Origin: Oehlia diaphana
Lineage: Eukaryota; Glomeromycota; Glomeromycetes; Glomerales; Glomeraceae
Direction of reading: 5' to 3'
Length of the DNA stretch: 64,000 bases
NCBI GenBank assembly: GCA_003833135.1
Contig: QZLH01000205.1
Location: forward strand, 61,697 to 125,696
The notes below the pieces were generated by a model. That model searched no databases and had not been told where the DNA came from. It was given only the letters and a program-made list of their open reading frames with translations. A program made the position numbers and the translations under genes. Shown in pieces: positions 1 to 64,000 of the stretch; position 1 is the first letter of the stretch; every line of letters starts with the position of its first letter.

Positions 1-94
1 AAAAAAGTGAATCGCAATACCGCAACTAACTTTTATTATATAAAATCAATATAAAAAAGTGAATCGCAATACTGCAACTCACTTTTATTATATA
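1..94. repeat. Direct repeat, two copies of a 42-bp unit
   Basis: The segment 1-42 recurs at 53-94 with two differences. The unit begins with an A run and GTGAATCGCAATAC and ends in TTTTATTATATA. The period is 52 bp, and the copies probably continue left of the window. No coding signal is seen. Confidence 0.8.
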
Positions 95-110
95 GTAGAA
101 TCAATAGTTT

Positions 111-237
111 CAGGTCAACAGGTCAATCAGGTCAGGTCAATCTTCATACCTGACCTGAATTTTTTTCAAAAATCGCATACCTGACCTGAATTTCAGGTCA
201 GGTCAGGTCAGGTTACCTGAATTTGGCTGACCTGTTC
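111..237. repeat. CAGGTCA / TGACCTG repeat cluster
   Basis: About 125 bp is dominated by the heptamer CAGGTCA and its complement TGACCTG, in both orientations, so the block can fold on itself. Short subterminal repeats of this sort are common in non-autonomous DNA transposons. No element boundary or target duplication was found, so the class is open. Confidence 0.6.
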
Positions 238-890
238 AGAGCTCTAGTGCTTATTTTCACAATTTTACGGTAAATATTATATGATATATGTAAACCTAAT
301 TTGAAGCTTGACTCCTTCCATTCTCTTTCAAATCAGCTAATTTCTGGCATGCCTTTAGTTTTTATAAATTTATATTTATTAATATTAAAAAAATTACAAA
401 TAAAATAAAATTTAATATATATATAATATATATAAATATTTTATTATAATAATTAATTAATTTATTTTGTTTTCTTATATTTATATGTTTATATAGAATA
501 TAACTTTTTAATATATAATAATAAATTTTATTTATTAATAAATATTACTAAATCTTACCAGTAATGATTATTATCATTAGTTATTATTACCATTTAATTT
601 TAACTAAAAATTATAATTTAATCAAAGATTAAAATGCCAGTTTATAATTTTAGTAAAGTTAAAAAATACCAATTGCAAAATTTTAACTTAAATAATAAAT
701 ATATTAATAAATATTAATTTGATATTAATTATAACAAATTTTTGTCAAAAAAAACTTTTAGTAAAGTAAAAAAAATCAAAAAATCAAAATTTTGTATTTT
801 TTTTAAAAAATTATTTGAAAACAAATCTCATTTTATAAAATTTAAAAAATTAATCTGGTAAAATTAATATTAATAAAGCATATATAATAA
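238..890. other. AT-rich intergenic DNA
   Basis: I see no coding potential here, only very AT-rich simple sequence with short runs of (TA)n and poly-A. Confidence 0.5.
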
Positions 891-1069
891 GGGGTACTGT
901 CAGATATTACCTAATATTTTAGAAGGGGGGGGGGAGTAACTAAAGATCTTAGATTACATATGATTACATATAATACTATATAAGGAATTATATATAACAT
1001 ATCTTACCTAGGGGAGGGAGAGTAAGCTCTTATATTAAAGTGATATTAGGTAATATTTGACAGTGCCCT
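891..1069. mobile_element. Small MITE, about 178 bp
   Basis: The ends form terminal inverted repeats of about 26 bp with few mismatches. The left end reads GGGGTACTGTCAGATATTAC, and the complement of the right end reads GGGCACTGTCAAATATTACC. TAA lies outside the left end and also follows GCCC on the right, which would fit a TAA target duplication of PIF/Harbinger (Tourist) type. The left end carries one extra G, so the boundary is uncertain by one base. There is a G10 run inside and no ORF. Confidence 0.65.
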
Positions 1070-1704
1070 AATATAAATCATTAAAAAAAAAAACTGGTAA
1101 AATTCATTAGTAATAATAATTAGCACTGGTATTTTTAAAAAATTTAATATATATAAAATTTATTTATTTAAGTTTTTTTTGCATATAGAAACTTTGACAA
1201 TAGTTAAAATTTAAACCAATTATATAATTTAAAGATTTTGCCATATTTATACTTAATTTCCAGTTTTGACATTCAGTTTAAGTAACAAGTATAAATGGAT
1301 CATAAATTAATCTTTTTATTACATAAAATTAGAAAAGTTAATAGTTTTAAAACTATTGGTCATCTTTATTTTAAGAGTATTTTAACAAGCTGCTCTATAA
1401 TTAGAACTTATTATTCTATTGAATTTATAACAAAAAACCAGAAAAACCTTCTTTAAAAAATTTTTAATTATAAAAATAATTTTTTACCTTTTAATTTCTT
1501 TCTGAAATGTCAACTACTTCTTACTCTTACAGTAGTAAGATATTTTACATATACTTTAGAAAAAATATTGTTATTTTTCCTTTTTTTTTATTTTTTTTAT
1601 TTTCAGTTTATTTTATTTTCTCTTTTTTAGTAGTTTTTGGCATGGGTAAAATTTACCTCAGTTACAATTCCTCAAATAAAGCTAACTTTTGCTTCTAAAG
1701 GAAA
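1070..1704. other. AT-rich intergenic DNA
   Basis: No gene is supported. A 63-codon open frame near 1507 is Phe/Tyr/Ser-rich and looks like chance translation of AT-rich DNA. Confidence 0.5.
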
Positions 1705-2009
1705 TATTAGATTAGAACCCAGAAATATATATACAAGGGTAGGGTACACAGATGCGTCGCCATCATAGTGAAATTAAGTTTCGATTTGCGTACAATCTAA
1801 GAATTTTTCATCCTATTTATTATACGTTAACCGCTGAAAGAAATTTCTAAGGGTTAAGATAAAATAATTATTAATGTCTGAAATTTTATTTGCGTATTTT
1901 TGCAGGATTTTTAATATCTACTCATATAAAAAGTCTCTGCATACAGCTCATAGTAAAAAAATTTTCGCCACCTGACCCTTATATATATATTTCTGGGTCC
2001 TATTAGATT
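1705..2009. mobile_element. MITE of 287 bp with 8-9 bp target-site duplication
   Basis: The element is 1714-2000. Its left end begins AGAACCCAGAAATATATA, and the complement of the right end begins GGACCCAGAAATATATAT; similarity runs about 26 bp. TATTAGATT is present intact on both sides, at 1705-1713 and 2001-2009. A duplication of 8-9 bp fits hAT (8) or Mutator-type (9) insertion. No coding sequence lies inside. Both flanking copies are perfect, so the insertion is probably young compared with the decayed relics further right. Confidence 0.85.
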
Positions 2010-2099
2010 CAATGTATCAAATTATCTATCAAAATGTTATAAATTGGTGTAACCTGTAGATGTCTGAATTCCGAAATTTTAGTGACAGATATTTTTACT

Positions 2100-3125
2100 A
2101 TGTCCCGCTTTACTTCAAAATGTTTAATTTTTTTTCACTCACATTCAAATCCATTTCTATCATCATCGAAATTTGATTTTTTTTTTCGACCTTACGTATC
2201 ATTTTTACAGGTACCGACAAGAAAATTAGATTTAGGTAGTTTAAGCGACAATCGTAAAGCAACCAAAGAGGTGAATGATAATCTCTTTCAGCCTGAGAAA
2301 AATTACAAATTTGAAATTTTCAACAAATTATGTATATCTTTTTATGATTTTGTTTAGAAAAGACGCGTAGGACGTGGGCCAGCTTCAGGTAGAGGCAAAA
2401 CTTGCGGTAGAGGTCATAAAGGCCAAAAGGCTCGTGGTGGTAATGGCAAACCAAGAAGAGATTTCGAAGGAGGCCAAACTCCCCTTAGTAGGCGTTTTCC
2501 TAAAAGAGGTTTTTATAATCTGTATGTAATTTTCAAGAGAAGTAAGGACATTGTTTTACTTTTACGTAACATTATATTTATTGTCTAGTTTCAAAACGAC
2601 TTGGGCTCCTTTAAATCTTGATAGACTTCAACATTGGATAGATAATGGGAGAATAGATCCTTCACAGCCTATTACGATGAAACATCTTTTGGACTCGAGA
2701 TGTGTAAGAGATGTTAAAGATGGAGTTAAAATATTGGCTGATGTAAATACCTTTTTTTTCCAATTTTTTCAAGGAAAAAAATTTACTTATTAAAATTTTT
2801 TTTAATAGGGTAAAGAGCATTTCAAGACTCCAATTACAATTGAAGTATCACGTGCGTCTCAACAAGCCATAAAAACAATTGAATCAGTTGGAGGAAAGAT
2901 TACTTGTAGATATTTTAATAAATTAGCTTTAAGAGCTACAATTAAACCTGAAAAATTTTGGAAAATACCAAAATTCGCTGCTCCGATGAAACAACGCGAT
3001 ATTGGTACATATTTTTAAATTTCACGTGATTCAATTGCTTCTATACTAAATTTTTTATTATTATTATAGTTTGGTATTCGGATCCAAAAAATAAAGGTTA
3101 TCTAGCTTCACCACCATCCCATTAA
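2100..3125 (+). CDS. MRPL10: Mitochondrial large-subunit ribosomal protein uL15m
   Basis: The product is a mitoribosomal large-subunit protein of the bacterial L15 family. Splicing 2100-2270, 2358-2521, 2589-2742, 2809-3004 and 3070-3125 gives 246 residues with all phases consistent. Exon 2 carries the family signature: a Gly/Arg/Lys-rich stretch with [12 protein letters not shown] followed by [17 protein letters not shown], then [12 protein letters not shown] in exon 3. The ATG at 2100 is chosen because the next upstream in-frame start is GTG, and because the first 45 residues (Ser, Phe, Arg, Lys, almost no acid) look like a mitochondrial presequence. The C-terminus is SPPSH. Introns are 66-87 bp. 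The yeast counterpart is Mrpl10. Identification is by recognised motifs. Confidence 0.88.
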
Positions 3126-4243
3126 GATCAATGGGATTAATTTGCATTCGTGTTTTTATACGCGATTTGATCATAAATAATAAAATTAATAAATGAAACA
3201 AACAATAAATAAGATCGTTTTGTTGATAATAAAAAGGCAACAATACATATTAAAGTCTTTTTATTTTGTTTTTTGAATTTGCCTTTTTTCATAGTGATCT
3301 TTGTGGTTTTTTCTTTTTTTTTCTTGGTTAATATCTTTTTCATAGTAATTACAATAATTAACTATTGGCAGAAAAATCGGGAAAAAAGAATAAAGAAATA
3401 TGTGGGATATAAAAAGATGACGATCAATTTTCTATATATTCCTAATAACCAACAAAAAAAGTTTGTTAAAAAAGATTATAAACGTAACATTGAGTTAAGG
3501 TTGTATGCGGAAAAAAATGAAGTAAAGGGAATAAGGGGAGTTTTTTCTTTTTTACAATATAATGCAAGGAAAAAAATAATGTTCTTACTTTTAAAGGAAA
3601 GAAAAGGTGTTGGAATCAACATAAAAATATATATATTATAATCAAAAATAGGATTACAAACATGCTCTCCTATTTTTTTTATAATAAATGTTTTTGATCA
3701 TTAAAAGTTTTTAAGAAATAAAATTATTAATCTTTTTAAAGAGCGATTTTAAAAACAAAGGAGAAATGTTTTTTTTTAAAAAAAAAGTGATCTTGCAAGA
3801 GAAATGAGTCATAACAAATATAAGTAAGTAGCAAGGATTATCGCTACAAAAAATAAAAAAAAACTAATTACTATATTTAAAAAAATATATATAAGAGCAA
3901 AAATGAAGGAGTTTGAGAATCAATTCGCCGTGTGGTAAGTTGAAAGGAAAAAAAAAAATAAAGGAAAAATTAATTACATTACATACAAAGAGATACCTCC
4001 AGATAAAAACATGCAAAATATTTGCATATACAAAAAGTGCAGTTAGAATGTTTGAAGAAAATAAAAAAAAAAAAATAAAATAAAAAAAATAAAACCTCTT
4101 TATTATCAGAAAAATAATAAGGAAGAAAAAAAGAATAATTCAACAAATAAAATAGCGAATGGAAAGAGTCCTCCAATTTTTTTAATTAAACATCTTTACA
4201 CTCACAATATTTCAAATGACCTTTTGTACAAAAAGGGATTTTT
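3126..4243. other. Convergent 3' intergenic region
   Basis: This lies between the 3' ends of the uL15m and DHH1 genes. It is AT-rich with many A/T runs, and probably holds both 3' UTRs. A 122-codon open frame at 3273-3641 is Lys/Asn/Ile/Phe-rich with no recognisable family, and I do not call it a gene. Confidence 0.5.
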
Positions 4244-6243
4244 TCAAGAAGCAGCTTTAACACCCATACCACCACCTCTTGCATTAGTGTTCCTCATACC
4301 ACCTGAACTTCGTGAATTTTGATGACTTTGATGGTTTTGATGACTTTGAGAGCGATTATTTTGAATATTCTGACTATTTTGATTATTTTGACTATTAATA
4401 TTTTGATTATTTTGGTTATTCTGAATCTGTTGAGTTTGAGCATCATCCAGTGCACTTGGAGCAACATACAATCGCTTGTCAATAACGGGCGGAATAGGTT
4501 GAATCTCAGTACCAAGCTCTTGTTCAATCTTGTAAAGATTAAACCGATCATCATAAGTGATAAGATTAATGGCAAGCCCAAGATGTCCAAACCGTCCGGA
4601 TCTACCAATACGATGAAGGTACGTTTCGGCATTTTTTGGGAAATCAAAATTAATCACGACATTAACCGCTTGGATATCAATACCACGAGTAAGTAAATCT
4701 AATTACATATAATTCTATTAATAAAATTGACATAAAATCTTTCAGTTCAACATTTACGGAGAATTATCCTATACAAACCTGAGCATACTAAGTTACGACA
4801 AACACCGTTTCTGAAATCATGGAAAACACGATTACGATGACTCTGTAACATTTTTGCATGACTGTAGAAACATGAATATCCAAGTTCGGTTATTTTCTTC
4901 GCAAGAAGTTCAACCCGGTTTGTCGAATTACAAAAAATGATAGATTGATTAATTTGTAGCTGTAAATCGTATTAAAACAATAATTTAGTATTTATTTTCT
5001 TAATTAATCTAAAGATTAATAAAATTATTTATACCTTAGAAAATAAGGTATTGAGACAATGCACTTTCTGCCGTTCTTCAACGAAAGCATAATATTGTGT
5101 GACACCACGAAGTGTGAGTTCATCCATTAAATTGATTTCATACGGCTTTACAAGATATTTATCCTAAATGACACGCATTAACATATAAACATCATTTTAA
5201 CAAATTAAGAAAGATAGGTTATCAAGATATTAATACCTTAAAACTTTTCACAATCAAGGGAAATGTAGCGCTATATAACATTATCTGGCGATCTTTGGGG
5301 AAATATGTTATAAGTTGTTCGACGATCGGAGAAAATTCTGGACTCAACAACTTATCTGCTTCATCCATCACGAATGTTGGACATTCGCTGAAGTCGGCTA
5401 CGCCTTTTCCAGCTAAATCCAAAATACGACCAGGTGTTCCAACAACAATATGTACAATTTCAGATAAACGTAAAATATCGTCTTTTAACGTTGTACCACC
5501 TGTCGTTACCATAACCTGTACTCCCATATGCTTGCCAAGGGTTTTGCATACTTGCGATGTTTGCAAGGCCAATTCTCTCGTAGGGACGAGTAACAACGCT
5601 TGAATTTTCGGTTTTTTCACATTAATTTTTTCTAAGGCTGGAATAACAAAAGCTGCCGTTTTACCAGTACCATTTTTTGCTCTTGCAAGAATGTCACGAC
5701 CAGTAAGAGCGATTGGTATGGATTCTTCTTGAATTGGTGATGGTCTCTCAAATCCGGCCTCAAATATACCCATCAGTAATTCGCGTTTTAGAAAATAGTC
5801 TTCGAATTCGTTTCCCTTCGTAGCTGTGACATCCTGTTGTATAAAACGACACAAAAATATATTATGTAAATATGATAAATTAAGTAAGAGAATAGTTTTT
5901 TTCAATGACAAAATGAATACTTGCCTCTGTTTGTGGTCGATGATCTTTAGGAGGCAGCCGTAAATTTTTCTTCCAACTATCGTTTTCATGACTACCATTG
6001 AATAAAGATCAATCATTTAAATTATCAGAAAAATTCATTTTATATATATTATCTAAAAATATAGATTAAACCACACGAGTATTATCAACACTCGCGTCTG
6101 AATATTATTATAAAAATGACAACTTTTAAAGTTGCTTTTTTAAAGCCATAACGTTTTACAATCAACAAAAGCGAAACGAGATAAAGTATAAAAGCTTACT
6201 TGAGATGGTGTGGCTGTTGATGATTTGGGAGAATTCCAGCCAT
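4244..6243 (-). CDS. DHH1: DEAD-box RNA helicase Dhh1/DDX6
   Basis: This is the cytoplasmic helicase of P-bodies that promotes mRNA decapping and represses translation. Six exons (complement of 6200-6243, 5925-5991, 5237-5833, 5035-5163, 4779-4959, 4244-4698) give 490 residues in consistent phase. Visible motifs in order: the N-terminal [11 protein letters not shown] segment typical of Dhh1, [11 protein letters not shown] (Q motif), AKNGTGKT (Walker A), [35 protein letters not shown] (a Dhh1 hallmark), [11 protein letters not shown] and [10 protein letters not shown]. The C-terminus is a long Asn/Gln/Ser/His-rich tail that looks prion-like, as in other Dhh1 proteins. Exon 1 codes for only 14 residues plus two bases. 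The intron between exons 2 and 3 appears to use a GC donor (GAG/GCAAGT). Identification is very secure. Confidence 0.95.
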
Positions 6244-7122
6244 TTGAATGTTTTTAAGTTTTTATACAGTGTTATAATACAAGAGTTATTTTGCGTGAAT
6301 CTTTTTTAAAGTTAAAAAAATGCGTGTTGGTTTATATGACGGCTGTCCGTCTTTCTTTACTTGTCTTGGTATACCGAACGAACGATCTCTGCCCGTAAAT
6401 AAAATATTTGTAAAGAAAAAATTTTTTTTTTTTTTTTTGTACAGATGTGAAGTTGAGTCTATGTTTAGCTTTATAAATAGTGGCGATGCAGAGCGAATTT
6501 CAAAAAAAAAAGTTGGTCGTCTTATATACTTTATTAGGTTGAAAGCAAACTTTGTCTATATTTTATATTTTTTGGTTAAGTTATCGTCTACAAGCAAAAA
6601 GACAATTCTCTTTATTGGATTAGGTGGCTTTTTTTCGTAGTTGAAACGCTGGTAAAATGGTTATTAAGGGAAAAAAAAATTCAACAAGAATAAGAATAAT
6701 TGTTCCAATAATATAAATAATTTTTTTTTTGTGGGGTTAAGTTTATGTAACAATACTAGATTTTAAACACGTGACTGCCGTGTCCCTCTACATTCAATTC
6801 CGGCCAGAATTAAGAAATCAATTTCTTTTTTTTTATAACAATTACATGAATAGCAGATAGAATTTTATTAAGATTGTTTTACATTTTAAGTTTGCTTGAA
6901 TAAATATTGTTAAATTTATAATTTTTCTAATTTTTATATATATTTAAAATTTTACATTTCAACTAATTATAAATTTATTGAATCTTATTACTATTTAATA
7001 GTTTTAAAGGTTTATTTAAAAAATAAAAAGGATTATTTATTGTAATTAGTGTTGAGCATTTTTAATATCCAATTAAAACAATTGGCTAATTGGATATCCA
7101 ATATTCCAATTATATAGAATTT
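6244..7122. other. Upstream region of DHH1 and repeat-island edge
   Basis: No gene is supported. A CACGTGAC E-box-like site lies near 6769. A 106-codon open frame at 6320 contains poly-Phe from a T run and is judged spurious. From about 6800 the sequence becomes simple AT-rich repeat DNA. Confidence 0.45.
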
Positions 7123-7382
7123 ATTCAATTTAAGGTTGCTTGTCTAAACCTCTTCAAAATCTTACGATTAGTTTCGTTAAAATTTTACTATAGATTTATT
7201 ATAGTTTCGGCAGAGTTTTAGCAGTTTCAGCATTTATAATAAGTTTTGGCAGTTTTGCCTTTCTCCAGAGTTTTGCCAGTTTTTTAATATAACTTTAATA
7301 TAGTTTTGGCAGAATTTCACTTTTCGGCAAAATGCCATCTTGCCTAAACCTTTAGGTTTCAGCAAGCAACCTTAATTCAATT
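7123..7382. mobile_element. hAT-type MITE (TAAGGTTGCTTG family), copy 1
   Basis: The element is 7131-7374 (244 bp). It begins TAAGGTTGCTTG and ends in the exact complement CAAGCAACCTTA. The 8-bp word ATTCAATT stands directly on both sides (7123-7130 and 7375-7382). An 8-bp duplication is the hAT hallmark. The interior carries scattered TTTCGGCA / TTTTGGCAG subrepeats shared with the second copy near 12215. No ORF is present. Confidence 0.9.
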
Positions 7383-8003
7383 ATTCAAATGGTCTAATAC
7401 TGATTGTTAAAGAATTAGATAAAAATATGGCATATATTATACTATTAATTGATAAAAAGTTTAATAGATTATTACTAAAAACATATTTTTAATATAAATA
7501 TTTAAATTTTATATTTTAATTAAAGAATAATTTTAAAGAGTTTAAATAAAATATTATTGAAATTAAAGTTTTATTAAAAAGAATTAAAATTATTAAGCCT
7601 TTATATATCAAGATTTTATATTTATATAAAATAATAAATACTAAAATAAATTTTTTTAAAAAAAATTTTAATATTAATTAAATAATTTAAAATTATATTT
7701 AATAAATATATTACTAATTAAATTAATTTATTAAAAGTAAAGTTTATATTCAAGTAAAATTTATTTGGTAAGATAATTTTAATTTATATTAATTTTATAT
7801 TACTTTTACAATTATATATATATAAAATAAATGTATAACATATTAAAAACAAAAATTATATATATAAAAATAATAAAGTTTATTAATTTGTGATCTGCAA
7901 ATAAAGTAGAGAGTTCTATATCAAAAAATCAGTAATAGTGTAGAATCTGACGTCATAGCAAACTAAAGTGCTAATTGTTAAAGTATAATATAAAAATTAA
8001 GTT
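7383..8003. other. AT-rich DNA without a visible gene
   Basis: This is simple AT-rich sequence. Nothing coding or structured was recognised. Confidence 0.45.
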
Positions 8004-8232
8004 TATTGGCATAAAATTATACTATTTGGCTTACTTTTTATTGAAAATCTGGTAAAATTTTTGAACACTAGAAATAACTTACTTATAGACTTAAAGAAAA
8101 AAATACTTTGTTTTTAATATTGCAAATAATGGGTTTTACTTTTAGGTTCATAAAAAAGTTATTTCTAATGATTAAAAATTTTACCAGACTTCTAGTAAAA
8201 AGTTAGCCAAATAGTATAATTTATGTTAATAG
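8004..8232. mobile_element. Foldback/MITE with about 75-bp inverted repeats
   Basis: The left arm (about 8008-8090) and right arm (about 8155-8228) are imperfect inverted copies. Both contain ATTATACTATTTGGC, CTGGTAAAATTTTT and TAGAAATAACTT in mirrored order. The spacer is about 65 bp. No target duplication was found, so class and exact ends are uncertain. Confidence 0.65.
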
Positions 8233-8445
8233 TTTTAGTTTTTACATCATTTTTTAAATATTAGTACTTTACCTTATCATGTCTTTAGATTCTGCATTAT
8301 TATATATTATAATATATAATTTAACTTCAGTTTTTACTCTACTTTTTATGTGGATTACAAATTAATAATAATTGGTATTATATTATAATATAATAAAATA
8401 CATTGCAATAATTGTAAATAAAAAAATATAAAATTACTACAAAGT

Positions 8446-8552
8446 ACAAATAATCACTAGTGTTCATTCGTCACTACTATCACGTGATAATAGTTTCATA
8501 TGTTACATATTGATTATTGATTAATTACTTCATTGAATAAAATAATAGTATA
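8446..8552. repeat. Dispersed repeat, copy A (pairs with 22475-22575)
   Basis: About 100 bp starting CAAATAATCACTAGTGTTCA recurs in the same orientation near 22477. Both copies contain TATCACGTGATAATAGTTTC and end near TGAATAAA and AATAATAGTA. Copy A lies just upstream of the MULE relic, so it may be part of that element's 5' end or promoter. This is not proven. Confidence 0.65.
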
Positions 8553-8689
8553 ATTTTTTTCCACTCTTCTATAAATTTATGACATTTCATTTTCCTTTCT
8601 TTATCCTTAAATCCTTCTTGAATTCTAAATATTTATCTTCTTTTGAAGAATTTGAGCAGAACGCTAGTAATAATGATGAATGTAATACA

Positions 8690-9465
8690 AATAAAGTAAT
8701 ATTAAAGGTCAATGATAGCTTTAATGATTGAATATCAGTTTAAATGGTTATTGATTTGTATGCAAAGCAGAATGGTTTTGTTACTAATAAAATTTGAAAA
8801 GAAGTAGATTCCATAGATAATTTTATTATTCGTTATCATATATATACATATTAGAAATTAAGTATTTATAAACTAAAAAAAGTTGAAGATATGAATTTGC
8901 ATTGTGATTGTAAATTAAATAAAGCTAATTACCTATGGCAAGCTAATTTATATCATGTAAAACAGATAAATGTTATATGATTTACTAAATTTGAAGATAT
9001 TTATAATTATCAGTGTGATCCTATTTTATAGAATTAGCTCTAAAAAATTTGTGTTTTCCTTAACAAATATTGAATAAGATTGAGTATTATATTAGAAATA
9101 GATGTTTAAGTGTTGGACAGCAATATAATTTACTTATTAATAAATTTTCTCAATTTAACATTAAGAAAAAAACTTATACAACATGATACAAAAATTCTGT
9201 AATGTATGAAACTGATGTTACTACAATATTTTTATACCTTCTGAAGTAATGCAAAAATGATCCTGAATAAGTTGTTATACTATAATTAAAAGGGTTAACT
9301 AATGAACTTACAGGATTATTCTAGATAACAAGTTAATAATACAATGATTTATAGTCAAAATTTACAATATTATAATTTATGATAATACATTAATGACCAA
9401 TTAGTATGATATAGCTCTTAGTTTATTTGTTGTTATTGATAATAAGGCTGAACCAATTTAATTAC
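8690..9465 (+). pseudogene. MULE (FAR1-like) transposase relic, 5' part
   Basis: Broken reading frames here resemble the N-terminal half of the Mutator-like/FAR1-type transposases abundant in Rhizophagus, as I remember that family. Recognisable pieces are VIDLYAKQNGFV near 8743, a Cys/His-poor remnant KANYLWQANLYHVKQINVI, FTKFEDIYNYQCDPI, and YDIALSLFVVIDNKAEPI at about 9412-9460. Several in-frame stops and frameshifts interrupt it, so it cannot be functional. The continuation is found at 15325. The family link is from memory and needs a similarity search. Confidence 0.6.
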
Positions 9466-10165
9466 CTGTTTTACATTTTCCCTCTCCCTGAATTTCTTAA
9501 AAAATTGAAAAAAAAAATACTCATGTAATCAAAATTTCAGCCAATAAAAAGCATTTATAATATTATATGATATATTCAATGATCTTCATATTGCTTTAAA
9601 CTTTAATTTTCTTTGTTAACGAAAATGTAAAAAATGCAAAGATGCATGTCACATTTTTCAAAATATCCACTTGGCGTTTTATTTTACATAACACAACATT
9701 GTATAAAAAAAATGTTTATAATTGTTCAAGTAAATGAAGGTGCTAAAATTATAACTTGGATCTTTAGTAAAAGAAGTAAAAGAAAGCAGTTTATTTTCAA
9801 CCTTATTTGATTCAATTTTTTCTGGAAACTATTTTCACCAAAATATATGTGTGGAAGTTAGAAAAACAGAAACTGGGCCTTGAGTACCAGTACAAAAAGG
9901 ATTAGAAGATAAACTTTAAAAACATTGGGATTTATATATTTCAAATATATCCTTCTTCTGTGTGATTTTGTTACAAATATATACCCTAATGTCTTTACAA
10001 AATTAATGGATTTTAAATATTAACTTCCAGCACAAAAATGTAAAGATATATATGATATATTATATAATCATATTATTCAACTTTTTCAGAGTATGTGTAT
10101 TAGTTGGCCTGAAAATGATCACAACACTTGTGAAAAACAATTTATTGAATGTTTAACTAAGACTA
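9466..10165. other. AT-rich repeat-derived DNA
   Basis: No intact ORF is seen. Short coding-like fragments (for example ISWPENDHNTCEKQFIECL near 10095) suggest transposon debris, possibly the 5' part of the DDE relic that follows. Confidence 0.35.
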
Positions 10166-10331
10166 TATGGGCGCTTTGCAGTAGAAAGGGACGAAACTAC
10201 TAAAAAAATTCAAATTTTCTTTTATATGCTAAAAATATTCTAAATGCTATAATTTATTCAGATTTTATATTAACTCATTTTTTATTTTTTTTTAGTAATT
10301 TGTGCCTTTCTATTGCAAAGCGTCCATATGG
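10166..10331. mobile_element. Short hairpin MITE, about 160 bp
   Basis: The left arm TGGGCGCTTTGCAGTAGAAA is matched in inverted orientation by the right end, with few mismatches over about 40 bp. The dinucleotide TA lies on both outer sides (10166-10167 and 10327-10328), which would fit a Tc1/mariner-type MITE. The 63-codon open frame starting in the right arm is a shadow of this hairpin. Confidence 0.6.
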
Positions 10332-11352
10332 TATATAGACCCACACTTAGAAAAATTACGTTCAAGAGGATGCCATCTTTTATTATTATTTAGCTCTCTT
10401 CTAATATATCAGCAAAATGGAGTTTATAATAAATACTATCAAAAAATGAAGGAAAAAAAATCACAACTTACACGTCTAGAACTTTTCAATTAGCTAATTC
10501 TATAGAGTTTTCTTTAGCTGAATCTTGAGCATCTAAACATTTTTGGCAAGAAGTTGTATTAAATGTTTTTGAACTCATATCCATGATGAAGAAATATTTT
10601 AATCATCTTGATAATACTAATAACAATATGAAAGTCCTTCATGAAAGTGAAAATTTAGCATGTGAACCATCTACTAACTGTAATGTTCAGCTTATTTCTA
10701 AATGTGATGAAAGGAAGATTAATTTAAGATATCATAGTTTAGATTCTAATTTCACAAACAGAGAATTATTTGATTTTATTGATCTCAATTTATATGTACC
10801 AGATGATCCTATAAAAAAGTATAATTTTATTCATGGTATTCAATTATTTGTACCTATGGGCGGGATTATATAGGTAAAGTTTTCTTATTTTTAAAAATTA
10901 AGAAAATTATAATTTAAGAATTGCATATTGATGTGTGAATAATTTACTATATTACAAAAAATTAATTTATTAAAAATATTATTTTTTAGGTATCCTCATG
11001 GTAATTATTTTGAAATACCAAATTTTATATGGAGAGAACCTGATACTTATGAAATTAATGAAGATTATGAAACTCTTAAAGTGTAGATGATCATTCATAT
11101 TAATGATATAATACTGATATATTGTATAAGACAAATGAAAAAAAACGTTTTTCAAAAGGTATAGTAAATATGATCAATTTACAATAAAATTTTTTGTTAA
11201 TTAAAAACTTAACAAAACTTTTTTTAGTATTCTCTAGTTCGCAATCTTTCAAAACCAATACTTAGAATGCTATATCATGATCTAACTGGTGATGCTTCAT
11301 TGGCAAATGATAAAATAAGCAAAGAGATAGAAGAAAGATTATGTCTTATGAT

Positions 11353-12444
11353 ATTATTAGTAAGGTTGCTTGCCAAAACCTCTCCAAAATCCTGCGATAA
11401 ATTTCGGCAAGATTTTACTATATGTTTACTATAGTTTCGGCAGGGTTTCGGCNNNNNNNNNNNNNNNNNNNNNNNNNNNNNNNNNNNNNNNNNNNNNNNN
11501 NNNNNNNNNNNNNNNNNNNNNNNNNNNNNNNNNNNNNNNNNNNNNNNNNNNNNNNNNNNNNNNNNNNNNNNNNNNNNNNNNNNNNNNNNNNNNNNNNNNN
11601 NNNNNNNNNNNNNNNNNNNNNNNNNNNNNNNNNNNNNNNNNNNNNNNNNNNNNNNNNNNNNNNNNNNNNNNNNNNNNNNNNNNNNNNNNNNNNNNNNNNN
11701 NNNNNNNNNNNNNNNNNNNNNNNNNNNNNNNNNNNNNNNNNNNNNNNNNNNNNNNNNNNNNNNNNNNNNNNNNNNNNNNNNNNNNNNNNNNNNNNNNNNN
11801 NNNNNNNNNNNNNNNNNNNNNNNNNNNNNNNNNNNNNNNNNNNNNNNNNNNNNNNNNNNNNNNNNNNNNNNNNNNNNNNNNNNNNNNNNNNNNNNNNNNN
11901 NNNNNNNNNNNNNNNNNNNNNNNNNNNNNNNNNNNNNNNNNNNNNNNNNNNNNNNNNNNNNNNNNNNNNNNNNNNNNNNNNNNNNNNNNNNNNNNNNNNN
12001 NNNNNNNNNNNNNNNNNNNNNNNNNNNNNNNNNNNNNNNNNNNNNNNNNNNNNNNNNNNNNNNNNNNNNNNNNNNNNNNNNNNNNNNNNNNNNNNNNNNN
12101 NNNNNNNNNNNNNNNNNNNNNNNNNNNNNNNNNNNNNNNNNNNNNNNNNNNNNNNNNNNNNNNNNNNNNNNNNNNNNNNNNNNNNNNNNNNNNNNNNNNN
12201 NNNNNNNNNNNAAGTAAGGTTGCTTGCCAAAACCTCTCCAAAATCCTGCGATAAATTTCGGCAAGATTTTACTATATGTTTACTATAGTTTCGGCAGGGT
12301 TTCGGCAGTTTCGGCAAATGGGGGTTTCGGCATTTCGGCAAAGTTTCGGCAGGATTTTTAATATGATTTAATATAGTTTCGGCATTTTCCGTATAGGTTT
12401 CGGCAGTTATTAAGAAGGTTTCGGCAAGCAACCTTAATTATTAG
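11353..12444. mobile_element. hAT-type MITE (TAAGGTTGCTTG family), copy 2, with assembly gap
   Basis: ATTATTAG lies directly left of a TAAGGTTGCTTG end (11353-11360) and directly right of a CAAGCAACCTTA end (12437-12444), an 8-bp target duplication. The 92 bp at 11361-11452 are identical to 12215-12306, and the gap lies between them. A complete 222-bp element at 12215-12436 therefore accounts for everything, and the left fragment looks like the same sequence assembled twice. Interior TTTCGGCA subrepeats match copy 1 at 7131. Removing the element and one duplication joins the two halves of the host relic in frame. Confidence 0.85.
11453..12211. other. Assembly gap (759 N)
   Basis: This is unresolved sequence. 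See the flanking MITE: identical sequence on both sides suggests the true gap may be zero or negative. All long open frames spanning it consist of N and are meaningless. Confidence 0.95.
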
Positions 12445-14926
12445 AAGATCCTTTTATAATAATTAATTTAAGGATTAATAATGGATTTCAAGGATCAAAA
12501 TTTGATATATTTTGGGATGAACTTAACAGATATTTTAATGAGGTTATTAAATAATTTCCAATTTGAATTTTCTAATATTCCAATAATAAAATTAATTTTT
12601 TTTATTTATATTTTAGCACAATAATACAGTTATTAATGAATGTCAGACAGGTGCTACTCTATATATTCTATATGCTATATCTATTTGAGAGTTGCAAGAT
12701 AGAATTATTACTTAATTGAATGCAATATATCAAGAACCTCCTCTACCAAGTGATATTTTTATTTCATCAGAAGAGTGGATAAAATTGAATTTTGCATTAT
12801 CTAATGTATATACTACCAAGGCTTTACAATATACTGGGCATTTTAATGTAAAATATAAGGTGCAATCACGATTACTACAAAAATCCAGTGAAGATGAACA
12901 TTATTATTGCACTTTATTTAAATATGAATGTGAATTCAATATTAAATATTAAAATTATGCATGTTTTATCTCAGCAGATGATAAACATAAAGTGCCTATT
13001 GGCAAGGGTATACCAGTATCTACAGGCATTCGTAATAAAAAGACACTAGCACCAGCTGAAGCAACTGCAGATCATGACTTCACAAAGTTGTTATTAACGC
13101 CATCTGTTACTTTATTTATTAATATACTATGTGAAATATCTAAATCTTTTTATAATAGAAAAGTGTATGTTAGTTTTAAAGATGCCGTATTTTAACTAAG
13201 TAGCAAGTTAAGGTATTTAACAGAATTTTTTAATCTCATAAATTATCAGTATTATAACTAATTCTTGCCTTCAATATTATCATTCTATACTAATGGGAGT
13301 CCTAATCACAAATGTATCTTTAGATCAGTTCAAGTAATGCTAATATGTTTGTTTTTAGTAGATAATTTTGATATGCTAATTGCAGTTAGAATAGCTTCAC
13401 ATCACAGCTGGTGTAATCCTACAAAAAGAATTATGAATGTAATAAATTATGAGCTTCAAGGTGTTGCTAAAAGAGAGAACAAATGCCTAAGAAATATGAA
13501 AATGAATTTGAAACTCTAAAGACATTAGAAGATATACAAGGAAAAGTAAAAGAGAATCCATGCTTAAAATTAGAATTAAAAAAATGTATTGTAACAGTTC
13601 AAAAATTGCTTTGTGAATGTACAGAATATTTGGTTTGAAAAAAATGAAGCATTTGAAACAGAAAATCCTGCATCTAATTTGGAAATTAACAAGATGTTTA
13701 AGGTAATATTTTTTTTTTATAAATTAAATCAGGCTGATATTTTATATTTTATTTTAATAAGGGAACTGCCAGAAATGACATTATTTCTTAAGGGGGGAGA
13801 GGGATTAAGACTATAATGATGTTATACATCTTCCATTTTTAGACACTGGTAGTTAATATAATTCTAGCTAGAATTATGTTTTAATTTTACATTTCCTAAA
13901 ATGAATGATGACATGGGAAGTAGGGATCAAAATTTTAAAATTTAAATTACATCATTTCTGGCCATCCCTTAACTTTTAATTTATTTATTATATAAACTAA
14001 GAACATATTGTGAATTGATTTCACATTGACTAAAAATGAAACTACTCAACAACAATTGCGAAAATATAAGCTTCTAGTAGAATTTTTTAAAATTCATTAT
14101 CAAGAAAGAGCATATTCATTTCAGGTAATAAATTACCTTATTTAAAATATTTTATTTTAAATATTTATATTTCTAGATTTTTTGGATTAAAAAATGTAAT
14201 CAACATTCCTGTGAAATTTGTTATCCCATCAGAATACCAATTGATGTCTTTCAGAATTTATATTTTTTGTCTAATCCAGTACCATCACGAGGTATTCTTT
14301 GTAATATTTTATATCAACAATAGAATATTACTAAAATATTATTAAAATATTACTTTTTAAATAGATAATCCTGATCGTTATGAAACATTTGCAAATTTAT
14401 ATGGCAAACTTACAACAGAAAAATTCTGTCCTTTTTTAATTAATTTAAATTCTAAGGCTGAGCTGGTACCAAGTAATATTCTCATTTCTGCCAAAATCAG
14501 GGGTTATATAAAATGTAAGTCATGTGGAAAAACATGATGCCTTTATAATGAATTAAAATTAATAGAACAAGAAAAACAAGATTTAGAATCTGCACTACAA
14601 ACTTATACATATTCCTGTAGATCTCTAATTTTTCTGGATGATCATAGTTTAATACAAAAAGTTTTTGTTAGAGTTCAAATTTCCTGTGATTTGCCTATTA
14701 AATTGCTTTATTATACCTCAAAAAAAGCAGGAAATATTTCTATCTGCTATTGGTATAGTGCAAATAATGACTTTGTAACTGTGCCTTAAAATTTACAAGA
14801 AAATTTTAAATTAGTATATCCATTATGTAGTAGTTGTAATGAAAATGGAAAAACATTTTATAAATGGTTGGAAAAAATTAGTAGGAAAAAGCAAAAGATC
14901 AATCATATTGATTAGTTTTTTTTCGT

Positions 14927-14931
<5 letters not shown>

Positions 14932-14975
<44 letters not shown>
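14932..14975. repeat. (AAT)n microsatellite
   Basis: About 14 uninterrupted AAT units lie at the end of DDE relic 1. The poly-Asn open frame across it is not a gene. Confidence 0.95.
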
Positions 14976-14977
<2 letters not shown>

Positions 14978-15324
14978 TGGTTCATGTGACTTACCGTATA
15001 TCGCGAGCCATAGTACCCCTCCCATGCATAGTACCTCCCTTGAAAAATTTCATAGAATTGTATAGTACCTAGGAAGATATTTTACAATTATCTCGTGATC
15101 CAGTAATCAGATTTGAGCCATCTTTTTTTTGTTTGATAGCTCTCATTGAGCTCTTCAAAATAAAAAAAGATCATTCAAATTGGACTAGTAGATTGTGAGA
15201 TATTCGCAAAAAACAGAATTTTTAGGCTTTATTTAGTACCTGGAAGTACAGGGTCAAACCCCGATTTTTGCAAGATACCTGGGATACTGTGGCCCACTAT
15301 GTATGGTAATTTTCTTTCTAAAGT
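14976..15324. repeat. Unclassified repeat-like segment with recurrent TAGTACC
   Basis: The motif TAGTACC recurs at about 15014, 15031, 15064 and 15235 in a segment of less AT-rich composition than its surroundings. No inverted ends or ORF were found. It lies between the DDE relic and the second half of the MULE relic. Confidence 0.35.
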
Positions 15325-16520
15325 CTTATCTTGCAATGTTAGCAGCTGTTCTAAAGTTTACTCACAGACTTAACATTTATTTTGTATATATCATTTTCTT
15401 GAGAATATAAAGAGAAAATCAAAATTCAAATTGCAAGATGACATGATAAAAAATTTTGTAACAAATTTTTATATCATACAAAATAATTATAGTAAAGAAC
15501 AATTTAATATAAGATATAATGAAATGTTTAATAAATACATTATAAGCTATATCATTAATCATTTATATCTCAAAAATTGATTTTATCCCTTTGGAATTCT
15601 TGGGCTAGGTACTTAATTGTAAAAACATTTATTGCAGGTAATGAATTGAATTAATCAATAGAATTATTAAAAAACTAGTAAATCAAGTTAAAATAGTTAA
15701 TGATTACTATTAAATGTGAATTAGTTAAAGAATCCTATTATACTCGTATTAATGATTATTATAGAACAAATCCATTAATTAGACTTTCTTTTACTTTTAA
15801 TACAATTTTCAAAGAAATTTGATTTAGTATTACAAACATTTTTTCATTAATTCCTTTATTTATTCAAAGAACTCAGGTGAATCAAGCATTACTTTATCAA
15901 GAAATCTTAATTTTATTTAAATATATTAAAGAAGATAATGGCCATTTTGAAGGTATATTAGAATATTTATATGATATATTACAGATTCATTTGAAAAAAC
16001 TTCTTAATAATATACTTTACAATAACATTAAGGAAATCTGAGAAGTATTATATATTGCATCAAAACCTTCTAAATCACATTATGTTATTATATTTGAAGA
16101 TTCAACTTCACTATGTATTTGCATGTTCATTGTAAATCAAAAAATGTTATGTCATTATTAATATAGGATACTGAAAAAGCTATATTTCATATGTTTCTAA
16201 TTCATACACGTTAGTTTAATCAGGTTTCATCTGATTTAACAGGTTTTATTACCATTGTAAATAGAAAAAGAAGCATTTATTAGTACCTTTAAGTTATATT
16301 ACTTATTTGAGAACAGATAATATGTATATGTTGACTATTAGGAAATAAGTCAGTAAAAAAGTCAAATATGGCAATATAATGTCTGTGGCAAAAACAAGTG
16401 TTCAAATTGCTGTAAAAGAAGATAGAATTTATTGAAATATTGACAGAATTTATTATGAAGTATTATAGGAAAACAGGATTAAGTATTAAAAACATTAAAA
16501 ATGACATTTTTTTCTCAAGT
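15325..16520 (+). pseudogene. MULE transposase relic, 3' part
   Basis: The decayed frames continue the MULE relic of 8690-9465: LAAVLKFTHRLNIYFVYII (15338), a segment matching the NYSKEQFNIRYNEMFNKYI region (15488), YYTRINDYYRTNPLIRLSF (15738), and a SWIM-type zinc motif CICMFIVNQKMLCHY at about 16113-16158 with the C-x-C...C-x-H pattern. Stops and frameshifts are frequent. About 5.9 kb containing DDE relic 1 separates the two halves, so the younger element was probably inserted into the MULE. Confidence 0.6.
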
Positions 16521-16531
16521 ACATTATTTAA

Positions 16532-19022
16532 AGCTCTGAACGGGTCAGTTTAGTCTGAATTATAAATAGTTCAGATTAGAACTGAAATCTGTAAGAACTG
16601 AATTAAAAAACTGGCAGTTCAGTTCAGTTTAATCTGATTTTTAAAAAAATGTGAAAAATTGAATAACCAGAGACTAAGTGATCATACAAAGTTGAGCCAT
16701 ATATCATTAGATTTCTTGCAATAAGACATATCAAAATGGTGGTAAGATCATGTTTCTAGTATTGATAGATCACAAGTTAGATTATATCAAATATTTTATA
16801 AAAAATTAGCATTAGAAAGCTATTTATTGATGCTAGAAATATAATCTTACTACTATTTGATACGTATCAGTGAGACGAATTCAATAAATATTAATTTATC
16901 TATGTATGATCACTGGATGGTAAATAATATTAAATATTGCATTTTTTAAAAATTTTTGAGCGTTAAAATATTAAAATGCTGATATATGCATTTATTCATT
17001 ATCTAATAGTTGTACAAAGATGAATTAGGACTTATTGAATTCATTTTACTGAGATGAGTCAAATGGTGGTAAGATCATATCTCTAGTATCAATAGATTAT
17101 AAGTTAGATTACACTAAATGTTTTACAAAAAATTAGCATTAGAAAGCTATCTATTGATGCTAGAGATAGATATGATCTTACCACCATTTGATACATCTTA
17201 GTGAGACAAATCTAATAAATATTAATTTGTCTGTGTATGATCACTGAATGGTGAATAATGTTAAATTTCGCATTTTTTTAAATTTTTAAGCGTTGAAAAC
17301 TCTTGATTCCCTCTTTCATCAATATAAAGAGTTGCCACACCGAATTGGTTCTCATAAACGAACGAATAACAAAATAAATAAATAAGAATACGGTAACAAA
17401 ATTATGATGATGACAAAATATAACAATGACAATAACAAAATTACAATAATGACAATAACAACATTTTGACAATGACAAAATTTATAACAATATTCTTGGT
17501 TCACATAAAATAAATAGCATTAGTAATACAAAATATTAAACGATATAAAATTTACTTCTCTGAATTTCCAAAATTTTGTCCTTTACCAATATTTTCAAAC
17601 TTCAATATCTTTTGCTACTGAGTATTTTATATTTATTTCAACTTTTAAATTTAATTATTCTCATCATGAAAGTTTATATTTTATTCTCCTTATAATTCAG
17701 AATTTAATAAAATAATAAAATAAAATATTTCACAAAAATTTAGGGCGAACCATATTACTTTTTATTGATATAATATTTTATTAAAATTATTAAATTCTAA
17801 AATTGTCAACTGTGGAATTCACTTTGAATTCCATTTCTATTTAAATGATTTTTACAAATCCTTTCTTTTCTTCTATATACTATTTTATGTATTATCTTTC
17901 TATTTTATGTGTTAATTTATTTTATATTTTTATGTTATATTTATATTTTTTTAATCTATTATCTTTTATATTTTTTTCTAATATTATATTCTTTCTTCTA
18001 TATTAATTTATCTTTTCTTTTCTTTTTTTATCATCTTAAATATTCTGTTGTAAAGAAAATATCGATAAGAAAATAATCTATCAAAAATATTCATATGAAA
18101 AAAATAAATCTATTTTTATGACTCATAATTATTCCCATTAATGAACTTGATAAACCAGTTATTATATCAGAATATATTCCTATTGTTAAATATAATAAAC
18201 CAGTTTCTATCTTGAAAATGATTGACTTCTTAATTACTCCATCTGATCTTCATTGATCATTCAATAAATATTACATTATGCAGATCATTTCATTTCCCAC
18301 ATATTTCATTTTTCTGGCTATAATCATTTATTCTTACTTCATATTTGGTTGCTCATAGCGTTAAAAAATTTAAATGCTGATACATGCATTTATTTGTTGT
18401 CCAATAGTTGTATAAAGATAAATTAGAGCTTATTATATTCGTCTCACTGAGGTGAATCGAATGGTGGTAAGATTATGTCTCTAGCATTGATAGATAGCTT
18501 TCTAATGCTAATTTTATGTAAAACATTTAATGTAGTGTTGGCACATTGGCCGTTTGGCCGGGGTTAACCGTTGGCCGTTTGGCGGTTTGGCCATGGCCAA
18601 AATGGCCAAAAAAGTTTTGGCTGTGGCCAAATTCCAACAAGGTACTAATACCTATCTAGTTATTTCTTTGGCCGTTTAGCATTTGGCCAGGGTTGATCGT
18701 TGGCCATTTGGCCGTTTGGCCGAGGCCAAAATGGCCAAAAAATCTTGGCTGCGGCCAAATGCCAACACTGATTTAATGTAATCTAATTTGTGATCTATTG
18801 ATGCTAGAGACGCAATCTTACCACCGTCTTATTGCAAGAAATCCAATGATATATAGCTCAACTTTGTATGATCACTCGATCTCTGGTTATTCAATTTTTC
18901 GCATTTTTTTAAAATCAGATTAAACTGAACTGAACTGCCAGTTTTTCAGTTCAGTTCTTATAGATTTTGGTCCTAATCTGAACCATCTATAATCTGGACT
19001 AAACTGATCCATTCATAGCTTT
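16532..19022. mobile_element. 2.5-kb foldback element with long inverted repeats
   Basis: The left end, AAAGCTCTGAACGGGTCAG with the following 250 bp or so, is matched by the complement of the right end at 18780-19022 (AAAGCTATGAATGGATCAG, then TTTAGTC, GGTTCAGATTAG, AACTGGCAGTTCAGTTCAGT and TTGAATAACCAGAGA). Three internal units around GGTGGTAAGAT...CTAG (16735-16865, 17064-17190, 18458-18830) are themselves palindromic. Direct copies of about 110 bp start at 16961 and 18358. The centre (17290-18350) has only simple AT-rich sequence and no transposase. No clear target duplication was seen. Confidence 0.75.
18525..18778. mobile_element. hAT MITE with TTGGCC subrepeats, nested in the foldback element
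   Basis: The element is 18533-18770 (238 bp). It starts TAGTGTTGGCA and ends TGCCAACACTG, the CAGTGTTGGC-type terminus seen in hAT elements. ATTTAATG flanks it on both sides (18525-18532, 18771-18778). The inside is a tandem duplication of a roughly 100-bp unit full of TTGGCC and GGCCAA. It splits the third palindromic unit of the foldback element and so is younger than it. Its GC content is well above the surroundings. Confidence 0.88.
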
Positions 19023-19097
19023 AGTAATAGGAGAGTGATATATATTATTACATCATTATAGGAAGATAACCTCTTTTCTTCTTAGTGAGATTTATTG

Positions 19098-19123
19098 TCA
19101 TATATATATATATATATATATAT
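19098..19123. repeat. (TA)n microsatellite
   Basis: About 13 TA units lie just outside the right end of the foldback element. Confidence 0.9.
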
Positions 19124-19719
19124 TTGTAATCTATTAAATGATATACATTTGACCAATTATCATTAATTTAATATCATTTAAAATCTTTTTTTTTTGCTAA
19201 TACAAAATGTAATACTTCACTTTTATATAAATTTTTTTTTAATTTCATAATATAAAGTTATTTTTAAACATTTATTTTAAAATATCTCAATAAATTCAAA
19301 AATTTTAAAGTTATATGCATTATCAATATATTGCAAAAAAAATATTTTGATATACATAGTAATCTGATAATTCTTTAATAATTCAACATGATTTGTAAAA
19401 CTAAAAAATTTCACGTTTATGAAAAATTTTTACATCTGAGATTTTAGCATACAGGCTTTTCTAACTATACCATAATACAATAAATTTTATATTTATAAGA
19501 CTCTTACAAGCCAATATCAAAGGTTTTGCAATACTTTTGTATATTAGAAATCCTATATATCCAAAAGTTAGTTTATATACAAAATATAATAATATATGGA
19601 AAGAAATTTAATATAAATCTGAGGAAGATATTAAAAATAAAATCAGAGAATACTTGGCAATTCCAATTCCAATTCAAGATTTTATGTAAATTAAATAATC
19701 ATGAGTTCATGATCTAGTC
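19124..19719. other. AT-rich DNA without a visible gene
   Basis: Nothing beyond simple AT-rich sequence. A 63-codon frame at 19526 is Ile/Lys/Asn-rich and unsupported. Confidence 0.4.
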
Positions 19720-21600
19720 CATTTCAAAATTCAAGGTTTGTTCAAACAAACTAAGTCCTTCAAAAGTCTATTGAAAAGATTATTATAGCTGATTTTACTT
19801 TGTCTCCTAATGCTGCTTCACAGAAAAAAGCTGTAAAAACTATTAATACAATTAATACGAAGCTTATTGAACTTTAACGAATTTATAATTCTATTAATGA
19901 CTTAGAGATTTCAGATTTGGAATAATTTGTTGAAGTATATGACATAACTTTTAAGCAAATTTTGCATGATGAAAATAATAAGATTAAGAAATTGAAATGT
20001 CAAGCAGGATATCAATAAATAAGTAGAGCAAAAAAGTGAAACTTTTACAAAAATATTAAGAAGTAATACTATATAATTCACCTGGTCATTTATCTTTTTT
20101 AACTATTAAGTTTGAAGCTGCAGATAAAAAGAGAAAAAAAGAAATTATTAAAGTTTAAACCATTTATTATCATTGAGAGAATTTTAATTTCAAATATAAC
20201 GAATATCTCTCTTGTACTATCCTTAATAATTATTTGCTATCATCTCAGTCAAATACTAAAGTAGCAAAGACCCATTATTATTTGGCTATTGTTGCAAATG
20301 CTTCAGTTTCACATAATGAAAAAAATGAGCATATTGATGAATATTATTATTTTGTATTTGTGAAAGAAGTAAAATAGTTTGCAGTATTATTTTTAACTAA
20401 TTCTATTATCATTTCTCAGGACAATAAAGCCAAAATTTCTCTTGATATTCCTGCAATCAAAAGAACATTTCAAACTATACAAAATTTTTAAGAGTTGGTT
20501 ATACTACCTGATCATGATTTTTCAATCAGTATGTAGCAAAAACTCATCTTATCAGTTTACTTACTAATTAACTCAAGTGATACAAATAATACTTTTTGTA
20601 ATGGTCAACTTTTAATTTTTATATGTTCACAATACTAAGTTGCCATAAGCTTAGCCATTTATATAAATGATCTTAATTTGCTAACTCAAGACAGCCATTT
20701 TGATAAAATATTAAAAATTAAAACCAATTTGAATTATTTTAGTTGATGAAGGTTTAAACAAAAATTTCTGCAATATGAAAAATATATATTAGTTATATTA
20801 TAAAATATTTTGTACTTTTAACCTTGATTACCTTTCCATTTGAATATACATATCTGATCAATTAGTATATGATTCTGTTAAGTATAGTATGGTAACGCTC
20901 TCTTAAAAACTTGCTGGTATAACATTACCGATCAACAAATATAATTCTCACCTTAATTCTTAAGCCAAATTAATAATTCAGAACTTGCAATGAGGAATTT
21001 TTGCTATACTGGTGAGGTTTTATGTGTTTTCTGAGAATATAATCCTATTTTCAAAAAACCAGTTACTATGCAATACATTGATCAAACTAGTTTTCTATTT
21101 GATGATATTATATTTCTTAGATCTGAAAAAGAAAGTACTAATGAGTCAGTTATACCTTGAAAATGGTTAAAAAACTACACTAAAATATATCAATATTCAC
21201 TTGATATTAATAAATATGAGAATTCCTCTTATTATATATCTAAGCATAATAAGGAGGTAGCCATTCTTCTTGCTGAAATAATGTGTTTCTTCCACCTGTA
21301 ACAAAAAGAAAAGATGTGCATTTTCTAAACCTGATTCATATATTAGAATACTATGACAAGCTCAAGATATCTGGATATGATGCCCACTGTTCTTCAATTA
21401 ATGCAAACATTTATAGTTATCTCTGCTAATCTGAATGTAATATATATTTCTCAATACTTTCTATTGTTGCTCAATATAAAAAAAATACCATCTAAAATGA
21501 TGAGAATAACCAGTCAAAAAAAAAATCTTGCTGTAAATTCTATTGATGAATTTTTGGTTGTACTTATGTACGATGTTTGAGTTTTAATTATAAATGACTG
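19720..21600 (+). pseudogene. DDE transposase relic 2
   Basis: Degraded plus-strand frames resemble a second transposase family that I recall from Rhizophagus: YHYLAIVANASVSHNEKNE-like text (20274), QDNKAKISLDIPAIKRTFQT (20420), VDEGLNKN..MKNIY (20743), SVKYSMVTLS and KLAGITLPINKYNSHLNS (20877-20957), and DLIHILEYYDKLKISGYDAHCSSI (21330-21400). The two places where I expect catalytic acids read VDEGLNKN and SVKYSM, with the expected Glu replaced by Lys. There are numerous TAA/TAG/TGA stops. It is not functional. The relationship is from memory. Confidence 0.55.
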
Positions 21601-22474
21601 AAAAATACAATTAGAAGATAAATAAAGAAGTTGGATTCTTCGTATATATTTTTTGTATAAATATTGACAACTTTTAATTTTAGAATTAAACTGGATAAAA
21701 GTTTCTAGAAGAATGGAATATTTTATTTTATAATATAAGAATACTTGTTAACATTTTTATTTGCTTTTATTTTATAGGTCGGATAAAAGAAGGACTATTA
21801 AAAGATAATTATTTTTTATAAAGTTCTAAAAATTGATACAACATAATTAAAATAAAAAACATTTTATTGTTAAAACAAAGAACAATATATGCAATATGTT
21901 ACACTATTAATAAAACAAAAAAATTACATAAAATGAATTTATTAGTAAATGATTGCTTTTAATTTCAACTAAAATTACAAACCTAAAAATTAATTCTATT
22001 TACTATAATCAAATATCACGTGATATATCAGATATTTGTAAATTTCCTCTCCTCCTTTAATAATTATCTTATGATTTATTTGAAATTTGTTTTATATTGT
22101 ATATAAGTTATAGTTTGTAAATTGTAATACTGTATATGCAGTAAAAGTTTTTTAATTTCTGTAATTTGTAAAATTAAATTTACATCCTTATTATAATCAA
22201 AATATCAGACTATATAAAGAATATTACATTCAACTACTATATTAAGGATGATTGGCTTTTTATATACTTTTAATAAATTAATCCATTTTTTAAAAAATTA
22301 AAAATCAGAATTATATACAGGAGTTATTACTTATTAGAATTGCTAAATTAAAATTATAGTATTATAAAATATAAATTTTACGATTTAAATATTTAAGATT
22401 ACAATTATTTATACTAGTATAATCAAAAAAGTATTTACTTTTTTGTATAATTTTTATATATTTAATAAAATTAT
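21601..22474. other. AT-rich DNA without a visible gene
   Basis: Only low-complexity AT-rich sequence. A palindrome ATATCACGTGATAT is present near 22014. Confidence 0.4.
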
Positions 22475-22575
22475 TACAAATAATCACTAGTGTTCATTAT
22501 CAGTATCACGTGATAATAGTTTCATAAGTTGCACATTGATTATTAATTGATTACTTTATTGAATAAATAATAGTA
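22475..22575. repeat. Dispersed repeat, copy B (pairs with 8446-8552)
   Basis: Same orientation as copy A, sharing CAAATAATCACTAGTGTTCA, TATCACGTGATAATAGTTTC, TTGATTATT and AATAATAGTA. No transposase remnant was recognised downstream, so it may be a solo end. Confidence 0.65.
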
Positions 22576-23162
22576 TTCTTTAAACGATAAGACATTGCAA
22601 GCAAATTTATCTGCAATTTTACTAAAAATTCAGTTTTCATCTAATTTTATGAAAAATAAAATTATTTTAATAAAATTTTTTTTATAAAGAGCTTAAATTA
22701 TAATTTATGTAACAATAATTATTATTTATTAATTTTATATTATAAGATTATTGATTTACTATTGCTCAAAAGTTATATTTTTTAAATGATAAAAAATTTT
22801 GAAAAATTTTGCATTCAACTTTAATAATTTCATTAGAATTTGATTATGGCTATAGTAAAACTTAATAGAATATATAGATTTTGCTATGAAGAACAATTTT
22901 TATATATTATTATGAATTTTAATATTTAGAAGTGGCAATTTGACTTTTAAATTTTATATATTATAATTAATTTTATTAATAGCAAGTAGGTAGAATTCTG
23001 TATATGCAATTTAAAATAACTCATATAGACTTGTATAATATAAATAATACAATTAAATGTATTGTAAAAATGAAGGTAAGATATACTTTACTATATAAAT
23101 AATATTTTAAAATTGACTCAGAATTCAACTTGACTCGATTTATGAGAAACACTAAGTATAGG
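22576..23162. other. AT-rich DNA without a visible gene
   Basis: Nothing coding recognised. Confidence 0.4.
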
Positions 23163-23932
23163 GTTATCTATTATCCTATAATAAATTACTGGATTTAGCA
23201 AAATTTGCATAGTAATTTTCATATTACATAATATAAGTACATAAATTTTTAATAAAATTCAGCCAGAATTTTTTTATTTGAAAACTGATCATAGATAATT
23301 TTTATGCATTAAAATAAATAAATATAATCAATTAGAAATTTTCACTTATTTTTAGCAATGGATCAACTTTTTAAAATTTTAAAAAAATTTCTTTATTTTT
23401 TAATACATAAAAGTTACAATTGATTGGCTTTCAAATAAAAAAATTTTGATTGAATTTATTGAGAATTTATAAAGTTTCATATAGCACAAAAATTAATAAT
23501 TTTACTAATAAATTTTATAAAAATTTGTAATTAATACATAGTAAAATTAATAATAATTGACAAATTTTAGGCTATATAAAATTTAAATAAGTGAATTTTT
23601 GCAAAATTCAATCAAAATTTTTTTATTTGAAAGTTAATCAATTGTAATTTTCATATATTAAAAAATAAAGAAAATTTTCTAAAATTTGATTTTTTGCTAA
23701 AAATAAGTAAGAATTTCATAATTTTTATATTATTTTGCAATGAGAAAATTTTTTTATATTTATAATTTTTCTCTTTATTTATTTTGATATATAAAAACTA
23801 TCTATGATCAGTTTTAAAATAAAAAAATTCTAGTTGAATTTTATAAAAATTCATAAATTCATATTTAATGTGAAAATTACTATGCAAATTTTATTAAATC
23901 TGATAATTTATTGTAGGGTAGCATATGATTTT
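23163..23932. mobile_element. Foldback element with nested inverted repeats
   Basis: The outer arms (about 23170-23330 and 23760-23930) are inverted copies sharing AAATTTGCATAGTAATTTTC, AACTGATCATAGATA and AAAATAAATAAA. A second, inner inverted pair contains TTTATTTGAAAG with TTAATCAATTG (near 23610) and its mirror CAATTGATTGGCTTTCAAAT (near 23419). The result is a cruciform-prone stretch of about 770 bp. There is no ORF, and the termini and target duplication were not resolved. Confidence 0.65.
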
Positions 23933-24756
23933 CTTAAATTATTAGATGTTAAAATATTTGCAAAAAATATTTTTTTGAATTTTAGCAAAAAAGGATGATT
24001 TTGGCCAAAAGTCCATTATAGTTTATATTAAATATTTGAAATTATATAACTATTAATATTTATTTTAATAAATTTATTTTAATAAATTTATAAATGTACT
24101 GCAGTTAGTATGTTTATTAAGAAATAATTTATTAATTTTATTAATAAAAATATTATTAAAATTTTTAAATTATACAATTTTTTTTTAAATATACTTGTAT
24201 TTTATTTATCAAGAAATAAAGTTGTTTGCTAAAAATAAAATGAAATAGTAAACAATTTCAATATAATAAAATTCACTAATTTCAACAAGCAAGCAACTTT
24301 ATTAAGGAATTTGAAAAATTCTATTTATTTACCTAATTTGTAGATGTACACATTAAAATAAAATAGAATAATTCTAAAAATATTGGACTATATAATTGAC
24401 TATGTTATTAAAATAGTTATTTGCCTTCAAATTTAATAAAATTTAAATATTTTTTAAAAAAAGTTATATCTAAATAACTCAGCAAAATTTGATTATTTTA
24501 AATACTAGTTAATATTTTATTATTTGGCTTTAATAATAATCACAAAAAAAAAATTTAATCAAGTAACATTAAAGTAAATAAAAATTATGAAAATCGAAAA
24601 AAAATAATCTTTTCCTAACATGGATCTTGTATATGTGAAAAGTAAAAAGATTTTTGAAATAATATATTTGAATTTTATTCTGTATTATTTTATTTTTTTT
24701 TTTTTGTAAAGTAACGGAATATATAACTTTTAGTTGGATTCTATTATATTATACAA
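23933..24756. other. AT-rich DNA at the end of the repeat island
   Basis: No gene is supported. The right part is probably the 3' flank of the PBDC1 gene. Confidence 0.4.
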
Positions 24757-25543
24757 TTACAGTGTTGTTTTCTTTTGAGCTAATTGAGAATTCAAGCCTT
24801 GCTTATTTCTTGCTATTTCAATTGCATAAAACTATAAGAAAATCAAAAGATCATATAAGCAAAAGAATTTCAAAAATGCAGAAAATTACCCGTACCTGCA
24901 TCCGTGTAACTATAATCCAAGATAAAAAAAAAAGGATGGTTAAACTAATATGATCATCACAATCTCATTCCCGATCATTGTATCTGTGTAAGACCCCACA
25001 ATAAACTTACCAAACATTGTGTTTTCTTCAGTATAATCACCATCAACATTTTTTCTTAATAAGGTACCAAAATTATAATCACTAACACGCTTTTCATATT
25101 TCATAATCCAATTTCTCCAAATTTCTTTTCCGTTGGTAGATTTCATTTCTTCTTCATCTATTTCAATTAATGAAAAATTTGGGAAAGTATTTTGAAAATC
25201 TTGATAAATTTCATCATCAATTCTAATTAAGATAAAAAAACTATTTTAATTTTTTAAAAAAAATATTTTTTTTTTTTTTAATAAAATTCTTATATGAATA
25301 AATAATTACGGCGTTAATCGAAGAGATTTTCCATCAATACTCGATATTAATCTAAAATATGTTTCTGCATATTGCGTGGCTTTGACCGCCCATTGCTTTT
25401 CTTTTTAAAGAAAAGTTTTTATTTAAGAAATAGGAAAAACAGGATTGATTTATAAAGAAAATTTTCAAAAAAAAAAAAAAGTGAATTAAAAACTAACCAA
25501 TCTCTGGGAGTTGTTCAAGTTCATCAGCGCTAGGTAGTGCCAT
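24757..25543 (-). CDS. PBDC1: PBDC1 / Chp1 family protein (eEF1A chaperone)
   Basis: Five exons (complement of 25498-25543, 25310-25400, 25011-25222, 24896-24909, 24757-24831) give 145 residues in consistent phase. The order of conserved blocks fits the PBDC1/YPL225W family: QWAVKATQYAETYFRLISSI, SLRLTPIDDEIY, WRNWIMKYEKRVSDYNFGTL, YTEENTMF, then VTRMQFYAIEIARNKQG. The last block appears only when a 14-nt exon (24896-24909) is included. Without it the frame runs into an implausible tail. Yeast YPL225W/Chp1 has been reported as a ribosome-associated chaperone for nascent eEF1A. It is transcribed away from SEC2, with about 535 bp between the starts. Family assignment is secure; function is from homologues. 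Confidence 0.88.
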
Positions 25544-26078
25544 GGTGGTTTTAACCGTGATTGTAAAAAGTTTGGAATAAAAACAGTAAAAACGAAAAGC
25601 TAGAAAACTAAAATCCGAAATTGACCATCCTCTGTTTTTTTTAGGTATTGAATTCAAAAAATTGCAACCAACGGTGAACCAATCAAAATTAATTTGGTAA
25701 ATTGAACTTAGCCACATAACCGCCATTTCGATGATATTTTAATTTTTTTTAATTTACATATCACATTGCTTCTCTTTTTTTTTGTTTCAATTAAGCATAA
25801 AAGATTTCGTGGTTTAAAATCGTAAGAAACTTTTTTTTTTCTTTTTCTTTCTTTGTTTATTTTATAATTTAAACCGATAAGAAAAACCAACCTTGGTTTT
25901 GCCTTAATTGCGCAACTTGGTTAGATCCAAATCGATATACGTTATTGTAGAACACCTTTCAACCTTCCTACTATTTTATACAAAAAAAAAAAAATATATT
26001 CTCAAGTTGTATTTTTATATACTTTATTTTATAATTTTTTTTTTTTTTTTTTTTGTAATATTAACTTAACAATTCGTC

Positions 26079-27872
26079 ATGACTGAAGCCGAGCCACCTA
26101 CAATTCCTGTAACAAACGGAGCTAAAGATTATACAACAAAAGACATTGAAAAATTACATGCTAGAATTCAAGCAGTCATTGATAAACCTCCAGTATCTAG
26201 TCCAAAAGCACAATCTAATACAGATTCTATACCGAGCGTTGTGCTAGAAGAATCTGCCAAGGTTTCAAATGAATCAGGTTCATTGAATGATCAACTTTTA
26301 ACATCTGCTGATACGACAATTAAAGCTTGTGAGAATGAAGTAATTGAAAATGATTTAAAGGAATGCTATTGTCAAAATTTAAGTATAATTCCTGGAACAG
26401 CGAATTGTAATAGATGTGAAAGAGTTGTTCCTGCGTTAGTAGATTTACATAAACAACGTTTACAACAGCTTGACGATTTAGAAGTTGCTAATAATAGGAT
26501 AAAAGAAGAATTTGACAAAGTAGAAAGGCAAAATGACGAAATTGAGAATTTACGTAAAAGAATTGAAGAATTGGAAGATCAAATTGATGTAAAAACTGAT
26601 GAATTTATTGCTTTACAAAAAGATATGGCTATATTAAATGATAAATTTGTCGATGAAATTACTAAAGTTGCCGAATTACAGCATTCTAAAGAAGTAGTTG
26701 AAGGCGAATTGGAAGAATTAAGTAGAGTTTTATTTGAGCAAGCCAATGGAATGGTTGCTTCAGCTGCAAAAGAAAGATATGATTTAGAAGTTCAACAAAA
26801 AGCATTAGAAAAGCAACTTAAAGAAACTCAGGAACGTCTAATGGCCGAGAGTTCTCAGCTTAAAGAATTAAGAGAGAAAATGGAACAATTAGTACAAAAT
26901 CAACCACAACCAGAAAGTAAAAGATCAAGCTCAAGTGATCCTTCATTTAGAGCAAGTATTGATTTCGCTGAACTATTTGGTTTGCGTGAAAAATCACCCG
27001 ACGCTGCTGCTACTTTACCTGGTCCTACAGGAGTCGACGGAATTGGTATTGATAATGAATTGATTGCAGATTTTCAGGAATTTGTTGAACAAAGTCCGAC
27101 TGTAAGGCTTCAAAAAATTCATACTATTCCTTTTATGCGTCATTGTTTAGAAGAAGATGTGGATCCTTGTATGAGATTTGGAAGTAACCCTCGTGTATCT
27201 TCACGTAGAATAGTTGATGCTATTGTTGCAAACACTTGTTTTATTGAAGAATCTCCTCCTGGTGCTGATAAAGAACAAGCTTTAAATTCACATTCTCCCA
27301 TTCGTAATTCTGCTTCTAAGCCGATGTTATGGGAACGTCTTTCAGGAAATTCAAATTCTCCAAGGATAGGTTGCCAATGTTGTGGTCGGATTGGTCCTTT
27401 GCCTTTTCAATATCGTATAACGAATTTAGATGATTGGTCTTTAATTGATCGTTATTGCCGTGATCGGCTGGTGGCTGTTTGCGAATTTTACGTATTTATT
27501 CGTAATATTCGTCAAGGCCTATATAATAATAGGCCAATTGTTGACCTTTATGCTGAATGTTTAAGATTACGTTTACAAATGTTTTATGCAAGGTTAGGAG
27601 CGTTACCTTCTATGCTAAATACACTTGGAATTAAAAGTGCAGAATTAGCTTCTGCGAAGAAACCTTCTCGCGCGCCTTCCGAGACTGGTGAAAATCAGCC
27701 AAATCAAACTGGAGAAGAACCTGAAATAACAATGGTTGACGAACCAGCTGCTGTACAGATTATTGCACCACCACGGGAATCAAGTCTTCCAAATTTAAAC
27801 ACTCCTCCAGATACGCCTGATGATGATACAGAGAAAGATTCAAATTCTTTAAATAATGGCCTTACCATGTAA
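26079..27872 (+). CDS. SEC2: Sec2/Rabin8-family Rab guanine-nucleotide exchange factor
   Basis: A single exon encodes 597 residues. The protein is predicted to activate the Rab of post-Golgi secretory vesicles (Sec4/Rab8), a step in polarised exocytosis and hyphal tip growth. A coiled coil spans about residues 120-290. It contains the Sec2 GEF signature LEELSRVLFEQANGMVASAA near residues 208-230. A second conserved block, IPFMRHCLEEDVDPC and RRIVDAIVANTCFIE, lies near 348-390 and is typical of the fungal Sec2/GRAB C-terminal region. A Cys-rich piece (CYCQNL..CNRC) is near 110-125, and the C-terminal 80 residues are Pro/Ser/Glu-rich and probably disordered. The start follows a long T run. No introns, unlike most neighbours. 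Confidence 0.9.
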   Translation: MTEAEPPTIPVTNGAKDYTTKDIEKLHARIQAVIDKPPVSSPKAQSNTDSIPSVVLEESAKVSNESGSLNDQLLTSADTTIKACENEVIENDLKECYCQNLSIIPGTANCNRCERVVPALVDLHKQRLQQLDDLEVANNRIKEEFDKVERQNDEIENLRKRIEELEDQIDVKTDEFIALQKDMAILNDKFVDEITKVAELQHSKEVVEGELEELSRVLFEQANGMVASAAKERYDLEVQQKALEKQLKETQERLMAESSQLKELREKMEQLVQNQPQPESKRSSSSDPSFRASIDFAELFGLREKSPDAAATLPGPTGVDGIGIDNELIADFQEFVEQSPTVRLQKIHTIPFMRHCLEEDVDPCMRFGSNPRVSSRRIVDAIVANTCFIEESPPGADKEQALNSHSPIRNSASKPMLWERLSGNSNSPRIGCQCCGRIGPLPFQYRITNLDDWSLIDRYCRDRLVAVCEFYVFIRNIRQGLYNNRPIVDLYAECLRLRLQMFYARLGALPSMLNTLGIKSAELASAKKPSRAPSETGENQPNQTGEEPEITMVDEPAAVQIIAPPRESSLPNLNTPPDTPDDDTEKDSNSLNNGLTM

Positions 27873-28944
27873 TAAATTAATGATTGAATTTTTCTTTCAA
27901 TATTTGCAGGAGAAGTCTTTATTTTCAAAAGTTGACCTGATCTTCATTGATGTTAAATGCGTCATATTATCATCATTATTAAATACGTCTTAGATTTTGG
28001 TTGAAAGTTTTAAAGTTTAGTGATAATTATTCAAGGCATTTTTGTAGCGATTATGATGGGAATAGTAATTTGATGGAAAAAAATTTTTCCTAAAACAATT
28101 TGGTTTATGTAAATTATTTTATAATCTTTTAATACATTTATTTTTGAAAAAGAAGTTGCAATATTTTAATTTTCTTTTTTTGGTCAAATTCATTCACTTA
28201 TTTCAATTTTTTTTTGTTAAAAAATTTATTGATTGAACAATCGGTTTATATTATTTTTTGTGTATAGTATGTTTTTGTTAATATTTGTAATTTTGTCATT
28301 GCATAATTATTAGCATATTTATCTTATCTCATAATCAATTGATAAAAAATTTTTGTGCATGTATAATTAATTTATTAGAGTTCAAAAAATATAATGTTAT
28401 TTCAGAAAAACGTTTTTATTCAAGTTTATTAAATAAATATATTAACTCGAAAGTATAGGGTTAGGATTAGCTATGTATGGTATGGCCGAGCAACCCCTTG
28501 ATTTTTTAAATTTTTGATGTTTTTGATCACAATCACCCCTATCTGTTAAATTGTCATGTTGAAATATCACATCACATTATTTATATTTTGGTATTCATCA
28601 TCATTTTGACGGATAAGGACAAAAGTTACTGTCAATACTAGAGTAGAGGAAACTCTGGTGAATTTCGTGTTATAATGAAATCTTATTTGTGATCATTTCA
28701 TTGATTGGGTTTTACTAAATAATATAATTAATAATGCATACTGACTTATATTTAATTCAAAATGTCATTCTTTCTTAACTCCAAATTCTAGATCTTCAAA
28801 ATTTAGTTTATTTATTAGTAGAAATTATAGTGTTTATAATCCATAAAATATATTTATTTATGAAAAAAAAAAAAAAATAAAATAAAATTACTAATTACAA
28901 AAAATCAATTTAAAATTTACAAATTATATATGAAATTATATTTA
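27873..28944. other. Convergent 3' intergenic region (SEC2 / CTR9)
   Basis: No gene is supported. It holds the 3' flanks of two converging genes, with a long A run near 28862. Confidence 0.5.
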
Positions 28945-31848
28945 TTAAATATTAAAACCTCTACGAGACTTTTTAGAAGACATTCCCCTGTCTTCTTCAT
29001 CGGAGGAGTATCTTCTTCTTTTTGATTTTTCCTCTCGTGCGTATAATATCTTTTGCATTGCAGCATATTCCTGAAGACGTTCATTTCTTATTCTGTCTTC
29101 TTCTGCAGCTCTCTTTCGTCTTTCTTCTTCCAACACTGCCTCTTCCGCAACTCTTTGTTCTTCTATACGTTGTTTTTCTTCTTCAACCCTTTTTCTTTCT
29201 GTTCTTTCAACTTCTTTTTGTTCTTCAATTACTTCGAGCTCTTTCTTCTTTTTTTCAAAACTTCCAATCATTGAGTTTCCAAAGGCAACACGATTCTTCA
29301 CTAGATCACGATCAAACATCACTTTTTTGTATTCTTCTTTAAGTATCTCTTCAAATGTTTTTGTAGACCATTGGGCCCAAGCGATTACTTTTTTCAATTC
29401 TGGCAATGAAATATTTGGAGATGCTGTGGTTATTGGAGCCGTTTGGCCTACTTTTGATTGACCTAATTTGGCGTCTCTGATTAATTGAGCACGGGTTTGT
29501 TGGAGCAAAGCGAGGTTATGAAGTGCAATCTTATGATCTGGCTTCAATCGGAGAGCTCTCTGTGTCCAATCCAAAGCTGTTTCTAATGATTCAAGGTCCT
29601 TTCGTTCTTTTCCAATTATATAATATACTCTTGCAATCCACTCCATTATCTGGTAATCCCTATGTTGATACTTTTTGGAAGCTACTTCATAAAAACGTAT
29701 TGCGTTACCATAATCGCCTAAAAGAGCACAAGTATGTGCATAATTAATATTAAATTCAGGCTTAGGGCAATTTTGAAGTATTTTCCAAAAACCCTCATTT
29801 GCTTCTTGCATTCTTCCGGTTTCTGCTAATGCTACAGTAATTCCATTAGCTGCCCATATATTTCTTGGGTTTAAATTTAGAGCTCTTTGGAATAATTCTA
29901 CAGCTCTCTTATAATACGCTTCTCTCTGTGGTTTTTCATGCTCTTGTTTGATTAGACGTGCCCTAATTAAGTATAAACTGCCTAATGCTGTTATAGCTAC
30001 TAAATCATTTTTTTCCGCAAGAGAATGCAAAAGATTTCTAGGTGTTTGAAAATCTCCACGTCTCAACTGATATAAAGCGTGGATTTTTTTGACTTCCATA
30101 TTCTCTTCATCAAGATCTAAAACTTCATGAATTATTTCATCAACTTTATGATAATTTTTAAGTTTATCTTCAATTGCAGCTAGACGTAACCGAGCTAACA
30201 CAAATTCAGGGCTACGATCTATAATCTTCTTATAAATTTGTCTTGCCTGCTCTGTTTTATGTGCGGCTTCATTAGCACGTCCCTTATTATAACACACCGT
30301 TAATCCGCGATATCCTCCTTTTTCCGGCAATTTCTCAATTATTCTTAAGGCTTCACTATAATGTTCAATTGCTTCTTCATATAATTTAGCTTTAAAAGCC
30401 ATATTCCCCATTTTATTGAGAAGTTCAAATGGAACTGATCTATGAAGACGTTCATATAATTCCTTTGCTTTCTTTAATGATGCAAGCGCTTTAACCGGAT
30501 TCTTTTTTTGTTCAAAGAACCAAGCCTTTACTGTTGAAATGTCAGGATTCTTATATTTGTCTTCTACGAAAGCTTTCGAGATTCTATCGAAATCATTTAA
30601 TGCTTTTTGCCTAACTGATTGATCCGAGTCATTAAAGCCAATATGAGCGTTCAATACGCATAAAACTGTGGTAACGTCTAAATTTTTGATATTTAGGTGC
30701 CATAATTTTTCGAATTCATCTTTAGCTTCTTCATAATAACCATTACGAATCAACATTTGTCCGTATCCATAACGCGCTGAAGTATGATTTTCATTAATGT
30801 CTATTGCATGATAATAGTGATAAAAAGCCTTATCATAGTCTTCTATAAAATGATAAGCTCTAGCAAGTTGATAATGCGTTTCGGATTGCATAAATCTGGA
30901 ATCGGCATATTTTTCGGCTCGTCTTAAAGCTTCTAGAGCAAAATCCATCTCTTCTCGAAGATAGAACCCGTGCGCCAAAAGAATTAGTGCACTGGATTTG
31001 GTAGGATCAATATTAAGAGCTAATTCCACGCGCTCCATGCCTGCGCAATAGTTAGCTAATCTTTCTTCGTCAGATACATCTTTATAAGGATCAAGTTGTT
31101 TAGCAATATCAAATTCAATAGTAGCTAGAAGGATATTAGCGGGTACACTATTTGGGTTCATTGTAATAGCTCTATCAAAGGCTTGGACTGCTTCATTAAA
31201 CCGATTCAATTTATTGAGGCAAAGACCAATTCCAATACGAGGATCTGGATGCGTCATAAAAGGGTTAAGCCTAGCAATTCTTTGATATGTTGCAAGAGCA
31301 TCTTTGAAAGCTTTATGAGAATATTGTATACGAGCTAAACCAAAAAGAGCCGGTATAAAATTTGGCGAAATTCTTAAGGCATTTGAAAATTCGCGACCCG
31401 CCTGCACTACATCTTTTTTTGCAAGATATATAAGACCTTTCCCCACTAAAGAAATAAGATTTTGAGGATTGAGCTGCGAAGCTTCGTTGAATTTCTCTGT
31501 AGCTTGAACCAAAAAGTAATTTTTTTTATCGATGTTCGCTTGATACTTTGGAGCTTTATACATTTTGAAGTAAGTACTTGCAAGTAAGTTCAAGCATTTG
31601 CAACGCTCATCTATTGAACCGGGTGATAAAAGACCTCTTTCTAAAATACTAACAGCTTCTTCAGGTGACTCACGATTTACGTTATAGAAAAGTGCAAAAT
31701 GTATCCAGTATTTCATGTCAATGACTTCATTACCAAACATATTGAGAGTTTCCCCTGCTGTTCCAAGCTGGTCACAATCAATTTCAACCGTTTGGTTCGA
31801 GATCGGAAGCGGAATTTCAACAACTTTTTGAATAGATCCAACGCTCAT
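28945..31848 (-). CDS. CTR9: Paf1 complex subunit Ctr9
   Basis: A single exon encodes 967 residues. Ctr9 is the scaffold of the Paf1 complex, which travels with RNA polymerase II and is needed for H2B ubiquitination and H3K4 methylation. Tetratricopeptide repeats fill most of the protein (about residues 40-780), for example AVQAFDRAITMNPNSVPANI, HYYHAIDINENHTSARYGYG and ELFQRALNLNPRNIWAANGI. The N-terminal block begins IPLPISNQTVEIDC, a typical Ctr9 opening. The last 130 residues are an extended Glu/Arg/Lys helix ending in a basic nuclear-signal-like stretch, KSKRRRYSSDEED and SSKKSRRGF. It is shorter than the animal protein. Intronless. A CACGTGAT site lies near 32045, about 200 bp upstream of its start. 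Confidence 0.96.
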   Translation of the reverse strand: MSVGSIQKVVEIPLPISNQTVEIDCDQLGTAGETLNMFGNEVIDMKYWIHFALFYNVNRESPEEAVSILERGLLSPGSIDERCKCLNLLASTYFKMYKAPKYQANIDKKNYFLVQATEKFNEASQLNPQNLISLVGKGLIYLAKKDVVQAGREFSNALRISPNFIPALFGLARIQYSHKAFKDALATYQRIARLNPFMTHPDPRIGIGLCLNKLNRFNEAVQAFDRAITMNPNSVPANILLATIEFDIAKQLDPYKDVSDEERLANYCAGMERVELALNIDPTKSSALILLAHGFYLREEMDFALEALRRAEKYADSRFMQSETHYQLARAYHFIEDYDKAFYHYYHAIDINENHTSARYGYGQMLIRNGYYEEAKDEFEKLWHLNIKNLDVTTVLCVLNAHIGFNDSDQSVRQKALNDFDRISKAFVEDKYKNPDISTVKAWFFEQKKNPVKALASLKKAKELYERLHRSVPFELLNKMGNMAFKAKLYEEAIEHYSEALRIIEKLPEKGGYRGLTVCYNKGRANEAAHKTEQARQIYKKIIDRSPEFVLARLRLAAIEDKLKNYHKVDEIIHEVLDLDEENMEVKKIHALYQLRRGDFQTPRNLLHSLAEKNDLVAITALGSLYLIRARLIKQEHEKPQREAYYKRAVELFQRALNLNPRNIWAANGITVALAETGRMQEANEGFWKILQNCPKPEFNINYAHTCALLGDYGNAIRFYEVASKKYQHRDYQIMEWIARVYYIIGKERKDLESLETALDWTQRALRLKPDHKIALHNLALLQQTRAQLIRDAKLGQSKVGQTAPITTASPNISLPELKKVIAWAQWSTKTFEEILKEEYKKVMFDRDLVKNRVAFGNSMIGSFEKKKKELEVIEEQKEVERTERKRVEEEKQRIEEQRVAEEAVLEEERRKRAAEEDRIRNERLQEYAAMQKILYAREEKSKRRRYSSDEEDRGMSSKKSRRGFNI

Positions 31849-32216
31849 CTTTGTAAAATTTTGAAGTTAACAACGAAATGTATTATGTTGTTATTTCTAT
31901 TTTTTATTTACATAAAATACGTTTTGTAAATTTGAAAATGAAAGATTTCTTTTCTTGATAAGAAAAAAATACGAGCGAGAAGAAAACATGATAAAATTTA
32001 CTAGTTGAAAATGCCTTCTAGAAACTTAACTAAAATTTGCTGCGGCACGTGATTAAAATTCGTCTCTAATGAATGTATATTTATATATTTGGATTTTAAT
32101 ACCAATACTAACATAAAATTAGGTTCGAATTATCTGAGTATATTAAAAATCTTTTTTAAGATTTACAATTTTTCATAAAAAAGATCAATATCATTAATAT
32201 AAGAATTATTATCACA
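31849..32216. promoter_or_regulatory. Intergenic region: CTR9 promoter and SMC2 3' end
   Basis: There are 368 bp between the CTR9 start and the SMC2 stop, both on the minus strand. The one recognisable site is GGCACGTGATTA near 32044, an E-box core also seen in other intergenic regions of this window. Confidence 0.4.
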
Positions 32217-35200
32217 TCATCGTGATCTTTGAGTTCTTCGTCTCTCGAGCTCTTGCCTTTGTGATGTCCGCTAAGAAAAAAAGAGAGTTATTATTCGTGA
32301 TTAATATTTAATATGATAAGCATTATAAAAAATTACCTCGACAACTGAAGTACCATCCCGAAATCTTGTACGAAATAATACGTTAGCATTATTGAACATT
32401 CCATCTTTGAGTGATACTACTATAAATTGTGATCCTTTGAATCGAGTTCGAAGCAATTGACCTATATTTTGTGTATGTGAAAGGTCAAGTGCCGCATCCA
32501 CTTCATCAAGAATATACATTGGTGCAGGTTTAAATTGTAACAATGATAAGATTAGAGATAAGGCGACAAGTGATCTATGTATCAATTAAGAAATATCCGG
32601 CGTATAAGCAAAAGTAGAAAAGTAGGTTAACATAATGATTCATGCTGACCTTTGGCCGCCACTTAGCTCTGATAAACTTTGTTTCCATATTCCTCCAAGA
32701 CTCACTTTGATTTCTAAACCATTCATCAGATCTTGACCCTCAGGTGGTTGAATTTTAGCAAAACTATTTGGTAACAAATCGCTGAAAATTGCTCCAAAAT
32801 CACTAGAAAAAGGGATAAATAAATTTATAACCATTATAAATTTATTTTATTTTATGGTAAATTTCTTACGCATTAACTTTCTCCCAAGTCTTTTGCAATG
32901 CATCTTTTTTGTAGTTATCAAGAGAAACAATTGTTTCTTCGATTTTTTTCTTGTCTCTTCCAACTGTATTTAACATTTGTTTCAGAGATGCTTCTTTCTT
33001 TTCCACACTAAAAAGAAGATATGTTAATTTATAATATATAAAATAAGTCAATGATTAAATAATTAAAGCAAATTCAAACCTATCAATCATGTTCATAACT
33101 TTAGCATTGATTTTTTTACGTAATTTGTTACGATTTAATTCAAGCTGCCGCAACATCTTTTTGCATTCATTCGGGTTTTGATTTGTAAAATCAAATGGAG
33201 TATTAGGGTTTCCAAAATGCCTATTATAAAGTAATATTATATAATACTTATAAGTTATAACGTATAATAATGAGAAACTTGGCAAGATATACGTACTGTC
33301 TTTGATTTAAAATCCAGTCATGTTCATTTTCCATCCTTAAGACATTTTGTTGAGCTGCTACTACGTCCTTTTGAACCTTTTCAATATCATGATTAATCTT
33401 AGACATTTCCAATTGCGCTTCAGTTAATTGTGCTGTTTTCGCTTTAACAGCTGCTTGAAGTTCAACAATTTCCTCATCAAAAGCAGAAAGTATTTCTCTC
33501 TCTTTTTCTAATTCAGCTTGAGCTTGCTCTAGTGAGTTCTTAAAGGATGATTTGCTGTGGGATTTAGTAAATATATATAGTTTTAAACTGTTAGCCTATA
33601 ATTACCTTAAACTGATCTAGTTCATTTCTCATAGATTCAGCAGCTTGTGATAATTGTTTAATATTATTATCAACATTTTCAATTTCACTGTTGACATTTA
33701 ACAGATCCTCTTCGAATTGCTCTGTGTTAAAAAGGAACAACTTAGAAACTTCATAATCAAATTGAGAATTTGATATCAAAACTTACTCATTTCTAAGCGC
33801 ATAGTTTGAACATGTCTTTGCATATTTATTACAACTTGATTACTCTGTGCGATCTCAGATTTTCCTTTGAGTACTGATTGCTGTATAAGTATAGTATAAT
33901 TAATAATCGAAATTTTTTTTTTTTTTTTTGCTCAATTGTTTATCTACCTTGATATCTTTTAATTTAGAATCCCGATTATTTCTGAACTCATTCATTTCCT
34001 TTTCAATTCTTTGACATGAATCTAAAGCAGCTTGCCGTTTTTTCTGAGAATCGATAATAGTATTTTCATGCTCAACTATTTGAGATTTAATATTCTCAAC
34101 TATATGAATTATCTTATATCAAAAATATTTGATATTAGACACAATTTAGAACTAAAATGGATACTAGAGCTTTATAATATAGTTTCTGGTTACCTGCGAG
34201 TTACTGCTATTATTCATTTGTTGTTCTAATAATGTAACTTCATGCGTTTTCAAGTCTAACTGTTTCTTTGTTTGGTTGTACTCGTCTATTGTCTCTTGTG
34301 TGCTTCTGATTTCTGCATTCAGATCATCGAGCTCTTGTTGATAAGTTTTTAATTGTTGTTTGTATTCTTTTAAAGTTTGTAACCCTATAAGAATTCCGGC
34401 AAACAAAGGTTTTGAGCCACCTTGAAGAGTTCCAAAAGGATCATAGACATCTCCTTCAAGAGTAACAGATTTTGTTCGTACGTTCTTATCAAAAGTGACT
34501 CGTTTAGCAGTATCAGCATCTGTACATATTAAAGTATTGCCAAACACGAATTCCATAGCTGGAGTTACTACATCATCATAACCAATTAATGACAATGCTA
34601 AATGTACTTTCTCGGGTGCAAGCTGTTTAGCACTGATAAGTTTCTAACAAATTTATAATTAAATTATTTTAATATCATAATACTTTCCAAATATTAAATA
34701 TTCTTTGATCATACCTCAGCTGGTATCTTGTACGCTTTAATCTTGTTCAAAGGAATTATTGTCACGCGCTTTCGTAATTTTCCCTTTTCGATAAGTTGAG
34801 ACCCAACACTTTCGTTCTCCACAACCACCTATATCGTAAAATCTTAATTTTAACTTCCTCGATCCTTTTAAATAAAATCATACATAAACACTAAAACATA
34901 CGTTATACAATTTGCCACCAGCACAAATCTCCAAGGCAGTTGAACATTGTGCATATTGAGGATTCAAGTTAATTAGTTCAGCAACCAAACCTTTAACTTT
35001 ACTACGATCAAAGTTTGATGTTGGATCAGAATATGAGAACTCAATGTTTGATAATTGCGATGACAGAGATTCACATTTCTAAAAGTAAAAAATTTTTAGT
35101 TAAGTCATATTTTTAAACAAATCAATCCGTAAGAAAATTACCTCTGTAAACGCTTTTACTTTGTTCTGCATTGTAGATTTCTTATTCAACAAACTTTCTT

Positions 35201-37224
35201 CTTTACTTGGATCCCAATTAATCTTCGATAATGCTGTCTAAAAAATTAATATTGCTTTAATAAACGGTAATTTTTTTCAGAATAGCATATATAATATAAC
35301 ATACCGTAAGATTTTGTACTACTTTTTTAGCCGATTCATAATCTTTCAACAAACCTTGATTGTCATTAACAGCCTTTATAGCTAAAGGCTCTTTTTCATT
35401 TAATTCTTTGTTTAGATGAGATATCTTCAATTTAGCTTGTTCTATTTCGGTTAACGCGTGAGATTCATTATTTCTTACTTCTACGTAAATCATAATAATA
35501 ATAATATATTAATTCCATAAACATTGTAAGTTAATGTAGAAATATCAATATACCTTGTAGCTGCTCCATATATCCATTTTCGTGCCCTTCTTGTGCCGAA
35601 ACACCCGTAGATAAAGTTTGTAAAAGTTCCTCTGCTTTTCTTACTTGCTCGCTTTTTTCATCATGATTTCTTTTTATCTTTTCAAACTGAGTTTCTAATT
35701 TTTTGTATTCTTCAGACTTTTGTAACAAAACTTGATTTATCTATTGTTAGTTAAAAATCGAATTAAAATTATGAATTATCTCATGTGCCATATAACTATA
35801 CAATTAATTCTTACCTCAGCTTTGTTACATAAAAGAGTGTCCTTATTTTTCGTTTCTTCATCAATGGAAGCTCTGTTAAGATCACATTTTGTATTGATAC
35901 GAACTATCTGATTTGAATATTCCATTATACTATTTTCTAATTCTTGAATATTATCGCTTTTTCCTAATTCCTATATTTATTAGATTAATTAAATGTAAAT
36001 TTATATAAAATGAATATAAATACATAAAATTTAAAATACCTTTTCTTTTTTATGCATCGTTTGCTTTATATCATCTTCTAAGTGCACGATTTCTTCTTTG
36101 AGACGTTCACTAAACGTTTCTAAATCTTTAATTTTCTTCTTCTTGGCATCAACATCAGCACCTGATTTGTTGACTCTTTCCTTGAAACGATAATAATAAG
36201 ATATAAGATATGAATTTAAAATTTATAAATTAAAAAATTATTGGAAAAAATCTGATAAATACTAGATTCAATATATATTCAAATGCGATGACAATTCGGT
36301 TCAATCGTTCAATTTCAGATTCAGTTTTTTGATATTCTAGATAAGATCTCTTTTCGGCTCTCAATTGTTCCAATTTTGGGTCAATTTCTTCAATTAGTAA
36401 CTATCATATTAAAAAACTTACTAATTAGACATTAATCTCTACAAAAAAAAAAAAAAGAAAAGAAAAATTCGAATTACTTTTGTTATTTCTTCAACTTTTT
36501 TTTCTTTTTTTGCAATGGTTTTCAACGCCTTTTCTTTTTTCTCTTCAAACATACGTGTACCAGAAGCTTCTTCTATCATTGCTAAAATTTCTGGAGGTTT
36601 CATGTTAAGAACTTTTGTGATTCGACCTTGCATAATCAAAAAGTGTGGGTTATTGATATTAAGTTGAACTGATTGGAATAGATTTCCAACTGTCTGTTGT
36701 TGAGTTCTCGTCCCATTAACCATATATTTACTTTGACCACCCATAATTATCTATTAAATGTTTGTAATAAATAACAAAATAAATAACTTTGATTTTGTTC
36801 TTTCTAATTATAACAAATTTTTATTACTCACTTGTCTCGTCACACTTATTTTATCATATGTTTCAAACCCAACAGGACTACTATTCCTATCTTCATTATT
36901 AAATGTAATAGTGACCGAAGCTTTATTAACGCCGGCTTGACCGCGTTTGTAGATCAGATCTTGCATATTTGTTGCTCGAACCTAAATTTTATTTCCATAT
37001 TTTTATTTTTGAATGATTAGATCAGCGATCTTTATTAAGATTCAAATAATTAATACCTGGCTCAAATTCGTTATACCCAATACGAAGCATATTGCGTCTA
37101 ATATATTTGATTTTCCAGAACCGTTGAGCCCTGTAATAGCATTGAATTCGGGATCCCATCCGGTAATATGAGTACGAACTGCATATGACTTGAAACCTTC
37201 AATAACAACTTCTTCGATTCTCAT
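32217..37224 (-). CDS. SMC2: Condensin subunit Smc2
   Basis: This is the ATPase subunit of condensin, pairing with Smc4 in mitotic chromosome compaction. The gene has more than a dozen exons. Exon 1 (37057-37224) starts [20 protein letters not shown] and carries Walker A as GLNGSGKSN. Exon 2 is 36832-36981, and exon 3 includes [19 protein letters not shown]. Then follow long coiled-coil exons, the hinge ([13 protein letters not shown] near 34430), more coiled coil, the ABC signature [10 protein letters not shown] (near 32650) and Walker [12 protein letters not shown] (near 32510). The last exon, 32217-32270, codes [22 protein letters not shown] in the hinge and the VVIEGFKSY opening identify Smc2 rather than Smc4. 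Exon boundaries in the coiled coils were not all verified. Phase at both ends was checked. Confidence 0.94.
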
Positions 37225-37429
37225 TTCTTTTTCTTTTGTTAAAAGTTAAAAAACGCAAGCGTAAGTTTTGTCAGTTTTGCCAGCGCGATTTATTTTATAT
37301 GACGTAACGCGATTTATTTCTTATTCAACACCGGTATGTGATAACGTGATAACTTAATAATATAATAATATATTTGCGATAGTTTTACAATTTTTTCTTT
37401 CACTAAAATTACACAATATAGCAGTAAAT

Positions 37430-39672
<2,243 letters not shown>

Positions 39673-39922
39673 TTTGTAAAGTACTTTTGAAGAAGAGAAA
39701 CGAAATTTCGCCGATACGCATATTAGCGCTGACGTTCAAATGATCTCATGATAGCATTGTGCACTTAATTAGCATTTTTGTGAAACATAGATGGAGACAA
39801 CAAATCAAAATTGAGAATTTTATCCATTGTCTTCAATTTTCTTGTTCAGAAAAAAGTCTGGGTTGTTGCTTCTTCTAGTGTCTATAGACAAATATAAAAC
39901 ACTTGATTGTATTCCTTTGATA

Positions 39923-42531
<2,609 letters not shown>

Positions 42532-42850
42532 CTTATTTTTCTCTTTATATTAATTTAAAATTTTCTTAATTTATTAAAATATTTTATACTTAAAATATTA
42601 TTTTTTGGAATCATTTTTTTTTTTTCAAAAAAAAAAAAATGGAATTAGTAATAAAAAAAGTAAAATAAAAATGCTAGTTTTTTTAACCCTAACAGAAAAT
42701 ATATCACAAAAAAAAACATGCACGCATATATATAAGAATGTATGTTATTAATTACTTTTAAAATTTTCTAAAAAGAAATTATCGTCTATCAAAAAAAAAA
42801 TGTATATATATAGTAAATAAGGCAATTACAATTTCTATTTTTTAAAGCTT

Positions 42851-45769
42851 TCATGCAACACCAAACATCCAAAATGGAGGCATTCCTCTTTGTCTAGCTT
42901 CTTCACCTAAACCAACACATTTATCGACACTTTTTCTTTTCAATATTATATCTTCTTCATTTGGTGAAATTGAAGAATTTTTATCAAACAAATTCATTTT
43001 ACTACCAATATTTTTTAAAAAATGTTGAAAATAGTCATGTTCATCACCATGTTCGTGCCAAATTCCTCTTTTAGTATCACTTGCTCGATGAGCAGCCTGA
43101 GCTATGTGTATTAATGGTCTTAACAAATCATTGTCCAATTTACTAGCATGTTTACCTAAATGATCCATCATTGCTCTACTTAATCTTTGACCATCTTTTG
43201 CAGTATATTGCCACAAATCTAATCCAACCCTAACATTTTGTATTATTCGAGTTAAGATCATCCAATATTGTAAATTTAAAGTAGTATATTTAAAAGTAGC
43301 ACTTTCATGTTGTATAGGTAATAATTTACCTCTCTCGATCAAATTATTTACAAATATAATTTCATAAGGTTGACTCATATGAGAAGACAATGAAGCATCA
43401 TTTGCAATATAAAAATGTTTACCAATTCTCATTCTCGTTCTACTAATAACTCTCAAATATAATCTTACATCATCAACAAATCCAGCTAACGTAGCTACTT
43501 GTATATCATATAAGGTACCTCTATGATCTGGTTCCCTTGATCTTTCAATACTTTCAGGACTATTTATTAAACGTTCTAACCAGATTGAAGAGAATTGTCT
43601 TAATTCAGTATATTCCTTATGTGTAAGAGCTCTGACACGATAAAGTAATCTACAAGAATCCAAAAAAAAGCTTGGATCTGTTTCTAAAAGATCAGCCGGA
43701 AATTTTGTTCCTATTTTATTAAATTTTGGCACTGTTCTAGGAATTTTATTAAGATGTGGAAAACTATAACCTTCATCATTTGTAGCTTCAAAATCTGTAT
43801 TAGTGACTTGCAACTCATCTTGTTCCCCTACTCCGTAGGATGATAATATGAATGTTCGAATTAAATTTGCTGCCCAACGAGAGTAACGAACATTTCCAGA
43901 AAAATGATGTGCAAATGTTAATGTTGTTATATTCTCGAATAATTCTGATGTTGAAACAATTGGTAAAGGAACCGGTGTATTTGAAACGAATCGACCAAAT
44001 TCATCTACTTTAACTCCAATATATTTTTTAGGTTTCTCCCCACCTGATGATGAAGGAAATATGTTATTCGTATTTGTTTCATTTAAATTAGTAGTATCCG
44101 AGCTTTCTGTTGATTGTTGTTGTGATTCATTTGTTATGACATGATTTTGTTCTTCATCTAACATTACATCTTGTTCAATTGAAGCAGAATCATTCGATTT
44201 TATCACTTCTTCTTGTTGCTGATACACATCATCAACATTTGTTTCTTCATTTTTTCTCTCATCTTCTAATAAAGCTGGAGAAGGATCAGTTTTTAGCTGC
44301 AAGAATTTTACTTGAGTACTTGCATCGATAGGTAAACCATTAGCAGAAGAATACCAATTAGCAGCATCCAAACTCATCGTATCTGCTCTATCTAACATAA
44401 CATTAACAACCCTTGTTATTTTTTCATCACCCCTCCAATAATGTAATCTTGCTTGATTCAATGATTTTTCATCGTATAAGAATAAACGATTGGCATCAAA
44501 ACCTTGTGTCGATCTTGCAATCTTTTCATCAATTCCATCCAAAAAATCTTGTATGGCTAATAACCTGTTAAAAGCTCTTAGAGCGCTAGCTTCTCTTTTA
44601 TGTACTTCTTGTGATGCTTGACCTGAAAATAATCTAAACACCCAACCAATCATTTTATACTTATTTTTAGGAGGAGAAAAATATGGTGCATCATGTGATT
44701 CCCACGGTACTGGAGGTTTATTTAATATTTTACGCGGCGATGGTACTCCTAATCTCCATAACATTTCTAATTTTGATCTACGACCATATCTCATATTTTC
44801 ATTGTATTTTTCCTCGGAATCATGACGAAATATTATTTGCGGTTCTTCTGGCGTTTGAGGCCTAGTATCAGTACCAACTAATAATTGAGTATTGTTTAAT
44901 AATCTAGCCATTGGTACAACAAAATATTTATAATCTTTTCCCCATCTTTCAATTTGTGTCATTATTTCATTAAATGCGTTTGTAGTTAAAAAACAATTTC
45001 CATCAAATGGAAATATCCAACGTGCATTAGGTTGTAATTTACCATGTGCTAATGCTGCATTCCTTCCTCCATTATTATTCATTGCATATAAATTTTTGTC
45101 GTGATATGAATAATCTATAGTTCTTAATTTAGCCACCTTTGAAAAATTCATGTATTCATAAGAATGAAAAAAGTCATGTTCAGGAAAATCTTCAAGTCTA
45201 AAATCGTATTTTAAATATTCTTCAACTAAAAAAGGTATTCTAACATATTCTTGGTCATATTGTTTTAATAAATCTATTAAAGCGTTTTCATATTCATTAT
45301 CTATTATACGGTTTAATATCCACCATTTTTTTGTGTTATGAAATTTTGGTTCATTTTCCAGGATAAATTTTACATTTTGTAAAACTTGACCAGCTTTATG
45401 TCTAGGAGGAAGATCATTACCAAGAATACGATAAAGGTGAATTTCTTCTGTTGAAATAATAGGTGAAGATATTACATTAGATGGAGATTTTGGAGAATTT
45501 GGAATTGGTGAAACCTTAATATTATCTGAAGTTTGTTCGATTGGAGAAAACCAAACATAAATCATGAATACTATTAAAGATACTAAAATGATAACAGACA
45601 ATCCACGACGAATAAATCGTTCTCTGCGCATTATTGCGTTATGTATACCAAAGGTCCGATCAAATTGTGAACCTCTCGCTCGAGGTAATATATTAAAATC
45701 GTAATAATTATGATTAGGTCTCATAAAATAATCTGATTTTTTATTGCGATTTAACGTCGCTGACGGCAT
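42851..45769 (-). CDS. Large type II membrane protein with alginate-lyase-like C-terminal domain
   Basis: A single exon encodes 972 residues. One transmembrane segment is near residues 57-74, following Arg-rich cytosolic sequence, which suggests a Golgi/ER or cell-surface type II protein. The N-terminal luminal part (about 110-330) starts HLYRILGNDLPPRH and contains GRNAALAHGKLQPNARWIFP with FDGNC, reminiscent of GT-A glycosyltransferases, though I cannot name the family. A Gln/Ser/Asn/Glu-rich linker (about 510-580) follows. The C-terminal part (about 600-940) resembles the alginate lyase/heparinase superfamily: ARWAANLIRTF-like RWAANLIRTFIL, WLERLINSPESIERS, and DHRGTLYDIQVATLAGF, where the usual NNHGTWYD motif would lie. 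Here the N-N-H positions read D-H-R, so lyase activity is doubtful. Likely role: polysaccharide or cell-wall modification (inference). Confidence 0.75.
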   Translation of the reverse strand: MPSATLNRNKKSDYFMRPNHNYYDFNILPRARGSQFDRTFGIHNAIMRRERFIRRGLSVIILVSLIVFMIYVWFSPIEQTSDNIKVSPIPNSPKSPSNVISSPIISTEEIHLYRILGNDLPPRHKAGQVLQNVKFILENEPKFHNTKKWWILNRIIDNEYENALIDLLKQYDQEYVRIPFLVEEYLKYDFRLEDFPEHDFFHSYEYMNFSKVAKLRTIDYSYHDKNLYAMNNNGGRNAALAHGKLQPNARWIFPFDGNCFLTTNAFNEIMTQIERWGKDYKYFVVPMARLLNNTQLLVGTDTRPQTPEEPQIIFRHDSEEKYNENMRYGRRSKLEMLWRLGVPSPRKILNKPPVPWESHDAPYFSPPKNKYKMIGWVFRLFSGQASQEVHKREASALRAFNRLLAIQDFLDGIDEKIARSTQGFDANRLFLYDEKSLNQARLHYWRGDEKITRVVNVMLDRADTMSLDAANWYSSANGLPIDASTQVKFLQLKTDPSPALLEDERKNEETNVDDVYQQQEEVIKSNDSASIEQDVMLDEEQNHVITNESQQQSTESSDTTNLNETNTNNIFPSSSGGEKPKKYIGVKVDEFGRFVSNTPVPLPIVSTSELFENITTLTFAHHFSGNVRYSRWAANLIRTFILSSYGVGEQDELQVTNTDFEATNDEGYSFPHLNKIPRTVPKFNKIGTKFPADLLETDPSFFLDSCRLLYRVRALTHKEYTELRQFSSIWLERLINSPESIERSREPDHRGTLYDIQVATLAGFVDDVRLYLRVISRTRMRIGKHFYIANDASLSSHMSQPYEIIFVNNLIERGKLLPIQHESATFKYTTLNLQYWMILTRIIQNVRVGLDLWQYTAKDGQRLSRAMMDHLGKHASKLDNDLLRPLIHIAQAAHRASDTKRGIWHEHGDEHDYFQHFLKNIGSKMNLFDKNSSISPNEEDIILKRKSVDKCVGLGEEARQRGMPPFWMFGVA

Positions 45770-46031
45770 AATATGGAATTTGTGATTCGACTGTGTGGTA
45801 TTATGTATATTTTATATTACGTGGTGTTAATCTATTTAAAAAGAGGTCATTGAAAAGCTGCGCACGTTTAAAGAAAATGTTAATAAAACCATTTAACATA
45901 AAACAAACCTTTTTTAACTTTAAATACCTTTTGACAAAAAGATTAGGAAAAAGTATTTTTTTTTTCTAGATTGTCAACATAGAATATTTATATATTATTA
46001 TGTAGTTTATACAAGTTATAAACTTGGCAGA

Positions 46032-46071
<40 letters not shown>

Positions 46072-46343
46072 GAATGGACATATATATATATATATATATA
46101 GGTGAATATATATAGAAATATTATTATATAAATAGATATTTGTACGATTATTATAGAAAAATCATTTTATAAATCGTTAATTTAAGTAAATAACGGAGAA
46201 ATTTATTGGTTTTACCGTATTAGGAATTTTTTATATTATGATACAGCTTTATCAGTCATATCTGACCAAAAAAAAAAAAAAAAAAAAAATTCAATCGGCA
46301 ATTTCTTCTCTTTCAATCTAGTTAAATAATTAATTAGGTAATA
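45770..46343. promoter_or_regulatory. Divergent intergenic region with T34 tract and (TA)n
   Basis: This is the shared upstream region of the 42851-45769 gene (-) and the 46344 gene (+). It contains a T run of about 34 bases at 46035-46068, (TA)n at 46079-46100 and an A run near 46267. No other motif was recognised. Confidence 0.5.
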
Positions 46344-47266
46344 ATGTTTAAATTATTAACCAATAAAAGTGTTTTACGAACTTATATCCCTCGGTTTTTC
46401 AATACATTATTGAGAAATAATAATAAAGGTATGTTTTATAAATTGCATAAAGTATTAGTATGCTGCAATATATGAACTTTTTTTTCACATAATTTACTTC
46501 ATTAGAGCAATATTTTCGAGCAAAAAATGTTTCTCTTCGAATCTCGTCAACAATCCATCACCAAATCTACAATAAAGTACCTTTCCCACCTTATTTACCT
46601 TGTCGTAATAAACCACAGTCTCCTTTCTTATTTTCATCTACCAATTTTACCCGATCAATATCGTCTTTTCCTCCCTCAAGAATGCATTCACCACCTCAGA
46701 GAACATTAAAACAACTTGTAGCATTTGGTGGGGCGACGTTAGCATTTTTCATTATCAAGCCGACACTTTTTTATATAATAAATGGAGCAATTGCCTTTGG
46801 TGCTTATAAATTTTTAAAAAGATTATTAGACTACTTATTTCCGGCTATTGACATTAGGAAACAATTTTATAATTTCAACCCAACAACAAAATTAACAAAG
46901 ATTCAAAGTAAATTATATTCTAAATCTATTGAACAAATTAAAAAGGTAAATTTAAATTATAATATAATTGGATTTACTGGTCCACATACAATTTCCACCG
47001 AATCTGTCGAACTTAATTCAACAGATTCTCAACAAAAGTATACTTTAATTAATATTGAATATTGGGCAATTGATGAATTGAATAAGAAAGCTATCATCAA
47101 AGTTGAAGGAATGTTACATAATCATGATGATTTTGAGATAAAAAATATTGAAATGTATTGGCCAAATACTGGACAAGTTATTAATGTTCCTACGGATTTG
47201 AAACAAGATAGTCAGGGTTATCGGAAACCTCCAATTATTGAAGCAGAATTTCGGGATATTGATTAA
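46344..47266 (+). CDS. Probable mitochondrial membrane protein, family not recognised
   Basis: Two exons (46344-46428, 46506-47266) join in phase to give 281 residues. The first 90 are rich in Arg, Ser, Asn and Phe with almost no acid (MFKLLTNKSVLRTYIPRFF...), a good mitochondrial presequence. One or two hydrophobic helices follow around residues 98-132 (LVAFGGATLAFFIIKPTLFY, then IINGAIAFGAYKF). The C-terminal 130 residues form a soluble mixed alpha/beta region with IIGFTGPHTISTESVELN and EYWAIDELNKKAIIKVEGML. The layout (presequence, membrane anchor, small soluble domain) recalls inner-membrane assembly factors such as Tim21 or Coa1, but I see no diagnostic motif and assign no function. Confidence 0.7.
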
Positions 47267-48712
47267 TTTTTAATAATAATAAATTGGTAGCAAATTGCTA
47301 GTGACACCACCACGTGTTTTATACTGAATTAGATCAAAACCCGAAAACATAATATGCCATTTAAAATTCGTTGACTTTTTTTGGTTAAAATAAATTTATA
47401 TTTCCTCCCAAACTTGTTGCACGATATAAATAATTACTCAAATAGATAAAATTTATAGTAACTATATCATATCCTTTGCTTATCTCCTCGTTCTTATATA
47501 AAATATTTTTAAATCATATTCGCCTATGAGTTTCCTTCACATGTGAAGTGGCCTACCATTTTATATTTAAATATTAAAAAATTGCTATAATTCTCGTGAC
47601 GAAAGTTAACGAATGATCTTTACCTTTAACTCTGGCAATCTGTAGTACCTCATGTAACTTAGCAAGAGTACTTAATCTTGATAGAATTGTGGTAAATTGT
47701 ATAATCTCGTTTATATATCAAAAATTTTACATCTGACCTATCAAATCGATGTATTTGCAACAGTAATACAATATTAGCAATAGTAAATACTAGGTCAAAG
47801 ATCAACATTATATGTATTAATATAGGAATATCGTGTTTTGAAACTTAAAAGATACCATTGGATCGATCTTTTTTTTTATTGAAATTATGACAAATGGATC
47901 TTTTATTACTTTTCTCCGAATTTTAAAAAGGCCTGTTCATTTCGGTCGGTTGCAAATTTCGGTCATACAATATTAAACAATTATATTGTTGAAACACGTT
48001 CGACCTCAAAATTCTAAAATACTGATCTAAAGTTCGATCACGCAAAACAAATGCAACAAAGATCTGGACAATCAAATTAATTTTACAATCGAAAAACTCA
48101 ACTGACTTCTACGAGGTGTCAATCTGCAGTGTTTATAAATTATGAAAGCAATGGCCTAACTCTTAAATTAGCGCAGTGCTGTACAAAGTACTATATTTAT
48201 ATTATAATATGCTGAATTTTTTTTTTTTATTTCAATGAACGGGCTGAAAATAAATATCTAAATTTGGGTAGACTGTATGTCAGAAACTATTAACTTTAAT
48301 ATATAATACGCATGTATATACATATAAATAGAAATATTAATTTTATTATTTGATCAAACTTAAAGGTTTATTTGATGCATTTTGGGCAAAGGAGTGAAAT
48401 TCATTCAAACAATAATATATTAATTAACACAAGCAGATCCTGAAAAAAATGATCAAATTTTTTACAGGTCAGCAACTTTATCAACCTTATCGGCTTATCC
48501 GCTTATCCACTATGATTGCAAATACGTGTAAAAAAGACCTTTTAATGACGAAAATTTTCGTAAAAGACAATTGTACCTTCTATTTTGGACAGGTCGTATG
48601 GGTGTCTTGTTAGGTTCTTCATGACAGGATTAAATCAATAAATGATCGACAAATTTGTATGACTAATATTTTTTAATTTGTAACATGCATATTTTATTAC
48701 TTTCGCAACAGC
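47267..48712. other. Long intergenic region
   Basis: About 1.4 kb sits between converging genes. Composition is less extreme than in the repeat island, but no ORF or RNA gene was recognised. A CCACGTGT site is near 47310. An unrecognised non-coding RNA is possible. Confidence 0.4.
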
Positions 48713-50448
48713 TTACGATAAAACTCTTTTATCTCTTATATTCCTTTTAATCCTTTCTGCTAATTGCCTATCTTTCTTTGTAACAAAATATGTTGCTTTA
48801 CCGCGTTTTCCAGCTCTAGCGGTTCTACCAACCCTGTGAAGAAAATCCACAATAGTTGTAGGAAAATCAAATAGTATCACATGATTTACAAAAGTAGTAT
48901 CAACTCCTCTGGAAGCAATATCAGTACATACAAGAATTTTAGCGTGAGATTCTTGATTTCTGAATGATTCTAATTTAGTTGTTCTATCATCTATATCTCC
49001 ATATAATCCTATCGCTGGAAAATTTTTAGAATAAAGATATTTTTCTAACCGTTCAGCCGTTTTTTTTTTGTTACAAAATATCATTGTTGATGCAGATTCG
49101 GAATGTGCTTTTAAAGTTTGCATAGTGGCCTCATATTTGTTATAATTAAATATTTTTAAATCAATAAAATTGTGAGAGAGATTGGGTAAAGATTTATGTA
49201 AGGAATAGGAAGTTATACGTTTCATAAAAGGTAACTCTTTACTTAATAATTCATTAACGGTTTTTGGTAATGTTGCCGTTACCACAATAATTTGATATGG
49301 TCGATTATTTTGTGTTACATTTGAAACTTTAATTTGTTTAATAATCGAAGTAACATCTTTATCAAATCCTTTACAAAACATAGTATCAGCTTCATCTATA
49401 ACCAAATAACGAGTTTCTGATAATGATATATGTTTGTTTTTGATGTAATCCAACAATCCCGCTGGAGTTGCTACAACTAAATCTGTTGGCATTAAAAGCG
49501 TTTTTCGCACAAATCGACGATTTTTGTGAGAAGTGATTGCTATTGGACGAAATTTTGCAAAATGACACATGTGTTTGGAAACAGAGAGGACTTGTTCAAC
49601 TAATTCTCTTGAAGGCAAAAGAACGATAGCTCTAGGTCTATTTAATAGTCTTACTGGAGATTTTAATGATGCCTGTGTCTTTGCTTCTTGTTCTAATTGA
49701 TCTTCTAATACTATGGTTTTATTGTCAGTTGATATGGGAGAAAATGATGGTATTTTAATCTCTTGAACTTTAATTTTATTAATGATCGGTAATAGGTAAG
49801 CTAAAGTCTTACCGCTACCTGTTTCAGCTGCGCACAAAATATGTTGTCCTTCAGACTTTAAAACTTCTGGTATGGTCAATGCTTGAATTTCTGTTGGTCG
49901 TAAAGGGTCAACTTCCTTTAATGGTCCTTGTTTAATTGCTTCTAAAACTTCTGGTCTTAGATCCATCGATTCGAAAGTTGCATACTCAAGGTGAAGAGAA
50001 TCCAATTTTTTGGATTTTCCTTTGAGACTTAGCAGTTCTTGTGAAATTCTTTGTTTAATTGAAGAACCATCTTTCTGATGTAATTTTACGTCACTTTCGA
50101 TTGGTAATAATTTAAATTTTGCTGGAATATAACCACGCGTTTTTTTTGTCACCGGAGTTGAAGTCTTTGAATATTTTTTATTTGTAGCCGTTTGTTGCTT
50201 TTGTCGTCGTATCATATTTTGATGATGCGTTGACTTGAATTTATCTACACTAAAATTACCACTTGGAATTTCATTTCCATGAATTATAGGTAAATTTTTT
50301 CTTGTGCGTTGTTTCCTTTTTTTTTGAGTTAAGCCTCCCGAATATAATGCATTGGTTGATATAAATGTACGTTTCGAACATAATGAATAAAAAAATATGT
50401 TAGAACTTGGTAGAAAATTGTTTAAAAAATGACTTTTTGAAAGAAACA

Positions 50449-50449
<1 letters not shown>
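48713..50449 (-). CDS. MRH4: Mitochondrial DEAD-box RNA helicase Mrh4
   Basis: A single exon encodes 578 residues. Mrh4 is a mitochondrial RNA helicase needed in yeast for late assembly of the large mitoribosomal subunit. The N-terminus (MFLSKSHFLNNFLPSSNIFF..) and the next 100 residues are basic and Ser/Thr-rich, as expected for import. Motifs: LRPTEIQALTIP (Q motif), AAETGSGKTLAYLLP (Walker A, about residue 205), PSRELVEQV, ATPAGLLDY, VIDEADTMF (about 350), TATLP, IASRGVDTTFVNHVI, HRVGRTARAG (about 537). The TPAGLLDYIK region and a long basic N-terminus favour Mrh4 over cytosolic DEAD-box proteins. A T/A homopolymer sits directly before the start. It is divergent from HSF across 184 bp. Confidence 0.85.
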
Positions 50450-50484
<35 letters not shown>

Positions 50485-50529
50485 TGATTGCTGCGTTAGT
50501 GACGACGTAATGTAACGTTTACAATTAAA

Positions 50530-50546
50530 TCACGTGAATCACGTGA
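50530..50546. promoter_or_regulatory. Tandem TCACGTGA sites in the MRH4/HSF promoter
   Basis: Two perfect palindromes TCACGTGA stand one base apart, at 50530-50537 and 50539-50546, between the divergent starts at 50449 and 50634. This is the binding core of bHLH factors of the Cbf1/USF type. Spacing and location suggest control of both genes, but no binding has been shown. Confidence 0.6.
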
Positions 50547-50633
50547 GATGAATTCTTGATTTTTTCTCACTACTCCAAAAGCAAAATTTAACTCTTTTAG
50601 ATCGCTTTGACTAAACTTTCAACAAGATAAAAA

Positions 50634-52133
50634 ATGCAGCATACACAGCCAGAAACGTCAAACCCACGAAAACGACCGGCTTCTCAATCGCCACCGGATA
50701 GTCCGGCCCCAGCAAGAACGGGTAATCGAAGCGTACCAGCCTTTTTGAATAAACTTTATAAGTAAGAAATTTGTTACTATGTAATCTCCCAACTTTTGGC
50801 CTTTTTGGCACTTTTTGGGACTTTTTTTTGGGAGAGCTTTATCTTTTTTCTTTTACAGTCGTGTATATACCTTATCCTTGGACAACTTTTATATAACTTT
50901 TTAGTATGGTTAACGACCCTCAGTCAAATGATTTAATCATCTGGTCCGAGACTGGTAACTCTTTTCTTGGTAAGTTAAATAAATAATTTAGTAATTACTA
51001 GATAATTTAATCTATTAATTTTCTATCTTATAATATACAATTTTATTAATAAAGTTAAAAGACCTCAAGACTTTGCAAAAGAAGTTCTTCCTCGATTCTT
51101 TAAGCACAACAATTTTAGCAGTTTTGTGAGACAGTTAAATATGTATGGATTTCATAAAATACCACATCTTCAACAAGGAGTACTCCAATCTGACGGACAG
51201 TCTGAACAATGGGAATTCAGTAACACAAATTTCCTTCGTAATCAACCGGATCTTTTATATTATGTTACTCGCAAGAAAGGGAAAGATAATGAAAATATAA
51301 AAGAACCAAATGAAATGGATATAAATCACATATTAAATGAAATCGCTTCAATTAAGAAACATCAGATGAATATAAGTGCAGATTTAAAGAATATTCAAAG
51401 GGATAATCAAATCTTATGGCAAGAGACTATCTCAGCACGTGAAAGACATCGGCGTCAACAAGAAACTATAGATAAAATTTTACGATTTCTTGCTTCAGTG
51501 TTTTCTGCTGATAAAAAAAGAGCTATTGTACCAAAGAAGCGAAGATTACTACTTGAAAATTCTGACTCACTGGAATCGTCGGAGCAAAAAACGATTTCTA
51601 ACGATAGTCAAACAAACATCTTACCTGATAATGAAGCCGATTCTTCATCTTTGGTATTAGATATTAATAACCCAGGTAATAAATAATACCTTTAATTATT
51701 ATTAACTGTTTTTTGAATTTAATAAAGTAATGAAATTATTTTTCCAAATTATATAGCAGCTTTGTCCATATTGACTTCTTTAGCTGTTAATAATGATCAG
51801 TTTGACGTTTCTAATACCCTACCATCCCTACCGTCCCTACCATCCCTACCATCCCTACCATCCCTACCATCCTTATCCTCATTACCTGAGGAAATTAGTG
51901 ATAATACCGATTTCTTGGATTCTGAATTGCCTGAAATTGAAACTCGTATTGATGAAGTTGGATCCAACGTTGATTATTTGACTTCATTAACATCTCAAAT
52001 GGGATTTGACCCAGATGAAGTGATCGATTTAGAGGATGATTCTATCGGGAATGATTTTTTGTCATATTATAATGCGAACTTTAATCCTTCGGAACAAGAT
52101 CATCAACTGCTATTTGATCTCAATTTAGATGAA

Positions 52134-52166
<33 letters not shown>

Positions 52167-52193
52167 CCCAATAATCCTAATCCAGTTGATTAA
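50634..52193 (+). CDS. HSF1: Heat-shock transcription factor (HSF family)
   Basis: Four exons (50634-50761, 50905-50969, 51055-51675, 51757-52193) give 416 residues in phase. The HSF DNA-binding domain is complete: [20 protein letters not shown] across exons 1-2, [12 protein letters not shown], then [20 protein letters not shown] and [19 protein letters not shown] in exon 3. A coiled coil follows for trimerisation (about residues 160-230, [20 protein letters not shown] and [15 protein letters not shown]). Then comes a basic patch, [13 protein letters not shown], a likely nuclear signal. The acidic C-terminus ([18 protein letters not shown]) is a likely activation domain. Exon 4 contains about six LPS repeats and ends in poly-Asn from an AAT run. 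It could equally be an Hsf2/Sfl1-type paralogue. Confidence 0.9.
51819..51875 (+). repeat. Coding 9-bp minisatellite (Leu-Pro-Ser)n in HSF
   Basis: The 9-bp unit CTACCATCC is repeated about six times with one CCG variant, encoding LPSLPSLPS. It stays in frame and is likely variable in copy number between strains. Confidence 0.9.
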
Positions 52194-52795
52194 AATCAGT
52201 TGCATTTTTTTTTTTAAAAAAAAAAAAATTAGAATTATTTGTGATGTAACTTCTTTATTTTACATTTGATTGTTTATTATTTTTTTTTTCATTATTATAG
52301 GTATTTCTGGCTTACTTTTGTTTTACAACTTTACATCATGGTATTATTTATTTGGGCTTAATTACTATGATGGGATTATGGAGTTTTTTTACACGGAGAA
52401 TTTAATAGTAGTTACGAATAAAACATATTTTATGTTCTTCTCGCATCTTTGTATTATATCAAATATTTATATCAAATACTTTTATATATATTTTTTCGTC
52501 ATCCTTTCAAAATATGTGATCATTCTTTTTTATTATAGAAAAATAAATAAAACCTTTGCCAAATATTTCTTAGACGGCATAAAACTGACATTATTATTTT
52601 TAACATTCTTGTGACGTATAATACGTATAATATGGGTAGTAGTTTAATTGGTGATATGATATCAACGTTAAAGATCTGATAAAATCTTTTTTTTTCGGTT
52701 TATCCAAATTCTTCCCTGTTTATATATTAAATACAAAAAAAAATAAGTGAAAGCTATTCTATATTACTGTAATTAATACTGGTATTTTACGAACA
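52194..52795. other. HSF 3' region and intergenic DNA
   Basis: This includes T/A runs and a 114-codon frame (52270-52614) that is Phe/Ile/Tyr-rich throughout. The frame's composition mirrors AT-rich non-coding DNA, and I do not call it. Confidence 0.45.
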
Positions 52796-53489
52796 ATGAA
52801 ACGATCAGATTTGAAGTTTTGTCCCACTTGGTATTATAACTCCATTTCAATTTTATAAAAAAAAAAAATTTCAATCTGATAATACTCATGTTTTATTAAT
52901 TTATAATTAGTCGTAACCTTTTAGACAAAATAGAAGATATTAGTGCTTCAAAATTTATTTTGAACTGCCGCACTTGTGAATATATAGAAGAAGCCGAGAA
53001 AAAAGATTATAAAGTGGAAACTCGTGATTTTACGCGTCAAATAAGGTAGAATTTTTTTTTTTGGGGGTAAAAATTTTAATATTTAAAAATTTCTCCTTTG
53101 ATTTGTTTAGACATCATCACGATAGTCAATTTCTTCCAAGACTCTTTCAAGATCCATCTTTAAAAAGATGCATTAGTAATTGTAAAACGTGTAATAAAAA
53201 AACGCGTACTATCGAGTGGCATTCACATCGTAACGACTCAATGAGTGTGTAAGTTGCGTGTTAAATACATGGAACGCGTTCTATTTAACGCACTAATAGA
53301 ATTAATGAAAATTTTAGGGAATATTGGTGTGAAGAATGCGAACAACAACAACCATCCCCTCATAAAGGTATAGCTATGTTATATGATACCGAGAAATCGG
53401 AAAATTCATACGCGCAACTTGAACAGGAAGGATATTGCACTGACGAAGAAAGAAATGAATTGGAAGTTGTCAGACAAGAGGATTTTTAA
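52796..53489 (+). CDS. Divergent Rpb9/TFIIS-like double zinc-ribbon protein
   Basis: Four exons (52796-52830, 52911-53045, 53111-53248, 53318-53489) join in phase to 159 residues. The first ribbon reads FCPTCRNLLD near the N-terminus and NCRTCEYIEEAE 20 residues on, the layout of the RNA polymerase subunit Rpb9. The second has CISNCKTC, then TIEWHSHRNDSMSVEYWCEEC, matching the C-terminal Rpb9/TFIIS ribbon order (C-x2-C ... C-x2-C) though with altered surroundings. The FCPTC codon is completed by splicing after exon 1. The last 45 residues are an acidic tail not present in typical Rpb9. It may be a divergent Rpb9, an Rpa12/Rpc11 relative or a paralogue. I would not transfer the name without a phylogeny. 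Confidence 0.75.
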
Positions 53490-54623
53490 TTTCTCAAGTT
53501 TGATCTTAATCATAATCGCAAAATGTTCGTTATAGCTTGCATTTCGATGATTAGAGAAAAATATAAATTATAAGATAATAATGTATTGATGTTATTAGTA
53601 TTACTAATATTGCACTAAATTCTTAAAAAAATTCTTATGAATTGATAAAAGAGCCATTAATTTCAAGCGAAGGTATAATCAACAATTTATCCAAATTAGA
53701 AGTAGCGAATCGATGCTGTGCACACGAAGTCACAGGTCTTGCATGTGCGGACCCCGCGCCCACACCCAATAAAGTCAAGCCGCACACCGCTGAGAACAGC
53801 CCAGAAAACTCGCCCAATGGCATCGTACAGTGATGTATTATTTTCGCAGATGGGTAAAGCGAAACTAATTCTTTCATTCTGAACAGTATATTTAAAAAAA
53901 AGTTTTTTTTTCTCGGCTCGTTCATATACACACAGACCCTGTTCTTTGATCTTTCTACAAGTATGTACCCTATGTGTATGCGTACTTAATAAGTAAATGA
54001 AAATTATTCTTTTTAGAAGACATTTTTTTTCTTTTTTTTCCTTGTGCGTTTATTTCTGGTATATGTACTATTCTTCTATTATTTTGTAAATAAAGATAAC
54101 GAGTTTAATAAAATTATTTTTTTCTTTTGTTAACCGACTAATGGTGTAAATTCTTCGTAGACTGTGTCCTACGTAAAATTTCGTCTGTAGTCGTCTCTTT
54201 TTATGATAATATTTTTTGTAATTACTAAATAATTCGGTTTAATACACTTTTTGTCGCGCTTTAATATTTCCCTTTATCTTGTAAATCATTCCCTTCATAC
54301 CTTATTGTTTCGTTAGTTTTGTAAAATATTCGCGAAAACTTGTAACCTTAACTAGGTTCTCAAAATTACAATTGGTAATCGATAATAATTGCATTTGGAG
54401 GGTTATAGCCTTTTTGGTAACGCGTTAATATTATTCTTTCTATTATTATATAGTTTAAAAAATTATTTTTTTTTTCTTTTTTCGTTTGGTGGTTTATTGG
54501 TTTTCAATAATTTTCTTCTACAAAAATACCGATCCTTTTTATATACATATATATACTATATATAAAAGAGGACAAGAAATTTTTTTTTATTATTAAAAAA
54601 AAATTTTTTTCTTCTTGTAAATA
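53490..54623. other. Intergenic region upstream of the RRM gene
   Basis: Apart from the possible small ORF at 53635-53931, no gene is visible. It probably contains the promoter and 5' UTR of the RRM gene. Confidence 0.4.
53635..53931 (-). CDS. Possible small hypothetical protein
   Basis: An open frame of 98 codons, or 80 if started at MKELVSLYPS. The region has clearly higher GC than its surroundings, with one hydrophobic segment (GLFSAVCGLTLLGVGAG) followed by a basic/polar tail. The complementary strand is also open here, so coding is not established. No family is recognised. It could be a small membrane or secreted peptide, or a non-coding transcript. Confidence 0.25.
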   Translation of the reverse strand: MYMNEPRKKNFFLNILFRMKELVSLYPSAKIIHHCTMPLGEFSGLFSAVCGLTLLGVGAGSAHARPVTSCAQHRFATSNLDKLLIIPSLEINGSFINS

Positions 54624-57600
54624 ATGACAATCAAAGGCAGACAACTTTTTGTTGGCAATGTGAGTATATTAATTATCAATTATTGTTTGAATTGAATTTA
54701 ATCAACATCGAACTAAATTACGAACTCATAATACATCTCTTTCATTAATTACCATTATAATTATATTTTTTTAATGATCTTTTTGGCAATATCTCAAATA
54801 TATTTTTTATATTTTGCGGATGAAGCTTCCATATGTAGGTTAGTGAAACAAAAAAAAAAACGCGAACAATGCATTTATGAGACTTGATGAAATTATTTTG
54901 ATTGGTTATCGTAATTTAAAATCAAGACTAATAAATTACGTTTATTTTACAAATTAACTGAAATAGTTAGTTGGCAAGAATTAAAGGTTAATAATAATCA
55001 CTTTTTATTTAATTTTATAATAATTCCTTTGTTTCTTATTTTATTTTATTTGTTTATTTATTTTGTAACAAATAATAATTAATTATGAATTAATTTTTTT
55101 AGGATTTATTTAGAAAAGCCGGTAGTGTACAACGTGCAAATATTATATTAAGTCGTGAAGGTCATTCGAAAGGACATGGTATCGTGCTCTATGCGACAGT
55201 TGCAGACGCGCAAAAAGCAATATGTAAGATAATCTAATAAATAATTTTTTAAATAAAATTACTTTATATTATTTAATGTAATAGTTTATAAATTGGATCA
55301 CAATTAGAATTACGCTCGGAATTTTTAAAGAGATTTCTTAAATATTAATATTTGACCTTATGATTTTATTATGATATAAACAGCGGAATTTGATGGATAT
55401 GAATGGCATGGTAGAAAGTTAGAAGTTAGAGAAGTAAGTGGATTGTATATCTGAAAAAATTATTAGTATTTGGTCTAAATTAACTTATAAAATTATTATT
55501 TCATAGGACCGTAGTGCAATGGATTATCCTCCACCTCCACCACGTACAGAGGGTGCTAATAATATTAATCAAAACGAGGTATTTTAATTAATATTTCAAT
55601 TTTTTATATTAAAAAAAAGGATAAATTTTATTTATAATTTTACGAAATTAAATTTATAGGAAAGTGATAAAGTTACTTCAAACAATGTCTCGTCAGCATC
55701 GGCAAATTCAAATGATGTAAATGGCACATCATCAAATCAAACTCTACCGACACCGGTTGATTATTCCATCACAAAAAATAATGAAATACTTAATGTGAGC
55801 GGCACAAATATTAATGGGACCACGAATGGCGTAACAACATACAACGAAGAATTTACCAATAATTATTCCAATCATAACTCTCATAACTCTCATAACTCTC
55901 ATAACTCTTCGACTCTACAAAGACAATTATTCGTTGGGAATGTAAGTAAAAGTATATGAATATACTCGAATTATCTATTATAAATTTGGATTAAGTATTT
56001 TTCATCGTAGTTACCTTTTCGTGTACGATGGCAAGATTTGAAAGATCTGTTCAGAGAAGCGGGGACTGTCATACGTGCAGATGTTGCAATGGGATATGAT
56101 AATCGATCTAAAGGCCACGGAACAGTGTTATTTGCCACCCTCGAAGAAGCAAAAAATGCGATCGGTATAAACTTTTATGATTGTTTGATTATTTATGTTG
56201 TATTTTTATGACAGTATTAATATTATACAATTATATTCTTTAATCTATTTAGCTATGTTTAATCAAAAGAATTGGCAAGGTCGAATTTTAGAAGTGCGAG
56301 AAGATCGAGGTTTCGTTGATCCAAATTCCCATAACAACATTAACGGTAATGGCCATCATCATCATCATCATCATCATCACCATCATCCACAAGACCATTC
56401 ACGTCGGGTGATTGATCCTACGCACCATAGTCACACCCAAAATCCTTATGGACCAGGTGGCCCTGTGATGGGGATGGGTGGTATTTTTTATGGAGTAAGT
56501 GATTAAGTATTATATACACACATATGTAAAGTATACCAACTTTATTAACATGTACTTCTACTATTATATTATTACAGCCTAGAGTTCAAGCACCTCAGCC
56601 AAATTATGCTGGGAGATTACTTTTCGTTGGGAATGTGGGTTTGGAATCTTTGATTTCCGTATAGTATTATATGTGACCTTATATTAATATTTAAATAAAT
56701 TTATATTTATAGCTGCCATTTAATTGTCAATGGCAAGACCTAAAAGATCTTTTCCGTAACGCTGGCAATATTATTCGAGCTGATGTTTCAACAAATTTCG
56801 ATGGACGAAGTAGAGGTTTTGGTACGGTGCTGTTTGCAACACCTGAGGATGCCAGAAATGCTGTCGGTAAGAAAGAAAATAACGCGTCGTTTTTAATTGT
56901 TTTATTTATTGATAGTTAAGTTTTTCTTAAAATGAAATGAATTAATTTATTAGGGATGTATGACGGTTATGAATTTCAAGGAAGAACTTTACGTGTTCAT
57001 TTTGATAGATTTTCATTACCTTTACCGCCGCATCATCATAATCCACCACCGCATCCAGCACATTTACCACCTCCTGTACATCCGCATCATAGACCTCCTC
57101 CACTTATATCTCATCACAATTTCCATTTAGGTCCACCACCAATTCCTCATCATTTTATGCCTCCAGCACATATGGGGCCCTTTTCTCCACCTCTAACAAC
57201 TCCTTCATTGACTAGTCCTCCGTTTCCTGTTTCATACAATCCTTTGGCTCATTTAAATAATCATCCGAATGCAAATACTAATGCTTCTTCACCATTTCAA
57301 CCTATTCAACCTATTCCAATTGTTTCTTCAGCTGCTTCTATACATGGGATCGGAACTAATTCACAACAAACTTCTACTCAGTCATCACAAATCATCCATG
57401 ATCTACCAATTTCGACGCCAACAACACAATTTTCAGGATTTGGTCCAATCGGAAAAACAAACCATTCACCTCAATCAACTGTCACATCATCAATTTCAAA
57501 TTTAGGCGCAGTAGGCGCTTTCCCATCAAATACAACAAATGGGATTGCAAATCATAATGGAATAAATGGAACAACAGATGGCAATAATAATAGTTATGGT

Positions 57601-58278
57601 TCTGGAAACGATAATGCAATTCATGGTTTAACTTCGACTTTTGCAAGTTTGCATCTTAGTCATCTTGGTCAAGCCCCCCAATTATTTTTTCATCCTCATC
57701 CCCACCATCGCCATCCGGTGATCCCAACGGCTTATCACCCTCATCATCATCATCAGGTAGCTGCAGCAGCTGCAGCTCATCATCATCAACAGCATCATCA
57801 CCATCAACATTCTCATGGCCAACATCCACATCATCATCACCATCCCGGTGCTATCGGGAGTGGACTTTTTGGAATAAATACTCATATTCATAGTCAAGTA
57901 AATGGAACTTCCGATTCTTCAGTTTCCGTTACAACAACATCTGGATTAGGTAGCGTTGTTAATCCAACATCGTCCTCTTCTCATATAGCCAAAGAAACTG
58001 ATAACGGTGGTAAAAATGATATTATAGGTTCAAGTTCTACCACGACAGAAGTAACTAACAACTCGGCTAATAACAGTAATAATTCAACCAACTCTTCTGT
58101 TCCAGGTTTATGGGATAATAGTACGTCAACAATGTTATCTACTGCAGCAGCAGTATCAAATGGATCAAATGGGACTGTTAACTCAGGTAGTGTAATTAGC
58201 ATAGGGATGACTTCATCATTGACTGGAATGGGCGGACTTGATAACCCATCTGTGGGTGTATCCCCTCTGTATTTGTAA
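54624..58278 (+). CDS. Three-RRM RNA-binding protein, Gbp2/Hrb1-like
   Basis: Twelve exons join in phase to 841 residues: 54624-54659, 54826-54838, 54967-54986, 55103-55223, 55384-55433, 55507-55578, 55660-55941, 56011-56164, 56253-56494, 56578-56634, 56713-56866, 56954-58278. Each RRM has RNP2 (RQLFVGN or RLLFVGN, then LP) and an RNP1-like block (SKGHGIVLYA, SKGHGTVLFA, SRGFGTVLFA), with a WQ(D/E)LKDLFR helix between. That is the style of the yeast mRNA-export adaptors Gbp2/Hrb1. Linkers carry an HNSHNS repeat and a His run of 11. The 400-residue C-terminus is low-complexity, rich in His, Pro, Asn, Ser and Gln. Exons 2 and 3 are only 13 and 20 nt. Likely nuclear or shuttling mRNA-binding protein; exact orthology is open. 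Confidence 0.88.
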
Positions 58279-58904
58279 ATTTGTAAAAAAAATTGTGGTT
58301 TGGATATTAGATCGTTGGATGATTTTAAAATTTTTAAGAATATGGAGAATTTGGATGAAATTTAGAGATTAAAAATGGTAATAATTGGTTAAATAATGGT
58401 TAAATATGTCTGCTGCAATTTGACATCCTTGCTTTTTGTTTTTTCTTTTTGTTTTTTCTTTTTTTTTTTAAGCAATTTGGTGGTTTTTTATAGAATATAT
58501 ATATATATTTGGGAACATTTTTTTCTTTACACTGTTTTTTTTCAAAATTATAAAATTTTTTTACTAACATTTTCAAATGCAGTTATTGCTTTCAAAAAAT
58601 GAACTTTATTAGCAAAAAAAATTTCTACATATTACAAAAAAGATTTTATACAGTAAAAAAACCGATTACAAAAATTAGATTAGATTGTATGAATTTATAA
58701 CAAAAAATTTTTTATTAATATATATTTAAAAATGTTTAATTCATTGTCATAGTTATTAGTTATTACTTGTTAATTGCTTATTTAAAATTGTATTACATAC
58801 TATATATGTATTATATAATGTAAAGTTGTTGACGTGAAAAAAAAAATTTGGATAAGTAGCTTAATTTTATCAAATAAATATATTTTGAAGTGAAACCAAT
58901 AATT
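58279..58904. other. RRM gene 3' region
   Basis: AT-rich 3' flank up to the tRNA. No gene recognised. Confidence 0.5.
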
Positions 58905-58977
58905 GCCTTCTTGGCTCAGTTGGCAGAGCGTCTGCCTAGTAAGCAGAAGGTCGTCAGTTCGATTCTGGCAGAAGGCA
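58905..58977 (+). tRNA. tRNA-Thr (anticodon AGU)
   Basis: This 73-nt sequence folds as a complete cloverleaf. The acceptor is GCCTTCT/AGAAGGC with discriminator A. The D arm is GCTC..GAGC, and the anticodon stem is TCTGC/GCAGA around loop CTAGTAA (anticodon AGT). The T arm is GTCAG/CTGGC with TTCGATT loop. A box (TGGCTCAGTTGG) and B box (GTTCGATTC) are intact, there is no intron, and T-rich stretches downstream can terminate RNA polymerase III. Confidence 0.95.
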
Positions 58978-59145
58978 TTTATACGTTATTTATTTTGTGT
59001 TTTTCCTTTTTTTTTGCATTCCTAATTAGTTATTTCCTTTTTTTGCTAACGTTTTTTGATGGCGTATGTTTACGCCATGAAATTTTTAATTCTAATCAGT
59101 ATTTAAACTGATCATCTTTCTTTTATTCCAACAAAAAAAAACGCA

Positions 59146-60215
59146 ATGAAAGGTGTTAACTACCAAAGATTAAATAATAATAAAACACGCTTTTGTGATT
59201 TACGAAGTGTTAAACTTACATTATTAATATTAATCCTTCCATTAACATTTTGCGTTTTATTTTTAGGAAATAATTTTTCTATTAATACACATAATTTTAA
59301 ACCATTAAATTACACTTTAATTAATAAACTTGAAGCTCCCCTCTCCCAAAAAAATTTGATTTTTATTGGGGATGTTCACGGATCGTATGATGAACTATTA
59401 AATTTAATAAATAAAATTAATTATGATCCTTTAAAAGATCATTTAATTTTTGTAGGTGATATAGTAGCAAAAGGACCAAAATCCATTGAAGTTGTTCAAT
59501 TAATCCGTTCATTGGGTGCTAGTTGTGTACGTGGAAATCATGATGATAAAGTTTTACAGATAAAAAACATTTTAGATTTTTTAGATTCCCAAAAAATCCC
59601 ATTAGATGAATTTATTGAGGAACATGATATATCTAAAGATATCGTAAAATCTGAACACGGATTATTAGCAAAGTTGGTCATTCGATAAATTAACTTCTTA
59701 TGTATTATACTCTATTTTAATTAATTTTTTTTCTTATAGAGAACTTGACGTGGAGCTTTACAATTATCTTCTTTCTTGCCCCATTATTTTGGATATTCCG
59801 GAATATGATTTATATGTAGTACATGCTGGTTTATTACCGGATGTACCATTATTTGAACAAGATCCTTCTGACATAATGAGCATGGTACCATTTACGTTAT
59901 TGTTACTATCTATTAAAAAAAGTATACACACTTTTAATATGGATTTCCTTTTTTTAGCGTAATATTAAGAATGGTAAACCCACAAGTAAAAAAGATGTAG
60001 GTCATGCTTGGAGTAAACATTGGAACGCAGCACAGGAGGAATCTTCTTCACCTAAAACGATAATTTATGGTCATGATGCCTCGAGGAGATTGAAAATAAA
60101 ACCTTATAGTTTCGGACTTGATTCTGGATGCGTACACGGTGGAGAATTAAGTGCATTAATATGGAATGATAATAGAGAAATCATAAGTGTTAAATGTAAC
60201 AAATATGTCGATTAA
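59146..60215 (+). CDS. PPN2: Ppn2-like endopolyphosphatase (PPP-family metallophosphatase)
   Basis: Three exons (59146-59672, 59740-59884, 59958-60215) give 309 residues in phase. A single hydrophobic segment near residues 24-42 (LTLLILILPLTFCVLFLG) makes a type II anchor. Downstream lies a PPP-type metallophosphatase: GDVHGSYDEL (M1), GDIVAKGPKS (M2), RGNHDD (M3), VVHAGL (M4) and YGHDA..GLDSGCVHGG (M5). The GDIVAKGP variant and the N-terminal anchor match yeast Ppn2, the vacuolar polyphosphate-cutting enzyme, rather than Ser/Thr phosphatases. A role in vacuolar polyphosphate turnover would fit a mycorrhizal fungus, which moves phosphate as polyphosphate (inference). All metal ligands visible in the motifs are kept. 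Confidence 0.85.
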
Positions 60216-60961
60216 AGATTTTGCCTATTTATTCATTTAAGAAAAAAATATCGTCATATTCGTCATATCACAATTTAAATGATCTAGCAAATACTTTCTT
60301 TTTTACTTATTTAATAGAAGTTCACAGAAATCAACACTATTCTTTATTTATTATCTATACAGTTACTTTAAATACAGGATGTTCTGCTAAAATTCTTTAA
60401 TAAAAGTAAATTTGAGATAAAAATCTTAATTCAAATAACTATAAATAATTAATTTATACTTTCCGTAAATGTACTTTTTAATAATACAGAAAATCTAAAC
60501 TCATCCATCCCATCAGTAAAAATTTTCAAAAAAATCCAGTCTAAATTTATTATAAGTAAATTATGATTGTATTATAATATATCCCATGCTTAAGCTCTGG
60601 TTTACGATAGTATAATAAACTATAAAATATTTGCCAAAACTTTTGTTTTGGTAAATATATTTGGAAAGGTTTGCAAAATTATTTCAGAATGCAAATCTAC
60701 CAAAACTGTTAACTCTGAAATTTACTTGAGTAATCTCAAAAATAGCAAATCTATTGGTTTTTCTGCTTTCAAATTACTGAAAACTGACATGAAATCATAG
60801 CAATAGGCAGATATAATAGTTATACAACATTTTATTGTTTTTCAAAAACTTAATAATAATTATAACTAATAGTATCCAGATACAAATTCCATTTTTAGAA
60901 TTTATTTTTCAAGATAAAAATTAATCAAAGCATTTAAATGCATTATTTTTAATGTTATAAA
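60216..60961. other. Convergent 3' intergenic region (PPN2 / RPS3)
   Basis: No gene is supported. A short hairpin, ATTTGCCAAAAC with GTTTTGGTAAAT, lies near 60630. It is too weak to call a terminator. Confidence 0.4.
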
Positions 60962-62347
60962 TTAATCAAAGGCACTAGCTGTGAAATTTTCACCATATTC
61001 TGTAGCAGGAGGAGTTGAGGGAGCAACAGGAGTCTCCGTTATATGTTTTTGAAAGTCCTCGGAGATTGGCTGTGTAATTTGTTGTTCCTCCTTGGCATCC
61101 TATTTTAAACGGGATTAAATATTTAGAAAGTAATAGAAAAACCAACTAAACATAAATTAATAAATAAATTTTCATACCGAGATGTGGACCATATCGGGTA
61201 GAGGGTTCTTTGGACCAGCTCTGCCACTTGGATCTTGGTCCTAAAATAGAAACTTTCAGCGTTACTTTATCGATAAAATTTGTAATAAAATTTGCAGATC
61301 ACGTACCTTCATGATCTTGACCTTAATACCCAGAACACCTTGCCTTAACATAACGTGTCGGATAGCAGTGTCCACATAATCACGGATTGGCTGACCGGAA
61401 TGGATCATGAACCCATCAACAAATTTCATAGATTTAGCACGGGCCGCACGTAATTTTCCAGATACAACCACTTCACACCCTTTTGCGCCTGATTCCATAA
61501 TAAAACGTAAAACGCCATAACAAGCTCTATATATAGAGAATATAATTCAGAAAAGTTTTTAATTTTCTAAATATATTTTTAATATATTTACCTTCTTACA
61601 GCAAGACCCGCCAATAATTTGTACCGAAGAGACTCACATTGAGCAATAGCACAAAGTCCACGGTTTTGTACTTTCTCAGCGTATAATTCAACAGTATTTT
61701 CAGGAAATTTAAATCTTTTTTGAATAAGGGCAGTTAATTCACGAATTCTACGTCCTTTTTCACCAAGGACTTCTTGGGTGTGGGTAGCACGGATTATAAT
61801 TTCCGTACGAGCTGGTGTTACACGGACTTCCACACCAGAATAACCTTCTTCGGCCAACTCACGTGTAAAAAATTCGTTGAGTTCGGCAAAGAAAACACCA
61901 TCAGCAACGAACTATTTGATTTTAGATTTACGCGAAAAATTATAAATTAAGCAAATATTAATTGATTGAATTGTGCTTTGTTACGCTGGACAATGTTTTG
62001 AATAATAAATTAATGAAAAAAAAAATTTTTTTTTTTTGATTTTTCCCAACTTGAACATTAGGAAATAATAAATATATAATTATATATATATATATATATT
62101 ATAGGGCATCTCAATTCATCTGGATCAGGTAATCTTTTTAATCCGTACATTATACCTTGGGTAAATAAGGTATTCAAACAAGAGGTGCCAGATATAAATA
62201 TCATCATACCAAAATATAAAGTGAGATACTCTATAAAGCAATATCTTTAAAATATCTGCAATAAAATCTTATTGATATTTATCCTAAATTCATAATAGAA
62301 TATCAAAAAAATTACTTCACTTTTCTTTTCTTTGAAATTTGAGCCAT
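60962..62347 (-). CDS. RPS3: Cytosolic 40S ribosomal protein uS3
   Basis: Five exons (complement of 62321-62347, 61592-61911, 61307-61526, 61178-61240, 60962-61099) give 255 residues in phase. Exon 1 codes only MAQISKKRK. Exon 2 starts [19 protein letters not shown] and contains the KH domain ([20 protein letters not shown]). Exon 3 carries the C-terminal S3 domain ([20 protein letters not shown] and [20 protein letters not shown]). The last exons form the variable tail ending FTASAFD. uS3 forms part of the mRNA entry channel. Intron 1 is unusually long for this window (409 bp) and hosts a C/D snoRNA. It diverges from BOS1 over 239 bp. Confidence 0.96.
62073..62100. repeat. (TA)n tract in RPS3 intron 1
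   Basis: A run of mostly TA dinucleotides lies between the snoRNA and exon 2. Confidence 0.8.
62118..62214 (-). ncRNA. snR48: C/D-box snoRNA, snR48/U60-like, in RPS3 intron 1
   Basis: On the minus strand, C box ATGATGA (62201-62207) and D box CTGA (62125-62128) are bracketed by a short terminal stem (TTTGG on the 5' side, CCAGA on the 3' side). Between them, TCTGGCACCTCT (62181-62192) is an exact 12-nt antisense to AGAGGTGCCAGA, a conserved 25S/28S rRNA site that I recall as the snR48 (yeast Gm2791/Gm2793) and U60 target. A TTGA at 62174-62177 serves as D' box, and counting five bases from it selects the first G of AGAGG, equivalent to Gm2791. A 7-bp hairpin (ATACCTT/AAGGTAT) follows. The rRNA match is from memory, not a search. 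Confidence 0.72.
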
Positions 62348-62586
62348 TGTCCGTTATGGAATGCCTGAGCGATATACTGGTAGATATCTAGAGAGGCAAG
62401 ATGCAAGAGGAGGAAAAAAAATTTTATCGTGAAGGATCAAAGATCATATGGTGAACGTTCCGCGGATAATCACTGATGACCTGAAAAATTTCCGAACAAA
62501 TAGCAGCGTAAACGGTGGCAGATTTCACGACCGCTCTTCCCAATATATAAACCGTCTAATTTAGAACACGAATCAATCCATAAATC
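62348..62586. promoter_or_regulatory. Divergent promoter RPS3 / BOS1
   Basis: 239 bp separate the two start codons. The region is less AT-rich than the rest, with CGTGAAGGATCA and ACGACCGCTCTTCCC. No named motif is assigned with confidence. Confidence 0.5.
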
Positions 62587-63590
62587 ATGAATAATTTATA
62601 CAAACATGCTTTAAAACAAGAGCAAAGCTTAACGCAGGACTTAGAAAAATTTGAAAATGGAGAGGATGTTTCTGTCGGTATACAAGGTATTTACGTTTTT
62701 TATTAATAAGTTTAACTTATGTTTTATTTATTCTGAACGTTTTTAATTAGGACAAATATCGGCAAGTCTTACAGCATTAAAACGAACAATAGATGATTAT
62801 GATGGACTTGCTAAAAGAGAAATGATTCTTGTTAAGCAAGAAAAGGCTTTTGCGTAATATATTTAATTTAATATTACGTATTCACAAGTTATATTTTTAA
62901 GTTTTTTTAATTAATTTCTGTAATTTTTATTATAGTAATATAAGTAAATTAAGGGATGATTATAATGAATTCAAAAGTCAATTTGAACGATTAAAACAAC
63001 GAGAGTCCAATAAGGTATTTTTTTGAATTAAAAAATTACATAAGAAATAAATATTGATTTAATTATCTGTGAAACTAGACCATTCAAAATAATAGGGCAG
63101 AGTTATTGGGACGAAGACATAATACATCCACGGTATTTTTTGAGATTATTTAATTTTATTTAGTCAATTTCATTTAATTAAATTTGTTGGTTTATAAAAA
63201 AAGCCAGAATCCCCTTTTCAACAACATGAATATTCGAGAGAACAACATGCATTACGAGAACATGATTTTTTAAAAGAAACAGATTCAGCACTTGATGAGT
63301 ATATAATGCGTGGAAGGGAAGTTCTTAATAATATATATGATCAAAATAATACTTTGAAGGTAAGGTTATTTGTATATTTTACTTATATTTCTTGCTAAAA
63401 TATCTTACATTAAGTTTCAATTTTATAGAATGCTCAAAGGAAAATGCTTGATGCAGCAAATACACTTGGGTTATCTCGGAATGTTATTCAATATATTGAA
63501 CGACGTTTTGCTCAAGACAAGTGGATATTTATAGCGGGAGTTATTTTTACTTTATTTAGTATGTGGGCAATTGTACATTATTTAACATAG
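62587..63590 (+). CDS. BOS1: ER-Golgi Qb-SNARE Bos1 (membrin/GOSR2)
   Basis: Six exons (62587-62686, 62751-62853, 62936-63014, 63079-63132, 63204-63359, 63429-63590) give 217 residues in phase. The protein opens MNNLYKHALKQEQSLTQDLE, typical of Bos1/membrin. A Q-SNARE helix follows, roughly residues 130-190 (HDFLKETDSALDEYIMRGRE, then ILNNIYDQNNTLKNAQRKML with the central Gln as DQN, and DAANTLGLSRNVIQYIERR). It finishes in a C-terminal tail anchor (WIFIAGVIFTLFSMWAIVHY). It acts as a SNARE in ER-to-Golgi vesicle fusion. Length and topology match the family. Confidence 0.92.
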
Positions 63591-64000
63591 GATAATTTAT
63601 ATTTATATATTTAATATAAGATAATATTTTATACCAAGTATAGTTTAAAAATTTACTAATTAATAATTGAATCCTTATAATACAAACATTATTCCTTTGA
63701 GCAATTCTCTTGAAGGTATTCTTACTTTCAATAAATACCAGTAGTATTTATATATCAATAAATATCTTTTATTTCTTATTAAAAAAAAATAATAAAATTA
63801 GTTAAATTACAAATTATTTAACAAGTTATATTATCAGTTATATAGTGGGAAACACAACAAATTATCAATATTACTTCAAATTAAAAATCACATAATTGAA
63901 ATTAGTATTGACTTATAATTGGATAGAAATCAAATTATATAATTAATACTTTTCTATAATCTGGCTGAAATTATTAACTTAGCTAGAATTAAGATTTTTA
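63591..64000. other. BOS1 3' flank
   Basis: AT-rich sequence to the window end. No feature recognised. Confidence 0.4.

Follow-up and report, generated by a model that had tools for sequence, protein, structure and literature searches.

A predicted snR48-type box C/D snoRNA in the first intron of the RPS3 gene of Oehlia diaphana

Results

The RPS3 gene and its introns

The window analysed here is a 64,000-nt (64-kb) stretch of DNA from the glomeromycete Oehlia diaphana, and all positions refer to it. Its minus strand carries RPS3, the gene for the 40S ribosomal protein uS3 (60962..62347), recognized from Pfam, its relatives and its splice sites. The exons lie at 62347-62321, 61911-61592, 61526-61307, 61240-61178 and 61099-60962, with ends read from the splice sites, and give a coding length of 768 nt, i.e. 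255 codons plus a stop. The spliced 255-aa product matches the Pfam entries KH_2 and Ribosomal_S3_C, and its best named relatives all belong to the Glomeromycotina (Diversispora, Funneliformis, Rhizophagus and Entrophospora); with Funneliformis mosseae, for example, identity is 94% across 85% of the query. A search of viral contigs for RPS3 returned no relative. A tRNA-Thr gene (anticodon AGT) lies in the same window at 58904-58978 on the plus strand.

The first intron (61912..62320, minus strand, GTGAAG...AAATAG with GT/AG ends) splits the protein between MAQISKKRK and FVADG. At 409 nt it is the longest in the gene, the other three being 65, 66 and 78 nt, and it is in this longest intron, as an earlier note on this DNA had it, that a box C/D snoRNA is predicted. 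The predicted snoRNA begins 106 nt past the 5' splice site, and 206 nt separate its end from the 3' splice site.

Elements of the predicted snoRNA

The predicted snoRNA, of the snR48/SNORD60/SnoR1 type, spans 97 nt on the minus strand (62118..62214), as delimited by its boxes, guide and stem and supported by a chance test described below. Its C box, ATGATGA (62201..62207), agrees with the consensus RUGAUGA at all seven positions, and its D box, CTGA (62125..62128), was located by sequence. Between them lie the D' guide TCTGGCACCTCT (62181..62192), which is antisense to LSU AGAGGTGYCAGA, and the six-nt D' region GTTTGA (62174..62179), with the box TTGA at 62177-62174. A terminal stem of 5 bp, one of them U-G, is formed by TTTGG (62209..62213) and CCAGA (62119..62123). 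Thus the C and D boxes lie near the ends, a stem is present, and at least 10 nt of rRNA antisense stand next to D'. The C box, D', D box and terminal stem of the earlier note were all recovered on the minus strand where it had placed them, and the guide (62192-62181) is indeed in the same sense as the RPS3 transcript.

Outside the terminal stem, GTATCTCA (62222..62229) and TGAGATGC (62106..62113), both on the minus strand, can form an external intronic stem of 8 bp. External stems help intronic C/D snoRNAs that have short terminal stems. Together, the external and terminal stems form a flank duplex of -17.8 kcal/mol. The fold of the 100-nt snoRNA stretch is no more stable than that of its shuffles (z -0.07), and the terminal stem is absent from the minimum-energy folds of both the 100-nt and the 133-nt stretches. 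A computed fold places a 7-bp hairpin (ATACCTT/AAGGTAT, 62152..62173) directly 3' of D'.

No convincing C' box was found among the three candidates scored in the predicted snoRNA, which range from 4/7 to 5/7. ATAATGT (62147..62153) scores 5/7 and is without the GA core; CGGATTA (62145-62139) scores 4/7 with a GA core; and AAGATTA (62136-62130) scores 5/7 with a GA core and lies one base from box D.

The predicted target in LSU rRNA

A nuclear LSU rRNA gene was found in the assembly neither by a 28-nt pattern (up to 2 mismatches) nor by a 1001-nt LSU query, and two pattern scans of the viral contigs yielded no LSU. The 1001-nt query matched only bacterial-type LSU (L071, G000:C459). This bacterial-type LSU occurs together with four tRNAs; L071 is probably the mitochondrial contig of the assembly. 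Eukaryote-type rDNA at eight loci (L062-L069) in bacterial MAG contigs of a species-representative collection, which is contamination, served as a stand-in for the LSU. An Rfam run on four of the eight recovered LSU_rRNA_eukarya in all four. One of the loci, L065, carries a group I intron inside its LSU.

Against the LSUs of L064 and L065, the D' guide forms a 12-bp duplex with one G-U pair, which stands three bases upstream of D', and this helix-88 site is its best complement across the LSU, SSU and 5.8S rRNAs of the two loci. The fifth base upstream of D' (TTGA) faces the bracketed G of TA[G]AGGTG in both, which we take, from the yeast sequence and numbering, to be the equivalent of yeast 25S G2791. 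The register claimed earlier, five bases from D' onto this G, is thus borne out against both LSUs.

One position of the site varies. In the eight LSU loci, which belong to other organisms, the site reads AGAGGTGTCAGA in three and AGAGGTGCCAGA in none; the yeast LSU presumably has C at the variable position. The guide has G opposite that position, so the 'perfect' pairing to AGAGGTGCCAGA hinges on a C in this species. The guide duplex was computed at -22.1 kcal/mol, or -24.9 kcal/mol with the C variant of yeast. In PMC5389607, yeast G2791 and G2793 are both placed in helix 88.

Relation to known snoRNAs and their host genes

Among the Rfam families, plant snoR1 (RF00345) matches the locus best, with 22.2 bits and an E value of 0.0069 in a 121-nt scan, or 0.18 in a 3.2-kb scan. 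Since the cut-off is 49 bits, the locus does not qualify as a member of RF00345. In the window, tRNA was the only Rfam family to exceed its gathering score, and no snoRNA family did so. Profile searches with SNORD24 and snoR1 gave no match in the assembly, but none in any control genome either, which makes them uninformative. The snoR1 alignment spans the C box, guide and D'. The C box, the plant guide CUGRCACCUCUUGU and the D' register all align with the predicted snoRNA; the plant guide has A (for rRNA U), however, where the Oehlia guide has G (for rRNA C). SnoR1 is termed the apparent orthologue of yeast snR48 in PMC8053127, and the legend of figure 3 there leaves C' unassigned in the SnoR1/snR48 comparison, too. 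The match to SnoR1, the boxes, the guide and the D'+5 register all support what had been proposed, an snR48/U60-type methylation guide encoded on the RPS3 strand.

As described in PMC5389607, snR48 of S. cerevisiae resembles the Oehlia element in using a D' guide to 25S helix 88, in having UU followed by a six-nt D' region that ends in A, and in that the D'+5 rule applied to the downstream box selects G2791. The D' region itself differs (GUUUGA in Oehlia, AUGUUA in yeast), as do the lack of a consensus-like C' among the candidates, the location in an RPS3 intron, and the second G, which is not predicted here.

Two further guides are likened to the Oehlia element by their listing in published tables. 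CD8 of N. crassa is listed beside snR48 as a same-site guide for one G and marked 'IR' (PMC2780460, tables), which we read as intergenic. Chicken U60 (SNORD60), likewise listed beside snR48 for one G, is situated on the opposite strand within intron 9 of a predicted gene (PMC2653536, tables). The same source gives U15 (SNORD15) in introns 4, 5 and 6 of chicken RPS3, so that the remark that vertebrate RPS3 hosts a different snoRNA holds for chicken; SNORD15 shares the host gene but is listed for another rRNA site. That the Oehlia host differs from those known, as first suggested, agrees with CD8 being marked 'IR' and chicken U60 lying elsewhere. PMC3511168 describes snoRNAs as mobile among the introns of genes with broad expression, and a host gene unlike the known ones is therefore to be expected.

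Other relatives were considered and set aside. A guide for the U15/snR13 site was rejected, the best complements being the AGAGGTG site and a place 66 nt 3' of it. Afu_190 was dismissed on its guide, which diverges past CUGGCACC. The Tetrahymena family TtnuCD16 has a similar guide (10.4 bits, E value 5.7). Literature searches restricted to open-access papers found no report of this snoRNA in RPS3 of Glomeromycotina; in two small-RNA papers on AM fungi, the authors state that snoRNA reads had been removed.

One methylated G or two

Yeast snR48 is described in PMC5389607 as combining one D' guide with a pair of overlapping D' boxes to direct methylation of both G2791 and G2793, which agrees with the earlier note on this point. 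Its D' region comprises the six nt AUGUUA, with UU before. The dual scheme is said there to be conserved over diverse fungi, a couple of cases excepted, after which seven species with a single scheme are named. When two single-scheme motifs were placed in an artificial snoRNA, the first site was methylated, with some spill to neighbours, and the second hardly or not at all. Moreover, changing UG to AA at D' positions 2 and 3 of yeast nearly abolished the second site and was explained by interruption of the 'lower' D box, which we take to be the upstream one. Changing AU to CC at positions 1 and 2 affected the site opposite to the one predicted, and the authors caution that prediction is difficult where boxes diverge.

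In the predicted Oehlia snoRNA, GUUUGA comes directly after UU. Its downstream box, UUGA, agrees with the consensus at three of four positions and selects the G2791 equivalent, and the upstream box would be GUUU, without the GA core of a D box. Compared by eye with the account in PMC5389607, the element thus offers one plausible box, UUGA, and not two that overlap. Given the missing core, we lean towards methylation of the G2791 equivalent mainly or solely, and so towards one methylated G in this species, not two. The snR48-type guide of the original proposal is thus supported, and of the two G positions named there the G2791 equivalent is favoured.

The main alternative is that the element acts as snR48 of S. 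cerevisiae does, with the equivalents of G2791 and G2793 both methylated. The register of the guide and the six-nt length of the D' region are the same as in yeast, the scheme is reported to be conserved across diverse fungi, if with exceptions (PMC5389607), and Arabidopsis, with a SnoR1 alignable to this locus, has methylation at both equivalents (PMC8053127). Against this, GUUU would have to serve as the upstream box without a GA core, the UG-to-AA mutation at D' positions 2 and 3 nearly eliminated the second site in yeast, and none of the C' candidates is firm. We consider dual methylation unlikely in this species.

A candidate accessory rRNA contact

A second stretch of the predicted snoRNA, GGATTAAAAAG (62134..62144, minus strand), lies five bases 5' of box D and is complementary to CTTTTTGATYC in the LSU, at a site 66 nt 3' of the target G. 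It forms 11 bp with the LSU at all eight loci, with one G-U pair in five of them and two in the other three, and this is its best-scoring place in both full LSUs (L064 and L065). When the 45-nt D'-D interval was shuffled, 4 of 3000 sequences scored as high within a 316-nt region around the target; a harsher control, with random 45-mers of the AT-rich window, gave 22 of 3000. The element was found post hoc, so that the shuffle figures overstate it. The CUUUUUGAUYC site lies, we assume, near the peptidyl transferase region.

The stretch was rejected as a D-box methylation guide: its pairing with the LSU starts only at the sixth base from D and leaves the fifth unpaired, so no methylation would be guided by it. 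The 11-nt complementarity beside box D could instead be an accessory contact. The introduction of PMC5389607 states that over half of box C/D snoRNAs make extra pairing near the target. In the results of that paper, however, the C'/D' motif alone suffices for both sites of snR48 and extra pairing plays no role in U18, and these results therefore establish no extra pairing for snR48. A two-point grip on the LSU, in which the D' guide would methylate a single G of helix 88 while the D side pairs with CUUUUUGAUYC 66 nt downstream, the snoRNA serving in part as a clamp for folding and no longer setting the G2793 mark, in fungi of which at least Rhizophagus irregularis has rRNA copies of unusual heterogeneity, is in our estimate improbable.

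Chance tests and uniqueness

To be accepted by the descriptor, a sequence had to contain a C box RTGATGA, a D box CTGA whose start lay 50-130 nt further along, three or more stem pairs, and an rRNA guide of 10 or 11 nt with at most one G-U, no more than 3 bases from D or a D'-like box; the rRNAs of L064 and L065 were the reference. Among 20,000 dinucleotide shuffles of RPS3 intron 1, two satisfied it with a 10-nt guide and one with an 11-nt guide. In the 64-kb window the plus strand gave no match and the minus strand one, that in RPS3 intron 1.

A pattern of C box, guide and D' (TGATGA-N1-30-TGGCACCTCT-N0-8-TGA) likewise matched once in the window, compared with none in 100 shuffles, and once in the whole assembly (108.8 Mb, 1672 contigs). 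In the viral contigs it matched 60 stretches, close to the chance expectation by our estimate. When a purine before TGATGA, a stem of 4 bp and a D box no farther than 90 nt away were also demanded, 62 pattern matches were reduced to L001 and L070, both of which are the RPS3 intron locus. A looser pattern had four matches listed in the assembly, at three places including the RPS3 intron. The two other places (L072 and L073) were discarded because neither offers a usable D box in the 150 nt past the guide: the sole CTGA of L072 overlaps the guide, and L073 has no CTGA in that span. L073 sits in an open frame that we read as coding, presumably for a chitin-synthase-like protein. A DNA-similarity search of the assembly found no second copy of the snoRNA.

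These searches bear on whether the element might be a decayed, non-functional copy, the functional snR48 gene being located at another genomic site or absent from the assembled contigs. The weak C' and the low Rfam score would suit a decayed copy, and the assembly, in which no nuclear LSU was found, is incomplete. On the other hand, the C box, D box, guide and stem are all intact in the RPS3 intron, and the assembly contains neither a second copy by DNA similarity nor another arrangement of C box, guide and D' with a D box; we regard decay as very improbable. That the arrangement arose by chance within an AT-rich intron, where TGATGA and TTGA are favoured and the 60 viral-contig stretches approximate expectation, is more improbable still in the face of the shuffle tests, the D-box and stem test, and the sense-strand location within an intron of a ribosomal protein gene.

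Discussion

The elements described here suggest that intron 1 of RPS3 very probably encodes an snR48-type guide of some kind. More specifically, we favour as the likelier explanation a box C/D snoRNA of the snR48/SNORD60/SnoR1 group, encoded in this intron, that would direct methylation of the G2791 equivalent, with G2793 weak or absent; this is held less firmly than the existence of the guide because it includes the single-site prediction. The snoRNA would be transcribed with RPS3 and then spliced out, its ends being held together by the terminal stem and the external intronic stem. Binding of Snu13, Nop56, Nop58 and fibrillarin and trimming to about 97 nt would follow. The D' guide could then pair with helix 88 of the LSU rRNA, and fibrillarin would methylate the ribose of the equivalent of yeast G2791. 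With GUUUGA providing one usable D' box, methylation of the G2793 equivalent is expected to be weak or absent.

This explanation draws on the snoRNA elements, the host gene, the strand, the intron, the D'+5 register against two LSUs and the rarity of the arrangement, all of which are observed; expression, processing, protein binding, methylation and single-site specificity are what we infer from them. Against it stand the low Rfam score, the unremarkable fold, the weak C', and the 106 nt to the 5' splice site, compared with the 41-60 nt at which the intronic snoRNAs of N. crassa mainly lie according to PMC2780460. The single-site part has against it the wide conservation of the dual scheme in fungi and the yeast mutant that behaved contrary to prediction, both as reported in PMC5389607.

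An snR48-type guide in an RPS3 intron is ordinary biology and does not overturn current understanding. It would add a Glomeromycotina example to a guide already known from yeasts, animals and plants, and one more host gene, RPS3, which fits the published mobility of snoRNAs among host genes. Its D' sequence provides a testable prediction on the number of methylated Gs. Furthermore, Rhizophagus irregularis has heterogeneous rDNA copies, as reported in PMC6123716, and whether one guide fits every copy is thus a fair question for the group.
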